Assembly (NCBI RefSeq): GCF_019457595.1
Contig: NZ_CP080419.1
Span: forward strand, 1,178,001-1,242,000
DNA length: 64,000 bases
Source of the DNA: Shewanella psychrotolerans
GTDB lineage: Bacteria; Pseudomonadota; Gammaproteobacteria; Enterobacterales; Shewanellaceae
Direction: 5' to 3'
Positions within the stretch are counted from its first letter, which is position 1; every line of letters begins with the position of its first letter. The notes under the pieces are model-generated. The model saw nothing but the letters and a program-made list of their open reading frames with translations, had not been told where the DNA came from and made no database searches. Shown here in pieces: positions 1-64,000 of this stretch. The position numbers were made by a program, and so were the translations under genes.

Positions 1-659
1 ATCTTAGCTACCACCCTGACCATATCGGTAATGGGCTGGGTGACGTTTTTAACTAATCTGAACGTAAACAACAGATTAAGCTGTACACCTATCAAGACTA
101 TGATAAATGCTGCCACTGCCGCGCGATGCTGCTCTAACAGGGCGTTTTCTTTATTTATTAATACCGCGATGTAGCCAAGCCTTGCGGAACTGTCCAGTTG
201 GGCCGTCGCGTTTTTGTCATAGGGGCTGACAATTAATTCTCGCTGGCTAGAAAAAATCGGACTGCGTAAGATAATGCTGTCGCCAAATTGCTCTAATTCC
301 GTGGTGGCTAGGGACTCAATCGGCTCGTTATAACGCATGAATTCATGGCTTTTGTAGTAATGCGAGGTCACTATCACTCGATTGTTAGTATCGAAGATGG
401 CAATGAATTGCACTAAGTTCGATTTATTGAGCTGTACCGAGGTAATGAGCCTTTTTGTGGTTTCGAAATTCTTGGTTTCTAGGCCAATTTCAGCCGCGAT
501 CGCCAATGGTTCGATGATGTTACCTCCGCGTTCAATTAAGCTTTGTTCCAGCTCATAGAAGCGATTTATGGTAAAGTAGCTGCCAAGCAAAATGCCGACC
601 AAAATAGTGGGCGCTAATGCCAGCACAAGAACCCAGGCTCTTAAGCTGTATTTAGTCAT
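1..659 (-). CDS. barA: BarA hybrid sensor histidine kinase, N-terminal part (cut by window edge)
   Basis: The reverse strand from 659 reads MTKYSLRAWVLVLALAPTIL and stays open to the window edge, giving about 219 residues of a protein that is normally around 900. A first membrane helix lies at residues ~8-30. A periplasmic sensing stretch follows, then a second helix (~180-200) leading into QPITDMVRVVAK, which looks like the start of a HAMP linker. The N-terminus closely matches the remembered start of enterobacterial BarA. An in-frame ATG at 677 is possible, but 659 fits the family start. In this family BarA phosphorylates UvrY/GacA, which drives the small RNAs that sequester CsrA; csrA is also in this window. 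The kinase, receiver and HPt domains are outside the window. Confidence 0.88.
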   Translation of the reverse strand, partial: MTKYSLRAWVLVLALAPTILVGILLGSYFTINRFYELEQSLIERGGNIIEPLAIAAEIGLETKNFETTKRLITSVQLNKSNLVQFIAIFDTNNRVIVTSHYYKSHEFMRYNEPIESLATTELEQFGDSIILRSPIFSSQRELIVSPYDKNATAQLDSSARLGYIAVLINKENALLEQHRAAVAAFIIVLIGVQLNLLFTFRLVKNVTQPITDMVRVVAK

Positions 660-775
660 GTTGTCGGCACTATTCATGGCGTTGGCTGATTAACGTTGGT
701 GGTTGATATAGGTTACATTAGACTGCCAGACTTTGTGCAGTATTTACTAGTATTTTTATTGTTTTAGAGACAGAA

Positions 776-2110
776 ATGGCGCAATTTTTTAAACCTAAAC
801 CGAATAAATTAAAACAAACTTCAGCTAAGCAGCAGTTTGAGATCAGGGATTTGGATCATCTTGGTGCTGGCGTTGCCCATCATCAGGGGAAAATCGTATT
901 TATCCCCGGTGCGCTTCCTGGTGAAAAGGTTACTGCGCAAATTGTTGAGCAAAAAAAGCGTCATGCAAAAGCGAAATTATTGTCTGTTGATACCCAGTCT
1001 GCCGGCCGGATAGCCAGTTCCTGCCCCTATTATGGTGAGTGTGGCGGCTGTGATCTGCAGCATTTAGACCTTGCTAAACAGCGAGAATATAAACAGCAGG
1101 CCCTCATTAATCTGGTCGATAAGATGGGACATGTTAACCCAGATGAAATCGCTCTCCCATTGGCAGGTGAAGGTTGGTATTACCGCCGTAAGGCGAGACT
1201 TGCTACCAATTATCAGCGCGACAGCAAAACCCTAAAATTAGGATTTCGTGCATCATCGAGTAATCAGGTCGTTGATATCGCAAAGTGCCCAGTGCTAGCA
1301 AAAGAGCTGTCTGATATTATCGCGCCGTTAACCCTAAGTTTAAATCAGTTAACGGCAAAACGTAGTTTGGGTCATGTTGAGCTGATTTCAGTGGAGTCTG
1401 GTCCATGGGTGGTGATTCGCATTACCCAACTGTTGGGCGATAGCGATAAGCAAATCTTGCTCGCTTTTGCACAAGCGCATCAGGTTCAGGTCGCACTGCT
1501 CGATGAGCATGGTCAAATAGATCCGCTAGTGGGTGAGCTGCAACTGCCATTTTATCTACTCGATAATGAGTGCCGCTTGAGTTTCTCACCGGGTAATTTT
1601 ATTCAAGTTAATGGTGAGATGAATAGCCAGATGGTAAGGCAAGCCATCAATTGGTTGAACGTTAAACCGGGTGAGCGAGTATTGGATCTGTTTTGCGGGG
1701 TTGGCAACTTTACCATTCCACTCGCTAAGGCGGGCGCCGAGGTGGTTGGTGTCGAAGGCGTTGTTGAGATGGTTGCTCAGGCGAAACTTAATGCTGCTCA
1801 AAGTGATGTGAGCCAAGTGGAGTTTTATCATGCGGATCTGAGCGCCGATATCTCCTATCAGCCATGGCTTGGACGCATCGATAAATTGCTTATTGATCCT
1901 GCAAGGGCGGGAGCTTTTGAAAGCCTGCAATGGTTGAAGACGATGAAGCCACAATCTGTGGTTTATGTTTCATGTAATCCAGTGAGTTTGGCGAGAGATT
2001 GTGAGCCATTACTTAAGCAGGGCTACAAAATGAGGAAATTGGGTTTAATTGATATGTTTCCTCAAACTCATCATATCGAAGCCATGGCGTTGTTTGAATT
2101 AGATAAATAA
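776..2110 (+). CDS. rlmD: 23S rRNA (uracil-5-)-methyltransferase RlmD
   Basis: This 444-residue SAM-dependent enzyme methylates U1939 of 23S rRNA. An N-terminal TRAM domain (~20-75, with [20 protein letters not shown]) precedes the iron-sulfur cysteines in [10 protein letters not shown] (~83-92), with the fourth ligand likely in KCPVL. The Rossmann part shows [16 protein letters not shown] (SAM binding) and IDPARAG. The catalytic cysteine is in [13 protein letters not shown] near the C-terminus. Length and motif order are normal. The start at 776 has AGAGACAG just upstream. The gene is divergent from barA and followed by relA, the usual order in this group. Confidence 0.95.
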
Positions 2111-2276
2111 TTGTTAACAATGGTGTGGTTGGGCAAAATATCTACGTTTGTCAATTGACAACCGAGGTGGAATCTTCAAGATAGTGGATTAAGAATTTTA
2201 CGTGTTATGGAATGGTATTCACTGGGGCGAGAATCGAGATCTTCAGCGCGTATACAGGAAAAAGGACAATCATTAG

Positions 2277-4493
2277 ATGGTATCTGTAAGAGAAGCACAT
2301 TTTAATGACCAAGATTTTCAATTAGCCGAGTGGGTTAATCGGTATCTTGATGATGCAGATGAAGCTAGCATCTTGCTTGAGTTAATGAAGCAAGTTGAGC
2401 AGCTCGTTGCCAAAAATAGTGCCAAAGATCTCGCCAAAGATAGCCTTTTAAGCCAGCGCGCGCGGGAGATGATTGAGATCTTGGCACCGCTGAATATGGA
2501 CATTGAAACCCTGCAAGCGGCGGTGATATTTGTCGTCCATGACGCTGGCGTGATCAACGCCGAGCAGGTTGAAACACTGTTCGGCGCTAAGCTTGCCACG
2601 CTCGTCAGTAGTGTGGTTACCATGAATGCCATAGGTGCATTAAAAGTTAACGAGCAGAGCCGCAACGCTGAACCCCAGATCGATAATATCCGCCGCATGT
2701 TGTTGGCCATGGTCGAAGATGTGCGTGCGGTGGTGATTAAACTCGCCGAGCGGATCTGTTTGCTCAGAGAGATTAAAAATGCCGATGAAGAGACTCGAGT
2801 CCTGATCGCGCGCGAAATTGCCGATATTTACGCGCCACTCGCTAATCGTCTTGGGATTGGGCAATTAAAGTGGGAGCTTGAAGATATCTCCTTTAGATAT
2901 CTGCATCCAACCACTTACAAAGATATTGCTAAGCAGCTTGATGGTAAGCGGGTTGATCGTGAGATCTATATCGATAATTTTGTTAGTCAGTTGCAAAAAC
3001 GCCTCGATGAAGATCATATCCGTGCCAAAGTGTACGGCAGGCCTAAACATATCTACAGCATCTGGAAAAAGATGCGCGGTAAAGATCTTAAATTTGATGA
3101 ACTGTTTGATGTGCGCGCGGTGCGTATCGTCACCGATCGTCTGCAAGACTGCTATGGCGCCTTAGGGGTTGTGCATACCCTTTGGCACCATATCCCCAAA
3201 GAGTTTGACGATTATGTGGCCAACCCTAAACCAAATGGCTATCAGTCGATACACACCATCGTTGTGGGACCTGAAGGGAAAACCGTTGAAATTCAAATTC
3301 GTACCGAGCAGATGCATGAAGATGCCGAACTTGGTGTTGCGGCTCACTGGAAGTATAAAGAAGGTGCTACTGGCAAGCAAAGCGGCTACGAAGAGAAGAT
3401 CAATTGGCTGCGTAAAATCTTGCAGTGGCAAGAGGATGTGGCTGAAAGCGGTAATTTAGTAGACGAAGTGCGTAGCCAAGTCTTTGAAGACCGTGTCTAT
3501 GTGTTTACCCCAAATGGTGAAGTCGTTGATTTGCCGATGGGTTCTACTGTACTTGATTTTGCTTATTATATTCACTCCCACGTTGGTCATAAATGTATTG
3601 GCGCCAAAGTGGATGGGCGTATTGTGCCATTTACCTACCAAGTTGAGACGGGTGAGCGTATTGAGATCATTACCTCGAAACACCCAAATCCCAAGCGTGA
3701 TTGGCTAAATCCGAATTTGGGTTATATCCGCACGTCTCGAGCACGTTCTAAGATCCAGCATTGGTTTAAACAGCAAGATCGCGATAAGAATATCGTCGCG
3801 GGTAGGGAGATGCTCGAACACGAGTTATCTCGCAGTGGTTTGACCCTTAAAGATGCTCAAAGCGCGGTGGAGCGCTTTAATATGGTGGGGATGGACGATC
3901 TACTTGCCGGTATCGGTGGTGGGGATGTGCGCCTTAACCAAGTGGTTAACCATGTTCAGAGTCGGATGCGCATTAATCAAGTGTCAGAGGAAGAAGCGCT
4001 TGAAGATCTGCTGAAGAAAAACCATGCCCGTTCGGATAAAAGAAGCAAGGGGCAGGTTGAGGTCAATGGTGTTGGCAATTTGATGAGCCACATTGCCAAA
4101 TGTTGTCAACCTGTACCCGGTGATGAAATCTTTGGTTTTATTACCAAAGGGCGAGGTATTTCGGTGCATAGGGCTGATTGCGAACAAGTTAAAGAGTTAA
4201 TGCGAGTTCAACCTGAACGCAGCGTCGATGTGGTTTGGGGCGAGAATTACTCTGGTGGTTATAAACTGCGTATTAGAGTGTTGGCTAATGACCGTAGTGG
4301 GCTTTTAAGAGATCTAACCTCGGTGTTAGCGGCTGAAAAATCAAATGTACTTGCGATGAGTTCATCATCAGATGTGAAGACTCAAACGGCCGCAATCGAA
4401 TTGGAATTGGAGCTTTATAATCTAGAGGGATTATCTCGGGTGATCTCTAAGCTATCGCAAGTCGATGGCGTACTAGAAGCCAGAAGACTATAA
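2277..4493 (+). CDS. relA: GTP pyrophosphokinase RelA, (p)ppGpp synthetase I
   Basis: This 738-residue protein makes (p)ppGpp from ATP and GTP/GDP on ribosomes carrying uncharged tRNA. The N-terminal hydrolase-like domain keeps FVVHDAG where bifunctional SpoT proteins have their metal-binding HD pair, so it should be synthetase-only. The synthetase domain shows FDVRAVRIV, NPKPNGYQSIHT and EIQIRT. A TGS domain (RVYVFTPNGEVVDLPMGST) starts at ~403, a conserved-cysteine region (CCQPVPGD and HRADC) lies near 615-645, and a C-terminal ACT domain (LRIRVLANDRSGLLRDLT) ends it. AAAGGA lies about 10 nt before the ATG. A terminator follows the gene. Confidence 0.96.
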   Translation: MVSVREAHFNDQDFQLAEWVNRYLDDADEASILLELMKQVEQLVAKNSAKDLAKDSLLSQRAREMIEILAPLNMDIETLQAAVIFVVHDAGVINAEQVETLFGAKLATLVSSVVTMNAIGALKVNEQSRNAEPQIDNIRRMLLAMVEDVRAVVIKLAERICLLREIKNADEETRVLIAREIADIYAPLANRLGIGQLKWELEDISFRYLHPTTYKDIAKQLDGKRVDREIYIDNFVSQLQKRLDEDHIRAKVYGRPKHIYSIWKKMRGKDLKFDELFDVRAVRIVTDRLQDCYGALGVVHTLWHHIPKEFDDYVANPKPNGYQSIHTIVVGPEGKTVEIQIRTEQMHEDAELGVAAHWKYKEGATGKQSGYEEKINWLRKILQWQEDVAESGNLVDEVRSQVFEDRVYVFTPNGEVVDLPMGSTVLDFAYYIHSHVGHKCIGAKVDGRIVPFTYQVETGERIEIITSKHPNPKRDWLNPNLGYIRTSRARSKIQHWFKQQDRDKNIVAGREMLEHELSRSGLTLKDAQSAVERFNMVGMDDLLAGIGGGDVRLNQVVNHVQSRMRINQVSEEEALEDLLKKNHARSDKRSKGQVEVNGVGNLMSHIAKCCQPVPGDEIFGFITKGRGISVHRADCEQVKELMRVQPERSVDVVWGENYSGGYKLRIRVLANDRSGLLRDLTSVLAAEKSNVLAMSSSSDVKTQTAAIELELELYNLEGLSRVISKLSQVDGVLEARRL

Positions 4494-4513
4494 AGTGTAA
4501 TAATCGTGACTCT

Positions 4514-4543
4514 GAAGGCGGCGTTAGTCGCCTTCTCTTTTTT
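4514..4543 (+). terminator. Rho-independent terminator after relA
   Basis: GAAGGCG and CGCCTTC form a 7-bp stem around an 8-nt loop, followed by TCTTTTTT. It lies only 12 nt before the mazG start codon, so mazG transcription must be partly read-through or begin from a promoter inside relA. Confidence 0.85.
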
Positions 4544-4554
4544 GAGATCTAACT

Positions 4555-5358
4555 ATGACCGCACCGAAGAATATTGAGCGTCTGCTCCAGATCATGAGCA
4601 AGCTGAGGGACCCAGAAACGGGATGCCCTTGGGATCTAGCACAAAATTATCAAACAATTGTGCCATTTACCCTCGAAGAGGCTTTTGAAGTCGCTGACAC
4701 CATTGAGCGTAATGCGCTTGATGAATTACCCGGTGAACTCGGTGATTTGTTGTTTCAGGTGATCTTTTATTGTCAGCTTGGGAAAGAGCAAGGTTTATTC
4801 GATTTTGCCCTAGTGGTCGATAAAATCTGTAATAAATTGACCGAGCGTCATCCTCATGTGTTCGGTGGACTCTCTCAGGCGACGACACAAGAGGTTAAGC
4901 AAACTTGGGAAGGAATTAAGGCTAGTGAGCGGATAGGGCGCTCGTTGCATTCTGTATTAGATGATATTCCGCTTAATCTCCCAGCCTTAAGTCGCGCCGC
5001 TAAAATACAACGCCGCGTTGCCACCGTAGGATTCGATTGGGATGAACTCGAACCTGTTGTGGGTAAAATTCACGAAGAGATAGAAGAGGTACTTGTTGAG
5101 GTTAACGCTCCAGAACAAGATCCTCAAAAAGTCACAGAGGAGATGGGCGATCTGTTATTTGCAGTAGTCAACCTGGCTCGACATATAGGCGTCGATGCAG
5201 AGCAGGCGCTGCGTCAGGCTAATATCAAGTTTGAACGTCGCTTTCGTGGTGTTGAAGCCTTAGCCAATGTTGCGCAAAAGCCGATGAAAGAGCATTCATT
5301 AGCGGAGTTAGATAGTTATTGGGAGCAAGTTAAAGTGAATGAAAAGACAAAAGCGTAA
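4555..5358 (+). CDS. mazG: Nucleoside triphosphate pyrophosphohydrolase MazG
   Basis: This 267-residue all-alpha NTP pyrophosphatase hydrolyses (d)NTPs to NMP and PPi. Two tandem MazG domains are visible. The first runs from residue ~12 with CPWDLAQNYQTIVPFTLEEAFEV and the metal-binding ELGDLLFQVIF. The second, from ~165, carries VGKIHEEIEEVLVEV and EMGDLLFAVVNLARH. In E. coli MazG lowers ppGpp and is linked to relA, and the adjacency is kept here. No strong ribosome site is visible before the ATG. Confidence 0.95.
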   Translation: MTAPKNIERLLQIMSKLRDPETGCPWDLAQNYQTIVPFTLEEAFEVADTIERNALDELPGELGDLLFQVIFYCQLGKEQGLFDFALVVDKICNKLTERHPHVFGGLSQATTQEVKQTWEGIKASERIGRSLHSVLDDIPLNLPALSRAAKIQRRVATVGFDWDELEPVVGKIHEEIEEVLVEVNAPEQDPQKVTEEMGDLLFAVVNLARHIGVDAEQALRQANIKFERRFRGVEALANVAQKPMKEHSLAELDSYWEQVKVNEKTKA

Positions 5359-5376
5359 AATATATCGCTTTGTTGT

Positions 5377-7105
<1,729 letters not shown>

Positions 7106-7118
7106 TACATAAACAAGA

Positions 7119-7149
7119 GCCGCTTCCGAGTGTCGGAGGCGGCTTTTTT
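7119..7149 (+). terminator. Rho-independent terminator after pyrG
   Basis: GCCGCTTCCGA pairs with TCGGAGGCGGC (one G-T pair) across a 3-nt loop and runs into TTTTTTG. This is a textbook strong terminator. Confidence 0.93.
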
Positions 7150-7197
7150 GTCTCAGATGATGTAAATTTAGCGATAACAATTTTAGTTTTGCATTAA

Positions 7198-8532
<1,335 letters not shown>

Positions 8533-8559
8533 TTTGCTCATTAGCCAATAATTTGTGAA

Positions 8560-8587
8560 AAGGCCACCACTTGGTGGCCTTTTTTGT
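8560..8587 (+). terminator. Rho-independent terminator after eno
   Basis: AAGGCCACCA and TGGTGGCCTT form a 10-bp stem with a very short loop and a TTTTTT tail. Confidence 0.93.
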
Positions 8588-8632
8588 TGTAATATCTCTT
8601 CAGACTTTCTAACAGTGATATAGCCATTAAGG

Positions 8633-8932
8633 ATGAAGCGACTTCTAATAGCCATAATAGTTCTGTTTTGCCTACTTCAGTACAGACTCTGGGTGGGAGA
8701 AAATAGCCTGCCTGAATCATTTCAACTGCAAGAGCAGATAAAGCTGCAACGTCAAAGTAACGCCAAATTGATAGAGCGGAATCAAGTGCTTAAGGAGGAG
8801 ATCATCGATCTTCGTCGGGGGACCGAAGCGTTAGAAGAACGCGCGAGAAATGAGCTTGGTATGGTTAAACAAGGAGAAACTTTTTTTCGTGTAGTGGGGG
8901 AGCCGCAGCGAAATGGTGACATCAATCGGTAA
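8633..8932 (+). CDS. ftsB: Cell division protein FtsB
   Basis: This is a 99-residue bitopic divisome protein. A short cytoplasmic start (MKRL) precedes one membrane helix (~4-20, LLIAIIVLFCLLQYRLW). A periplasmic heptad coiled coil (~30-70) follows, and the conserved tail contains ARNELGMVKQGETFFRVV. FtsB pairs with FtsL and binds FtsQ. Its place between eno and ispD is the usual gammaproteobacterial position. Length is typical. Confidence 0.92.
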   Translation: MKRLLIAIIVLFCLLQYRLWVGENSLPESFQLQEQIKLQRQSNAKLIERNQVLKEEIIDLRRGTEALEERARNELGMVKQGETFFRVVGEPQRNGDINR

Positions 8933-8995
8933 CTCCTCTTGTGCAATCGGCTAGTTGAATCAGTAGATGATTTGGCATGATATGAGTTTAAATAA

Positions 8996-9742
8996 ATGAA
9001 TCAAATTATTGAACATCTTGTAGCGATAGTTCCAGCCGCTGGGATTGGCAGTCGCATAGGGGCTGAAATTCCTAAGCAATATTTGATGTTAAATGAGCAG
9101 CCAATTATTGCTCATACTCTAGATGTTCTGCTTAAACACCCTAAAATCGCCCAAGTGATTGTGGCTGTTAGCCCTAACGACTCCTATTTTGCTAAGTTAC
9201 CTCAAGCAAATGATCGAAAACTGAAAGTGGTTGAAGGGGGACAAGAGCGCGCGGACTCTGTTTTAGCGGGTTTATCTTGTGCGCCGCAGTCTGCTTGGGC
9301 GTTGGTCCATGATGCGGCTAGACCGTGTTTGCATCCAAGCGATATTGACCTGTTAATCCAGGCCGCTGAACAGCAGAGCCAGCATGATAAACAGCCTCAA
9401 GGTGCTATCTTGGCCATGCCTGTGCGAGACACCATGAAACGCAGTAACCACCAAGGTAATATCGAGCAAACGGTTTGTCGTGATAATCTGTGGCACGCGT
9501 TAACCCCCCAGCTTTTTCCCGTTGTAACCCTTAGGGATAATTTAACCCAAGCGCTAGTCAAAGGGATAAGTGTTACCGATGAAGCGTCAGCGATGGAGTG
9601 GGCAGGTTTTAGGCCGAAGTTGGTGCGAGGACGCGCAGACAACATTAAGGTGACTCATCCTGATGACCTTCGTCTGGCGGCACTCTTTTTGAACGACAAC
9701 TTAACTAACAACGTAAATAACAAATTGAATCACAACGATTAG
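8996..9742 (+). CDS. ispD: 2-C-methyl-D-erythritol 4-phosphate cytidylyltransferase
   Basis: This 248-residue enzyme couples CTP to MEP in the non-mevalonate isoprenoid pathway. The nucleotide-binding N-terminus AIVPAAGIGSRIGAEIPKQY is clear, as are VHDAARPCL and TDEASAMEWAGF. The C-terminal tail is rich in Asn (NDNLTNNVNNKLNHND) and probably disordered. ispF follows 33 nt later. No good Shine-Dalgarno sequence is seen before the ATG. Confidence 0.95.
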   Translation: MNQIIEHLVAIVPAAGIGSRIGAEIPKQYLMLNEQPIIAHTLDVLLKHPKIAQVIVAVSPNDSYFAKLPQANDRKLKVVEGGQERADSVLAGLSCAPQSAWALVHDAARPCLHPSDIDLLIQAAEQQSQHDKQPQGAILAMPVRDTMKRSNHQGNIEQTVCRDNLWHALTPQLFPVVTLRDNLTQALVKGISVTDEASAMEWAGFRPKLVRGRADNIKVTHPDDLRLAALFLNDNLTNNVNNKLNHND

Positions 9743-9775
9743 GCTCATTCATGAGCGGATGAAACAGGGAATAAT

Positions 9776-10258
9776 ATGAATATTCGCATTGGCCATGGTT
9801 TTGATGTACACAAATTTGGTGGTGATTTACCACTTATTCTCGGTGGTGTCGAAGTCCCTTATGATACAGGTCTTGTCGCTCATTCCGATGGTGATGTGGT
9901 ATTGCATGCTATCTCCGACGCAATTTTGGGAGCGATGGCCTTGGGCGACATAGGTAAGCACTTTCCTGATACCGATCCTGAATTTAAAGGCGCCGATAGT
10001 CGAGTATTGCTGCGTCACTGCTATCAACTGGCTGTGGATAAAGGATATTGTTTGGGTAATCTCGATGTCACAGTGATCGCTCAGGCACCAAAGATGTTGC
10101 CACATATAGAAGCGATAAGAGCCTGTTTAGCGGAAGACTTACTCAGCGATATCGATGCGATTAATGTCAAAGCAACCACCACAGAAAAACTTGGTTTCAC
10201 AGGGCGCAAAGAAGGTATAGCGGTTGAAGCCGTTGTGCTGATGACAAAAGATATTTAA
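9776..10258 (+). CDS. ispF: 2-C-methyl-D-erythritol 2,4-cyclodiphosphate synthase
   Basis: This 160-residue protein forms a trimer and makes MEcPP two steps after IspD. The zinc site is in [11 protein letters not shown] (D and H at ~8 and 10) with a further His in [14 protein letters not shown]. The substrate loop GKHFPDTD and the end motif [19 protein letters not shown] are present. AGGGAATAAT precedes the ATG. It lies between ispD and truD with gaps of 33 and 12 nt, so co-transcription is likely. Confidence 0.97.
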
Positions 10259-10270
10259 TACGAGAATTTT

Positions 10271-11335
10271 ATGAGTTCACTTCACTATTTACATGGTCAA
10301 CCTCAATCGAGTGCCGATTTACGTACTTATAATAGCGATTTTATGGTTGAGGAAATCTTACCATTCTTGCCTACCGGCGAAGGTGAGCATCATATGATCC
10401 ACGTGCGCAAAGAGGGACTCAATACTGCGGATGTGGCTAGAATGTTGTCTAGTTTTGCTGGAGTACACCCAAAAGAGGTCACCTTTGCGGGACAAAAAGA
10501 TAAAAATGCCATTACTACTCAATGGTTTGGTGTGCGTATTCCTGGTAAAGAAACGCCTCAATGGGATGCTCTTAATAGCGATCAGTTGACGATTATTAGC
10601 AGTAGTCGTCACAGTAAGAAATTACGAACAGGTGCGTTGGCAGGTAACAGATTTACGCTCACATTAAGAGCCCTATCTAGTATTGAAGATGTTGTTAAGC
10701 GTATCGAGCTTGTAAAGCAAACAGGGGTGCCTAATTATTTTGGTGAACAACGCTTTGGCCATGACGGAAAAAATTTAATTTTCGGTCGTCAGATGCTTGC
10801 TGGTCGTAACGTTAAAGATCGCAATAAACGTAGCATGTACTTGTCAGCAGTTCGCTCACATATTTTTAATGAGATGGTTTCCTCACGGTTAGCAATGTTT
10901 CGGACGCAAGTTCTTGATGGTGATTGTGTCATGCTAGCGGGAAGCAAAAGCTATTTTGTCGCTAACCCTTGGGACGAAGAACTAGTGGGACGTTTAGCAC
11001 GGAAAGATATTCAATTGTCTGCGCCATTATGGGGTAGAGGGCAAGCGCTTTCTCAAGGGAAAGCTTTAGAGTTTGAGGCATCCATTTCTGATCAATTTAG
11101 TGAAGATTGTTTTGGTCTTGAGCAAGCAGGCTTGAATCAAGAGCGTCGCGCTTTACTGCTTGAGCCTCAGAATTTGAGCTATGAAGTCGAAGGCGATACC
11201 TTAGTGCTCAAATTTGCTTTGCCTGCTGGGTGCTTTGCAACTTCAGTGCTGAGAGAGTTGACTCAGTATGAAGATGTTAATGACAGAGAGTTTAAAGCTA
11301 GGCGATCAGCTCAGGGTGTTAGCAGCAATGATTAA
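10271..11335 (+). CDS. truD: tRNA pseudouridine(13) synthase TruD
   Basis: This 354-residue enzyme makes pseudouridine at position 13 of tRNA-Glu. The catalytic aspartate is in [17 protein letters not shown] (~75-92). The inserted TRUD domain contains [18 protein letters not shown]. The C-terminal [28 protein letters not shown] is typical. The stop overlaps the start of surE by 8 nt, so translation is probably coupled. Confidence 0.95.
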
Positions 11336-12077
11336 AGTATTAGTAAGTAACGATGATGGTGTAGGTGCACCAGGTATTGTGGCGTTATCAGATGCATTAG
11401 CTCAGTATTATGATGTGATAACGGTCGGCCCCGATCGAAATTGTTCCGGTGCTAGCAACTCTTTAACCTTGACTAATCCTTTGCGAATTAATACGTTAGA
11501 AAATGGTTACATTTCAGTAAATGGAACTCCGACCGATTGTGTCCATTTGGCGATTCGAGAACTGTTTGATGATGAACCCCATATTGTTGTTTCAGGGATT
11601 AATGCTGGGGCGAATATGGGGGATGATACATTATATTCAGGTACCGTTGCGGCAGCGATGGAAGGACGATTCCTAGGGCTTCCTGCAATCGCTATCTCTT
11701 TAGTTGGCCGAGAGTTGCTCCATTATGATACAGCCGCGAAGATAGCCTGTAAGGTGGTTGCTGGTTTAATCAACAAGCCAATCGCTAACGATCAGATATT
11801 GAATGTTAATGTTCCCGATCTGCCTTTTGATGAGATCAAGGGGATCAAGGTTACTCGCCTGGGTGCCAGACATCGAGCGGAAGGTATGGTACGAACAATA
11901 GACCCTGCAGGACGAGAGATTTTTTGGCTTGGCCCACCAGGTGAAGAGCAAGATGCGAGCGAAGGTACCGACTTCCATGCCGTGGCCAACGGTTACGTTT
12001 CTGTGACCCCGCTTACAGTGGATTTGACTGCTTATGAGCAGCTTTCAACAATGAAACAATGGATTGAACAACTATGA
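11328..12077 (+). CDS. surE: 5'/3'-nucleotidase SurE
   Basis: This 249-residue metal-dependent phosphatase acts on nucleoside monophosphates and is tied to stationary-phase survival. The start at 11328 gives [17 protein letters not shown], whose DD pair binds the metal; a 20-residue upstream extension lies inside truD and is not family-like. Other motifs are [40 protein letters not shown] and the C-terminal [15 protein letters not shown]. It overlaps truD by 8 nt and pcm by 4 nt (ATGA). Confidence 0.96.
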
Positions 12078-12709
12078 ACGGTGTCGCCACCACATCAGCA
12101 TTAAATTTAGCAAGAAGTCTACAAGGCGCGGGTATTGCCAATGGAGACGTACTTTCGGCAGTTGCAAAGACGCCTAGAGAGCTATTTCTTGATGCCGCAT
12201 TGGGGCATAAAGCCTATGAAAATACAGCTCTTCCAATTGGGCAAGGTCAGACTATCTCTCAGCCCTATATTGTGGCGAGAATGACAGAGTTGTTGCTTGA
12301 ATCTAAGCCTAAAAAGGTATTAGAGATTGGCACGGGTTCTGGGTATCAAGCGGCCATATTGGCGCAATTAGTTGATCAGCTATGTACCGTAGAGCGGATA
12401 AAAAGCTTGCAGATACAGGCTAGACAACGCTTAAAACGTCTCGATCTGCATAATGTTTCATTTAAATATGGTGATGGCTGGCAAGGTTGGGCAAATAAGG
12501 GACCTTTCGATGCCATTATGGTCACAGCAGCGGCAAGCAGCCTACCTCAAGCCTTGTTAGAACAGTTGGCTCCAAATGGGGTGTTAGTCATTCCGGTTGG
12601 TGAGGAAGTTCAACAGTTACTTCGAGTGACTAGAACCGAGTCGGGTTATCTTACTAAGAAGATAGAGATGGTTAAATTTGTACCATTAGTCAATGGTGAG
12701 CTTGCCTGA
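12074..12709 (+). CDS. pcm: Protein-L-isoaspartate O-methyltransferase
   Basis: This 211-residue repair enzyme methylates isoaspartyl residues in aged proteins using SAM. Family motifs are [32 protein letters not shown] at the front, the SAM site [35 protein letters not shown], and the C-terminal [11 protein letters not shown]. The ATG overlaps the surE stop, which implies coupled translation. Confidence 0.96.
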
Positions 12710-12769
12710 TGTTTCAGTGGTTATAATATGTCGTCAATTGCGCAGATATTTATCAATCAAAGAGATAAA

Positions 12770-13678
12770 ATGAGCAATCTTTTTACCATAAAGAGGCATT
12801 TAGTCCCTGTACTTATTGCTTTTATGACAATCATGTTTACTGGTTGTAGTTTTAAAGCCGATACTCCCGCACCCGTCGTTAGCATCAACTCTCCGGTTAA
12901 AAAAGCTTATAAAAGAGGAGGTCTTACCTCTGACCACTATAAAGTGAAAAAGGGTGATACTTTATATTCGATCTCTTGGGCTGCAAATAAGGATTTCGTT
13001 GATATTGCTAGGCGCAATGGGCTAAAAAAGCCTTATACCATCTATCCTGGGCAAGTATTGAAGCTCAATTCAACACGCTCTGTTACAAACAAATTATCAG
13101 TAAAAAATACGCCAAAAGTTGTAGCTTCAACTGGAAATTCATTTAAAAAACAATCTGTTGATGACGTTTCTGTACCAAAGAAACAAAAAGTTGCGCCGTC
13201 AAAAAAACAACTTGATCATGGTCAAAATTCTGCGTACTCTGTTACAAGTGATCAACAAATTGTTAACGGGGTTATCCACAAGCCGAAATCGAATTTACCT
13301 CCTAAAGTGTATCGATGGTTTTGGCCTGTTAAAGGTAAGTTGATTGGAAAATTTTCTGCCAATGAGCAGGGAAATAAAGGAATTAAGATAGCAGGTTCTC
13401 GAGGAGACCGTATTCAGGCAGCAGCAGATGGACGTGTGGTTTATGCCGGTAATGCGCTTCGAGGATATGGCAATCTAGTGATCATTAAGCATAGCGATGA
13501 CTATTTAAGTGCTTATGCTCATGCAGATAAAATCTTAGTTAAGGAAAAGCAATTCGTTACAGCAGGACAAACTGTTGCGAGTATGGGGCAAACGGGTACC
13601 AATAGAGTGATGCTGCATTTTGAAATTCGGTATCATGGTAAGTCTGTAGACCCACTTAAATATTTACCTAAAATATAA
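12770..13678 (+). CDS. nlpD: NlpD murein hydrolase activator, lipoprotein
   Basis: This 302-residue outer-membrane lipoprotein activates the amidase AmiC during daughter-cell separation. The start at 12770, behind AGAGAT, gives MSNLFTIKRHLV and a signal peptide ending in the lipobox FTGC; an upstream in-frame ATG at 12728 would weaken that signal. A LysM domain (~55-100) contains HYKVKKGDTLYSISW. The C-terminal LytM/M23 domain is degenerate: the first zinc ligands are replaced (NKGIKI) and the later site reads LHFEIR. This matches non-catalytic NlpD activators. As in E. coli, the main rpoS promoter probably lies within this gene, but I did not identify it. Confidence 0.93.
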   Translation: MSNLFTIKRHLVPVLIAFMTIMFTGCSFKADTPAPVVSINSPVKKAYKRGGLTSDHYKVKKGDTLYSISWAANKDFVDIARRNGLKKPYTIYPGQVLKLNSTRSVTNKLSVKNTPKVVASTGNSFKKQSVDDVSVPKKQKVAPSKKQLDHGQNSAYSVTSDQQIVNGVIHKPKSNLPPKVYRWFWPVKGKLIGKFSANEQGNKGIKIAGSRGDRIQAAADGRVVYAGNALRGYGNLVIIKHSDDYLSAYAHADKILVKEKQFVTAGQTVASMGQTGTNRVMLHFEIRYHGKSVDPLKYLPKI

Positions 13679-13755
13679 TTTTTTTAGGAGCCATTTGGCA
13701 ATTGGAGGATAGAAAAGTGCAGTAAGTTATTACGTAAAATTTGGGAGATATTATT

Positions 13756-14730
13756 ATGGGTCGAACAAAATCTACCGCTGTTGCGGAGCCCTTGGTGGAC
13801 TTATCAAAAAATGAGTCTGACGTTTCATTAATGGATAGCAAAGAGATTGCAAAAGAGGCTGAATTAGAACAACAAGTCCAAGAAGATTTGCAAAAGAATT
13901 TGGATGCCACTCAGCTATATCTGGGTGAGATTGGATTTTCCCCCCTATTGAGCGCGGAGGAAGAGGTTTATTTTTCACGAAAGTCCCTCAAGGGCTGTGC
14001 TAAATCTCGTAACCGTATGATTGAGAGTAATCTCAGGCTCGTCGTTAAAATAGCTCGTCGTTATAACAATCGTGGATTAGCGCTGTTAGATCTTATCGAA
14101 GAAGGTAATTTGGGTCTAATTCGTGCGGTAGAGAAGTTTGATCCTGAGCGCGGTTTCCGTTTTTCTACTTACGCTACATGGTGGATTAGACAAACGATTG
14201 AGCGGGCAATAATGAACCAAACTCGCACGATTCGCTTACCTATTCATGTCGTTAAAGAGTTAAATGTCTATTTGCGTACCGCACGTGAATTGGCTCATAA
14301 ACTCGATCATGAGCCTACAGCAGAAGAGATAGCTGAGCAGTTAGATCTACCGAGTAGCGATGTCAGTCGTATGCTGAAGTTAAATGAGCGTATTACTTCT
14401 GTTGATACACCTCTAGGTGGTGATAACGATAAAGCTTTACTGGATGTATTAGCTGATGATGACTGCGTTGGACCTGACTATAAGGTTCAAGATGAGGATA
14501 TGTCTAAATCGGTTGTACGTTGGTTAGATGAATTAAATAGTAAACAAAGAGAAGTATTAGCTCGTCGTTTTGGTTTGTTAGGCTATGAGCCTTCGACATT
14601 AGAAAATGTTGGTAAAGAGATTGGTCTTACCCGTGAACGAGTACGCCAAATCCAAGTGGAAGCGTTGAAACGTCTTCGTGATCTGTTGGGATCACAAGGT
14701 TTATCGGTAGAAGCCATTTTCCGAGTGTAA
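13756..14730 (+). CDS. rpoS: RNA polymerase sigma factor RpoS
   Basis: This 324-residue sigma-38 directs stationary-phase and general stress transcription. The ATG at 13756 has GGGAGA seven nt upstream; an in-frame TTG at 13741 lies before that site and is unlikely. Region 1.2 ([21 protein letters not shown]), region 2 ([52 protein letters not shown]), region 3 ([15 protein letters not shown]) and region 4 ([38 protein letters not shown]) are complete. Confidence 0.97.
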
Positions 14731-14832
14731 ATAGTAAGAAAGTTAGGGGTATAGGCTTAGCATTGAATGAAGTCGAGTGAGCGTTATGGAGTAATGCCAC
14801 CGTTATTGTAGCCGACCCCGATTAAATTTTTT

Positions 14833-14858
14833 AAAAGCGCACTAATTAGTGCGCTTTT
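14833..14858. terminator. Bidirectional terminator between rpoS and mutS
   Basis: AAAAGCGCACTAATTAGTGCGCTTTTT is an almost perfect palindrome with an A-tract on one side and a T-tract on the other. It sits between two convergent genes and can end both transcripts. Confidence 0.92.
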
Positions 14859-14864
14859 TCCTTT

Positions 14865-17432
14865 TTAGCGGATTTTTTTTAGTTCATAGAGCAGATCTAA
14901 AGCTTGCTTAGCCGTTAACAAATCTGGATCGATCTGATCTAATCGCTCTAATGCGGCAGATTCTTCTGGCACTGAAAAACTCAGGATCTGTTGCCCTGAA
15001 GCGTCTGCGATTCCATCTCTGTCGCGACTTTCTAAATGATGCAATTTCTGTTTTGCTGCATTGACAACTTTTTGGGGGACACCTGCTAATGCAGCCACCT
15101 GCAATCCATAGCTCTTACTTGCCGCTCCCTCTTGTACAGCGTGCATAAATGCGATGGTGTCGCCATGTTCTATTGCATCTAAATGGACGTTGGCGACGTT
15201 AGCCATAGATTCAGCTAGCTGAGTTAATTCAAAGTAATGGGTTGCAAATAGTGTCATCGATTTGAGGTTACTAGCCAAATGTTCCGCTGCCGCCCAAGCT
15301 AGCGATAGTCCATCATAAGTTGAGGTGCCGCGACCAATTTCATCCATTAGGACTAAGCTGTCGGGCGTTGCATTATGCAAAATATTCGCAGTCTCGGTCA
15401 TCTCTACCATGAAGGTTGAGCGTCCCGATGCGAGATCGTCGGCGGCACCAATACGGGTAAAGATGCGATCAACGGGTCCCAGCATTGCTCGTTGAGCGGG
15501 CACAAAGCATCCTATATGTGCCATAAGCGTAATGAGTGCCACTTGGCGCATATAGGTTGATTTACCGCCCATATTGGGTCCGGTCACAATGAGCATTCGT
15601 CGCTCAGGATTTAACTGCACTGGATTGGCGATAAAAGGTGTTTGACTAACTTGTTCAACCACCGGATGACGGCCCGCTTCAATCTGTATCCCATTTTGAG
15701 CTCTTAGTTCTGGGCGATTATAATTAAGCAGTTCGGCTCGCTCAGCAAAATTATTAATGACATCAAGTTCGGCTGCGGCACGTGCAAATTGTTGCAGCTC
15801 AAAAAGTTTAGGCATTAACAGATCAAACAGCTCGTCCCAAAGCTGCTTTTCTAGTGCAAGAGCTTTTCCCTGACTTGAGAGCACTTTTTCTTCATGCTCT
15901 TTTAACTCGGCGATGATGTACCTTTCGGTATTTTTAAGTGTTTGTCTACGTTGGTAGCTAATAGGTACCAAGTGAGATTCTCTGCGGCTGACTTCGATGT
16001 AATAACCATGAACCCGGTTATAACCGACTTTGAGTGTGGATGCGCCAGTGGCTTGCTTTTCTCTTGCTTCTAAGTCTTCGAGATAATCTGTCGCGCCTCG
16101 ACTCAGCTCCCGCCATTCGTCTAACTCTGAATTATAGCCTTCCTTCAATACACCGCCATCACGGATCAGCATGGGGGGATTATCGACGATGGCACGGCTT
16201 AATAGATCATGTTCGTTTGGAAAGTCGCCTAGGCTTTTGGCTAAGGTGGCCAGATGGGCACTTTGGTAATGGGTCAATAAATGCTGAATTGAAGGCAGTA
16301 AAGATAGGGCTTGGCGCAGCCTTGCAAAATCTCGTGGACGAGCGCTGCGAAGTGCCAAACGAGCGATGATCCTCTCTACGTCCCCAAGCGCTTTTAATTG
16401 ATCGTTTAGTTGGTCGAATTCACCAGATTCAAGTAGTTCTTCAACTGCATCATGACGCGCTCTAATTGTGTTGTGGTTACGCAATGGTTCATGGATCCAG
16501 CGCTGTAACATACGGCTTCCCATGGGGGTTGCTGTATTATCAAGCACAGCAGCAAGAGTATTATCGGTACCGCCCTGCAAATTTTTGGTTAATTCAAGGT
16601 TTTTACGTGTTGCAGCATCTAAAATGATGCTGTCGCACTGATTAAATCTGACGATGGCGTTGATATGCGGTAATGCTGTACGCTGGGTATCTTTCACATA
16701 TTGCATCAAGCAACCAGCGGCCTGAATCGATAATCTTACATCGCCTAAACCAAATCCATAAAGATCTTTAGTGCCAAATTGTTCAAGCAGCAGTTTGTAG
16801 CTGGTATCGTAGTCAAATTCCCATTCAGGACGGCGACGTTTGCCGCGAAAAGCGCTAATTAGTGCCATCTCACTAAAATCTTCACTGTGAAGTAGTTCTG
16901 CGGGATTAGTACGCTGAAGCTCTGCCTCTAATGTCTCCGTTGTGGCAAGCTCTGTTACCACAAATCGGCCTGAAGAAATGTCTAAGGTGGCGTAGCCAAA
17001 ACCGACTTTTCCATGATAAACCGCTGCTAAAAGGTTATCTTGACGTTCTTGAAGTAGGGCTTCGTCAGTTAGTGTACCTGGCGTAACAATTCGTACTATT
17101 TTACGTTCAACAGGCCCTTTTGATGTGGCGGGATCGCCAATTTGTTCACAAATGGCTACCGATGTTCTTAGCTGCACTAACTTGGCAAGATAGCCCTCTA
17201 CTGCGTGATAAGGGATCCCAGCCATAGGGATAGGATCGCCACCACTTTTTCCACGAGCAGTTAAAGAGATCCCCAATAGCTCTGACGCTAATTTCGCGTC
17301 ATCATAAAATAACTCGTAAAAGTCACCCATACGATAGAACAGCAACATATCGGGTGCTTCAGCTTTTAGCGTCAAATATTGACGCATCATTGGGGTATGC
17401 TTCTCGAGACTTTGAATATCAACTGCGTTCAT
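14865..17432 (-). CDS. mutS: DNA mismatch repair protein MutS
   Basis: This 855-residue protein recognises mismatches. The mismatch-binding domain has the Phe-X-Glu motif in [14 protein letters not shown] (~35-48). The lever and clamp domains occupy the middle. The ATPase has Walker [11 protein letters not shown] (~615-624), [16 protein letters not shown] (Walker B) and the [12 protein letters not shown] switch. Length is standard. It is convergent with rpoS, as in many gammaproteobacteria, and divergent from recA. Confidence 0.97.
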
Positions 17433-17633
17433 GAAATGCCCAAGGTATCCTGCAAAAAAATTCTCAGTGTAGTAACGCTAAGATTACGATAAAAATGTTG
17501 TCGCTAATATTAACAATAAATTTAAGCTGGGTAATGATTTATGGTTATTAATTGTGTGATTTAGCAACGATCAATCGAAAACAACAAGTAAGTGCTTGTT
17601 TTGAATTTGATAAAAAATAATCATCAACAGTAC

Positions 17634-17661
17634 TTGATACTGTATGATTGTACAGTATACT
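17634..17661 (+). promoter_or_regulatory. recA promoter with overlapping LexA (SOS) box
   Basis: A 20-bp SOS box, TACTGTATGATTGTACAGTA, spans 17638-17657 and fits the consensus CTG-T-N8-A-CAG. It sits between a -35 TTGATA (17634-17639) and a -10 TATACT (17656-17661) spaced by 16 bp. This is the same layout as the E. coli recA promoter, so LexA should block RNA polymerase directly until DNA damage. The leader to the recA ATG is about 95 nt. Confidence 0.93.
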
Positions 17662-17764
17662 AGTTTGCATATTGAGACATAAGGCGTTGCGTGATTTTTA
17701 AACGACTCGCTTTATCCTAACGGATTTACCACAGCGCAGCGTCTGTGATTGAGAGGACATTACA

Positions 17765-18826
17765 ATGAAAATAGATGCAAATAAAGAGAAAGCCCTTAAC
17801 GCGGTTCTAGGTCAAATTGAGAAACAATTTGGTAAGGGATCCATCATGAAGTTAGGTGAAAACCGCTCTATGGATGTTGAGACTATCTCTACAGGCTCTC
17901 TATCATTAGATGTTGCACTTGGCGCTGGTGGTTTACCACTAGGGCGTATCGTTGAAATTTATGGCCCTGAGTCATCGGGTAAAACCACACTAACTCTAGA
18001 AGTCATTGCGGCAGCCCAGCGTGATGGCAAAGTCTGTGCCTTTATCGATGCAGAGCACGCACTAGATCCAATATATGCTCAAAAGTTAGGCGTAGATATT
18101 GATAACCTTTTATGTTCTCAACCTGATACTGGTGAACAAGCGCTTGAAATTTGTGATGCATTAACACGCAGCGGTGCGGTCGATGTGATTATTGTCGACT
18201 CTGTTGCAGCGTTAACACCTAAGGCAGAGATTGAAGGTGAAATTGGTGACTCTCACATGGGCCTAGCAGCGCGTATGATGAGTCAAGCAATGCGTAAATT
18301 AGCTGGTAACCTCAAGCAATCAAATACGTTACTTATCTTTATTAACCAAATTCGTATGAAGATTGGTGTGATGTTTGGTAACCCTGAAACAACCACTGGT
18401 GGTAATGCGTTAAAATTTTATGCATCTGTTCGCTTAGATATTCGCCGTACTGGTGCGATTAAAGACAGAGAAGAAGTTATCGGTAATGAAACTCGCGTAA
18501 AAGTGGTTAAAAATAAGATTGCAGCGCCATTTAAACAAGCGGAATTCCAAATACTATATGGACAGGGGATTAACCGTACTGGTGAGCTTGTCGATTTAGG
18601 TGTTGCGCATAAGTTGATTGAAAAAGCGGGTGCTTGGTATAGCTATAAAGGTGACAAAATTGGTCAAGGTCGCGCTAATGCTGGTAAGTTTTTAACTGAT
18701 AACCCTGAAATTGCTGCAGAAATTGACACAGCATTACGTACTATGTTGTTGAGCGGCCCTAAAGTTGCCGTTGAATCAGCCGTCAGTGATGAAAATATCG
18801 ACCTAGAAACAGGCGAAGTGTTTTAA
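17765..18826 (+). CDS. recA: Recombinase RecA
   Basis: This 353-residue recombinase performs strand exchange and stimulates LexA self-cleavage. Walker [10 protein letters not shown] is at 67-75, [36 protein letters not shown] carries Walker B and loop L1, and [37 protein letters not shown] carries loop L2. The C-terminal tail is acidic. A GAGAGGACATT site precedes the ATG. recX follows 13 nt after the stop. Confidence 0.98.
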
Positions 18827-18839
18827 CTTTTAACTTGTT

Positions 18840-19286
18840 ATGACAACTTCTGCTATGCATATCGCGGTTGGGCTACTTGCCCGCCGCGACTATTCCCGCC
18901 ATCAAATAAAAACCAAGCTGATACAAAAGGGCTTTGAGCTAACTGAAATCGACCCAGTGTTAGATCGCTGTGTTGATAATGGATATCTTGATGATCAGCG
19001 TTTTGCTGCACTTTTATTGCGATCTCATATCAGTAAAGGGCACGGACATAATCGGATCCGCCAGTCGATGGCGCAGAAGGGGTTATCCAAAGAGACCATT
19101 GAAACTGCGCTCAATAATAGTGACTGTGATTGGTTTGAGTTAGCAAGGACAAAGGCCGATAAAAAGTTTGCTAGTAGTGGCGCTATCGTGGATCAAAAAG
19201 AGAGGGCCCGCAGAACTCGTTATTTACTTGCTCAGGGCTTTACTTATGAACAAGTGACGTATGCATTAGAGGTAGAAGTCGACTAG
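18840..19286 (+). CDS. recX: RecX regulator of RecA
   Basis: This 148-residue alpha-helical protein caps RecA filaments and limits their growth. The repeat pattern LLARRDYSRHQIKTKLIQKGF, then VLDRCVDNGYLDDQRFAALLLRSHISKGHGHNRIRQSMAQKGLS, and the last helix set (RYLLAQGFTYEQVTYAL) is diagnostic. It lies 13 nt after recA without an own promoter in the gap, so it should share SOS induction. No clear Shine-Dalgarno sequence is seen, so its level may depend on recA translation. Confidence 0.93.
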   Translation: MTTSAMHIAVGLLARRDYSRHQIKTKLIQKGFELTEIDPVLDRCVDNGYLDDQRFAALLLRSHISKGHGHNRIRQSMAQKGLSKETIETALNNSDCDWFELARTKADKKFASSGAIVDQKERARRTRYLLAQGFTYEQVTYALEVEVD

Positions 19287-19487
19287 AAGTCATTGGCTTA
19301 TGGGCTCTTGTTTTACTCAACTATTTAATTGCTGTTTATTTTTCCCCGTTATTTTTTAGGTTTCTTTTACTATCCTCGGTTAAACCTCTGGTTGTTCAAC
19401 AACAGACTGCTTATAATGTTGGGCTAACTAGAGTATTGGTGAACGATTAAATGTCACTGAGAATATAATCTAATTCAGGATAATTTC

Positions 19488-22109
19488 ATGTATCAAACCA
19501 CTGCAGCGCTGAGAAGTGCTTTCTTGGAGTTCTTCCGCAGAAACAGTCATCAGGTAGTGGACAGCAGTTCACTGGTACCTGGTAATGATCCAACCTTGTT
19601 GTTCACCAACGCTGGTATGAACCAATTTAAAGACGTATTTCTTGGTGAAGACAAGCGTGATTACACCAGAGCGACAACCTCGCAACGTTGTGTTCGCGCC
19701 GGTGGCAAACATAACGATTTGGATAACGTTGGTTATACCGCACGTCATCATACCTTCTTCGAAATGCTCGGTAACTTCAGCTTCGGCGATTACTTTAAGC
19801 AAGACGCTATACGTTTTGCTTGGACCTTTTTAACTGAAGAGTTAAAGCTGCCCAAAGAGCGTTTGTGCGTCACTATCTATGAAACCGACGATGAAGCTTT
19901 CGAGATCTGGAATAAAGAGATTGGCGTCGCAGCTGAAAACATCATCCGCATCGGTGATAACAAAGGCGCTCCGTATGCATCAGATAACTTCTGGCAGATG
20001 GGGGATACAGGCCCTTGTGGTCCTTGTTCTGAAATCTTCTATGATCATGGCGAGCATATTTGGGGCGGACGCCCTGGTACGCCTGAAGAGGATGGCGATA
20101 GATTTATTGAAATTTGGAATATCGTATTTATGCAGTATAACCGTCAAGCTGACGGAACGATGGAACCATTACCTAAGCCATCAGTCGATACTGGAATGGG
20201 TATTGAGCGCATTGCTGCTATTTTGCAAGGCGTTCATTCAAACTACGAGATTGATATCTTTCAAGCATTAATCAAAAAAGCCGCTGAAATTCTAGGTGTT
20301 ACTGATTTAGAAAATAAATCATTACGGGTTATTGCTGACCATATTCGTTCTTGTGCGTTTTTGATCGCTGATGGTGTCATGCCATCGAACGAAGGCAGAG
20401 GTTACGTGTTACGCCGCATTATTCGCCGCGCCGTTCGTCATGGTAACAAGCTCGGTGCGACAGAGTCATTTTTCTATAAATTGGTGCCTGACTTAATTGA
20501 TGTGATGGGGGATGCGGCTAAGGGCTTAGCAGAAACTCAAAGCATCGTTGAGAAGTCTCTTAAAGCGGAAGAAGAGCAATTTGCTCGCACGCTTGAGCGC
20601 GGTCTTGGTATTTTAGATAATGCCCTAAGCGAGCTCAAGGGTGATGTTCTTGATGGTGAAACGGCTTTCAAACTATACGATACTTACGGTTTCCCTGTTG
20701 ATTTAACTGCCGATGTTTGTCGCGAACGTGACATTACCGTTGACGAAGCTGGTTTTGAGGCGGCAATGGCCGAGCAGCGCAGCCGTGCCCAAGCAGCGGG
20801 TCAGTTTGATGCCGACTACAATAGTAGCCTTAAGATTGACGAGCAAACAGACTTCTGCGGCTACGGTAACTTAAATGGTGATGCCAAAGTGGTTGCGATT
20901 TACATAGGTGGCGAAGCGGTAACAGAGCTGACTAGCGATCAAGAAGCTGTGATCGTTCTAGATAGCACACCATTTTATGGCGAGTCTGGTGGTCAGTGTG
21001 GCGATAAAGGGATACTCAGCGCTGACGGCGTAGAGTTTGTTGTGAGCGATACGCAAAAGTATGGTCAGGCTGTTGGTCATATCGGTGAACTCAAGTCTGG
21101 TTCTATTCGTGTAGGCCAACAATTATCGGCAGCGGTTGATAAGAAACTGAGACATCGCACGCAGCTTAATCACTCTGTGACTCACCTTCTGCATGCAGCG
21201 CTGCGTCAAGTGCTCGGTACTCACGTGAGCCAGAAGGGATCGCTTGTCGATCCAGAAAGATTACGTTTCGACTTTTCTCACTTTGAGGCGGTTAAGCCAG
21301 CTGAGCTAAAGACTGTTGAAGACTTAGTTAACACTCAGATTCGTCGTAACCATGAGCTTAAGGCTAAGGAGATGGATATTGAGCAAGCTAAAGCCCAAGG
21401 TGCTATGGCACTATTTGGTGAAAAGTATGACTCTAAGGTACGTGTTGTGACCATGGGCGACTTCTCTATCGAATTGTGTGGTGGTACTCACGTCGGCCGC
21501 ACGGGTGATATTGGCTTATTCAAAATCACCTCTGAAGGGGGCATTGCCGCTGGTATTCGTCGTATCGAAGCGGTAACGGGTTCTGCTGCTATCGATTATG
21601 TTAATGAGCAGCAAGCGCAGCTTGAACAAGCCGCGGGTCTACTTAAGGGCGATAGTGCTTCAGTTGTGGCTAAACTCAAGGCTCAACTTGAAAAGAGTAA
21701 ACAATTAGAAAAAGAGCTATCGCAACTTAAAGATAAGCTAGCCGCTGCTACCAGTGCTGACTTAGCGGGTGAGGCCCAAGAGGTTGCTGGTACTAAGGTG
21801 CTTGTTAAGAAACTTGAAGGAGTCGATGCCGGTGCGCTGAGAGGCTTACAAGATGAACTTAAGCAGAAGCTACAGTCAGGTATTGTTGTGCTTGGTATTG
21901 CTGCTGATGAAAAAGTGAATCTGATCGTCGGGGTTACTAAAGATTTAACCCACAACGTTAAAGCTGGTGAGCTCGTTGCCATGATAGCGGCTCAAGTTGG
22001 CGGTAAAGGTGGTGGACGCCCCGATATGGCACAAGCGGGCGGTAGTGAGCCGGAGCACCTTGATAGTGCGCTAGCTTCAGTGCTACCTTGGTTATCTGAG
22101 CGCCTGTGA
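19488..22109 (+). CDS. alaS: Alanyl-tRNA synthetase
   Basis: This 873-residue class II synthetase charges tRNA-Ala. The aminoacylation core starts at [43 protein letters not shown] (motif 1) and includes the motif 2 region [36 protein letters not shown]. The editing domain has the zinc site HSVTHLL (HxxxH) and CGGTHV. A C-Ala domain follows a Lys/Glu-rich coiled coil (~710-760) and contains [26 protein letters not shown] precedes the ATG. csrA follows downstream, as in E. coli. Confidence 0.97.
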
Positions 22110-22137
22110 AGGTCAAGATAAGCTAGATAGCTTTAAA

Positions 22138-22164
22138 GGCGCTCATTAAGAGCGCTTTTTTTTT
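22138..22164 (+). terminator. Rho-independent terminator after alaS
   Basis: GGCGCTC and GAGCGC(T) form the stem around ATTAA and run into a nine-T tract, only ~30 nt beyond the alaS stop. Confidence 0.9.
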
Positions 22165-22440
22165 CGTGATCAAAATCGAGTTGCAGATAGTTTGTTCTCT
22201 TCCTTAGGTTATTAATGCCCTATAAAATTAATGCTTGATTAATTGTCCCGGGTAATAATCGTCACTTAGGTAAGTTTTATTGGGCAAAAACAGCGAGATT
22301 CAGCACATTTAGGTAATTTAAGGTGTTATTGAAAGGTGTTTTTTATCAGAACACTATTAATTTGTACTAAGCTGACCGTATAATAAGGCTATAACGGAAT
22401 AATGTCGTATAAGCAGAATTAGGAACTAAAGGAGCAAAAC
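22165..22440 (+). promoter_or_regulatory. csrA upstream region, no gene seen
   Basis: No protein-coding frame is convincing in these 276 bp. A clear -10 hexamer TATAAT lies at 22379-22384, but no good -35 is found 16-18 bp upstream. This would fit a promoter read by RpoS or one needing an activator. AAAGGAGC (22428-22435) is a strong ribosome site for csrA and contains the GGA that CsrA itself binds, so autoregulation is plausible. Confidence 0.45.
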
Positions 22441-22638
22441 ATGCTGATATTAACTCGTCGTGTTGGTGAAACACTGATGATTGGTGATGAAGTTACTGTC
22501 ACCGTTTTAGGCGTTAAGGGCAATCAAGTTCGTATTGGTGTAAATGCACCGAAAGAAGTTTCAGTTCATCGTGAAGAGATCTATCAACGTATTCAATCTG
22601 AAAAATCGGGTGGTTCTTCTGAAAGTGGTAATTTCTAA
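22441..22638 (+). CDS. csrA: Carbon storage regulator CsrA
   Basis: This 65-residue dimeric RNA-binding protein blocks or stabilises mRNAs at GGA motifs in hairpin loops. [51 protein letters not shown] covers all beta strands and the helix; the RNA-binding residues L4, R6 and the VHREEI segment are intact. The tail is Ser/Gly-rich. It has its own terminator. The order alaS-csrA-tRNA-Ser-tRNA-Arg cluster is conserved with E. coli. BarA at the other end of this window belongs to the pathway that antagonises CsrA. Confidence 0.98.
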
Positions 22639-22670
22639 GCGACTTATTTCGTTTAGAACACATCTATAAG

Positions 22671-22694
22671 AGTCAGCATATTGCTGACTTTTTT
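22671..22694 (+). terminator. Rho-independent terminator after csrA
   Basis: AGTCAGCA and TGCTGACT form an 8-bp stem with a TAT loop followed by TTTTT. Confidence 0.9.
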
Positions 22695-22851
22695 GTTTTT
22701 TATTGCTAGGTTTTTAATCGTTATGGCGATATAGCGCACACTAGCTTGCCTTTGGTCGTCATAACTGCTTAAAAACAGCTCAAACGGTGTTTGTTTCATA
22801 GAAATGGTTTGACTTATTTTCGTCAAACAGTAATATGTGCGCCAAGAAAAC

Positions 22852-22943
22852 GGAGAGGTGGCCGAGTGGCCGAAGGCGCTCCCCTGCTAAGGGAGTATGG
22901 GCTTTAAATCCCATCGAGGGTTCGAATCCCTCCTTCTCCGCCA
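22852..22943 (+). tRNA. tRNA-Ser (GCU)
   Basis: This 92-nt class II tRNA has acceptor GGAGAGG paired with CTTCTCC, anticodon stem CTCCC/GGGAG with loop CTGCTAA (anticodon GCT at 22886-22888), a long variable arm, T-arm GAGGG-TTCGAAT-CCCTC and encoded CCA. It reads AGC/AGU. The sequence is identical to the copy at 23410. Confidence 0.97.
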
Positions 22944-22965
22944 TTTCTTGACTGTAAAATAAAGT

Positions 22966-23042
22966 GCGCGTGTAGCTCAGCTGGATAGAGTACCTGGCTA
23001 CGAACCAGGCGGTCGGAGGTTCGAATCCTCCCACGCGTACCA
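22966..23042 (+). tRNA. tRNA-Arg (ACG), copy 1
   Basis: This 77-nt cloverleaf has acceptor GCGCGTG/CACGCGT with a terminal G-U pair, anticodon stem CCTGG/CCAGG with loop CTACGAA (anticodon ACG, modified to inosine in bacteria), T-arm GGAGG-TTCGAAT-CCTCC and encoded CCA. It reads CGU/CGC/CGA. Confidence 0.97.
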
Positions 23043-23080
23043 TTTTATTTTTCAGGAAAATAGATTATGGATAGTAAGAT

Positions 23081-23157
23081 GCGCGTGTAGCTCAGCTGGA
23101 TAGAGTACCTGGCTACGAACCAGGCGGTCGGAGGTTCGAATCCTCCCACGCGTACCA
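23081..23157 (+). tRNA. tRNA-Arg (ACG), copy 2
   Basis: This is identical to the copy at 22966, including the G1-U72 wobble at the acceptor end and encoded CCA. Confidence 0.97.
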
Positions 23158-23190
23158 TCTATAGTGTATTAGGGAATTAGTATTATTTTT

Positions 23191-23267
23191 GCGCGTGTAG
23201 CTCAGCTGGATAGAGTACCTGGCTACGAACCAGGCGGTCGGAGGTTCGAATCCTCCCACGCGCACCA
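23191..23267 (+). tRNA. tRNA-Arg (ACG), copy 3
   Basis: It has the same body as copies 1 and 2 but ends in CACGCGC-A-CCA, so the acceptor stem closes with a normal G1-C72 pair. CCA is encoded. Confidence 0.97.
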
Positions 23268-23283
23268 TATTAAAAATAAATTT

Positions 23284-23305
23284 GACGGTCAATTCCGTCT
23301 TTTTT
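23284..23305 (+). terminator. Possible terminator inside the tRNA cluster
   Basis: GACGG and CCGTC enclose a 6-nt loop and run into TTTTTT. The stem is only 5 bp. It lies between Arg copies 3 and 4, so the cluster may be two transcripts or show partial read-through. Confidence 0.5.
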
Positions 23306-23324
23306 ATGTGTTACGTAAAGTTTT

Positions 23325-23401
23325 GCGCGTGTAGCTCAGCTGGATAGAGTACCTGGCTACGAACCAGGCGGTCGGAGGTTCGAATCCTCCCACGCGCACC
23401 A
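23325..23401 (+). tRNA. tRNA-Arg (ACG), copy 4
   Basis: It matches copy 3, with G1-C72 and encoded CCA. It is followed 8 nt later by the second tRNA-Ser gene. Confidence 0.97.
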
Positions 23402-23409
23402 TTTTATGC

Positions 23410-23501
23410 GGAGAGGTGGCCGAGTGGCCGAAGGCGCTCCCCTGCTAAGGGAGTATGGGCTTTAAATCCCATCGAGGGTTCGAATCCCTCCTTCTCCGCC
23501 A
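23410..23501 (+). tRNA. tRNA-Ser (GCU), second copy
   Basis: This 92-nt gene is identical to the one at 22852. E. coli has a single serV in front of argVYZQ, so here the cluster is closed by a duplicate Ser gene. Confidence 0.97.
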
Positions 23502-23507
23502 TTATTA

Positions 23508-23537
23508 AAACCCGTAGCTTAGGTTACGGGTTTTTTT
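23508..23537 (+). terminator. Rho-independent terminator of the tRNA cluster
   Basis: AAACCCGTA pairs with TTACGGGTTT (one bulge) and runs into TTTTTTT directly after the last tRNA. Confidence 0.9.
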
Positions 23538-23558
23538 ATACCTACGATTTTTTACATC

Positions 23559-23694
23559 TATAATACGAATTTTTCAGTCGCTTCAGGCCTTTTTCTTCAT
23601 CGCTAATGACAGACAATATAATACCGATCAGTATCTGAAAGTGATCGGCTCCATATGATGCTTAATACCAATCGGTATAAGAAAGTGAACTAAT
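23559..23694 (+). repeat. 136-bp direct repeat, left copy, flanking the IS630 element
   Basis: This stretch matches 24774-24909 base for base except for three substitutions. It carries two tandem versions of the motif ATACC-RATC-RGTAT followed by GAAAGTGA (near 23625 and 23668), the same motif that forms the left end of the small inverted-repeat elements elsewhere in the window. It ends exactly where the IS-like sequence begins. Confidence 0.92.
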
Positions 23695-24773
23695 ACCATT
23701 CCATCTTAATACTTAGTCATTATTGCCCACTCTCTACGACATAAAGACATCACTCTTTTCGTATCGCTAATGAAGTTGTTCCAAGCATCAGAGCAGGCTG
23801 CAACGATATCATCGTATCCTTGAAAGCTGCGATTAGCTAAATGATGCAGCCGTAACCAACTCCATACTTGCTCTATCGGATTTAGTTCAGGGGAGTATGG
23901 CGGTAATTTGATGATGCTAAGGTTGTTAAACTCATCTGCGAGATCTGCTGTATGCCAACCTGCACCATCCATGACAACAACGGCATGCCTACCTGGTTTT
24001 GTCCTTTGTGCTATCAGTGTAGGTAAGGAACGATCATCGCTTCAGTATCGCCTGTTTGCGGACAAACAGCGCCAAAGAAATGCGCATATTCGAACTGTTG
24101 CTGGCGTATAGCGCGAGGACGAGTGCCTTTTCTTGCCCATAAACGTGTGGTCGTGTTTTGCTGCCCGAAGCGGGCCTCATCTTGAAACCAGATATCAACT
24201 CGCTCAAGCGCCACACTACCAGGGATGTTAAGGATCGTTTCCAGTTGGAACTTTTTTAAAAGCCTCTTGGACTTCTATTGATTGCTTAGGATGTTTTGAA
24301 CGACTCGTTATCCAACTAAAACCTAATTGTTCCAGTAATTTGTAAATCGCGTTTGGATGGTAATCAACATTAAAGTGATATTTGACATATTTTAGGATCG
24401 CATCACCTGTCAGTCTTCCACCTGAATCACTCGAGCATTGTTCCTCTATGTAGGCACTGAGTTGCTGCTTTTGACTTGAGGTTAAGTAGCTATCACGTCC
24501 CTTATTTTTCTTAGCATCCAACCCTTTGATACCGTTGGCAAGATACTTAGCTACCCAAGCGTTGACGCTAGCGCGGGCAACTTTGAGCCTCAAGGCGACA
24601 TCAGTACGATTATTTCCCTCGAGGAAGAGAGCGACGGCAAGTAATCGCATACGTTTACGAGGTTCTTTTTCTGCTCTAGATAAAGCTAAAAGCTCTTCGG
24701 CACTATAAGTTTTCAATTTGGAATACGGGTTGAGGTTGGTGCGCATATTAGATCACACATCATTACTAATTGG
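23695..24773 (-). mobile_element. IS630-family insertion element (degenerate)
   Basis: About 1.08 kb lies between the two 136-bp repeats, with a reverse-strand IS630-family transposase covering almost all of it. The right end read inward is CCAATTAGTAATGATG, bounded by TA, which agrees with the TA target preference of IS630/Tc1-mariner elements. The left end (CCATTCCATCTT) matches only over the first few bases, so exact termini are uncertain. Confidence 0.8.
23706..24746 (-). pseudogene. IS630-family transposase, broken by two frame changes
   Basis: Three reverse-strand pieces together make one transposase. Piece 1 (24746-24228) has the N-terminal helix-turn-helix region (NRTDVALRLKVARASVNAWV). 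Piece 2 (24214-24014) has the first catalytic Asp in WFQDEARFG. Piece 3 (23972-23706) has the second Asp in MDGAGWH and the Glu in SPELNPIEQVW. Piece 1 leaves frame at TTTTAAAAAAG near 24245, where one extra A restores reading if removed. Pieces 2 and 3 are separated by another frame change after IVPYL, where roughly ten residues usual in the family appear to be missing. It is likely inactive, although the first slip lies in an A-tract that could allow some frameshifting. Confidence 0.85.
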
Positions 24774-24909
24774 TATAATACGAATTTTTCAGTCGCTTCA
24801 GCCCTTTTTCTTCATCGCTAATGACAAACAATATAATACCGATCAGTATCTGAAAGTTATCGGCTCCATATGATGCTTAATACCAATCGGTATAAGAAAG
24901 TGAACTAAT
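24774..24909 (+). repeat. 136-bp direct repeat, right copy
   Basis: This copy shows three mismatches to 23559-23694. Unlike the left copy it continues into the right-hand module of the small inverted-repeat element (24910-24968), so it looks like the copy still in its native setting. Confidence 0.92.
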
Positions 24910-24968
24910 TAGCGCTATTCCTTAGCGCTAAATCGTTGCTGAACGATCACATCGCTATCCTGGTTGGT
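24910..24968 (+). repeat. Right-hand module of a short MITE-like element
   Basis: The AGCGCTA...TTAGCGCTAAATCG, GCTGAACGATCACATC and CTGGTTGG segments match the right modules at 37131, 38211 and 44905. With the left end CCAATCGGTATAAG near 24890 it makes a short element, with a degenerate right terminus. Confidence 0.7.
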
Positions 24969-25275
24969 CTAGGCAAGTGGATTTTTCCTCTGATATTAGT
25001 TTTATTTAAATTGCATAGTTTGTCATCTAACACAGTCTTTTCTCTGTTTGAAACATAATTTTTACCATGGCAGCCTCCTTTTTTTACATTTTATTTTTTG
25101 TGGTCACTAAATTGAACGATCTTTAGTTTATCGGGGGATTTTATGTGGATTTGTTTGATTGAGCAGATTGTTTTTATCTGTTTTGGTAAGACCAATTTAC
25201 AAAGTGCTCGCATTTTTGTTATAGATTAGTTATGGTTTTCCCTGTTTTGGGGAAAGCTTCATCTTTTAGCAAAAG
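24969..25275. other. Gene-free stretch upstream of the oad operon
   Basis: No convincing coding frame, RNA gene or repeat is visible. It is AT-rich and probably holds the oad promoter, which I could not place with confidence. Confidence 0.4.
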
Positions 25276-25304
25276 CATCTCTATTATTAGAGGTGATTTT
25301 TTTT
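25276..25304 (+). terminator. Terminator or attenuator in the oadGAB leader
   Basis: CATCTCT and AGAGGTG form a 7-bp stem with an ATTATT loop followed by A and eight T. It stands 80 nt before oadG on the same strand. No gene lies directly upstream, so it may act as a leader attenuator. Confidence 0.7.
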
Positions 25305-25384
25305 GCTCTAAAAGTGAATAAATAGTGTGGCTAAGATCCTTTGGGGAATAGTCTTAACATACTGATTTAGGCAAAGAGGACGAT

Positions 25385-25624
25385 ATGGATTCAATAGCTC
25401 AACAGATAATAGAAGCGCTGGCGATTATGGTGTTAGGTATGGGGCTTGTTTTTCTGTTCCTTTCTATACTCATTTTGGCCGTTAATTTGGTCGCGTGGAA
25501 GTTTGCCCCAGCACCTTCGCTAAGTAGCGAGGCTGAGGATAAACCTCATCTGCAGCAGAATATCGAACCGAAATTGGTTGCCGCTATTACAGCCGCTATT
25601 CATCAATATCGTGCAAAAGCATAA
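25385..25624 (+). CDS. oadG: Oxaloacetate decarboxylase gamma chain
   Basis: This 79-residue subunit anchors the complex and helps assemble it. One membrane helix (~13-37, ALAIMVLGMGLVFLFLSILILAVNLV) is followed by a short hydrophilic tail. The N-terminus (SIAQQIIEAL) and the size fit OadG. AAAGAGGACGAT precedes the ATG. It is the first gene of oadGAB, 18 nt before oadA. Confidence 0.9.
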   Translation: MDSIAQQIIEALAIMVLGMGLVFLFLSILILAVNLVAWKFAPAPSLSSEAEDKPHLQQNIEPKLVAAITAAIHQYRAKA

Positions 25625-25642
25625 TAATAGAAGGGAGTTTTT

Positions 25643-27433
25643 ATGAGCAAGCCACTTGCGTTAACCGATGTCGTATTACGCGATGCACACCAGTCTATTC
25701 TGGCTACTCGTCTTCGTCTTGAAGACATGCTTCCTATTGCGCCAAAGCTCGATAAAATTGGCTTTTGGTCACTCGAGTCATGGGGTGGAGCAACGTTCGA
25801 TGCATGTATTCGTTATCTTGGGGAAGATCCTTGGGAGCGGATCAGAGAATTAAAAAAGGCGATGCCTAACACGCCGCAGCAGATGTTGCTGCGAGGGCAA
25901 AACCTACTGGGTTATCGCCATTACGCCGATGATCTTGTTTATCGATTCGTTGAGCGCGCTCACAGTAACGGCGTAGATGTTTTCCGTATTTTCGACGCTA
26001 TGAATGATGTACGTAACCTAGAAACAGCGGTTAAGGCCGTTGTCGATGTTGGCGGTCATGCCCAAGGTACCATTTCATATACGACAAGCCCGGTTCATAC
26101 TTTAGATACTTGGGTCGATATGGCTAAACGCCTAGAAGATATGGGATGTCACTCTCTATGTATTAAGGATATGGCGGGTCTACTAAAGCCATTTGATGCA
26201 TTTGATCTTATCAGTCAGCTTAAAGCACAAACTAACCTTATTGTGTCCATGCAGTGCCATGCGACAACAGGATTAAGTACCGCGACATATCAAAAGGCGA
26301 TTGAAGCCGGTATTGATGTACTCGACACCGCGATCTCATCAATGAGTCAAACTTATGGCCATAGCGCAACAGAAACCCTTGTTGCAATGGTTGAGGATAC
26401 CGATAGAGCTACAGGCTACGATATGGTCTTGCTTGAAGAGATCGCAGCTTATTTCCGTGATGTGAGAAAGAAATATGCAGCTTTCGAAGGTGAACTCAAA
26501 GGCATTGATTCGCGTATTTTACGAGCCCAAGTGCCTGGCGGCATGTTAACTAACATGGAAAATCAGTTGCGTGAGCAAGGTGCTGCGGACAAATTGGATT
26601 TGGTATTAGAGGAGATCCCAAAAGTGAGGCAAGACTTAGGTTTTCTCCCTTTGGTCACACCCACTTCACAGATCGTTGGTACTCAGGCGGTGATTAATGT
26701 GCTTACAGGTGAGCGCTATAAATCATTGACTAAAGAGACTGAGGGCGTATTAAAAGGCGAATACGGTGCGACGCCAGCCCCCGTTAACAGTGAATTGCAA
26801 GCGCGCGTTTTAGATGGTGCAGATGCCATTACGTGTCGCCCGGCCGATCTTTTAGACTCAGAGTTAGATAAACTTCGCGGTGAACTGAGTGCTAAGGCTG
26901 CTGATGAAAAGATTGAGCTAGCAGCAGAGTTAGATGACGATGTACTCACTTACGCATTGTTCCCTCAAATAGGTTTGAAGTTTTTAAAAAATCGCGATAA
27001 TCCAGATGCTTTTGAACCTAAACCTCAAGCGCCAAGTACAGAGCCCATTGTTATCTCAAATGCGAAACAGGGACCAGAGACATACACGGTCAATGTGCAA
27101 GGTCAGTCGTTTGTTGTGGAAGTCTCACCCGGTGGTGATATTAGCCAAATCGTAGCCAGTGATAATGTTGTGCCTTTTGCAGCGCCTGAACCTGTGGTGA
27201 GTGCATCGACTGGGACGATTAAAGCCCAGATGAATGCACCGCTATCAGGCAATATCTTTAAGGTTAATGTTGCAGCAGGTGATGCCGTTAAAGCTGGGGA
27301 TGTGGTTATTATTCTCGAAGCGATGAAGATGGAAACCGAGATCCGCGCAGAATCAGATGGTGTGATCAGTCAGGTTTGGGTTAAAGAAGGTGACTCTGTT
27401 GCCGTTGGCAATCAATTGCTGGCTATCGCATAG
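25643..27433 (+). CDS. oadA: Oxaloacetate decarboxylase alpha chain (biotin carrier)
   Basis: This 596-residue cytoplasmic subunit transfers CO2 from oxaloacetate to biotin. The carboxyltransferase TIM barrel begins with [14 protein letters not shown] (~10-24) and includes [18 protein letters not shown] and [10 protein letters not shown] with metal ligands. An assembly/linker region is followed by a Pro/Ala segment and the biotinyl domain, with the biotinylated lysine at ~562 in EAMKMETE. With OadB and OadG it forms a sodium pump in the inner membrane. Confidence 0.97.
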
Positions 27434-27441
27434 GAGTTAAC

Positions 27442-28575
27442 ATGGACGGATTTTTGGCTTTTTGGGCCGAATCGGGCATCGCTAACTTTACTGGCGGACA
27501 GATGCTGATGATGGCGGTAGGTGGTTTGCTACTGTATTTAGCTATCGCTCGTGGGTTTGAGCCACTTTTGTTGTTACCTATAGGTTTTGGTGCGGTATTG
27601 GCCAATATTCCGAATGGTGGATTTACCGAAGAGGGGGGCTTACTCTATTTTGCTTACCATGTAGGTATTGAAACTGGGGTATTTCCTTTATTGATCTTTA
27701 TGGGAGTCGGGGCGCTTACTGATTTTGGGGCGTTAATCGCTAACCCAAAGATGTTACTGCTTGGCGCCGCCGCGCAGTTTGGTATCTTTGCAACGCTTAT
27801 CGGCGCTATCGCGTTAAATGCAGTACCTGGATTTGAGTTCTCAATGCAGGATGCTGCCGCCATTGCGATTATTGGTGGTGCAGATGGGCCAACGGCTATC
27901 TTTCTTGCGTCAAAGTTAGCGCCAGATCTATTAGGTGCTATCGCAGTGGCAGCGTATTCCTATATGGCATTGGTGCCGATTATTCAGCCGCCAATTATGA
28001 AACTGCTTACCACTGAGTCTGAGCGTCAGATTAAAATGGAGCAGTTACGAGAAGTCAGCAAGAAAGAGAAGATCTTCTTTCCATTGATGGTCTTAGGGTT
28101 AACCATTCTGTTTCTACCTGCGGCAACGCCATTAGTGGGTATGTTTTGTCTGGGTAATTTGATGCGTGAATCAGGTGTTGTGGATAGATTATCTAACACA
28201 GCCCAGAACGAGTTGATTAATATCGTTACGATATTCTTGGGGTTAGCGGTTGGATCTAAGCTATCTGCAGATAAGTTTTTACAATTGGAGACCTTAGGCA
28301 TTTTAGTGCTTGGCGCTGTCGCCTTTGGTATTGGCACGGCCACAGGGGTGTTAATGGCTAAGTTAATGAGCAGATTATCTGGCGGTAAGATTAATCCACT
28401 CATTGGTGCTGCAGGCGTTTCAGCTGTACCTATGGCTGCGCGAGTGGTTAATAAGGTTGGCTTGCAAGCTAACCAGCAAAACTTCCTGTTGATGCATGCG
28501 ATGGGACCTAATGTTGCTGGGGTATTAGGTTCAGCCGTTGCCGCGGGGGTGTTGCTGGCAGTGTTAGGCCATTAG
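27442..28575 (+). CDS. oadB: Oxaloacetate decarboxylase beta chain, sodium pump
   Basis: This 377-residue polytopic membrane protein decarboxylates carboxybiotin and exports Na+. It has many hydrophobic helices, the conserved NIPNGG near residue 54, the sodium/proton site [19 protein letters not shown] (~146-164), and the C-terminal [16 protein letters not shown] and [18 protein letters not shown]. It starts 8 nt after oadA behind AGGAG. An independent terminator closes the operon. Confidence 0.97.
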
Positions 28576-28609
28576 TCTCTTGTAATTAATTGAGTACTAA
28601 ATTAAAAAC

Positions 28610-28641
28610 GGCGTTCATCTTTGATGTGCGCCATTTTTTTT
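28610..28641 (+). terminator. Rho-independent terminator after oadB
   Basis: GGCG-TT-CATC pairs with GATG-TG-CGCC across TTT, with one internal mismatch pair, followed by ATTTTTTTT. Confidence 0.83.
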
Positions 28642-28705
28642 ACGTAAAGCGATCGGTATTGGGTGGGCTGTTTACCAAAAAGTAATCAAGCTAATGCTGA
28701 TGAAG

Positions 28706-28750
28706 TTGATATAGATCAACAAGCCTCTATCGAAATTGGTGTCTTATAAG
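28706..28750 (+). promoter_or_regulatory. FNR/EtrA-type box and class II promoter for a small gene
   Basis: TTGATATAGATCAA (28706-28719) is a perfect match to the FNR half-sites TTGAT-N4-ATCAA. A -10-like TATAAG lies at 28745-28750. Transcription from about 28757 would put the box centre near -44, close to the -41.5 of FNR-activated class II promoters. The downstream gene is the 61-residue protein at 28815. This suggests oxygen- or respiration-linked control. Confidence 0.7.
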
Positions 28751-28814
28751 TGTGACCTATATCGCAATCACGATAAATTATTGCGTTAGCGCATACTAAG
28801 CAGAGGGCTTTACA

Positions 28815-29000
28815 ATGGAATTACTACCGAATTGTTATACCGATCTTTGTGTGAATGGTAAATGGTTTCATTACGACCATGGAGAAAGCTCTGTGTTTAT
28901 GCTTAATGGCAGTGAGCCTTTAACATTTGAATTGGAGCGTCAACCAGCAACAGAAGAGGAGTTAGAGCAGCGTCTTACTCAGATAGCGCAGCTGCTTTGA
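28815..29000 (+). CDS. Small protein of unknown function, probably anaerobically regulated
   Basis: This is a 61-residue acidic, soluble protein (MELLPNCYTDLCVNGKWFHYDHGESSVFMLNG, then a Glu-rich helix ending EELEQRLTQIAQLL). I do not recognise a family. Two cysteines (7 and 13), a His pair and Trp/Tyr residues lie in the first half. GCAGAGGG lies 8 nt before the ATG, and a perfect FNR box stands upstream, so it is probably a real gene. No function is assigned. Confidence 0.7.
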   Translation: MELLPNCYTDLCVNGKWFHYDHGESSVFMLNGSEPLTFELERQPATEEELEQRLTQIAQLL

Positions 29001-29080
29001 TAGGTGATTGAACTTTACTCTATCGATTATAAATCGTTGGCAAGGGCGACGATCTGTTTTATCCATCGTCGCCAATCAGT

Positions 29081-29419
29081 TTATTTACCGCAACATTTTT
29101 TGTATTTCTTGTCACTACCGCATGGGCATGGTTCGTTTCGCTGGGGTTGTTTTACAACCGTAGCGGTTTTAGGTCGATTTAAAATGCCTTCGAGTTGCAC
29201 AATATCTTCCTGAGCTTTTTCATTGATAACAATATCGGCAAACAATTGATGCTCAGTGACTATAGCCTCAACTTGATGCTTTCTGGTTTCATTGGGTACA
29301 ACCAGTTGTAATGGAAAAGCTTCGCTGCCTAGTTTCGTTGTGCGCTTAGTGTTGTAGCCATAACTCTCATGTTTTGGCTTAGGTGTCTTACGACCTTTAA
29401 AAAAGAACTTGTCTGACAT
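29081..29419 (-). CDS. SEC-C metal-binding motif protein
   Basis: This 112-residue protein ends in the SEC-C zinc motif NEPCPCGSDKKYKKCCG. The basic N-terminus (KFFFKGRKTPKPKHESYGYNTKRTTKLGSEAFPLQLVV) and a central helix match a small family of proteins built like this in Vibrio, Photobacterium and Shewanella. The role is unknown; SEC-C tails elsewhere bind zinc and contact SecB or ribosomes. It is convergent with the small gene at 28815, and a perfect 9-bp hairpin (29045-29073) lies in the gap. Confidence 0.85.
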   Translation of the reverse strand: MSDKFFFKGRKTPKPKHESYGYNTKRTTKLGSEAFPLQLVVPNETRKHQVEAIVTEHQLFADIVINEKAQEDIVQLEGILNRPKTATVVKQPQRNEPCPCGSDKKYKKCCGK

Positions 29420-29551
29420 CGAAAATCCACGGTATTGCCAATGATGGCGATGAAAAAGGGCGCTATCTTAGCAGAATTAATCACCAGAGCTAGCGATATA
29501 TCATATTAGTTACTCTGGTTTTGTGAGATTAAAGACTCTTGATTTACGAGA

Positions 29552-29737
29552 TTAGTTACGAAGGTTTTGTCCGGCAGTGAGCCACGTTAAAAAACCTAAG
29601 GACAAAATCAAGGTTGCGCTGATAGCGATAATATAAATATAGCCTTTTTTCCCCTGTTTTAATGGTACACCAGTTAAGTGCAAAAATAGCGTCCAGAATA
29701 GGCACAACACAATAGGTAGTAAAAACAGTCGAGCCAT
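29552..29737 (-). CDS. Small two-helix membrane protein, hypothetical
   Basis: This 61-residue protein has hydrophobic helices at ~3-24 (LFLLPIVLCLFWTLFLHLTG) and ~33-54 (YIYIIAISATLILSLGFLTW) joined by KQGKKG. AGAGGTAAG lies directly before the ATG, which supports translation. No family is recognised and the neighbours give no functional hint. Confidence 0.65.
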   Translation of the reverse strand: MARLFLLPIVLCLFWTLFLHLTGVPLKQGKKGYIYIIAISATLILSLGFLTWLTAGQNLRN

Positions 29738-29813
29738 ATCTTACCTCTAAAAAAACAGTACGATTGAGCAAGTATAATGTAATTTATCTTAATTTGAACA
29801 ATATATTAGCAAT

Positions 29814-29836
29814 AAAAAAAGCCGCATAAGCGGCTT
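29814..29836 (-). terminator. Terminator of the symporter gene
   Basis: On the reverse strand AAGCCGC and GCGGCTT form a 7-bp stem with a four-base loop followed by a T7 tract (A-tract 29814-29820 on the plus strand). Confidence 0.88.
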
Positions 29837-29866
29837 ATTTATTTTGCGCTGACGAGCCAGCAAGGA

Positions 29867-31120
29867 TTAAGATTCGTTAGCTGTTTTGCTGACTAAATCA
29901 TCATTTGCATAGAACTGAGTTTCATCTAATTGACCCTCTGACTTGCCTACAACTACAGCAGTCATCATATCACCAGTTACGTTTGTGGCTGTGCGCATCA
30001 TATCGATAACGCGGTCAATTGCAGCGATAAATGCGATGCCTTCTAGCGGCAAGCCGACGACACCTAAGGTGACCGATAACATCACCATCGCACTGCCTGG
30101 GACGCCAGCTGTTCCTACTGAAGCCACTGTCGCGGTTACTGCGATCAGCATATAATCAGTCATATCAAGTGGAATGGCGTAAATCTGTGCAATGAAGATG
30201 GCTGCGATGGCAGGATAGATGCCGCCACAACCGTCCATGTTCATGGTTGCCCCAAGCGGTAGAACAAAAGCGCCGTATTTTTTAGATACCCCCATGGTTT
30301 CGGTAGCGCGAGTGCTTGCTGGTAACGTGCCGAAGCTCGAAGCCGTGGTGAAGGCCACGAGCTGAGCAGGCATGGCTTTACGGAAAAATTGGATCGGACT
30401 GAGTTTAGCGCCAAATTTGATTAAACCACCGTAGACAAAAATGATATGAATCAATGCTGCTATATAAATGGCACCAATAAACTTACCCAGAGGTAGTAAC
30501 ATCGACAAGCCATACTCGCCAACAACCCAAGCCATCAATCCAAACACACCGATAGGAGTCAGTTGCAGTACCATGCGGGTTAGTTGGAACATCACCTCGG
30601 CACCCGCTTCAATTGTGTGTTTGAGTGGCTCGGCTTTTTGACCAATTTGGTTTATGGCTACGCCAACTAATGCTGCGAAGACAATGATCTGTAACACTTT
30701 ACCTTCGGCTAGTGAGGCGAAAGGATTTACAGGGATCATATCAAGTAATACTTGCGCAAACCCAGGAACGTTACGTTCACGTACCTCTGTTGTGGCTAAT
30801 TCTAGGCTGCCCCCCATATCGATAAGGCTACCTACGGTTAAACCAATTAGTGAGGCGATTGTCCCAGTTAGCATGAACATGGCTAAGGTTTTAAAGCTCA
30901 GTCTTTTAAGGCTTGTACCACTGCCTAACGATGTAATGCTCACGACGATAGCGCAGAAGACAAGTGGAGCGACCAGCATTTTAATCGCTGCGATGAACAG
31001 ATCTCCTAGTGGCTTTAATGCTGTTGCTTGCTCACCTAAGACAACGCCTAGGCCTACCCCTAAAATAAAGCCGGCGAGTACCTTTTGCCAAAAAGGGATC
31101 TGTTTAATTGTTTGCCACAT
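29867..31120 (-). CDS. Dicarboxylate/amino acid:cation symporter (DAACS family)
   Basis: This 417-residue inner-membrane transporter is of the GltP/DctA type and imports glutamate, aspartate or C4-dicarboxylates with Na+ or H+. The hairpin motif SSFGTLPASTRATE (HP1), the NMDGCGGIYPAIAAIFIAQ helix 7 motif, and helix 8 with VPGSAMVMLSVTL are intact. About eight helices are visible. The substrate cannot be fixed from sequence alone. It is a monocistronic gene between a terminator and a 270-bp upstream gap. Confidence 0.92.
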   Translation of the reverse strand: MWQTIKQIPFWQKVLAGFILGVGLGVVLGEQATALKPLGDLFIAAIKMLVAPLVFCAIVVSITSLGSGTSLKRLSFKTLAMFMLTGTIASLIGLTVGSLIDMGGSLELATTEVRERNVPGFAQVLLDMIPVNPFASLAEGKVLQIIVFAALVGVAINQIGQKAEPLKHTIEAGAEVMFQLTRMVLQLTPIGVFGLMAWVVGEYGLSMLLPLGKFIGAIYIAALIHIIFVYGGLIKFGAKLSPIQFFRKAMPAQLVAFTTASSFGTLPASTRATETMGVSKKYGAFVLPLGATMNMDGCGGIYPAIAAIFIAQIYAIPLDMTDYMLIAVTATVASVGTAGVPGSAMVMLSVTLGVVGLPLEGIAFIAAIDRVIDMMRTATNVTGDMMTAVVVGKSEGQLDETQFYANDDLVSKTANES

Positions 31121-31394
31121 TGGTTACATTCCAAATTAATATTGTTTTAATTGATTGCTCAACTGAACCGAGAAAATAGTCGTTCTTACTTAGAGCCACT
31201 TAAGGTTTTCAACCTACACTTTTTTATGCTGCCATTCTATAGAGGGTTAAGCTTGCTTACCAAACCGATTTTGTTATAACTTATTGTGATTAAAGCGGTT
31301 GTTCTAATAACTTTAAATGTTAACTTTAAAATAACAAGGCCTGGGCTGTCAATTTGAACATAAAAAATTACGTTTTTTCATTAGGTAAGCCAAT

Positions 31395-31817
31395 ATGACC
31401 GCGTTATGGTTGATGTTTAGTGCCGCCTTTGTTGCTGCTACCTTGTTACCGGGTGGATCAGAAGTTTTACTTGTTGCTTTGTTAAATGAGGCTAAAGAGA
31501 ACTGGTTTGCGTTAGTGGTCGCTGCGACCATTGGTAATACTCTTGGCTCCGTGACCAGTTATTACTTGGGGTCACTAGGACGGTTCGCAACCACTCCTGA
31601 GGCCATGGCCAAAGGGCGATATAGGCATAGTATTAGTTTAATTCAGCGTTATGGTTACTGGAGTTTATTGCTGGCGTGGGCGCCTTTGATTGGCGATTTA
31701 TTGTGTTTACTTGCCGGTTGGATGAAACTTTCTGTGGTCAAATCGACTCTGATGATATTTATGGGAAAAGGAGTACGCTATTTGCTGGTCGCAGCGATAG
31801 CGTTACATTGGTTGTAG
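31395..31817 (+). CDS. YqaA-type DedA-related small membrane protein
   Basis: This 140-residue protein has four or so hydrophobic helices. LPGGSEVLLVALL near the start and GNTLGSVTSYYLGSLGRF (glycine-rich re-entrant segment) with APLIGDLLCLLAGWMKLS resemble the SNARE-associated/DedA fold of E. coli YqaA. The function of this branch is poorly defined; relatives are linked to membrane lipid translocation. GGTAAG precedes the ATG. The M16 peptidase gene follows 33 nt later and may be co-transcribed. Confidence 0.85.
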   Translation: MTALWLMFSAAFVAATLLPGGSEVLLVALLNEAKENWFALVVAATIGNTLGSVTSYYLGSLGRFATTPEAMAKGRYRHSISLIQRYGYWSLLLAWAPLIGDLLCLLAGWMKLSVVKSTLMIFMGKGVRYLLVAAIALHWL

Positions 31818-31850
31818 CAATTTATTGCTACATATTAGGAGCAAAAATTA

Positions 31851-34685
31851 ATGAAGAAATGGATATTAGCAGCGGCAATCTCGGCTGCGCTAACGGGTTG
31901 TGTCTCATCTAGTTTACCCACAGCTTTGCCTCAAGGCGTTTCGCTTATCGAGAGTGTTAAGGTTGCTGATTCAAGTGTTGGCATTGCTTATAAGAAGTAC
32001 CAACTAACGAATGGCTTAACCGTTATCTTGCATCAAGACCGTTCCGATCCATTAGTTCATGTAGATGTTACCTATCATGTTGGTAGTGCTAGAGAGCTTC
32101 CCGGTCGCTCAGGGTTTGCTCATCTTTTCGAACATATGATGTTCCAAGGATCTGAAAACGTCGCTGATGAACAGCATTTCAAAACCGTGACCGAAGCGGG
32201 TGGTAGTCTTAACGGTACTACCAACACAGATCGTACCAACTATTTTGAAACGGTTCCGAGTAATCAGCTAGAAAAAATGTTGTGGCTCGAGTCTGATCGT
32301 ATGGGGTACTTGCTACCGGCATTAACCGATAAAAAGTTCGAGGTGCAGCGGGAAACGGTTAAAAACGAGCGTGCACAACGTATCGACAATCAGCCTTATG
32401 GCAGAATGAATGAGCGTTTTAACCAAGCATTTTATCCCGTTGGCCATCAGTATTCTTGGCCTGTGATTGGTTGGCCTGAAGATTTAGACCGCGCTAATGT
32501 TGAAGATGTTAAGCATTTTTTCCAAAGATGGTATGGACCAAACAACGCCACGTTGACAATCGGTGGTGATTTTGATGAACAGCAGGCTCTAGCTTGGATA
32601 AACAAGTATTTTGGTGAGATCCCTCGTGGTCCAGAAGTTACAGCTGAACAGAAGAAACTGGTCACTCTAGACAGTACGCGTTATATCTCGATGGAAGATC
32701 GGGTTCATTTACCTTTGTTACGTATTGCGTTTCCTACCGTTTATGCAAGCCATAAAGATGAAGCTGCGCTCGATCTGTTATCAAATATTATCGGTGGAGG
32801 CCCAACGTCGCTGGTATATAAAAATCTTGTGAAAGATGGTTACGCCGTGCAAGCGGGTGTGAGTCACCCATGTCAAGAGCTCGCTTGCCAGTTTTCTATC
32901 TATGCTTTAGCTAATCCGGCCCGCGGCGGTCAGTTGAGTGATATCGAACAGCGCGTTAGAGAGTCAATTGCCGAGTTTGAGCAGCGTGGCGTGACCGATG
33001 ATGACCTACAAAAAGTTAAAGTGCAGTTTGAGGCCAATACCATTTTTGGGCTGCAAAGTGTTAAAGGTAAGGTATCAACCTTAGCATTAAATCAGACCTT
33101 TTTCGGTAATCCTGACATGATAGCTTATGATCTTAATCGTTATGCCAATGTCACCAAGGAAGATGTTATGCGCGTCTTTAATACTTATATTAAAGATAAG
33201 CCTATGGTTGTTATGAGCGTCGTACCTGAAGGGCAAAAACAGTTAATCGCCCATGAAGATAATTACCTTGCGCCGGCACCGCAAGTCGCACAAACCGCGG
33301 TATCAGGCATTGAAGAGGTTAAAGTTGCTAGCGCTTCATTCGATCGCAGTGTAATGCCTAGCGCCCAAGCGGCCCCTGTCATCACGGTTCCCAGTTTATG
33401 GACCACAAAGCTGGCTAACGGTATTGAGGTGATGGGCACCACAAGTACCGAGACGCCAACAGTGGAGTTGTTAATTTACCTTAATGGTGGTCATCGTCTC
33501 GTCGATGTGGAACAAGCCGGACTTGCGAGCTTAACGGCTTCGTTGCTCAATGAGTCTACAGCGCTTCATAGTACCGAAGAGCTTGCCCAAGCGTTAGAGA
33601 TGTTAGGCAGTTCGGTTAGTTTTGGCGCGAGTACTTATCAGAGTTATATCAAAGTGTCGGCGCTGACATCTCATATCGATGAGACATTGGATATCGTGCA
33701 AGAGAAGCTATTTAAACCAGGCTTTAATGCAGCAGATTTTGAACGTGTTAAGCAGCAGCATCTGCAGAGCTTGCAACATATGCAGTCAGATCCAAACTAT
33801 ATTGCCGATAGTGGTTTCGATGCGTTGCTATTTGGCCTAGATAATCCATTAGGTGTGAGTACTCAAGGTTCATTTGAGAGCGTGTCTGGATTAACGCTTG
33901 ATGATGTTAAAGCCTTTTATCAGCAGCAATATCGTGCTGGTAATGCGCAGGTCATTGCGGTCAGCGATCTTAATCAAACTCAGATGCTTGCCAAGTTAAA
34001 GGGGTTATCCCAGTGGCAAGGTGAGGCAAGTCAGGTCCCCGTTCTAGCTAAGTTGCCTACATTAGAGACTGGCACGGTATACATAATTGACAAACCAGAT
34101 GCCGCTCAGTCAGTCATTAAAATTGGTAAGCGCTCTATGCCCTATGACGCTACGGGAGATTACTTTAAATCTTATCTGATGAACTACCCGTTAGGCGGGG
34201 CGTTTAATAGCCGTATTAATCTTAATCTACGTGAGGATAAAGGTTATACCTATGGTGCAAGAAGTTACTTTAATGGCGGCAGCGAAACGGGAGTTTTCGA
34301 AGCATCGGCTAGTGTGCGCAGTGATGTCACAGCTCAAGCCTTAGTTGAATTTGTAAAAGAGCTAAAAGATTATCAGGCAAATGGCATTACTGATAAGGAG
34401 TTAGCCTTTATGCGAAACTCTATCTCTCAAGCGCAGGCGTTAGACTATGAAACGCCTTATCAAAAGGCCGGGTTTATGCGTCGCATTCAACGTTTTGGAC
34501 TCGATGCTAACTTTACGACGGCCCAATCGAAGATCATTAACAGTATCTCGAAAGAGGAGCTTAATCGCTTGGCGAGCAGTGAGCTTAATCTTAACGAAAT
34601 GGTAATGTTAATTGTTGGCGATAAAGCGAAAATAGAAGCAGACATTAAAACCTTGGGCTATCCTGTGAAAACTTTACAGTTGTAA
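31851..34685 (+). CDS. M16-family zinc metallopeptidase, lipoprotein
   Basis: This 944-residue pitrilysin-type protein has a lipoprotein signal whose lipobox LTGC places the lipidated Cys at 17. The N-terminal half has the inverted zinc motif HLFEH (91-95) and the downstream Glu in ETVKNERAQ. The second half (from ~505, SLWTTKLANGIEVMG) is a second M16 pair with no zinc motif, including the pseudo-active NLREDKGYTYGARSYF. It probably sits on the outer membrane facing the periplasm and degrades peptides. AGGAGCAAAAATT precedes the ATG. Confidence 0.93.
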   Translation: MKKWILAAAISAALTGCVSSSLPTALPQGVSLIESVKVADSSVGIAYKKYQLTNGLTVILHQDRSDPLVHVDVTYHVGSARELPGRSGFAHLFEHMMFQGSENVADEQHFKTVTEAGGSLNGTTNTDRTNYFETVPSNQLEKMLWLESDRMGYLLPALTDKKFEVQRETVKNERAQRIDNQPYGRMNERFNQAFYPVGHQYSWPVIGWPEDLDRANVEDVKHFFQRWYGPNNATLTIGGDFDEQQALAWINKYFGEIPRGPEVTAEQKKLVTLDSTRYISMEDRVHLPLLRIAFPTVYASHKDEAALDLLSNIIGGGPTSLVYKNLVKDGYAVQAGVSHPCQELACQFSIYALANPARGGQLSDIEQRVRESIAEFEQRGVTDDDLQKVKVQFEANTIFGLQSVKGKVSTLALNQTFFGNPDMIAYDLNRYANVTKEDVMRVFNTYIKDKPMVVMSVVPEGQKQLIAHEDNYLAPAPQVAQTAVSGIEEVKVASASFDRSVMPSAQAAPVITVPSLWTTKLANGIEVMGTTSTETPTVELLIYLNGGHRLVDVEQAGLASLTASLLNESTALHSTEELAQALEMLGSSVSFGASTYQSYIKVSALTSHIDETLDIVQEKLFKPGFNAADFERVKQQHLQSLQHMQSDPNYIADSGFDALLFGLDNPLGVSTQGSFESVSGLTLDDVKAFYQQQYRAGNAQVIAVSDLNQTQMLAKLKGLSQWQGEASQVPVLAKLPTLETGTVYIIDKPDAAQSVIKIGKRSMPYDATGDYFKSYLMNYPLGGAFNSRINLNLREDKGYTYGARSYFNGGSETGVFEASASVRSDVTAQALVEFVKELKDYQANGITDKELAFMRNSISQAQALDYETPYQKAGFMRRIQRFGLDANFTTAQSKIINSISKEELNRLASSELNLNEMVMLIVGDKAKIEADIKTLGYPVKTLQL

Positions 34686-34713
34686 TTGACGACTTAGCCC
34701 CAATATAGACCTA

Positions 34714-34751
34714 GCGGTGATTCTTTATATGGATCGCCGCTTTATTTTTTT
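34714..34751 (+). terminator. Terminator after the M16 peptidase gene
   Basis: GCGGTGAT and ATCGCCGC pair (one G-T) around an 11-nt loop, followed by TTTATTTTTTT. Confidence 0.82.
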
Positions 34752-34863
34752 CCTTGCCATATATCTAGTCCAAGGGCTATTTTGTGGTGATGGTGAAAGC
34801 AATGCAGCTTTTTACAGGTCTAGCCTGTAAATGATCACACAAAAGCAATGAGAGACACAGATA

Positions 34864-36453
34864 TTGAACTCTTTCAATGAAGTTATTGACCTACTTAATG
34901 ATGAGCAGGGACGAGATGCACTAAATGGGATGTTACGAGGAATTGAGCGTGAAGCATTGCGTATCGAACCATCGGGACATCTTGCAACGGACAAACATCC
35001 ACAAAGTTTAGGTGCCGCGCTAACGAATTCGCGCATCACCACAGACTACAGTGAGTCGTTGTTAGAGTTTATTACGCCAGTGCATCAAAATATTGATACT
35101 TTATTGACTGATTTGACTCAGACCCATGCGTTTACCGTACGTAACTTAGGTAAACAGCAGTTGTGGCCAGTGAGCATGCCTTGTTATGTCGGTGATGTGG
35201 CCGATATTCCGATCGCTGACTATGGCAGTTCTAATACGGGACAATTAAAGCGTTTATATCGCAAGGGATTAACTTACCGTTACGGCGCGCAGATGCAGAT
35301 CATCTCTGGTGTGCACTTTAACTTTTCGGTGTCTGATTCATTATGGGATCGTTTATATCAAGCGTCCGATAAACGCCTAAGTCGTTGTGATTTTATCTCT
35401 GAATCCTATTTTGGTTTGATCCGCAACTATCGTCGTCTAGTATGGGTATTACCCTATCTTTTTGGCGCGTCACCTGCACTTTGTGGTTCATTTATTAAGG
35501 ATCAAAAAACCGATTTAGCGTTTGAAAAGCTAGGTAAGGGGACGCTTTATCTTCCCTATGCCACATCGCTTCGTATGAGCGATTTGGGGTATACCAATAA
35601 AGAGCAAGAGCGCTTAAATATCAGCTATAACTCCCTTGCTGAGTATCTCGAAGGAATAAACGCTGCGATTAACATGCCTTCAACCCATTTTGAACAGATC
35701 GGGGTCAAGGTCGATGGCGAATATCGTCAGCTTAATGCGAATGTGCTGCAAATTGAAAACGAATTTTACTCACCCATTCGTGCTAAACGAGTTGGTCTCA
35801 GCGGTGAAAAACCATCTGAAGCGTTAGCGCGAGCTGGGGTCGAATATATTGAGGTTCGGGCATTAGATGTTAACCCATTTAGTCCGCTTGGTATCGATGC
35901 TGATCAGGTTCGTTTTCTCGATCTATTTTTATTACACTGCTTGCTCAGTCCATCAGCAAAAACCGATCCTCAAGGTGAGCGAGAAATTAGCCAGAACCTT
36001 AATGCTGTTATCATTGAAGGACGTAAACCGGGATTAAGTTTGAATCGCGACGGTGATTCAGTATCGATGAACACATGGTTAAACGAACTTTTTGATGAGT
36101 TGAGTTCAGTGGCTAAGCTACTTGATGGTGAGCAGCAAGATTATCAGCAAGCGCTTGCTCATTGGCGAGCGGCAGTTGACGATCCATCTCAAACGCTATC
36201 GGGTAAGATCTTGGGTGAGTTATTATCGAGCCAAATTGACCATAGCTATTGGGTTAAGGAGCTCGCCGAGCGTTATTATCAACAGTTGCTGGACTATCCC
36301 TTATCACCTGAAGTTGAGCAAGATTATGTTCGCGCGGCTGAAAAATCATGGCAAGTTCAAGCGCAAATGGAAGCCGAGTCTAAGGTAAGTTTCGAGCAGT
36401 ATCTGTTCGATTACTTTGCCAAAGTTCCAGCAGAAATCGAGCATGTTGGATGA
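34864..36453 (+). CDS. gshA: Glutamate-cysteine ligase GshA
   Basis: This 529-residue enzyme performs the first, rate-limiting step of glutathione synthesis. The N-terminus aligns with E. coli GshA from LRGIEREALRIEPSGHLAT, with DYSESLLEFITPVHQNIDTLL and WPVSMPCYVGD following. No ATG exists before residue 23, which is too late, so the TTG at 34864 is the best start; GAGAGACA lies ~10 nt upstream. A TTG start on a rate-limiting enzyme suggests modest translation. The stop overlaps the next lipoprotein gene by 4 nt. Confidence 0.94.
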   Translation: MNSFNEVIDLLNDEQGRDALNGMLRGIEREALRIEPSGHLATDKHPQSLGAALTNSRITTDYSESLLEFITPVHQNIDTLLTDLTQTHAFTVRNLGKQQLWPVSMPCYVGDVADIPIADYGSSNTGQLKRLYRKGLTYRYGAQMQIISGVHFNFSVSDSLWDRLYQASDKRLSRCDFISESYFGLIRNYRRLVWVLPYLFGASPALCGSFIKDQKTDLAFEKLGKGTLYLPYATSLRMSDLGYTNKEQERLNISYNSLAEYLEGINAAINMPSTHFEQIGVKVDGEYRQLNANVLQIENEFYSPIRAKRVGLSGEKPSEALARAGVEYIEVRALDVNPFSPLGIDADQVRFLDLFLLHCLLSPSAKTDPQGEREISQNLNAVIIEGRKPGLSLNRDGDSVSMNTWLNELFDELSSVAKLLDGEQQDYQQALAHWRAAVDDPSQTLSGKILGELLSSQIDHSYWVKELAERYYQQLLDYPLSPEVEQDYVRAAEKSWQVQAQMEAESKVSFEQYLFDYFAKVPAEIEHVG

Positions 36454-36878
36454 GCGTAACTAAAGTATTGTTGAGTATATTATTTATCTTATCTGGCTGT
36501 GCTTCTGAGCCAGATAAGACTAATACCTGCGGTACGGTTTCAGGTTATTTGATGCCAGACAATGAAAATGGTTTGTATCGGGTAGTGGTGACTCATTTAA
36601 ATGGCAAGGCGGTGATCTCTCGACCTAATTATCAGTTACCACCAGGTCAATATGAGTTTACGGTGGCTGAACTTATTGATTCACCGCGCTTAAAAGTAAA
36701 GTTAGCCGCTCGTCAAACCAAGACGCTATCCATAGATGTTAGAGCCGATCAACGTTATCACCTCGCGGCGAAATTTAACCAAGATAAAATCTATCGTGGT
36801 TTAGATACCGATTATTGGCAACCTGTTATTTGGAGCCAAGAGTCTCATCAATGCGAGTTTCTCCATCACAGCCAATGA
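36450..36878 (+). CDS. Hypothetical lipoprotein coupled to gshA
   Basis: This 142-residue protein starts MSVTKVLLSILFILSGCASEP, a lipoprotein signal with LSGC (Cys ~17). The mature part is beta-rich (YRVVVTHLNGKAVISRPNYQLPPGQYEFTVAEL) and resembles a single small beta-sandwich of the PEGA type. A further cysteine pair (~27 and ~135) might form a disulfide. The ATGA overlap with gshA implies translational coupling. No specific function is recognised. Confidence 0.8.
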   Translation: MSVTKVLLSILFILSGCASEPDKTNTCGTVSGYLMPDNENGLYRVVVTHLNGKAVISRPNYQLPPGQYEFTVAELIDSPRLKVKLAARQTKTLSIDVRADQRYHLAAKFNQDKIYRGLDTDYWQPVIWSQESHQCEFLHHSQ

Positions 36879-37044
36879 TAAGTAGACACAAATAATCAAG
36901 CTCGCAAACTGTTTCTTATCAGTATGTAGTCCTTAGTTCGTTAACCGAGAGATGCCCTAAACGCTTCACTCGTTGCAAACAATCAGGTTTTGTATGTTCC
37001 CGACATACTTAAGACATTCCCTCTATCCTTAGTGGTCAGATGTT

Positions 37045-37200
37045 GTGAATGTCTTTAATGCGCGACCCTATGGATATAGGAGGTATGGAAACCAATACTT
37101 CTGTGACCGAGGAGCAATGAAAGACCTTGCTTCATCAGCGCTAACCTTTAGCGCTAAATCGTCGCTGAGCGATCACCTCTTATGCTAATGGGGAGTATTA
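37045..37200 (+). repeat. Dispersed repeat, copy related to 44799-44963
   Basis: From GTGAATGTCTTTAATG through the GCGCTAA..TTAGCGC and TCGCTGAGCGATC hairpins this stretch matches the copy at 44799 with scattered differences. The right terminus (TATGCTAATGGGGAGTATTA) is degenerate. The rest of the gap from 36879 shows no gene. Confidence 0.8.
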
Positions 37201-37352
37201 GCTTGCTTACCTGCTTTTGTTGTAATTTAGCTAAATAAACAAGTCGGCATGCATGTTTTATGATCAAATCCTTTGGCTAATTTTATTGATTATCCTAGAT
37301 TTCGATGTGACACTAGCGCTTTGATTCGGTTAATTTTTCGGTATAACTCAAT

Positions 37353-37970
37353 ATGAAACATCTTGTCACACTGTTGTTTGCTATGCTGACCATCATGGTT
37401 AGTGGGTGCGCAACTTCGCCTCCAAAAGATCCTGAAAATCTCTGTGCTATCTATCAGGAAAACCGAGATTGGTACAAGGCTGCGGTTAATACAAGAGAAA
37501 AATGGGGCGTTCCAGTACACGTTCCGTTAGCGATGATGTATCAAGAAAGCTCCTTTAAACATAACGCCGCGCCGCCGATGGAATATTTTTTAGGCTTTAT
37601 CCCGATTGGTCGAGCTAGCGATGCCTATGGCTATGCTCAAGCTAAAACCATGACTTGGGATGATTACGTGAGAGAAACCGGCAACTCATGGTCGAGCCGA
37701 AGTGATTTTGATGATGCAATGGATTTTATGGGATGGTTTGTATATAAAACCCATAAAATTAATGGTGTCTCTAAATGGGATGCTCGTAATCAATATCTTA
37801 ACTATCATGAAGGGTGGGGTGGATATAAACGAAAAACCTATCGCCAAAAGCAGTGGTTGATAAAAGTGGCAGATAAAGTCGATAGCCGCGCTAAGCGCTA
37901 TGCTGCCCAATATCGTACCTGTCAGGAGGATCTCGATTCGTCTTGGTTATGGCGATTATTTTTTGGATAA
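37353..37970 (+). CDS. Lytic transglycosylase-like (SLT domain) lipoprotein
   Basis: This 205-residue protein has the lipobox VSGC in its N-terminal signal (lipidated Cys ~19). LAMMYQESSFKHNA supplies the catalytic Glu and ESSF signature of SLT lysozyme-like domains; DAYGYAQAKTMTWDDY matches the GYAQ/GLMQ motif, and the end has NYHEGWGGYKRKTY. It should cleave or bind peptidoglycan from the inner face of the outer membrane. It is monocistronic, between two repeat copies. Confidence 0.86.
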   Translation: MKHLVTLLFAMLTIMVSGCATSPPKDPENLCAIYQENRDWYKAAVNTREKWGVPVHVPLAMMYQESSFKHNAAPPMEYFLGFIPIGRASDAYGYAQAKTMTWDDYVRETGNSWSSRSDFDDAMDFMGWFVYKTHKINGVSKWDARNQYLNYHEGWGGYKRKTYRQKQWLIKVADKVDSRAKRYAAQYRTCQEDLDSSWLWRLFFG

Positions 37971-38002
37971 CGCTATTTGATGATGGTGTTCGGCTAATTA
38001 TA

Positions 38003-38261
38003 CCAATCAGTATAAGAAAGTGATCTACTCAGCGTGTTTTTTGGCAACTAATTCAAGGCGAATGGACGGTGGAATGGTCACTCCCTTGTGAGGCCGTTCA
38101 ACGCAGAAGTAGGAAGCCAAAAACACGCCTAACAGGCGAGTTTTAGCGCTTTCGATGCTGTGTTAACGAGTTTGACCGTAGAACAACTATGCTCTTCACT
38201 CGTTGCCTTGCCTCATAAGCGCTAAATTCTCGCTGAGCGATCACATCTTTATACTAATTGG
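38003..38261 (+). repeat. MITE-like element with TA duplication
   Basis: The 259-bp element begins CCAATCAGTATAAG and ends TTATACTAATTGG; the ends are inverted repeats over about 13 bp and each is flanked by TA. It contains no coding frame of note. Inside, GCGTGTTTTTTGGC and GCCAAAAACACGC form another inverted pair. The right module (AAGCGCTAAATTCTCGCTGAGCGATC) is shared with three other loci. Its ends resemble the right end of the IS630 element at 24.77 kb. Confidence 0.85.
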
Positions 38262-38265
38262 TATT

Positions 38266-38295
38266 AAAGGCTGTAAAGATATTACAGCCTTTTTT
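38266..38295 (+). terminator. Terminator-like hairpin after the MITE
   Basis: AAAGGCTGTAA and TTACAGCCTTT form an 11-bp stem with a short loop and T-tract. It is probably the original terminator of the SLT lipoprotein gene, now separated from it by the inserted repeat. Confidence 0.85.
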
Positions 38296-38611
38296 AGTTT
38301 CTACTATTTCGTAAAATGCCTTGGTCAACTTAAGCTGTGATTGCGATAAATCAGTCTAAAATTTGAATATTGATATTAGGGCGAATATATCATGCTAATC
38401 GGGTTACTAGATCTGCTCGTGATAGGTGATTTGGGCTTGACCTGTTTGCTTATGCGAACGAATGAAAACACAATTCAGCGTCATAACATTATGTTTTATA
38501 TGCTTTAGTTGTTGGTGGTTAAGTTATCGATATCTGAGCACTGTTCTAAGACCGATAAAATGACTATAATGCGCGCAAAATAATAGCCATACCCTACAAA
38601 AAGGATAAAAG
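38296..38611. other. Gene-free stretch upstream of the purE paralogue
   Basis: No coding frame or repeat stands out in these 316 bp. A promoter for the following gene is expected here; CAAAAAGGATAAAAG supplies its ribosome site at the end. Confidence 0.4.
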
Positions 38612-39121
38612 ATGACTAAGCCATTTGTTGCAGTATTAATGGGATCTGATTCTGATTTACCAACGATGCAAGCCACCCTGGATGTACTCAAAACCTTCGG
38701 TATCCAATTTGAAGCTAAAGTCACTTCAGCACATCGTACACCTGCGGCGACTCATGCGTATGTTACTGACGCTGAAGCTCGCGGCTGTAAAGTGTTCATT
38801 TGTGCAGCGGGTCTAGCCGCTCACCTAGCGGGCGCCGTTGCTGGTATTACAACTCGTCCTGTCATTGGTGTGCCAGTTGATTGTGGTCCGCTGCAAGGTC
38901 ATGATGCACTATTGTCAACGGTGATGATGCCTGGCGGCGTGCCAGTTGCGACAGTGGCTATTGGTAGTGCTGGTGCTAAGAATGCGGGTTATTTAGCGGC
39001 GCAAATGCTAGCTGTAGGCGATGATGCGCTAGCGGCTGCAGTTAAGGAAGAACGTGCTAAATCGGCAGAAGCAGTTCAAGCTAAAGATGCAAAACTTCAA
39101 GAGAAATTAGCTAGTTTATAA
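38612..39121 (+). CDS. PurE-family protein (AIR carboxylase / N5-CAIR mutase paralogue)
   Basis: This 169-residue protein has the PurE core: VLMGSDSDLPTMQATLDVL, the catalytic loop VTSAHRTPAATHAY, FICAAGLAAHLAGAVAG and GHDALLSTVMMPGGVPVATV. It differs from the second PurE at 50280 in the glycine-rich loop (AAGLAAHLAG against [11 protein letters not shown]) and in a long charged C-terminal helix. It stands alone, not with purK. It could be a carboxylase using CO2 directly or a paralogue with another substrate; sequence alone does not settle this. Confidence 0.88.
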   Translation: MTKPFVAVLMGSDSDLPTMQATLDVLKTFGIQFEAKVTSAHRTPAATHAYVTDAEARGCKVFICAAGLAAHLAGAVAGITTRPVIGVPVDCGPLQGHDALLSTVMMPGGVPVATVAIGSAGAKNAGYLAAQMLAVGDDALAAAVKEERAKSAEAVQAKDAKLQEKLASL

Positions 39122-39137
39122 TTGCTCACCTGATTTG

Positions 39138-39173
39138 AAACGCCGCTAAGTTAACACTTGGTGGCGTTTTTTT
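39138..39173 (+). terminator. Terminator after the purE paralogue
   Basis: AAACGCC and GGCGTTT pair, with an inner AAGT/ACTT pair, followed by a run of T. Confidence 0.88.
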
Positions 39174-39257
39174 GCCTATAACCATCTACTTCAGTTGGTG
39201 GTTGTGAGCGATGAGACTTTGCCCGAAATAAAATGAATGGAAGTTATGCTGTAGGCT

Positions 39258-39363
39258 ATGTTTAATGGCTTATGAGTACACTGACTTGTTTTCAAAGGAT
39301 TGGGTCCATGGAGGCTCGCTATCGTATCTCTGCGATACACGGCTTATAAGCTCATTTAAACAT
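39258..39363. repeat. Imperfect inverted repeat of about 106 bp
   Basis: ATGTTTAATGGCTTATGAG at the left and CTTATAAGCTCATTTAAACAT at the right are imperfect inverse complements. An inner hairpin GTATC-TCTGC-GATAC lies between them. It may be a small mobile repeat or a structured RNA. The remaining sequence to 39726 shows no gene. Confidence 0.5.
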
Positions 39364-39726
39364 GTCCATTTTAGATTCAGTGTTACCTTGAGCTTTACTC
39401 GAAATGCTTTGTAAACTGCTAAATCAGGCATAATTTAGCAGAGTCGATAGGGATATTTACGTTGTCTTGTCAAAGCTGCATTCTTTACTGATATCTTTTA
39501 ACCCTTTTCAGTTGTTTTTCCGTTAGTACTTAAAGATGCGTATCTGTCGCTTATCCTAATTGGTATTAAAAAGTGATCGTTCATATTTTATATGTAATGG
39601 CATTAATTCATATCATTGAATTTATGGACTTATCTATCAAGCATAGACAAACTTAGTTTCTCCGTGCAGACTTTGGATCATCATTAATACGCCGTTACCT
39701 CTTAATGAGGGATTAGGGAGCAAGCC

Positions 39727-40320
39727 GTGAGCAACTTATCGGCAAATGAATTGGTTGAGGATGTCGACCAAAGTTTGATGCATCAATACCGGCAAGGTGA
39801 TCATCGTGCTTTTGAACAACTTTACCTTAAACATAAAGGTGCTTTGTATCGCTATTTTTTAAGGCAAATTGGTGATCAACAATTGGCCGAAGATCTATAC
39901 CAAGAAACTTGGGGCAGGGTGATCAAAGCGGCCGCGGGTTACCAAAGTAGTGCAAAATTCACCACCTGGTTATATCGAATTGCCCATAACTTGCTCATTG
40001 ACCATGTCAGAGCGTTAAAACCTGTAGAATCCTTTACGGATGACTATGGTGAGAATGTTGATGCACAGAGCATATTACCAAGCGATCAAGATTCACCTGA
40101 TCGGCTCGCCTTGGATGATATTAAGGCGAAGATATTAAAACAGTGTATTGCTTTGTTGCCCCATGTTCAGAAGGAAGCCTTTTTACTCAGTGTGGAAATG
40201 GGATTTACCGCGGGCGCGATCAGTGAGATAGCTGACGTGGGTTTAGAAGCGACTAAAAGTCGTATCCGCTATGCTAATCGCGCTCTTAAAGAGTGTGTAA
40301 ATAGTAAATGGCAGGAGTAG
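39727..40320 (+). CDS. ECF-type RNA polymerase sigma factor
   Basis: This is a 197-residue sigma-70 family factor. Region 2 reads FEQLYLKHKGALYRYFLRQIGDQQLAEDLYQETWGRVIKAA and TTWLYRIAHNLLIDHVR. Region 4 is LLPHVQKEAFLLSVEMGFTAGAISEIADVGLEATKSRIRYANRALKE. Regions 1 and 3 are absent, as in ECF factors. The start is GTG at 39727 with GGGAG 8 nt upstream. It lies 4 nt before a membrane protein gene that is probably its anti-sigma factor. Confidence 0.92.
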   Translation: MSNLSANELVEDVDQSLMHQYRQGDHRAFEQLYLKHKGALYRYFLRQIGDQQLAEDLYQETWGRVIKAAAGYQSSAKFTTWLYRIAHNLLIDHVRALKPVESFTDDYGENVDAQSILPSDQDSPDRLALDDIKAKILKQCIALLPHVQKEAFLLSVEMGFTAGAISEIADVGLEATKSRIRYANRALKECVNSKWQE

Positions 40321-40324
40321 CAGT

Positions 40325-41032
40325 ATGAAAGACAACACTCACGAACCGTTATTTGATGAGGAGCTTAAGCGACTCTATCAAATTCAAGCGACAGAGCAGC
40401 CCAGCAAGGCGCTTGATGAGCAGATATTAAACAGGGCTAAATGCGCGATTGAGCCAAAAAGCCCCAAAGTTATCAAGCCCAAGGCTGACTTTTGGCGTCA
40501 GTATCGTTGGTCTATCTCCTCTGCGGCTTCGGTGATGTTGGTGGTGAGCTTGTTATTACTCAATCCTAATAATACTGATGTGGTGATTATGGATGGTGGC
40601 CAGCCACTACCGCAAATAAGTTCAAAAATGATGGCACCGGAAGTCAAGCCACAAGCCTTAGAAATGAAGCCTGCTGAGAGGGCTCAATTTCGCTCGGAAG
40701 ATAATCTATCTAGCGGTGTGAAATCAGAAAATAGTGCAACGCTAAAGCGCGACTCGCAATCGTTGGTGCGTCAGCACTTGGCTGATGATGTGGTTACTGA
40801 AAATACGACTTCGATGAGCCAAGCTAGATCTCAGATTAAGGCGGTAATATCTGATCAACAAGCCATTAATCATCTAGCTCAATTAGTTGATACTCAGCAG
40901 TGGCAGCAAGCCGCAATTTTACTTGCCCGTATAGACAAAGAGCGGCCACAATTATCTCAAGTTGACCATCCACAACATCAACAATGGAAGACGTTAACCG
41001 AGAGTGTTGAATTACATATTCAACCAAAGTAG
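40325..41032 (+). CDS. Probable anti-sigma factor, single-pass membrane protein
   Basis: This 235-residue protein has a cytoplasmic N-terminal segment (~1-60, FDEELKRLYQIQATEQPSKALDEQILNRAK), one membrane helix (~65-80, AASVMLVVSLLLL) and a periplasmic part with a final helical region (INHLAQLVDTQQWQQAAILLARI). No zinc HxxxCxxC anti-sigma motif is present. The role is inferred from the tight spacing to the sigma gene, whose end carries the AGGAG ribosome site. Sequence similarity to known anti-sigma factors is weak. Confidence 0.7.
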   Translation: MKDNTHEPLFDEELKRLYQIQATEQPSKALDEQILNRAKCAIEPKSPKVIKPKADFWRQYRWSISSAASVMLVVSLLLLNPNNTDVVIMDGGQPLPQISSKMMAPEVKPQALEMKPAERAQFRSEDNLSSGVKSENSATLKRDSQSLVRQHLADDVVTENTTSMSQARSQIKAVISDQQAINHLAQLVDTQQWQQAAILLARIDKERPQLSQVDHPQHQQWKTLTESVELHIQPK

Positions 41033-41123
41033 CGCGCGGTGTTAAGCGGATGACTTAGCAGTTAGAGAGTTGCAGTCTTCATTGTTGAGGATGGCGAGTT
41101 TCAAACTGATGGATTTCATACAT

Positions 41124-41162
41124 TTTTGATGATGAAGTTATTTTTGTATTTCATCATCAAAA
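41124..41162. repeat. Perfect 13-bp inverted repeat between the sigma operon and the tricorn gene
   Basis: TTTTGATGATGAA and TTCATCATCAAAA are separated by 13 bp. No T-tract follows, so it is not a standard terminator. It may be a protein-binding site or a weak hairpin that ends the sigma operon. Confidence 0.7.
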
Positions 41163-41341
41163 CTTTTGGGTCTCTTTTATACTATTGTTCATTTCTCCCG
41201 TCGTTAGTGCCAATTTTTCCCCGTTATCCTTGTACACATTTGCTAATACTTCTTTGGCGATAAATTACTGTAGATTTATAAAAAGTTTGCTACCTTGTTG
41301 CCTTTAATAAGAATAATTTATTGCAACTCATTGAGCCAAAT

Positions 41342-44300
41342 ATGAAACTTAGCCACTTGTTTGCCAGCTGTGCTTTCGCACTAGGCACTTTAAATATAGC
41401 TTCAGCTCTTGCCGACCCAAGCATCGTTCCCCAAGAAATCAATAACCAAGGTTATTACCGCGCTCCAGCGATTCAAGACAACACCCTCGTTTTTACCGCC
41501 GAAGGCGACTTGTGGACTCAAGCACTGAATGATCCTTATGCCCGTCGCTTAACCAGTTTACCTGCTGAAGAGCTCGGTGCTGTTATCTCTAAAGATGGTA
41601 AATATGTAGCTTATGTAGCTGATTATGACGGTGCGAGTGAAGTTTACGTCATCCCAATTCAAGGCGGCGTCGCTAAGCGTGTAAGCTTTGAAAATAGTCG
41701 TGTGCGAGTTCAAGGCTGGACCGCTGATGGGCAAATTCTTTATGCCACCGACAATGCATTTGGTCCTGCCAATTATTGGGTATTACGCAGTATCGACCCG
41801 GCGAGTTTAACTACCACAGATTTACCTTTAGCCGATGCAATTGAAGGGGTGATCGATGATGCCGGTGAAAATCTATTTTTTACTCGGTTTGGATTGCAAA
41901 CCACGGGCGATAACGCAAAAGTTTACCGTGGTGGCGCAAAAGGCGAACTGTGGCGCTATAAATTAGGCAGCGATGAAGAAGCTATTGAGCTAACGGCTAA
42001 CCATCAAGGTTCCGTTCGTCAACCTATGCTGTCGAAAAAACGCCTGTACTTTGTTAGTGATGCAAGCGGTAACGACAATATCTGGTCGATGGATACTAAT
42101 GGTCATGACCTACGTCAGCATACTCAGTTCACCGAGTGGCAGGTTCGTGGCGCGCGAATCGATGCTGGTCGCATCGTATTCCAACAAGGTGCCGATATTA
42201 AGTTGTACGATATCGCATCTAACGAGACACAAACGCTCGATATTCATTTGACGTCTGATTTTGCTGAGCGTCGTGAACATTGGGTTAACCAACCAATGAA
42301 ATATGCCACTGATACGCAGTTTTCACCATCTGGTGACAAGGTGGTGATTACCGCTCGCAGCCATGTTGCGATTGCTGGAAGTGATGGTTCGCGGCTAGTT
42401 GAACTGGCATTGTCTGGTGACAATCGAGTCCGTAATGCGGTCATGAGCCCCGATAGTCAGTGGGTATATGGGATCAGTGATGCGTCTGGTGAACAAGAGA
42501 TCTGGCGTTATGCTGCTGATGGCAGCAATCAAGCTAAGCAATTAACAAAAGATGGTAATAGCTTACGTATGGGGCTGCATTTGTCGCCTAATGGCCGCTA
42601 TATCGCCCATGATGATTATGAGGGTAACTTGTGGTTACTTGACCTAAAAAAGGGCAACAATAGTAAGATCATCACAAATGGCCAAGGTCTAGGGCCATAT
42701 AGCGACGTGGTTTGGTCTAATGACAGTCAATTGATTGCGGTAACTAAAGATGAGCAGGGTAAATTACGTCCTCAAGTGGTTTTATACTCATTAGCTGCTG
42801 GCAAAGCGCAAAGTTTAACTAGCGATAAATATGAGTCATTTTCGCCAACATTTAGTGATGACGGCAAATGGCTTTACTTTATCTCTAACCGCTCATTTAA
42901 CGCCACACCGACTTCTCCTTGGGGAGATCGCAATCTTGGGCCCGTATTTGATAATCGCGGACAAGTATTTGCGTTAGCACTGACGCAATCGGCTGAATTT
43001 CCTTTTAGTAAACCGACAGAATTAACCCGTAAGAGTGATCAAGGGGATGATGACAAGAGTGATGATACAAAAGAGGTGACTGTTGACTGGGATGGTCTCA
43101 ATCAGCGCCTATGGCAAGTGCCGATAGCATCGGGTAATTACAGCGATCTGCAAGTGACATCAAAAGGACTTTACTTATTGTCTCATTCGGCAACTGCTGG
43201 CATTAACCCGTCGCTAAAATGGATTAAATTTGATTCACTAAATCCTAAAATCGACACGTTTGCCGATGATGTTCAAGCCTATGGACTCTCAGCCGATGAC
43301 AGTAAACTGTTTATCCGCAGAGCCAGTAACAATGGACAGGAGATGTTGATTGTTGATGCTGGAGAGTCGCTGCCCAAAGATGTGAGCCAGGCGCGAGTGC
43401 AAACAGAACAATGGCAGTTGGCGATTTCACCACAGCAAGAGTGGCAGCAGATGTTTGAAGATGCTTGGTTGATGCACCGAGATTCTTTCTTCGATAAAAA
43501 TATGCGTGGATTGGATTGGAACGCAACTAAAGCTAAGTATCAGCCGTTGTTAGCGCGATTAACGGATCGTCACGAGCTAAATGACATTTTCAAACAGATG
43601 ATGGGTGAGCTCGATTCGCTTCATTCTCAGGTGCGTGGTGGCGATTTTCCCGTCGACAATGACACGCCCAAAGGGGCTAATCTGGGAGGGCGATTAGAGC
43701 AGACCAAGCAGGGGGTTCGTATTGCTCATATTTATCAAAATGATGCCGAGTTACCCAGTCATGCTTCTCCGCTTGGCCGAGTCGATGTCGATGCTGTTGT
43801 TGGTGATATTATTGTCGCGATAAATGGCAAGCCGGTTAACTCGGTCGCAGATGTTGCGCATTACTTACGTAATCAAACTCAGAAGCAGGTGCTGCTGACA
43901 TTAAAACGTAAACAGCAAACGATAAAAACCATCGTCGTACCAATATCAAATAGCACTAATGCTAAGTTACGTTATTTAGATTGGGTTAATCATAACGCCC
44001 AAGAAGTTAGCGAAGATAGCAAGGGCGATATTGGCTATCTGCATCTCTATGCCATGGGCTCTGGCGACATCGCAAGTTTTGCTCGTGAGTTTTATGCCAA
44101 CATCGATAAGAAGGGGTTGATTATCGATGTGCGCCGAAATCGCGGTGGGAATATCGATAGTTGGATCATCGAAAAACTATTGCGCCGCACTTGGATGTTC
44201 TGGAAGCCAACTCAAGGTACGCCTAACACGAATATGCAGCAAACGTTCCGTGGTCACATTGTCGTGTTGACCGATCAGCTGACCTATTCTGATGGTGAAA

Positions 44301-44644
44301 CTTTCTCTGCGGGGATTAAGGCTCTTGGGATTGCGCCATTAATTGGCAAACAGACCGCGGGTGCTGGCGTGTGGTTGTCTGGCCGTAATTCGTTGACAGA
44401 TAAAGGTATGGCGCGTGTTGCTGAGTATCCGCAGTATGCAATGGATGGCCGATGGATAGTGGAAGGTCGGGGTATTAGCCCTGATATTGAGGTGGACAAC
44501 TTACCACTAGCCACATTCAAGGGTAACGATGCACAGTTACAAAAGGCGATTAGCTACTTGAAACAAGAGTTAGTTGAGCAGCCGATAAATCCACTGCAGG
44601 CTGAACCTATGCCTGTTTCTGGGATGGCGCAAGATATTAAATAG
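41342..44644 (+). CDS. Tricorn-like S41 protease with beta-propellers and PDZ domain
   Basis: This is a 1100-residue exported protein. The start at 41342 gives a signal peptide ending ASALA; a TTG 21 nt earlier only adds a non-signal-like stub. Residues ~40-640 contain WD/PD40-type repeats (DGKYVAYVADYDGASEVYVIPIQGG, DGKWLYFISNRSF). A helical C1 region follows, then a PDZ domain (~770-860, VGDIIVAINGKPVNSVADV) and an S41 protease domain with the nucleophile in TYSDGETFSAG (Ser ~982) and a His at ~761 in LDSLHSQV. This is the architecture of archaeal tricorn peptidases. It probably degrades peptides in the periplasm. Confidence 0.92.
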   Translation: MKLSHLFASCAFALGTLNIASALADPSIVPQEINNQGYYRAPAIQDNTLVFTAEGDLWTQALNDPYARRLTSLPAEELGAVISKDGKYVAYVADYDGASEVYVIPIQGGVAKRVSFENSRVRVQGWTADGQILYATDNAFGPANYWVLRSIDPASLTTTDLPLADAIEGVIDDAGENLFFTRFGLQTTGDNAKVYRGGAKGELWRYKLGSDEEAIELTANHQGSVRQPMLSKKRLYFVSDASGNDNIWSMDTNGHDLRQHTQFTEWQVRGARIDAGRIVFQQGADIKLYDIASNETQTLDIHLTSDFAERREHWVNQPMKYATDTQFSPSGDKVVITARSHVAIAGSDGSRLVELALSGDNRVRNAVMSPDSQWVYGISDASGEQEIWRYAADGSNQAKQLTKDGNSLRMGLHLSPNGRYIAHDDYEGNLWLLDLKKGNNSKIITNGQGLGPYSDVVWSNDSQLIAVTKDEQGKLRPQVVLYSLAAGKAQSLTSDKYESFSPTFSDDGKWLYFISNRSFNATPTSPWGDRNLGPVFDNRGQVFALALTQSAEFPFSKPTELTRKSDQGDDDKSDDTKEVTVDWDGLNQRLWQVPIASGNYSDLQVTSKGLYLLSHSATAGINPSLKWIKFDSLNPKIDTFADDVQAYGLSADDSKLFIRRASNNGQEMLIVDAGESLPKDVSQARVQTEQWQLAISPQQEWQQMFEDAWLMHRDSFFDKNMRGLDWNATKAKYQPLLARLTDRHELNDIFKQMMGELDSLHSQVRGGDFPVDNDTPKGANLGGRLEQTKQGVRIAHIYQNDAELPSHASPLGRVDVDAVVGDIIVAINGKPVNSVADVAHYLRNQTQKQVLLTLKRKQQTIKTIVVPISNSTNAKLRYLDWVNHNAQEVSEDSKGDIGYLHLYAMGSGDIASFAREFYANIDKKGLIIDVRRNRGGNIDSWIIEKLLRRTWMFWKPTQGTPNTNMQQTFRGHIVVLTDQLTYSDGETFSAGIKALGIAPLIGKQTAGAGVWLSGRNSLTDKGMARVAEYPQYAMDGRWIVEGRGISPDIEVDNLPLATFKGNDAQLQKAISYLKQELVEQPINPLQAEPMPVSGMAQDIK

Positions 44645-44676
44645 CGTTTTATACTTTGCTGTGTAATCTCTTTTTA

Positions 44677-44721
44677 GGAGACTATCGACCAAGCAGTTCC
44701 CAGGTTGATAGTCTCCGTTTT
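44677..44721 (+). terminator. Terminator after the tricorn-like gene
   Basis: GGAGACTATC and GATAGTCTCC form a perfect 10-bp stem with an extra ACC/GGT pair inside, followed by GTTTTAATT. Confidence 0.82.
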
Positions 44722-44798
44722 AATTGCTGTTTATCACTCGAATCTATATATCCCTAATCAGGATGATGAGATGATTTATCGAATCTGCTTTGGTCAAG

Positions 44799-44963
44799 GT
44801 GAATGTCTTTAATGCACGACTCTATGGATATTAGGAGGTAGAGTAATACATGGCCCGGTTACCGAGGATGCTAGCACCGAGGAGCAATTAAATACCTTGC
44901 CTCATCAGCGCTAACCTTTAGTGCTAAATCGTCGCTGAGCGATCACCTCTTTATACTGATTGG
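44799..44963 (+). repeat. Dispersed MITE-like repeat with intact right end
   Basis: It matches 37045-37200 from GTGAATGTCTTTAATG onward and ends TTTATACTGATTGG followed by TA. The right module with the GCGCTAA and TCGCTGAGCGA hairpins is the same as at 38211. The left terminus could not be placed; CCCTAATCAGGATGA near 44753 might be a decayed end. Confidence 0.82.
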
Positions 44964-45036
44964 TATTAGCTAACAATCTATTTATTATCTATAGCTAGTG
45001 GTTATTGAACATAGCAAACAGATGCTTAGTTCGACA

Positions 45037-45603
45037 TCAGATCAGCTTGTTATCAGTCGGGATTGTCGCAGATGAGTTGTGCATATCTATTTGTACGTCG
45101 CTAGATAACGAATTAGCGATAAAACAGTTATTGTGTGCGATATGATGCATCTTCGCCAAACGCGCTTCGCTTACGGTGTCACATGACTTAAATGAGACTT
45201 GTGGTGCCATCGTAATGTGAGTAATAGCGATACGGTTATCCCTGTTTTTACCAAGCTTTGCCGTGGTGTTATCGCTGTAGCTAATGACTTCAAGACGCAT
45301 TTTTCTCGCTACGGTGAGAAAACTTAGCATATGGCAGGCGCTGATAGCGGCTAACAAACTCTCCTCTGGATTTATTTTATCTTGCGATCCCATATATTGT
45401 GGCGCGGCTGAAGCTTTAATGATTTGGCCACTGCCAAATTCGATGATGTGATCTTGACTCTGTGCTTCTTCAGCGTTCCTAATCCACGCTAATTTAAGAG
45501 AGAATGATTGATGTAAATCCCCCCGATTTTCGCGATGCGCTATTGGATTAGACTGTGTGGTAACGTGTTGTGGGTTAGAGGAATGAGTAAAAAGTGATGG
45601 CAT
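45037..45603 (-). CDS. OsmC-family protein
   Basis: This 188-residue protein belongs to the OsmC/Ohr fold. The two family cysteines are in SAISACHMLSFL-like AAISACHMLSFLTVA and in HHIAHNNCFIANSLSSDVQ. PQYMGSQDKINPEESLLAA precedes the first. The first ~30 residues look like an extension. It probably reduces hydroperoxides or related electrophiles. GAGGCG lies 5 nt before the ATG. Confidence 0.85.
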   Translation of the reverse strand: MPSLFTHSSNPQHVTTQSNPIAHRENRGDLHQSFSLKLAWIRNAEEAQSQDHIIEFGSGQIIKASAAPQYMGSQDKINPEESLLAAISACHMLSFLTVARKMRLEVISYSDNTTAKLGKNRDNRIAITHITMAPQVSFKSCDTVSEARLAKMHHIAHNNCFIANSLSSDVQIDMHNSSATIPTDNKLI

Positions 45604-45982
45604 TCTAGCGCCTCATGTTCGGTTCTTTATGCTAGTTTACCAACTCGTGAGTGAATAATAACTCACCTTGTGATTGAAAATTGGGCGTAGTTAGTGATGC
45701 TACAAACCTTTTTATGATGTTGCATAAATCCAGTTATGATTAATTTTTGTTTAGTTTGACTGAATTATCGGCATCGCAGCGAGTTTGTTGGGATTATCTA
45801 AACAAACTCCCTTGCTTTTAAGGTGTATCAAGGGTACATATTAATAGAACACTGAATGGATATTTACTTGGTTTTGACCCATGCTTAATAAGCGTCAAAT
45901 GAAAAAAAAGCGTATTAGTCTCTTGTTTTTTCTTCTATCTGCCCCAAGTTCATTATTGAAGTAATTCTTAAAAGGAAAACCT
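45604..45982. other. Gene-free stretch upstream of the hibernation factor
   Basis: No coding frame, RNA gene or clear repeat is visible in these 379 bp. It must contain the divergent promoters of the OsmC-family gene and hpf. Confidence 0.4.
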
Positions 45983-46339
45983 ATGAAAATAAATCTTTCT
46001 GGTCACCACGTTGATATTACTGATTCAATAAAAGAGCACGTGAATCAAAAGTTTTCCAAGATCGCCACACATTTTCCAACCCTAATTTCACTCGACATTA
46101 TCATTTCAAAAGAGCACGGGGAGTATCAAGTCGAGCTGAGAACCAATTACGAAGGTAGCCGAATCTCTGCATCAGGTACTGGTGATGTTATGTATCCGGC
46201 TATTGCGACTGCAGCCAAGAAGCTTGATGCGGCGCTTAAGCACAGAAAAGGTCATTTAAAAGCCGATCTCCATGAGAAGCCTGTGAGTACCACTCCAGAA
46301 ATCGCTCATGAGATCATCCAAGAGATGAAACTGTTATAG
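45983..46339 (+). CDS. Ribosome hibernation promoting factor (HPF/YfiA family)
   Basis: This 118-residue protein starts MKINLSGHHVDITDSIKEHVNQKFSKI, the beta-alpha-beta-beta-beta-alpha fold that occupies the ribosomal A and P sites. The length and short C-terminal tail (KPVSTTPEIAHEIIQEMKLL) place it with short HPF or RaiA types rather than long HPF. RaiA-like and HPF-like roles (monomer block against 100S dimers) cannot be told apart here. AAAAGGAAAACCT precedes the ATG. Confidence 0.92.
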   Translation: MKINLSGHHVDITDSIKEHVNQKFSKIATHFPTLISLDIIISKEHGEYQVELRTNYEGSRISASGTGDVMYPAIATAAKKLDAALKHRKGHLKADLHEKPVSTTPEIAHEIIQEMKLL

Positions 46340-46418
46340 TATGATTAGATAAAAAATCTGCTTAAAAGGTTAATGCCGATCGTTTAAGAGCACTTGAACG
46401 AGCTTGCAGATGAAAGAT

Positions 46419-46450
46419 AATCCCTACCAGTATTCTGGTGGGGATTTTTT
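46419..46450 (+). terminator. Terminator after hpf
   Basis: ATCCC-T-ACCAG pairs with CTGGT-G-GGGAT around TATT and runs into TTTTTT. Confidence 0.88.
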
Positions 46451-46655
46451 ATATTTGCTCAACAGCCTGAATGAGCCTAATGAATGCTAATGCGCAAATT
46501 TTTTTACTTATTTTTTATCTTCTCCTTGGTGTGCAACTGAGTAAATCACATTGCGAATTTGCTGATATGGGGCCAAGAACGTTTATGATGAGGCTATAGA
46601 TAAGCATGTTTTCAATGATGTGATCGCTATGGCAATTGCTAACGTACCTATTGGT

Positions 46656-46886
46656 ATGAATACTATTAGCTCAAAAAACTTTAGCCCCAAAAAGTTGCTT
46701 CAGAGTAAGTGGAGCAAAGTTATTCCTATCAATAAAGAGAAGCATTTTACTGTAGTCGAAGTTGAATTTGATGAGCAGAATAATGTAGTCCTTTGCATTA
46801 TTGAGGCGGTGATCAATCGTAACCAATATTCAATCGATTGGCGAAGCTTACGAGACAGCAATATCTGGCGGATCGGCTGGCGATAA
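46656..46886 (+). CDS. Trp-rich small protein (TIGR02450-type)
   Basis: This 76-residue protein has a core, FSPKKLLQSKWSKVIPINKEKHFTVVEVEFDEQ through SIDWRSLRDSNIWRIGWR, that matches a family of short tryptophan-rich proteins common in marine gammaproteobacteria and of unknown function. The ATG at 46656 best fits the family start; in-frame GTG 46620 and ATG 46629 would add a poorly conserved-looking leader, and none has a strong ribosome site. Confidence 0.75.
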   Translation: MNTISSKNFSPKKLLQSKWSKVIPINKEKHFTVVEVEFDEQNNVVLCIIEAVINRNQYSIDWRSLRDSNIWRIGWR

Positions 46887-46967
46887 GCTGTGCTGGCATT
46901 AATTTACGTGACCGAAATATCGGTTGAATCTGTTTTAGCTATTACCATAATCGGTTGCCAATAATTT

Positions 46968-47040
46968 AAATTGCACGCAATTTAGTTGTGTAATTCATAT
47001 TTTGTGGTATAAATAGGGGTAATTAAGTTGTGTGCAACTT
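46968..47040 (+). promoter_or_regulatory. ohr promoter with two copies of a MarR/OhrR-type operator
   Basis: AAATTGCACGCAATTT (46968-46983) and AAGTTGTGTGCAACTT (47025-47040) are two versions of one 16-bp palindrome, consensus AARTTGYRYGCAAYTT. Between them are a -35-like TTGTGT (46986-46991) and -10 TATAAA (47008-47013), 16 bp apart. The first operator touches the -35, the second covers the start of the transcript. This layout suits an OhrR-type repressor that lets go on organic peroxide stress. Confidence 0.8.
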
Positions 47041-47073
47041 TTATTATTCATTTTTATTATGTTGGAGAATGCT

Positions 47074-47496
47074 ATGAAATCACTTTATCAAACAACAGCG
47101 ACAGCGAGTGCAGGACGTAACGGCCAAGTGTCAACAGATGATGGAAAGCTATCGGTAATGCTGAGCTATCCTAAAGAGATGGGCGGCAGTGGCGAAGCGA
47201 CTAACCCTGAACAGCTTTTTGCTGCTGGATATAGCGCCTGTTTTTCAAATGCGATTTTGCATGTAGCCAGAGAAGCAAAAGTGGCGTTAACGACTGCACC
47301 AGTAACCGCGACAGTAGGGATTGGCGTTCGTGCAGAAGGCGGGTTTGCATTAACGGTAGCATTAAGTGTGGCGTTAGAGCTGCCTCAGGAACAAGCGATC
47401 GAGTTAGTTAAGAGCGCGCATCAAGTGTGCCCATATTCAAACGCTGTACGTAATAACATTGATGTTAGCCTGACTGTAAACAATCAAGTTATCTAA
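47074..47496 (+). CDS. ohr: Organic hydroperoxide resistance protein Ohr
   Basis: This 140-residue thiol peroxidase reduces organic and fatty-acid hydroperoxides with lipoyl partners. The start at 47074 (MKSLYQTTATASAGRNGQV) follows TTGGAGAATGCT; an upstream in-frame GTG start would lack family similarity. The catalytic cysteines are in FAAGYSACFSNAI and HQVCPYSNAVRNN, and the conserved Arg is near the start. doxX follows 35 nt later with its own ribosome site, so the two are probably co-regulated. Confidence 0.95.
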   Translation: MKSLYQTTATASAGRNGQVSTDDGKLSVMLSYPKEMGGSGEATNPEQLFAAGYSACFSNAILHVAREAKVALTTAPVTATVGIGVRAEGGFALTVALSVALELPQEQAIELVKSAHQVCPYSNAVRNNIDVSLTVNNQVI

Positions 47497-47531
47497 GCTA
47501 ACTCGTTAATCATAAGATCATATTTTGGAGA

Positions 47532-47933
47532 ATGAGCTTGAATCAGAACATCGCGCCAGTGTTTATAACGATAGGACGAGTGTTACTTGCTTTATACTTT
47601 TTGTTACCGGGTGTAATGAAGTTTGTAAGCTGGGATATGCATGTCGCTTTAATGGAAAAGCACAATATGATTATGATCCCTGTGTTGTTAGCTGCTGCTG
47701 GAGTATTTCAGATCGCAGCGGCTATCGCACTGATCCTCAATCGATATACTTATATCGTGTCATTGTTGCTGGCCGCACTCGTTCTTGTCATTAACTTTAG
47801 CTTGCATGATTTTTGGAACTTCAGTGGCGTTGAAGGCGCCCATGAAATGCAAAATTTTGTCAAAAATCTAGGTATTTTAGCTGGGTTACTGGTGTTAGCT
47901 GGACATAGTGGCAGCAAATCGGATACCGAGTAG
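47532..47933 (+). CDS. DoxX-family membrane protein
   Basis: This is a 133-residue four-helix membrane protein. VFITIGRVLLALYFLLPGVMKFVSW is the typical first segment, followed by VLLAAAGVFQIAAAIALIL and LLLAALVLVINFSLHDFW. TTGGAG precedes the ATG. DoxX proteins have been linked to redox stress complexes and quinone systems; the position downstream of ohr fits a peroxide-stress role, by inference. Confidence 0.88.
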   Translation: MSLNQNIAPVFITIGRVLLALYFLLPGVMKFVSWDMHVALMEKHNMIMIPVLLAAAGVFQIAAAIALILNRYTYIVSLLLAALVLVINFSLHDFWNFSGVEGAHEMQNFVKNLGILAGLLVLAGHSGSKSDTE

Positions 47934-47971
47934 CTTTTGAGCTACCAATAGCGATATTTTCTCACTTAACC

Positions 47972-48004
47972 AAGCCCCTTTAGCAAGTGCTATAAGGGGC
48001 TTTT
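47972..48004. terminator. Bidirectional terminator between doxX and the LysR gene
   Basis: AAGCCCCTT(TA) and (TA)TAAGGGGCTT form an ~11-bp stem between two convergent genes, with TTTT on the plus side. It overlaps the final bases of the LysR gene. Confidence 0.85.
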
Positions 48005-48944
48005 ATAATTTATGTTTGCTCAGCTCTGCCAGCAACATTTGACGACCATCGCTCTCCACATGAGTTAAAAATGCCTGTGCGATCGCTGATGGACGCTTTG
48101 ACTTTAGCCATAGAAAATACCAGTTAGAATTAATTGGTAGCTCTTTTACCTTCAGTTGAGCCAATCCTGTATTTCCCCCAAATGCTAAAGTATGTGCCGA
48201 TAGAATACTCACTCCTAAGCCCGACATCACCGAGTGTTTAATCGCTTCATTGCTCTCTATAGTCATTTTTACATTTAGTTTAACACCTTGCTTTTCGATG
48301 AAGTTTTCAATCGCCAAACGGGTGCCAGAACCATTTTCACGCATCAGAAACGGTGCATTGCATAGCTCAGCTAAAGACACACCATCTTGCTGGACTAATG
48401 GGTGGTTTTCATTGGCAATGGCAACCAGTGGATTATTGAAAAACTCTATACTGTCGGTATTAATATCTCCAGGTGGGTGGCTAAACACATAGAAATCATC
48501 GATACCTTGTTTCAGTCGCTCAATGATCTGCTGGCGATTGCCTACATTGAGTTGCACTGCCACATTAGGGTAGCGTTCGCAAAAAGGGCCAAGCAGGTGA
48601 GGAATAAAGTATTTTGAGGTGGTGACTACTGCAAGGCGTAAGGTTCCAGACTTGAGTTCCCCCATATCAGACAGTGCCATTTCAAGCTTAGAAAAACTGT
48701 CGAGTACCTCTGTGGCTGTTTTTACCACTTCCAGCCCTGCTTCGGTGAACACCACTTTTCTGCCAACGATGTTATACAAGGGCAAGCCAATGACATCGGC
48801 TAATTTTTTGAGCTGCATCGAGATAGTTGGTTGCGTTAAATGGAGTATCTCTGCTGCGCCGCCGACACTGCCACTATCATAGACGGCGAGTAGAATTTCC
48901 ATCTGTCTGAGCGTGCCAAGGTGTGCTTGTAATCTTAGCGACAT
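48003..48944 (-). CDS. LysR-family regulator, probable controller of the divergent sbtA-purEK operon
   Basis: This 313-residue protein has the winged helix at ~8-67 (QMEILLAVYDSGSVGGAAEILHLTQPTISMQLKKL) and a periplasmic-binding-like effector domain from ~95 (GTLRLAVVTTSKYFIPHLLGPF). It is close in style to CbbR/RbcR-type regulators of carbon fixation genes. GGGAGGTGG stands just before the ATG. It is transcribed away from the bicarbonate permease operon, and two palindromes lie between them, the usual LysR layout. Confidence 0.9.
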   Translation of the reverse strand: MSLRLQAHLGTLRQMEILLAVYDSGSVGGAAEILHLTQPTISMQLKKLADVIGLPLYNIVGRKVVFTEAGLEVVKTATEVLDSFSKLEMALSDMGELKSGTLRLAVVTTSKYFIPHLLGPFCERYPNVAVQLNVGNRQQIIERLKQGIDDFYVFSHPPGDINTDSIEFFNNPLVAIANENHPLVQQDGVSLAELCNAPFLMRENGSGTRLAIENFIEKQGVKLNVKMTIESNEAIKHSVMSGLGVSILSAHTLAFGGNTGLAQLKVKELPINSNWYFLWLKSKRPSAIAQAFLTHVESDGRQMLLAELSKHKL

Positions 48945-48969
48945 CGAATGCCACCTCCCGATATTTATG

Positions 48970-49014
48970 TATAGATTTTTATCTATATATAACCATAAAA
49001 ATATCTATTTTTAT
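48970..49014. promoter_or_regulatory. Two palindromic operators in the LysR/sbtA divergent region
   Basis: TATAGATTTTTATCTATA (48970-48987; 7-bp arms) and ATAAAAATATCTATTTTTAT (48995-49014; 9-bp arms) are perfect inverted repeats, their centres about 26 bp apart. They lie 26-70 bp upstream of the LysR start and 73-118 bp upstream of the first operon gene, the expected position for recognition and activation sites. Confidence 0.7.
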
Positions 49015-49087
49015 ATATGAATGTTTTTTGACAGAATCGCCCTATTGTTTTACGGCTTGGCTTACCCGCTTAATTAACGAGGGCATT

Positions 49088-49336
49088 ATGAAACGATTTA
49101 TGCGTGTTGCACTGCAAGATAAGCAATCTTTATTCAGTCTATTCACAGGCCTTGTCGTGACGCTTATCGGGGCAACGGCAATGTATCAGGGGCATAGCGG
49201 TGCGAGCTTAATGATGGTTGGCGCGAGTATTCTTTCTTTAGCAGGCTTATCTCTAGCCGCTAGTCTGCATAAGACTCAGCAAACCTTGAAATCTACCGCT
49301 AAATTGGCAAAACAGCTGAAAGTGAAGGAAGCCTAA
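49088..49336 (+). CDS. Small membrane protein at the head of the sbtA operon
   Basis: This 82-residue protein has two hydrophobic helices (~17-34 and ~39-58, SLFTGLVVTLIGATAMY and ASLMMVGASILSLAGLSLAA) and a basic amphipathic tail (KTQQTLKSTAKLAKQLKVKEA). The start at 49088 is preceded by GAGGGCATT; longer upstream readings are unlikely. It ends 1 nt before the permease gene. No family is recognised. It may be an accessory or regulatory subunit of the permease. Confidence 0.78.
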   Translation: MKRFMRVALQDKQSLFSLFTGLVVTLIGATAMYQGHSGASLMMVGASILSLAGLSLAASLHKTQQTLKSTAKLAKQLKVKEA

Positions 49337-49337
49337 A

Positions 49338-50270
49338 ATGCAGATGGATATCACTATCGCATTTTTCATTTTGGGGGCCTTCGCCACCTTAGTGAAAGCC
49401 AATATGCAGTTTCCTAAAGCGCTGTATCAAAGTCTTACGCTATTTTTATTAATTGCGATCGGCTTAAAAGGTGGCGTGGCGCTCGCTGAATATGGCGCCC
49501 CTAAATTATTACCTCAGTCAGCTTTCGTTATCTTATTGGGGCTTGTGATACCACTTATCGCTTTTCCTATCCTACGTTTCATCGGTCAACTCAATCGTGA
49601 AGACAGCGCCTCCATTGCTGCCCATTATGGCTCGGTGAGTATCGGTACCTATGCCGTTGCTGTTGCATTTTTAGAGTCGCAGAATATCGCCTATGAAGCC
49701 TATTTTCCGCTATTTGTGGTGCTACTCGAAGTTCCCGCTATTGCCATGGGGATTGGCTTAGCCAAGAAAACGGGCGATAAAGTGAAGTGGCGCGTGTTAC
49801 TCCATGAGGTTTTTTGTAACCAAAGTATGGTACTGCTGGTTGGTGCTTTGCTTATAGGCTACTGGGGGGCCGATCAAATTGGCTCAGTAAAACCGCTGTT
49901 TATCGACTTGTTCCGCGGTGTGTTGGCGCTCTTCCTACTAGAGATGGGCATGGTCGCAGCGAGTCGTATCAAAGATCTTAAACAGATGGGCAATTTCATG
50001 TTGGCGTTTGGCGTCGCAATGCCGCTCATCGGTGGTCTGCTTGGTTGTTTGTTAGGAATACAGATGGGGCTGTCGAGTGGCGGCGCGACCTTGCTGGCAG
50101 TGCTCGGAGGAAGTGCGTCGTATATTGCCGTCCCTGCCGCAATGCGAGTGGCTATCCCTAATGCAAATCACAGTTTATCTATTACATACTCCTTAGCAAT
50201 TACATTTCCGTTCAATGTGTTAGTAGGAATACCTACCTATGCACTGTTCACTTATTGGTTAACAAATTAA
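49338..50270 (+). CDS. SbtA-type sodium-dependent bicarbonate permease (DUF897 family)
   Basis: This 310-residue inner-membrane protein has about ten helices. Family signatures are LFLLIAIGLKGGVALAEYG, the repeat-paired AAHYGSVSIGTYAVAVAFLE, LLEMGMVAASRI and ATLLAVLGGSASYIAVPAAMRVAIPNANHSLSITYSLAITFPFN. Cyanobacterial SbtA imports HCO3- with Na+. It starts 1 nt after the small membrane protein and is followed 9 nt later by purE. Bicarbonate as substrate is inferred from family plus neighbours. Confidence 0.88.
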   Translation: MQMDITIAFFILGAFATLVKANMQFPKALYQSLTLFLLIAIGLKGGVALAEYGAPKLLPQSAFVILLGLVIPLIAFPILRFIGQLNREDSASIAAHYGSVSIGTYAVAVAFLESQNIAYEAYFPLFVVLLEVPAIAMGIGLAKKTGDKVKWRVLLHEVFCNQSMVLLVGALLIGYWGADQIGSVKPLFIDLFRGVLALFLLEMGMVAASRIKDLKQMGNFMLAFGVAMPLIGGLLGCLLGIQMGLSSGGATLLAVLGGSASYIAVPAAMRVAIPNANHSLSITYSLAITFPFNVLVGIPTYALFTYWLTN

Positions 50271-50279
50271 GAGGCAAAT

Positions 50280-50762
50280 ATGAATCAAGCTAAAGTCGCT
50301 ATCATTATGGGTTCGCAAAGTGATTGGCTAACCATGAAAAATGCTACCACAGTGTTGGATGCGTTAGAGATTGCCTATAGCGCGCAAGTTGTGTCGGCGC
50401 ATCGCACACCTGAGCGTTTAGTTGAGTTTAGCCATGGTGCAGCAGAGGAGGGCGTTGAGGTGATTATTGCTGGTGCAGGCGGAGCAGCGCACTTACCTGG
50501 TATGACGGCCGCTATGACTCATCTACCTGTGATTGCGGTACCTGTGCAAAGTAAAGCATTAAAGGGCATGGATAGTTTACTTTCTATTGTGCAGATGCCA
50601 AAAGGCGTTGCGGTAGCAACTCAGGCTATTGGTGAGGCTGGAGCGTTTAACGCAGGCTTGATGGCGGCGCAGATTCTAGCGCTTAAAGACATAGACCTGA
50701 CTCAGCGTCTTTGTGATTGGCGAGCGAGTCAAACAGCGAGCGTCCCTGTGGAGGTTGAGTAA
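50280..50762 (+). CDS. purE: N5-carboxyaminoimidazole ribonucleotide mutase PurE
   Basis: This 160-residue class I PurE moves the carboxyl group of N5-CAIR to C4, giving [70 protein letters not shown] and [32 protein letters not shown] match E. coli PurE throughout. It overlaps purK by one base (TAATG). Its substrate is supplied by PurK, whose carbon comes from bicarbonate. Confidence 0.96.
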
Positions 50763-51865
50763 TGCGTATTGGCATTATAGGTTGCGGTCAGTTAGCCAGA
50801 ATGATGGCTCTCGCCGGATTACCGCTAGGACTTAAATTTAGTTTTGTTGCCGATGGCGGCGCAAATACCGACCTTAGCTGTGTCGAAGGCTTAGGGATCA
50901 TTGCACCGTGGCAGCGAGGGCAGAGCATTGAAGCGCTCTATCAAGCCCTTGGTAAACCGGACGTGATCACGGTGGAAAAAGAGCAAGTAGATCTGGAGTT
51001 AGTGCAGCAACTGGAAGCCTATTGTAGCGTTCGCCCCAGTGCTGCCAGCATCGCCCAGTGTAAAAGCCGTATCAAAGAGAAGCAGTTACTGGCCAAGTTA
51101 GATATTCCTTGTGCGCCTTTTACCTATCAAGTTGACCTAGCTCAAAGCGCTGCAACCCTTGGGCTGCCGATGGTGATAAAGTCGCTCGATGAAGGGTATG
51201 ATGGCAAAAATCAGTGGGTAGTCAAAGACCATGATACTCTCAATACCCTCGCGGGTGCCGATAGCCTAGGCGATAACTTTGGTAATTACTTAGTAGAGCA
51301 ATGGATCCCCTTCGACAAAGAGGTGTCACTCATTGGTGCGCGTGGTCATGATGGTGAAATTCGCTTCTATCCGTTGACTGAAAATGTGCATCGCAAAGGC
51401 ATTCTAATTCGCTCAGTGGCACCTGCTAAGGATATAAGTCCAGAGATGGAGATGATTGCTCAGCAACATATGCGCCGCTTGTTAGAAGCTGAAAACTATG
51501 TTGGTGTGCTGGCGATGGAGTTATTTGTTGTCGGTGAGCAATTGCTGGTTAATGAGTTAGCGCCGCGGGTTCACAACAGTGGCCATTGGACGCAAATGGG
51601 CGCTACAACGTGCCAGTTTGAAAATCACATTCGCGCCGTTGCTGGCTTACCTCTTGGATCGACGACGTTAACCAGTAAAACAGGCATGTTGAACCTGCTT
51701 GGGGTGGCAATGCCACCGCTGAAAAGCCTAAGTGCCAGTTCAAGTTTGCATTGGTATAACAAGGAAGCTAAGCCTAACCGCAAATTAGGTCACATCAATT
51801 TTACCGCTGCTGATCATGTTTCGCTCGACCAGCAGATGGATCTGGCAGAAAACCATATTTACTGA
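50762..51865 (+). CDS. purK: N5-carboxyaminoimidazole ribonucleotide synthetase PurK
   Basis: This 367-residue ATP-grasp enzyme joins AIR, ATP and HCO3- to N5-CAIR. The N-terminal pre-ATP domain begins [19 protein letters not shown]. The ATP-grasp core has LPMVIKSLDEGYDGKNQWVV and VLAMELFVVGEQLLVNELAPRVHNSGHWT. The C-terminal domain ends the protein. It is translationally coupled to purE, and the operon closes at the terminator at 52006. Confidence 0.96.
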   Translation: MRIGIIGCGQLARMMALAGLPLGLKFSFVADGGANTDLSCVEGLGIIAPWQRGQSIEALYQALGKPDVITVEKEQVDLELVQQLEAYCSVRPSAASIAQCKSRIKEKQLLAKLDIPCAPFTYQVDLAQSAATLGLPMVIKSLDEGYDGKNQWVVKDHDTLNTLAGADSLGDNFGNYLVEQWIPFDKEVSLIGARGHDGEIRFYPLTENVHRKGILIRSVAPAKDISPEMEMIAQQHMRRLLEAENYVGVLAMELFVVGEQLLVNELAPRVHNSGHWTQMGATTCQFENHIRAVAGLPLGSTTLTSKTGMLNLLGVAMPPLKSLSASSSLHWYNKEAKPNRKLGHINFTAADHVSLDQQMDLAENHIY

Positions 51866-52005
51866 TTGAAATCAATTACCTGTTAATGGCTAGTTAGTCT
51901 GCATGTCGCGATTAGGTAACATGTTACATGCGGGCTAATGATCTTGTAGCAGTATGATCGATTAGTCTGATAGAGCATTCGGTGAAGAAATCTAGATACA
52001 AAAAA

Positions 52006-52042
52006 GCCGCTAAACCCGTCTGGTAGGGGTTTAGCGGCCTTT
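52006..52042 (+). terminator. Strong terminator after purK
   Basis: GCCGCTAAACCC and GGGTTTAGCGGC form a perfect 12-bp stem with an A-tract before and CTTTT after. It also marks the last clearly chromosomal sequence before the integrated element. Confidence 0.9.
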
Positions 52043-52143
52043 TGAAGGTTATTGCTAACCTTGGTTTTGTTGGGGCGGCGTCACCTGAATTAGCTTTTTA
52101 TTTTATTGATATTTAACTTTTTTAGTGGTTATTGAAATAAAAT

Positions 52144-52162
52144 GTGTACCTATTGGTGTACC
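52144..52162 (+). repeat. GTGTACC direct repeats, left end of the element
   Basis: Two GTGTACC copies lie 12 bp apart (52144-52150, 52156-52162). The same heptamer occurs three times upstream of the integrase at 63469-63503. This is the pattern of arm-type integrase or excisionase sites at the two ends of an element. Confidence 0.65.
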
Positions 52163-52189
52163 TAAAGTTTTAGTTGCATCGGAATTGTT

Positions 52190-52582
52190 CTATATACGTG
52201 CGAACATCGCATTAAAATTTTTAGGATGCTGATGGAAGCGCAGATGACCTTTTCGATTCAGTTTAACCTTACCTGTAAATGGGTGAGTGATGTAACCCCA
52301 TTGACCATATCTTGAAAAATACAGCACATAATCGATATCGGCCCCATCCCATTGAGACTGGACGATGACGTTTTCCTCATGGGTATCGAGAGACTTCACC
52401 TGGATTCGATAAAATTGTGTTCCATCAGAGATAACCAAATCAGTCTTACTGCCATGATCGGCCATGGGTAAAAACACTTCCCAGCCATCCATTTGGAACC
52501 ATGAGGCTGCAAGCGTTTCATAAGAGAGGCTTTTGTAGAACTTAGCGGTTTCGGGTTTAGCCTGAGTTTGTTTGATAGGCAT
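52190..52582 (-). CDS. PD-(D/E)XK nuclease-like hypothetical protein
   Basis: This 130-residue protein carries KTDLVISDGTQFYRIQVKS, an Asp...Gln-X-Lys core like that of PD-(D/E)XK nucleases of the group I intron-associated type. WFQMDGWEVFLPMADHGSKTD precedes it, which is the usual layout. The start at 52582 has AGGATC 8 nt upstream; a 27-residue longer reading has no such support. It stands at the left edge of the element next to the hsd operon, on the opposite strand. Function in defence or in element maintenance is only inferred. Confidence 0.72.
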   Translation of the reverse strand: MPIKQTQAKPETAKFYKSLSYETLAASWFQMDGWEVFLPMADHGSKTDLVISDGTQFYRIQVKSLDTHEENVIVQSQWDGADIDYVLYFSRYGQWGYITHPFTGKVKLNRKGHLRFHQHPKNFNAMFARI

Positions 52583-53074
52583 AATTATGATCCTGAATTT
52601 ATGCCATTTGTCTGCTATTGGCTGCATGACTATGGCCGAAAGCTCCGTTACGGATGCTTTCAATCAGGATTCACAACTACTCCTTATGGAATGTAGTTCA
52701 TGGCAAAGCGGCCAAGCTTGGATTTCGGGCTCAGCCCATACTCTCCATAAATGCCAATTCAGTATCACACTGGTGAATCGCGTTCAGATATAACCTAGTT
52801 ATTGCTTAACCCTTTGTCAATTGCTTGTAACTACTCTAACTCAAAATCTATTCAACTCTACTTAGCATGAGTTCCGCGCAAGTATGCGCAAGTCCAAGCT
52901 CATACATTATCGTTTGTTCTTTAGACGGTCGCCTTAAATCCTTTGGGTTAAGATAAGCAATTAATATTTGAATAAAGTCGAGATTATTTCATTAATATCC
53001 GCAATTTAAATCAAAGACATTTCGGAATTGGATGATAAGATGATTTGTAATTTCTTTCGTTTAAGCAACTTATT
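52583..53074. other. Gene-free stretch upstream of hsdM
   Basis: No convincing gene is seen in 492 bp; a short plus-strand frame at 52572-52793 lacks a ribosome site and family features. CGCGCAAGTATGCGCAAG (from 52875) contains a small repeated GCGCAAG. The hsd promoter should lie here. Confidence 0.45.
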
Positions 53075-54778
53075 ATGAATCAACACGAACAACTATACCT
53101 CAAAGAGCTGGAAAGCAAGCTCTGGACAGCCGCAGACAAACTCCGTGCGTCACTCGATGCCTCTCAATACAAACATGCGGTGCTTGGCTTAATATTCGTT
53201 AAATACGTGTCTGACGCCTTCACGCTTCGCCAAGAGGAACTAAAACAAGACTTTGCTAACCCTGATCACGAGTACTTCCTCGATCCTGAAGGTTATACGG
53301 CTGAAGAACTTGAACAAGAAATCGAGATTGAGCTGGAACAGCGCGATTACTACAAAGAGAAAAACGTGTTTTGGTTGCCGACAGAATCTCGTTGGAAGTT
53401 CCTGCAAGACAATGGCCCGATGGTTATTGGCGGTGCCGATTTGGTTATTGATGGTAAGACGAAGAAAATCACGTCTGTTGGTCACCTGATTGATAATGCA
53501 TTGGAGGGGATTGAGCGCGACAACCAGAAGCTAAAAGGTGTACTCAACAAGCACTATGCCGCTCTAAAAATTGATCAGTCAAAACTTAATGAGCTGATTA
53601 ACCTAATCGCGACCATCCCGTTCAATCATAAGTCGCTTAACAGCAAAGATATTCTTGGTCATATTTACGAATACTTCTTAGGCCAATTTGCGCTTGCTGA
53701 AGGTAAGAAAGGCGGTCAGTTCTACACGCCTGCATCAATCGTTTCGCTGATTGTTGAGATGATTGAACCGTTTGAAGGCCGTGTGTATGACCCTGCAATG
53801 GGTAGTGGTGGCTTCTTTGTGCAATCTGAGAAATTTATTGAACGTCGCGCTAACCAAAAAGAGATTGACCCGCTGACGCAAAAACAAAGAATCTCGATTT
53901 ACGGTCAGGAATACAACTATACCACATGGCAACTAGCTGCGATGAACATGGCGATCCGTGGTCTGGATTATGATTTCGGTAAGGAGCCTGCCAGTACCTA
54001 TACCAATGACCAACACCCAGATTTACGTGCTGATTTCATCATGGCGAACCCGCCTTTCAATATGAAAGAGTGGAATACAGGTGTCGATGATAACGATCCG
54101 CGCTGGGTATACGGCACACCTCCTTCAGGTAATGCGAACTTTGCTTGGATGCAGCATATGCTTTATCACCTTGCACCTGATGGTTCTCAAGCGTTGTTAC
54201 TTGCCAATGGTTCGATGAGTTCAACCACCAACAATGAAGGCGAAATTCGTGCGGCCTTAGTCGAGAACGATTTGGTGGAGTGTATGGTCGCGCTTCCCGG
54301 ACAACTGTTTACTAACACGCAGATCCCTGCTTGTATCTGGTTCTTAACCAAAAACAAAAAGGCTCTTACCGATAAGTCAGGACGTAAGCTGCGTGATCGT
54401 AAAGGCGAAGTACTATTTATTGATGCTCGTAACCTTGGATATATGAAAGACCGCGTTCTGCGTGATTTCACTCGTGATGATATCCAGAAAGTCGCTGACC
54501 TGTACCACGCTTGGAAAACAGGCGACGAAGTTAACGGCGTGGCTTATGAAGACCAAGCAGGCTTCTGCAAATCTGCAACCTTGGAAGACATTAAGAAACA
54601 CGACTTTGTACTCACTCCGGGGCGTTATGTTGGCGCTGCTGAAGAGCTAGATGATGGTGTTCCATTCGGTGAGAAGATGGCAACGCTAACCGCTAAGTTG
54701 AGCGAACAGTTTGCTGAGTCAGCAATGCTAGAAGCCGAGATCAAGAAGAACCTAGCGGGGTTGGGTTATGAGCTTTGA
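53075..54778 (+). CDS. hsdM: Type I restriction-modification methyltransferase subunit HsdM
   Basis: This is a 567-residue adenine-N6 methyltransferase. The N-terminal helical domain (ESKLWTAADKLRASLDASQYKHAVLGLIFVKYVSDAF) is typical of HsdM. The SAM motif VYDPAMGSGGFFV is at ~237-249 and the catalytic NPPF at ~325-328. It protects the host site and is part of the M2S1 core with HsdS. It overlaps hsdS by 11 nt, implying coupled translation. Confidence 0.96.
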   Translation: MNQHEQLYLKELESKLWTAADKLRASLDASQYKHAVLGLIFVKYVSDAFTLRQEELKQDFANPDHEYFLDPEGYTAEELEQEIEIELEQRDYYKEKNVFWLPTESRWKFLQDNGPMVIGGADLVIDGKTKKITSVGHLIDNALEGIERDNQKLKGVLNKHYAALKIDQSKLNELINLIATIPFNHKSLNSKDILGHIYEYFLGQFALAEGKKGGQFYTPASIVSLIVEMIEPFEGRVYDPAMGSGGFFVQSEKFIERRANQKEIDPLTQKQRISIYGQEYNYTTWQLAAMNMAIRGLDYDFGKEPASTYTNDQHPDLRADFIMANPPFNMKEWNTGVDDNDPRWVYGTPPSGNANFAWMQHMLYHLAPDGSQALLLANGSMSSTTNNEGEIRAALVENDLVECMVALPGQLFTNTQIPACIWFLTKNKKALTDKSGRKLRDRKGEVLFIDARNLGYMKDRVLRDFTRDDIQKVADLYHAWKTGDEVNGVAYEDQAGFCKSATLEDIKKHDFVLTPGRYVGAAEELDDGVPFGEKMATLTAKLSEQFAESAMLEAEIKKNLAGLGYEL

Positions 54779-55982
54779 AAAACTGGGAGATATTTGCGAT
54801 GTCATTGACTCGTTGCACAAAACCCCAAAGTATTCTGACATCGGTAAGCCAATGGTTCGCTGTACAGACGTCAAGTATGGTGAGCTGAACCTTTCAAATA
54901 CCTTTAAAGTTTCTGATGAGGTCTTTAATGAGTTTTCTAAGCGTTACAATCCCGAAGTTAACGATATCATCATCACTCGTGTTGGTAGTTATGGCATTAC
55001 CGCACAAGTAAAAGATATCAATTTCTGTTTGGGTCAAAATACGTCTGCTATCAAGCCAAAGAACATAAATCCCGATTACTTGTACCTCGTTTTGAACTCT
55101 AAGGTTGTAAAAGATCAAATAGAGTTCTCTGTAGTCGGCTCTACCCAGAAAACGTTGAGCCTAAAGGCGATCAATAATCTCGATATTCCAAGGTTTGGTG
55201 ATGAAATCGAGAACCAGATCGCCATCATTGGGGCGAGTCTTGATGATAAAATCGTTAACAATGCACAAACCAACCAAACCCTAGAACAAATGGCGCAAGC
55301 CATCTTCAAGTCATGGTTTGTCGATTTCGACCCAGTAAAAGCCAAGATGAATGGTGAACAACCGGAGGGCATGGATGCGGCTACTGCCTCGCTATTCCCC
55401 GAAAAGCTAGTTGAGTCTGAGCTAGGGTTGATCCCTGAAGGTTGGGGTGTTGGCGAATTATCAAAGCTGTTTGAACTCCATAGGGGGTTCGACTTACCAA
55501 AATCTAAACGCCAAGACGGGGAATATCCTGTCTATGCTGCGGGCGGTTATCATGGTACCCACAATGAGTTCAAAATGGAGCCTCCGGGTATCATAACTGG
55601 GCGAAGTGGCGTGATCGGTAATGTATATCTCTCTCTTGATAAGTATTGGCCACTAAATACAACGCTTTATGTTCGAGAGTTTAGAGCATGTGGACCATAT
55701 TATGCTTACCACTTACTTCGTTCATTAGATCTAAAGTCCTTAAACTCTGGTTCGGCAGTACCGAGTCTAAATCGTAACTTTGTACACTCAACAAATGTGT
55801 GTCATCCAGACTCTGATGTATTGGCGAAGTTTGAAGAGATTGTTACTCCTCTATTTGAAAAAATGGTCGCTAATAATGAACAAAATAAGTCTCTTTCAGA
55901 GTTACGCGATACTCTTCTTCCTAAATTGCTTTCCGGCGAAATCGAGTTAGGGCAAACCGAGGAAATGGCTGAGGTAAGCTAA
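54768..55982 (+). CDS. hsdS: Type I restriction-modification specificity subunit HsdS
   Basis: This 404-residue protein has two target-recognition domains separated by conserved helices. The first half ends in the helix block NQTLEQMAQAIFKSWFVDFDPV (~167-188); the second ends in NEQNKSLSELRDTLLPKLLSGEIEL near the C-terminus. The two recognition domains (from ~1 and ~215) set the bipartite DNA sequence, which cannot be read from the protein. The last base of its stop is the first base of the next start codon. Confidence 0.95.
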   Translation: MSFEKLGDICDVIDSLHKTPKYSDIGKPMVRCTDVKYGELNLSNTFKVSDEVFNEFSKRYNPEVNDIIITRVGSYGITAQVKDINFCLGQNTSAIKPKNINPDYLYLVLNSKVVKDQIEFSVVGSTQKTLSLKAINNLDIPRFGDEIENQIAIIGASLDDKIVNNAQTNQTLEQMAQAIFKSWFVDFDPVKAKMNGEQPEGMDAATASLFPEKLVESELGLIPEGWGVGELSKLFELHRGFDLPKSKRQDGEYPVYAAGGYHGTHNEFKMEPPGIITGRSGVIGNVYLSLDKYWPLNTTLYVREFRACGPYYAYHLLRSLDLKSLNSGSAVPSLNRNFVHSTNVCHPDSDVLAKFEEIVTPLFEKMVANNEQNKSLSELRDTLLPKLLSGEIELGQTEEMAEVS

Positions 55983-56911
55983 TGACGACCCGAGTAGAAA
56001 TGATTATTGAAACGCTGAAAGCGAACCCCGACAAAAAGTTTACTGCTCGGGATTTAGCAAAAGAGTTTGTGCTTCGTTACCCAGAAGAAATAGCCGAAAA
56101 GCAAACCAATCCTCGTTATGATACCGATGAAAAGTTGATCGCCCAGTTGGCGGCAGAAGTCGGTGGTCAACGAACCCGTGCCGCTCAAAAAGCGTGTGCT
56201 AACGTAGCGACTCGCGATAAGCCACGTCCACGTATTTACTATTGGGACGAGAATCCCGACTTAGTTTCTGTTGATGACAGCCATGAAGAACTGGAAGAGC
56301 CGGAAGTCGACACTCCTCTAGTATCTCAAAGTTTCAGCGAGCACGACCTCTATCCAATGTTAATTGAATATCTTAGCAAGGATCTCGGGCTTTACTGCCA
56401 ACGCATTGATGAGAAAAAATCTAAAAATTCTCATGGAAACGGTGGCAATCACTGGCTTCATCCAGACATTGTTGCTCTTGAACCACTCGACCAAGGCTGG
56501 GATGAAATTGTGAGAAGCTGTGTGCGCAGTGGGAATCACAGCTCGGTTCGACTTTGGTCTTTTGAAGTGAAGAAACATCTTACCAAAGGCAATGTACGAA
56601 AATATTTTTTCCAAGCCGTATCGAATTCGAGTTGGGCCAATTTCGGCTACCTTGTTGCTACAGGTTTAAATAGCGATGTTGAAGGTGAGCTGCAAATGTT
56701 GTCGAGCTTGCACGGGATTGGCGTGCTGATTCTGGATACTGAATCTTTGTTTGATAGCCAAATACTCATTCCAGCTCAAGAGAGAGTCAACGTGGATTGG
56801 CAATCTGCAAACCGAATCGTCTCTGAAAATAGGGATTTCCACCATTACATTGAGCAGGTTGGCATTTATAACCAAACCGGACGGTTGATTAAGAGCGCAT
56901 GGAATAAATAA
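55982..56911 (+). CDS. HrgA-like protein inside the hsd operon (wHTH plus nuclease-like domain)
   Basis: This is a 309-residue protein. The N-terminus (VEMIIETLKANPDKKFTARDLAKEFVLRYP) is a winged-helix-like segment with a GGQRTRAAQKAC stretch after it. The C-terminal half has HPDIVALE (~160) and RLWSFEVKKHLTKGNVRKYFFQAVSNSSWANFGYLVA (~190-225), an Asp...Glu-X-Lys arrangement as in PD-(D/E)XK folds. It resembles the HrgA/COG2958 family associated with restriction loci. It is tightly coupled to hsdS (1-nt overlap) and precedes hsdR by 16 nt, so it is a regular part of this operon. Its role is unknown. Confidence 0.8.
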   Translation: MTTRVEMIIETLKANPDKKFTARDLAKEFVLRYPEEIAEKQTNPRYDTDEKLIAQLAAEVGGQRTRAAQKACANVATRDKPRPRIYYWDENPDLVSVDDSHEELEEPEVDTPLVSQSFSEHDLYPMLIEYLSKDLGLYCQRIDEKKSKNSHGNGGNHWLHPDIVALEPLDQGWDEIVRSCVRSGNHSSVRLWSFEVKKHLTKGNVRKYFFQAVSNSSWANFGYLVATGLNSDVEGELQMLSSLHGIGVLILDTESLFDSQILIPAQERVNVDWQSANRIVSENRDFHHYIEQVGIYNQTGRLIKSAWNK

Positions 56912-56927
56912 TAAGGATAAAGGCTTA

Positions 56928-59900
56928 ATGATTACTGAAGACCAACTAGAACAACAATGCCTCGATTGGTTTAAAGAGCTAGGCTACCAATACCAAAATG
57001 GCTATGACATCGCACCGGATGGTGACACACCCGAGCGTGAAAACTATCAGCAAGTCACGCTAAAGGCGCGGTTAGTGTCTGCATTGGAAACGTTGAACCC
57101 TAATGTACCGAGTGAAACCTTAACCGAAGTGGCGAAAACCGTTGCCACACCGCTAACGCCAATCCTGATCAAAAACAACAAAGCTTTTCACCAATATTTA
57201 ATCGAAGGTGTGCCTGTTGAATACTCGGTAATGGAGCACGACCAATGGGTAACCAAGCATACTCATGTTCGATTAATTGACTTTGATGACCGCGAGAATA
57301 ACGAATTCTTAGTGGTCAATCAGTTCACCATTACGGGCACCAAAGTCAATCGTAGACCAGATGTGATTGTTTTTATCAATGGATTGCCGATGGCGGTCAT
57401 CGAACTGAAAAACCCCGCCGATGATCACGCCGACATTTGGAATGCTTACAATCAAATTCAAACTTACAAAGAAGAAATCGCAGACCTCTTTGTGTTCAAC
57501 GAGGCGTTGGTCATTTCTGATGGTTGGACAGCGCGAGTCGGTTCGCTTACCGCGAACAAAGAGCGCTTCTTGCCTTGGAAGACGATAGAGAGTGAAGACG
57601 ATAAGCCACTACTCGAATTTCAATTAGAGACCATGGTGCGTGGCTTCTTTAAACCAGAATTGCTGCTCGATTACATTCGCTACTTCGTATTGTTCGAAAA
57701 TGATGGCGACAAGATCATCAAAAAAATCGCGGGATATCACCAATTCCATGCCGTCCGAGCTGCTGTTAAGGCAACCGTCACGGCTGCCACTACGTCTGAC
57801 CAAGTTACTGAGCTACAGGCAAATTACGCCAATACCGTGGTGCCCGGAAGTAAAAAAGCTGGCGTGGTTTGGCATACACAAGGCAGTGGAAAGAGCATTT
57901 CGATGGTCTGCTACGCGAGTAAATTGCTGCAACAACCAGAGATGAATAACCCAACCTTAGTGGTGGTGACTGACCGTAATGACTTAGACGGCCAGCTATT
58001 TAACACCTTCACCATGGCGCAAGAAACATTGAAGCAAATCCCTCAACAGGCTGAAGATCGTGATTCATTACGCGATTTACTTCTTAATCGTCAGTCCGGT
58101 GGCATTATCTTCACAACCGTACAAAAGTTTGCGTTGCTCGATGAAGAAATGGCACATCCGATCCTTTCTGAGCGCTCGAATATAGTAGTTGTTTCAGATG
58201 AGGCCCACCGCAGTCAGTATGGCAACAAAGCTCGTCTTGTTGATGTCAAAGACGAGGATGGCAATGTGATTGATCAGCGTTATGTCTATGGCTACTCAAA
58301 GTATATGCGTGACGCGCTACCAAATGCGGCCTTTATTGGTTTCACGGGTACACCGATATCGATGGATGATAAAGATACTCGCGGTGTGTTTGGTGATTAT
58401 GTCTCTATTTACGATATTCAAGATGCGGTCGATGATGGCGCAACTGTGCCGATTTATTACGAATCTCGCTTAGCCAAGCTCGATATTAATCAAGATGAAA
58501 TCGAAGCACTTAACGATCAGGTTGAAGAAGAAATTGGCGAAGATGAAGAAACTGAAAGTCGCGAGAAAATAAAATCGCAGTGGTCTGCACTAGAAAAGCT
58601 TGTCGGTGCGGAGCCAAGAATCCAGCAGGTTGCGCAAGATCTGGTTGAGCACTTTACCACTCGTTGTGAAACCTTTCCGGGCAAGGCAATGATTGTTGCC
58701 ATGAGTCGCGAGATTTGTGTGGATTTATACGATGCCATTGTAGCTATCAAACCCGAATGGCATAGCGAAGATCCAAACAAGGGTGCAATTAAAATTGTCA
58801 TGACAGGCAGCGCCGCCGACAAAGCCAAAATGCAGCCTCATATCCATGATAAGAAGACCAAGAAGCTTTTCGAGAAACGTTATAAAGACACCAGTGATGA
58901 ACTGCAATTAGTCATTGTCCGTGATATGTGGCTAACAGGTTTTGATGCGCCTTGTTGTCATACTATGTATATCGATAAGCCAATGAAAGGCCATAACCTG
59001 ATGCAGGCGATAGCGCGTGTGAACCGTGTGTTTAAGGATAAGCCCGGAGGTTTAGTTGTCGACTATATTGGTATTGCCAATGAACTTAAAAACGCACTCA
59101 AAACCTACACCAATAGCCAAGGTAAAGGGCAACCAACCGTTGATACTGCTGAGGCATTTTCTGTGCTGATGGAAAAGGTTGATATCGTTCGCGGTATGTT
59201 TGCCACGCCAGTTGATGGCCACACGTTCAACTATCGTCCGGATTTTGAAACCAAACCATTGCAATTGCTTCCGGGAGCCGTGAACCATATATCTGGTCTC
59301 TCACACCGCAACAGCAAAGGTGAAGAAGCTCGTGATGGTAAACGGCGTTTTCTTGATGTCATGGCAGCATTGATGAAAGCCTTCTCTCTGTGCAGCACGT
59401 TGGACGAAGTGAATGGCTATCGCGATGAGATTGCCTTCTATAGCGCAATCAAAACCGCATTTTTAAAGCACTCAACAGTGGATAAAAAACGCAGCGATGA
59501 ACAGCGCAATTCTGCCTTACGCCAGATCTTAAATAATGCAGTGGTGGCAGATGGTGTGGACGATATCTTTAAAACGGTTGGTTTAGATAAACCGAATATT
59601 GGCTTGCTCTCTCCTGAGTTTTTGGAAGATGTTGCCAATATGAAAGAGAAGAATTTAGCAGTCGAACTGCTAGAAAAACTCCTGCGCGACGAAGTGAAAG
59701 CAAGAATGAAAAACGATGTGGTACAGGAGAAGAAATATTCCGACCGTATTATGTCGACTTTGCAGAAATACCATAATCGCAACATTGAAACCGCGCAGGT
59801 AATTGAAGAGCTGATCCAGTGGGCTAAAGAGATGCAGGTAGACGCTGAGATGATGGATAAGCTCAACCTATCTACTGATGAAATAGCGTTTTACCGTGCA

Positions 59901-60155
59901 TTGGTCACCAACGAAGCTTCTGTCCGCACCCTAGGTGACGATAACCTACGCCAACTAGCTATTGAACTCACTCACCAACTGCGTAAGTCCGCTACTGTAG
60001 ACTGGCAAAAACGCGATAGTGTACGAGCACGGATGCGCAACCTTGTGCGTCGATTGCTTCGTCGCTGGAAATATCCACCTGATGCTGCAGAAGCCGCTAT
60101 TAAGCTTGTTTTGGAGCAAGCGGAAGTATTGGCTGATAGATGGCATGCAGCATGA
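56928..60155 (+). CDS. hsdR: Type I restriction endonuclease subunit HsdR
   Basis: This is a 1075-residue restriction and translocation motor. The N-terminal nuclease domain has RPDVIVFINGLPMAVIELK (~143-161; Asp...Glu-X-Lys). The helicase part has Walker A HTQGSGKS (~316-323), DEAHRSQ (~424), GFTGTPI and the late motif QAIARVNRVF. A C-terminal helical domain follows. It cuts unmodified DNA far from the recognition site after ATP-driven translocation. AAGGATAAAGGC precedes the ATG. All catalytic motifs are intact, so the system may be active. Confidence 0.96.
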   Translation: MITEDQLEQQCLDWFKELGYQYQNGYDIAPDGDTPERENYQQVTLKARLVSALETLNPNVPSETLTEVAKTVATPLTPILIKNNKAFHQYLIEGVPVEYSVMEHDQWVTKHTHVRLIDFDDRENNEFLVVNQFTITGTKVNRRPDVIVFINGLPMAVIELKNPADDHADIWNAYNQIQTYKEEIADLFVFNEALVISDGWTARVGSLTANKERFLPWKTIESEDDKPLLEFQLETMVRGFFKPELLLDYIRYFVLFENDGDKIIKKIAGYHQFHAVRAAVKATVTAATTSDQVTELQANYANTVVPGSKKAGVVWHTQGSGKSISMVCYASKLLQQPEMNNPTLVVVTDRNDLDGQLFNTFTMAQETLKQIPQQAEDRDSLRDLLLNRQSGGIIFTTVQKFALLDEEMAHPILSERSNIVVVSDEAHRSQYGNKARLVDVKDEDGNVIDQRYVYGYSKYMRDALPNAAFIGFTGTPISMDDKDTRGVFGDYVSIYDIQDAVDDGATVPIYYESRLAKLDINQDEIEALNDQVEEEIGEDEETESREKIKSQWSALEKLVGAEPRIQQVAQDLVEHFTTRCETFPGKAMIVAMSREICVDLYDAIVAIKPEWHSEDPNKGAIKIVMTGSAADKAKMQPHIHDKKTKKLFEKRYKDTSDELQLVIVRDMWLTGFDAPCCHTMYIDKPMKGHNLMQAIARVNRVFKDKPGGLVVDYIGIANELKNALKTYTNSQGKGQPTVDTAEAFSVLMEKVDIVRGMFATPVDGHTFNYRPDFETKPLQLLPGAVNHISGLSHRNSKGEEARDGKRRFLDVMAALMKAFSLCSTLDEVNGYRDEIAFYSAIKTAFLKHSTVDKKRSDEQRNSALRQILNNAVVADGVDDIFKTVGLDKPNIGLLSPEFLEDVANMKEKNLAVELLEKLLRDEVKARMKNDVVQEKKYSDRIMSTLQKYHNRNIETAQVIEELIQWAKEMQVDAEMMDKLNLSTDEIAFYRALVTNEASVRTLGDDNLRQLAIELTHQLRKSATVDWQKRDSVRARMRNLVRRLLRRWKYPPDAAEAAIKLVLEQAEVLADRWHAA

Positions 60156-60214
60156 TTTTTTATTCGAGACAAAGCCCCTTGAAAGCTCCTTGATTATTCA
60201 AAGATATTTATGAT

Positions 60215-60769
60215 TTAAAGTGAACGTGAACAACCAAAGCTTTTGGTTTGGGCTGCTCGTTTATCCTTGTCTTTTCCTTTAGCAAAATAACTTACTCTAA
60301 ACAGCAACTGTTCTAGTCTTGTGAGATCATTTCTAGTTACTAGGTAGTACATATTTTTTGGGTAATAAATGGTTCCACTCATATCGCTCCAAATCCGCTT
60401 ACACACTTGAGATACCTTATGAGGATGATTAACTACCTGACCGTTGAGTAATAACAAGATGTGAAAGTGGGGGGAATCTGCTGCTGCTTGTTCTCGTACC
60501 CATGCGTATTTCATATCAACCCCTGCATATTTTGCATTGAGCTGTTTGTTTAATCTTCTAAAAAATACTGTCATTCGTTTGTTGTTATCAACGTAGCTTG
60601 GTTGATGTAAGTCGTAGCGAATAGCTAATATGCGGTAATGGTCAGCTTGATAATTAAATATGAGTTTGAAAAGAGAGCTGATTATATTGAGAGCACAACC
60701 TGAGGGCTTGTTATTAATTTTCCAATCATTGCCTGCATAGTGATAATAATCAGCATAAGTAATGAACAT
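60215..60769 (-). CDS. Inovirus Gp2 / YagK-YfjJ-type putative replication protein
   Basis: This 184-residue basic protein contains SPHFHILLLLNG, a His-X-His (HUH-like) motif at ~118-128, and a Tyr-rich region downstream (GTIYYPKNMYYLV, FRVSYFAK). This pattern fits the YagK/YfjJ C-terminal family found in P4-like satellites and some filamentous phages and thought to act in rolling-circle-type replication. Family assignment is from motif pattern; whether this copy works is not known. Confidence 0.75.
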   Translation of the reverse strand: MFITYADYYHYAGNDWKINNKPSGCALNIISSLFKLIFNYQADHYRILAIRYDLHQPSYVDNNKRMTVFFRRLNKQLNAKYAGVDMKYAWVREQAAADSPHFHILLLLNGQVVNHPHKVSQVCKRIWSDMSGTIYYPKNMYYLVTRNDLTRLEQLLFRVSYFAKGKDKDKRAAQTKSFGCSRSL

Positions 60770-61025
60770 TGACCTGTTTCCATATTATGACTGCGTTAAA
60801 TGAGTTATGAGGTTTAAAGCAGATATTATTAATATCCCCAAGTTGGCCGATGTTCATCTATCGCTAGAAGCCCATTGCTGTGTGGCTTTTAGCTATTTGA
60901 TTTTTCAAACTGAGGGGTTAAATACCTATTGAAGTGCTTGAGAACAGCCGCTAGTGTCCGAATAGCGATAATATGACATCCATGTCAAAGACTCTGGCTG
61001 ACTGCTTTTAGCAATATGTATAGCG
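60770..61025. other. Intergenic region between the Gp2-like and AlpA-like genes
   Basis: No coding frame or clear repeat is visible. It lies upstream of the reverse-strand Gp2-like gene and may hold its promoter and an AlpA site. Confidence 0.35.
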
Positions 61026-61289
61026 TTATAGCCTTAAAGATGCCCAAACTTCTTTACGTTGCAGGGTTAACTTTTTAACTATCAGTGTAAGCTCGCTATC
61101 AGTTTGACCTGCAGCTAAAGCTAAGAGGATGTGTTGAATTTCATCTTCGAACCAACCAACGGCTCTTCCTGATAACCTGAAAGGTGGCGGAATAAGTCCT
61201 GCATTAATTCGTTCGTGTAACGTGCTTTTGCTTATTCCTAGCATAAGCTTAGCTTCGTTCTTGCGAACAATTCTTTTGACTTCAGACAT
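61026..61289 (-). CDS. AlpA-family transcriptional regulator
   Basis: This is an 87-residue protein with a MerR-like helix-turn-helix: IVRKNEAKLMLGISKSTLHERINAGLIPPPFRLSGRAVGWFEDEIQHIL. This is the standard AlpA/excisionase signature (single domain, GRAVGW wing). AlpA proteins activate the integrase gene or act as excision factors in P4-like elements. AGGAG lies upstream of the ATG. Confidence 0.92.
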   Translation of the reverse strand: MSEVKRIVRKNEAKLMLGISKSTLHERINAGLIPPPFRLSGRAVGWFEDEIQHILLALAAGQTDSELTLIVKKLTLQRKEVWASLRL

Positions 61290-61398
61290 GATTAAACTCC
61301 TTAATGAGCGTTATTGATTTACTTCGGAATCATCATGCCAAGTAAGTTAGTTTTGAGCAGGTATAAAACCGCAGAAAAAAATTACAGTTTTATACTTG

Positions 61399-62157
61399 CT
61401 ATTTGTCTGTGGTTTCAGGTGGGGAGGATAAATATGTTTTATTTCCGTCTTCATCAATCATAATTAATACTGGGTATTTCAGCTTTTTACCTGTTTTTAA
61501 GTTGGCTTTCTGACACTCATTCCACCAACTCTTGACGTTTTCTGGTGCGAGGATTGTAGCTTCGTTGTCGGAAGTACTCATAAATAAAATAGCTACAAAG
61601 TTTAAAAAACACTGACTTGCACTGTGTTGATCTTCCGGGTGTTTTTGAGCCCAAATACTGCGTAATCCAGATAGGATTCGTTCTTTACCTGTTGTTTGTA
61701 TGACCTCCATTAAACAGTCGTGGTACTGAATGAACATCGGTTGTTTAATTGTTTCAAGGTAGTGTTCTAGTGCTAAGTCTAGGCTACTTAAGTTTTCTAG
61801 CAGTTGCTGTTCTGCAAGACTAGGATCAGGAGGTGTAGAGCTTTCTATATATGGAAAGCCTTCAATAAGGCTCGGTTTTGATGAATCGTTAAATTGATTT
61901 TTGAGATGGTTTAATTCTAAGGTTATTGCTGGTGCTGAGCTGGTAAGATTTGTAAGTACTTTTTTTATTTTATCAATACTTTTTTTGATGTTACTTACTT
62001 TTTCAAATGCGTCATTTACTTCATTTATTGACCATGGGTTAGACATTACCCATGAGCGTAAGCGGTCAATTTCGGCGTCATTGAAGCCATATTGATGTAA
62101 AGTATCGCGGTCAGTTGCATGAATTGAACTGTTTTTTAACTTTGCTCTATTCGTCAT
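61399..62157 (-). CDS. Hypothetical protein of the integrated element
   Basis: This is a 252-residue soluble, mostly helical protein that I do not recognise. A heptad-like stretch (VSNIKKSIDKIKKVLTNL) lies at ~50-70 and a helical middle (LLENLSSLDLALEHYLETIKQPMFIQYHDCLMEVI) follows. The C-terminus is beta-like (KYPVLIMIDEDGNKTYLSSPPE). It lies between the AlpA-like gene and the integrase on the same strand, so it belongs to the element backbone rather than the restriction cargo. Confidence 0.75.
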   Translation of the reverse strand: MTNRAKLKNSSIHATDRDTLHQYGFNDAEIDRLRSWVMSNPWSINEVNDAFEKVSNIKKSIDKIKKVLTNLTSSAPAITLELNHLKNQFNDSSKPSLIEGFPYIESSTPPDPSLAEQQLLENLSSLDLALEHYLETIKQPMFIQYHDCLMEVIQTTGKERILSGLRSIWAQKHPEDQHSASQCFLNFVAILFMSTSDNEATILAPENVKSWWNECQKANLKTGKKLKYPVLIMIDEDGNKTYLSSPPETTDK

Positions 62158-62216
62158 TGCTCTTCCTAAGCTATCTCTTTGTTACTTTTGTGTATTTCGA
62201 AATATTGAATGTCTCA

Positions 62217-63464
62217 CTATTTGCCAACTAACTTTAAGTTTTTGTTGTTATGCGAAAGACTAAAGTTACCGTTGGCAGCTTGAATAATATGTTCACTCCA
62301 CCAAGCCATCATGACTCTTCTTCTTTCCAAATAAACGCTGCGATTATAAGCACTGCGAACCTGATTTTTGTCGGTGTGCGCTAGCGCGGCCTCTATAACA
62401 TCAGGATCGAAACCTTGTTCGTTAAGCGTTGTACTCGCTAGTGACCTAAAACCGTGCGCGGTTGTGCGACCTTTGAGTTGCATACGAATCAAAGAAGCAT
62501 TTGCTGTTTGCTCGCTGTAATGGGTTTTAGGGTTTCGGCTTGCTGGGAATAAATATTCGCGATGTCCACTTATTGGTCTGAGTATTTCAAGTAACCTAAT
62601 GGTTTCATCGGTTAGTGGGATTTGATGAGCACGGCGCATTTTCATTTTGCTGGCTGGAATAGTCCAAAGCCGATTTTCCATGTCAATTTCATCCCACCTT
62701 GCGCTAGCGGCTTCGTTAGGCCTGGTCATGGTATGAAGTTGCCATTCAAGTAACAGCCTAGTTAACCTTTGAATACTCGCGTTTGCTATGGCTTGCATTA
62801 GCTCGGGTAGTTCATGAGGCTGCATCGCCGATAGGTGATTTTTCTTCGGCTGCTTAAATACGGCTTTTATACCACTTAATGGGTTCGCGTGGATCAAGCC
62901 TGTGTTTACTGCAAAAACCATTATTTCATTCAGGCGCTGGCATAAGCGTTTCACTGTATCTAAATGTCCTTTGGCTTCTATCGTCCGAAGGATTGTAATG
63001 ACTTTCGGCGCAGTAATTTGGCTAATTGGGATTTTGCCTAAGTCGGGAAAAATATGCAGTTCGAGAGAACTCCAAGTCTTCGCTGCATGTTTTTCAGTTA
63101 CAGCTTCTTTTTTACACTCCATCCAATCTTTGGCGACATTGATAAGTGTGTGCTCAATGATGGCTGCTTTTTTAGCTATTTGGTCTTCGCGATGAGCTTT
63201 TGGATCTATATCTTCAGCTAGCAATTCTCTGGCTGAAACGGCTTTTTTTCGTGCAAGAGCAAGCGACACAGTGGGATAGGAGCCTAGGCCTAAATTATTA
63301 CGTTTCTTAGTAAGAGGGTGGGCGTAGTTGAAAAGCCAAAGTTTCGAGCCGTTCGGTTTAATGCGCAATCTTAAACCATGACCATCGAATAGGTGATATT
63401 CCTTATCTCGAGGTTTCGCGTTCTTAACTTCTGTGTCACTTAATTGGGTAGTCTGCTTAGCCAT
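62217..63464 (-). CDS. P4-type tyrosine integrase
   Basis: This is a 415-residue recombinase. The N-terminal arm-binding domain (DUF4102) reads LSDTEVKNAKPRDKEYHLFDGHGLRLRIKPNGSKLWLFNY. The core-binding domain is in the middle. The catalytic domain has Arg in HTMTRPNEAASARWDEID, HGFRSLAST (H-X-X-R) and HTDKNQVRSAYNRS with the nucleophilic Tyr. Integrases of this type target the 3' ends of tRNA and tmRNA genes, and an ssrA 3' end lies 177 bp upstream. All key residues are present. Confidence 0.95.
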   Translation of the reverse strand: MAKQTTQLSDTEVKNAKPRDKEYHLFDGHGLRLRIKPNGSKLWLFNYAHPLTKKRNNLGLGSYPTVSLALARKKAVSARELLAEDIDPKAHREDQIAKKAAIIEHTLINVAKDWMECKKEAVTEKHAAKTWSSLELHIFPDLGKIPISQITAPKVITILRTIEAKGHLDTVKRLCQRLNEIMVFAVNTGLIHANPLSGIKAVFKQPKKNHLSAMQPHELPELMQAIANASIQRLTRLLLEWQLHTMTRPNEAASARWDEIDMENRLWTIPASKMKMRRAHQIPLTDETIRLLEILRPISGHREYLFPASRNPKTHYSEQTANASLIRMQLKGRTTAHGFRSLASTTLNEQGFDPDVIEAALAHTDKNQVRSAYNRSVYLERRRVMMAWWSEHIIQAANGNFSLSHNNKNLKLVGK

Positions 63465-63468
63465 ATTA

Positions 63469-63503
63469 GGTACACCGTAGAGTGTGTGTACCTTCAGTGT
63501 ACC
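63469..63503. repeat. GTGTACC cluster upstream of the integrase
   Basis: GGTACAC (63469-63475, inverted), GTGTACC (63486-63492) and GTGTACC (63497-63503) lie 5-40 bp upstream of the integrase start. They match the pair at 52144-52162 and are probably arm sites that also let the integrase repress itself. Confidence 0.65.
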
Positions 63504-63603
63504 CGCCGATGTATCTATTGCAACCGGATATTATTGGACTGAAAAAGTCCTTGCTGAAAGAAGGTGTTTTTGTAAGTTATTGATTTTATGTTTTTAAAGG
63601 CAG

Positions 63604-63628
63604 AAAAAAAGACGTCCTAGGACGTCTT
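63604..63628 (-). terminator. Terminator following the ssrA 3' fragment
   Basis: AAGACGTCCTAGGACGTCTT is a perfect palindrome; on the reverse strand it is followed by a T7 tract. It stands 13 nt after the CCA of the ssrA fragment, which is where the terminator of an intact ssrA would be. Confidence 0.85.
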
Positions 63629-63640
63629 CGTTTCTGTTAT

Positions 63641-63687
63641 TGGTGGAGGCGGCGGGGCTCGAACCCGCGTCCAAAAAGCCTACATTC
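63641..63687 (-). other. 3' end of ssrA (tmRNA), attachment-site remnant
   Basis: On the reverse strand this reads GAATGTAGG, then GGACGCGGGTTCGAGCCCCG and CCGCCTCCACCA, the conserved tmRNA 3' end with T-arm, acceptor strand and CCA. Sequence beyond 63688 does not continue into tmRNA: no tag reading frame or pseudoknot region is seen up to the window edge. It is therefore an att core copy, not a working gene. Confidence 0.82.
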
Positions 63688-63798
63688 TAGTGGTGGGGTA
63701 GTGAAATCAACAAGTTATATTAATTTCAATAAGTTAAAAGATGTATGTTAATCCATTTTTGTTGCTGTGGTCTGGCTGCGTGGGCAATTTGTGGGCAT

Positions 63799-64000
63799 TT
63801 ATGTAGACGGTAAAAATACTTCAAAATCGATCCAATGCTTTTTCTTTAATTGCTTTAGTAAAGGAGCATATTTTTCATTGCAAAATTTTATTTCAAGACT
63901 ATTTGGAGTTTGTTGGTTTAATTCGTTTAGGTATCTTTGCAGTAACAAAACTTGAGCTACAAGTAAGGTTGTACGACTATATGATTTTTCATCGTGACCA
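63799..64000 (-). CDS. C-terminal end of an unknown protein (cut by window edge)
   Basis: The reverse strand is open from the window edge to a TAA at 63799-63801, giving 66 residues that include HDEKSYSRTTLLVAQVLLLQ and end LKQLKKKHWIDFEVFLPST. The reading is basic and helical, with ordinary codons. No family is recognised. It lies beyond the ssrA fragment and so probably belongs to a second integrated element. Confidence 0.6.
   Translation of the reverse strand, partial: GHDEKSYSRTTLLVAQVLLLQRYLNELNQQTPNSLEIKFCNEKYAPLLKQLKKKHWIDFEVFLPST

Follow-up and report, generated by a model that had tools for sequence, protein, structure and literature searches.

A conserved 61-residue protein gene behind a predicted class II FNR promoter in Shewanella psychrotolerans

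The stretch of Shewanella psychrotolerans DNA analysed here (the window, 64 kb at its full length) carries a gene for a 61-residue protein whose family is undescribed in the libraries searched (Pfam, NCBIfam, PHROGs and PDB). We consider it very probable that this is a standalone gene for a small cytosolic protein, activated by FNR from a class II position, with a hairpin face that possibly binds a metal, a ligand or a partner. The original prediction had pointed to a possibly overlooked small protein; what was found is a conserved gene behind a conserved predicted class II FNR promoter, and from this promoter we infer that the protein would be produced anaerobically. The features of the locus are collected in Table 1.

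Table 1. Features of the small-protein locus, in positions of the window
Feature	Positions	Strand	Basis or remark
Hairpin with T-run after oadB, separating oadB from the small-protein unit	28610..28640	+	seen directly in the sequence
FNR/EtrA box TTGATATAGATCAA, centre 28712.5, predicted class II (-41.5)	28706..28719	+	0-1 mismatch upstream of 85/89 distinct homologues
Predicted -10 element TCTTAT, 22 bp past the FNR box	28742..28747	+	spacing kept in homologues
Overlapping alternative -10 element TATAAG (the original choice)	28745-28750	+	would centre the box at -44.5
CRP/EtrA-like palindrome TGTGACCTATATCGCA over the predicted transcription start (~28754), possible second regulatory input	28751..28766	+	putative function
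Likely ribosome-binding site, AGGG in GCAGAGGGCTTTACA	28804..28807	+	read from the sequence
Gene of the conserved 61-residue small protein, ATG to TGA, stop included	28815..29000	+	homologues, invariant residues, dN/dS 0.055, confident fold
Inverted repeat GGCGACGAT...ATCGTCGCC, possible bidirectional terminator between convergent genes	29045..29073	.	fold -14.5 kcal/mol, z -2.7

The small gene and its homologues

The product of the frame, MELLPNCYTDLCVNGKWFHYDHGESSVFMLNGSEPLTFELERQPATEEELEQRLTQIAQLL, is an acidic protein of 7.1 kDa (computed pI 4.3) with two cysteines, C7 and C12, much as had been predicted, and is apparently soluble and cytosolic. It had been said to belong to no recognised family, and indeed neither the profile scans of Pfam, NCBIfam and PHROGs nor the PDB gave a relative above cut-off; a PDB sequence search returned a designed beta-propeller and other matches at chance level only. 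The protein was not found described in a literature search, a result to be read with the caveat that unnamed proteins are hard to look up.

The upstream neighbour of the unit formed by the box and the small gene is oadB, and the hairpin after oadB has an interrupted stem and was missed by a consensus scan. Downstream, the next gene (29081-29419, minus strand) encodes a SEC-C metal-binding motif protein of the PBPRA1643 family (TIGR04102, E 2.7e-49). This gene is convergent, and the 61-residue frame is therefore the only gene of its unit, as originally claimed. The inverted repeat between the two is only a putative terminator, because the plus strand has no long T-run there.

Shewanella, Vibrio, Photobacterium, Motilimonas and Paraferrimonas all gave homologues, as did records of Aeromonas caviae and Vibrio. 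The gene is carried by 53 of 129 Shewanella genomes and, at the level of the order, by 61 of 395 genomes and 9 of 115 genera. The order-level search was used because a class-wide genome sample (1 of 369 with the gene) lacked the carrier families. The searches made brought up no copy from S. oneidensis or E. coli. An alignment of 37 members has thirteen invariant positions: M1, C7, C12, G15, W17, H19, D21, H22, P44, T46, E47, E49 and L50. The reading frame, on whose conservation the original prediction depended, is a genuine gene under strong purifying selection across several families, with a median dN/dS of 0.055 over 48 usable homologue pairs and variation at 55 of 58 third codon positions versus 22 of 58 second positions.

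Two unusual arrangements were met among the copies. One genome has two copies about 2.3 kb apart (L021 and L023, G054:C7:194758-197262), the first with a perfect FNR box and the second without. The copy of Shewanella marina (L071:2983-3108, the same as L022) is shortened to 41 residues after the hairpin; it has lost the C-terminal helix and has kept a one-mismatch box.

Hcp is present in all 53 Shewanella carriers and absent from 14 of the 76 non-carriers (kinship ignored), a pattern that fits a link with anaerobic capacity and is not specific. Likewise, a phylogenetic profile against NiFe hydrogenase and Hcp gave an enrichment in genomes equipped for anaerobic life and little more, again with kinship ignored.

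The FNR box and the promoter

The box matches TTGATNNNNATCAA exactly, in agreement with the original prediction, and is the sole perfect match within the window. The expectation from shuffling was 0.13, and 13 of 100 window shuffles contained a perfect box, so that chance was still possible on the window alone and the match is suggestive, not decisive. The shuffles are also what speaks for a chance palindrome ahead of a spurious small frame, but this explanation is refuted by box and frame both being kept across families, and we give it next to no weight. Upstream of 60 of 89 distinct homologues, the pattern was matched without a mismatch; the best match had one mismatch in 25, two in 3 and three in 1. 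When these upstream stretches were dinucleotide-shuffled, the figures were 0.06% (0 mismatch) and 2.1% (1 mismatch). The count of 85 of 89 overstates the number of independent events because related species share ancestry, although the box is still kept across several families. In about four homologues, the stretch scanned holds no box with fewer than two mismatches. In one homologue (L005), a two-mismatch box, TTGACATAGATCAT, sits in the usual register, and the best-scoring match of that copy is probably not the functional box. A joint scan for box and start over the genus was too strict as a pattern, and some of its matches were at unrelated sites.

The genes flanking the unit are clade-specific, with oadGAB and the SEC-C gene in one Shewanella group and unrelated genes elsewhere, and none recurs convincingly between genera. 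The box is therefore not retained for the sake of a neighbour, and function is unreadable from context. Box and gene, whose joint conservation had been proposed as a check, were found to be kept together in differing genomic contexts. The SEC-C motif gene itself adjoins the small gene in that one Shewanella group only.

In the short-leader copies (n=41), a hexamer TAnnnT follows the box after exactly 22 bp (T 95%, A 78% and T 98% at positions 1, 2 and 6), which places the box at -41.5, in class II geometry. Of the activating FNR sites of E. coli with known start sites, 19 of 23 lie at -41.5 +/-4 (PMC3688515). The window box, too, would lie near -41.5 by the spacing to its predicted -10 element, with a predicted transcription start at about 28754. 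The original prediction had put it at about -44, behind TATAAG; this hexamer is present, but the conserved register favours TCTTAT, and we prefer to read the box as class II at -41.5. Both registers are within the activating range.

Leader length and sequence vary between clades: Vibrio-type copies have leaders of just some 30 nt, and those of Shewanella are long. The long-leader copies, mostly from Shewanella, have a GTGA-N6-TCAC palindrome 46 bp downstream of the box (GTGA in 38 of 46). The window element TGTGACCTATATCGCA resembles CRP sites and the predicted EtrA sites of strain MR-1, such as that of pckA, TGTGAGCTGGATCATT, a gene whose expression was raised in an etrA mutant (PMC3078092). 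A palindrome over the start suggests a second input in the Shewanella copies, and its position there is probably that of a repressing site. In one Shewanella clade, the leader begins with a hairpin whose arms change together (L034:2899-2956, GTGAACTAG/CTAGTTCAC; L004:1721-1778, GTGAGCTGG/CCAGCTCAC; L042:2895-2952, GTGAGCTTG/CAAGCTCAC). Across 19 sequences, paired changes in the hairpin were no higher than in shuffles.

Long leaders in Shewanella, and a leader hairpin in one clade, would be in keeping with the transcript itself being the main product, that is, an FNR-activated regulatory RNA (like FnrS) enclosing the small frame. We regard this as very improbable: the dN/dS of the frame and its third-position variation reveal selection on the protein, the leaders are unlike between clades and short in the Vibrio-type copies, and the hairpin covariation is not significant.

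As to the regulator, the HTH_Crp_2 matches of the genome include two full CRP/FNR proteins, Fnr (L142; NF008365, 484.6 bits against a cut-off of 228, with an N-terminal cysteine motif CHDC...C) and CRP (NF008732, 398.9 bits against a cut-off of 266). Over the whole genome there are 29 perfect FNR boxes versus 4 for a reversed control pattern, and 12 of the perfect boxes are intergenic by a simple ORF call. Several of those front, among others, ccoN, cydA, a hydrogenase small subunit gene, ompW and bfr; E. coli ompW is described as a member of the FNR regulon (PMC4886647). Given this complement of regulators and the boxes in front of such genes, FNR is the likely user of the small-gene box. Another possible explanation is that a different member of the CRP/FNR family mainly uses it (CRP in Shewanella; DNR or NnrR where present), in which case the signal would be cAMP or nitric oxide and not oxygen. 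DNR binds TTGATnnnnATCAA in pseudomonads (PMC1274295), the same motif as the FNR box, Dnr is present in some Shewanella (PMC3223726) and a CRP-like palindrome adjoins the box. However, Fnr and CRP are the sole full members of the family in this genome, the box is of the FNR type (TTGAT) and not of the CRP type (TGTGA), and the class II spacing is consistent with activation by FNR; we therefore consider the use by another regulator unlikely.

Two boxes elsewhere in the genome were noted. A perfect one, TTGATTTAGATCAA (gene's strand; L153:963-976, G000:C1:3192462-3192475), lies 19 bp before a bacterioferritin gene, where it would be well placed for repression. A fully palindromic one, TTGATCTAGATCAA, is found upstream of a gene for a small DUF454 (YbaN-like) membrane protein (L134:1501-2097, G000:C1:1838319).

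For the small gene, we favour activation by FNR. In anoxic cells, an FNR (EtrA) dimer would occupy the box at -41.5 and act on RNA polymerase as a class II activator, which would lead to synthesis of the 61-residue protein; in the Shewanella copies, the CRP/EtrA-like site over the transcription start probably adds a second, repressing input.

Predicted fold and possible role

AlphaFold models of the window protein and of a Vibrio-type member (mean pLDDT 93.4 and 92.6, respectively) have the same topology, a predicted four-stranded sheet (strands 8-13, 16-21, 26-30 and 36-39 in window numbering) followed by a C-terminal helix (47-60). A Foldseek search of the PDB with both models gave nothing at E < 0.001. 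Of the 37 members, one weakly matched the PqqD profile (E 0.088) and two weakly matched TIGR04353 (E 0.018), which raised the alternative of a degenerate PqqD/RRE-like peptide-binding domain, but such E-values are at chance level for 37 scans. The PqqD fold is a winged-helix arrangement, which the predicted four strands and one helix do not resemble, and there was no fold match in the PDB; we hold this relationship to be highly unlikely.

The conserved feature of the family is the entire Cys/His/Asp/Trp hairpin, beyond the two cysteines. From the strand boundaries and a turn at N14-G15, the cross-strand pairs would be 12-17, 10-19, 8-21 and 7-22. One face of this first beta-hairpin would then expose Tyr8, Asp10, Cys12, Trp17, His19 and Asp21, each of them invariant or almost so, with C7 opposite H22 at the open end. 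Such a face may serve in binding, be it of a metal, a ligand or a partner.

As C7, C12, H19 and H22 are all invariant, we also considered a plain C2H2 zinc finger. It was not adopted: by the predicted strand boundaries, C7 and C12 would lie on the two opposite sides of a single strand, which would suit a plain C2H2 zinc site poorly. The PDB fold searches gave no structural relative that would support a metal site.

No neighbour is conserved between genera, and the protein is therefore not a subunit of an adjacently encoded complex; a partner, if any, should be a widely held anaerobic component. Most likely, a metal ion, a thiol-reactive ligand or a partner enzyme would be bound through the hairpin face, and the protein would assist, as a small accessory factor, in some widespread anaerobic process. 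That binding should proceed by metal or thiol chemistry specifically is a tentative suggestion. It is conceivable, although we are rather doubtful, that this undescribed family represents a new small fold that is switched by FNR across families of aquatic Gammaproteobacteria, and that its hairpin lets it adjust anaerobic metabolism as a metal- or redox-dependent factor of a new type.

Comparison with known systems

FNR regulons are well mapped, yet here a gene linked to an FNR box across genera and genomic positions encodes a product without a described family or a solved relative. Many Vibrio, Aeromonas, Photobacterium and Shewanella have the gene, and a gene this short is easily missed; its small size, together with the lack of copies surfacing from S. 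oneidensis or E. coli, is perhaps why it had escaped earlier study. Small FNR-activated proteins of unknown function as such are already known, for example YdfZ of E. coli, which has a Pfam family of its own. The FNR site of YdfZ is likewise at -41.5 (PMC3688515), but its sequence has no detectable relation to the present family, of which 0 of 37 members match Pfam at E < 0.03. The class II FNR/EtrA promoters of Gammaproteobacteria, such as those of narG, dmsA and nirB, share the box and the -41.5 geometry predicted here; unlike them, the promoter described here has an undescribed 61-residue protein as its sole product, and the Shewanella copies add a palindrome at the transcription start. TorE and NapE (PMC6134056) are also small proteins serving anaerobic respiration in Shewanella and relatives, but they are membrane proteins tied to their cognate respiratory systems, whereas the protein of the window is acidic and apparently soluble, and its gene has no conserved neighbour.
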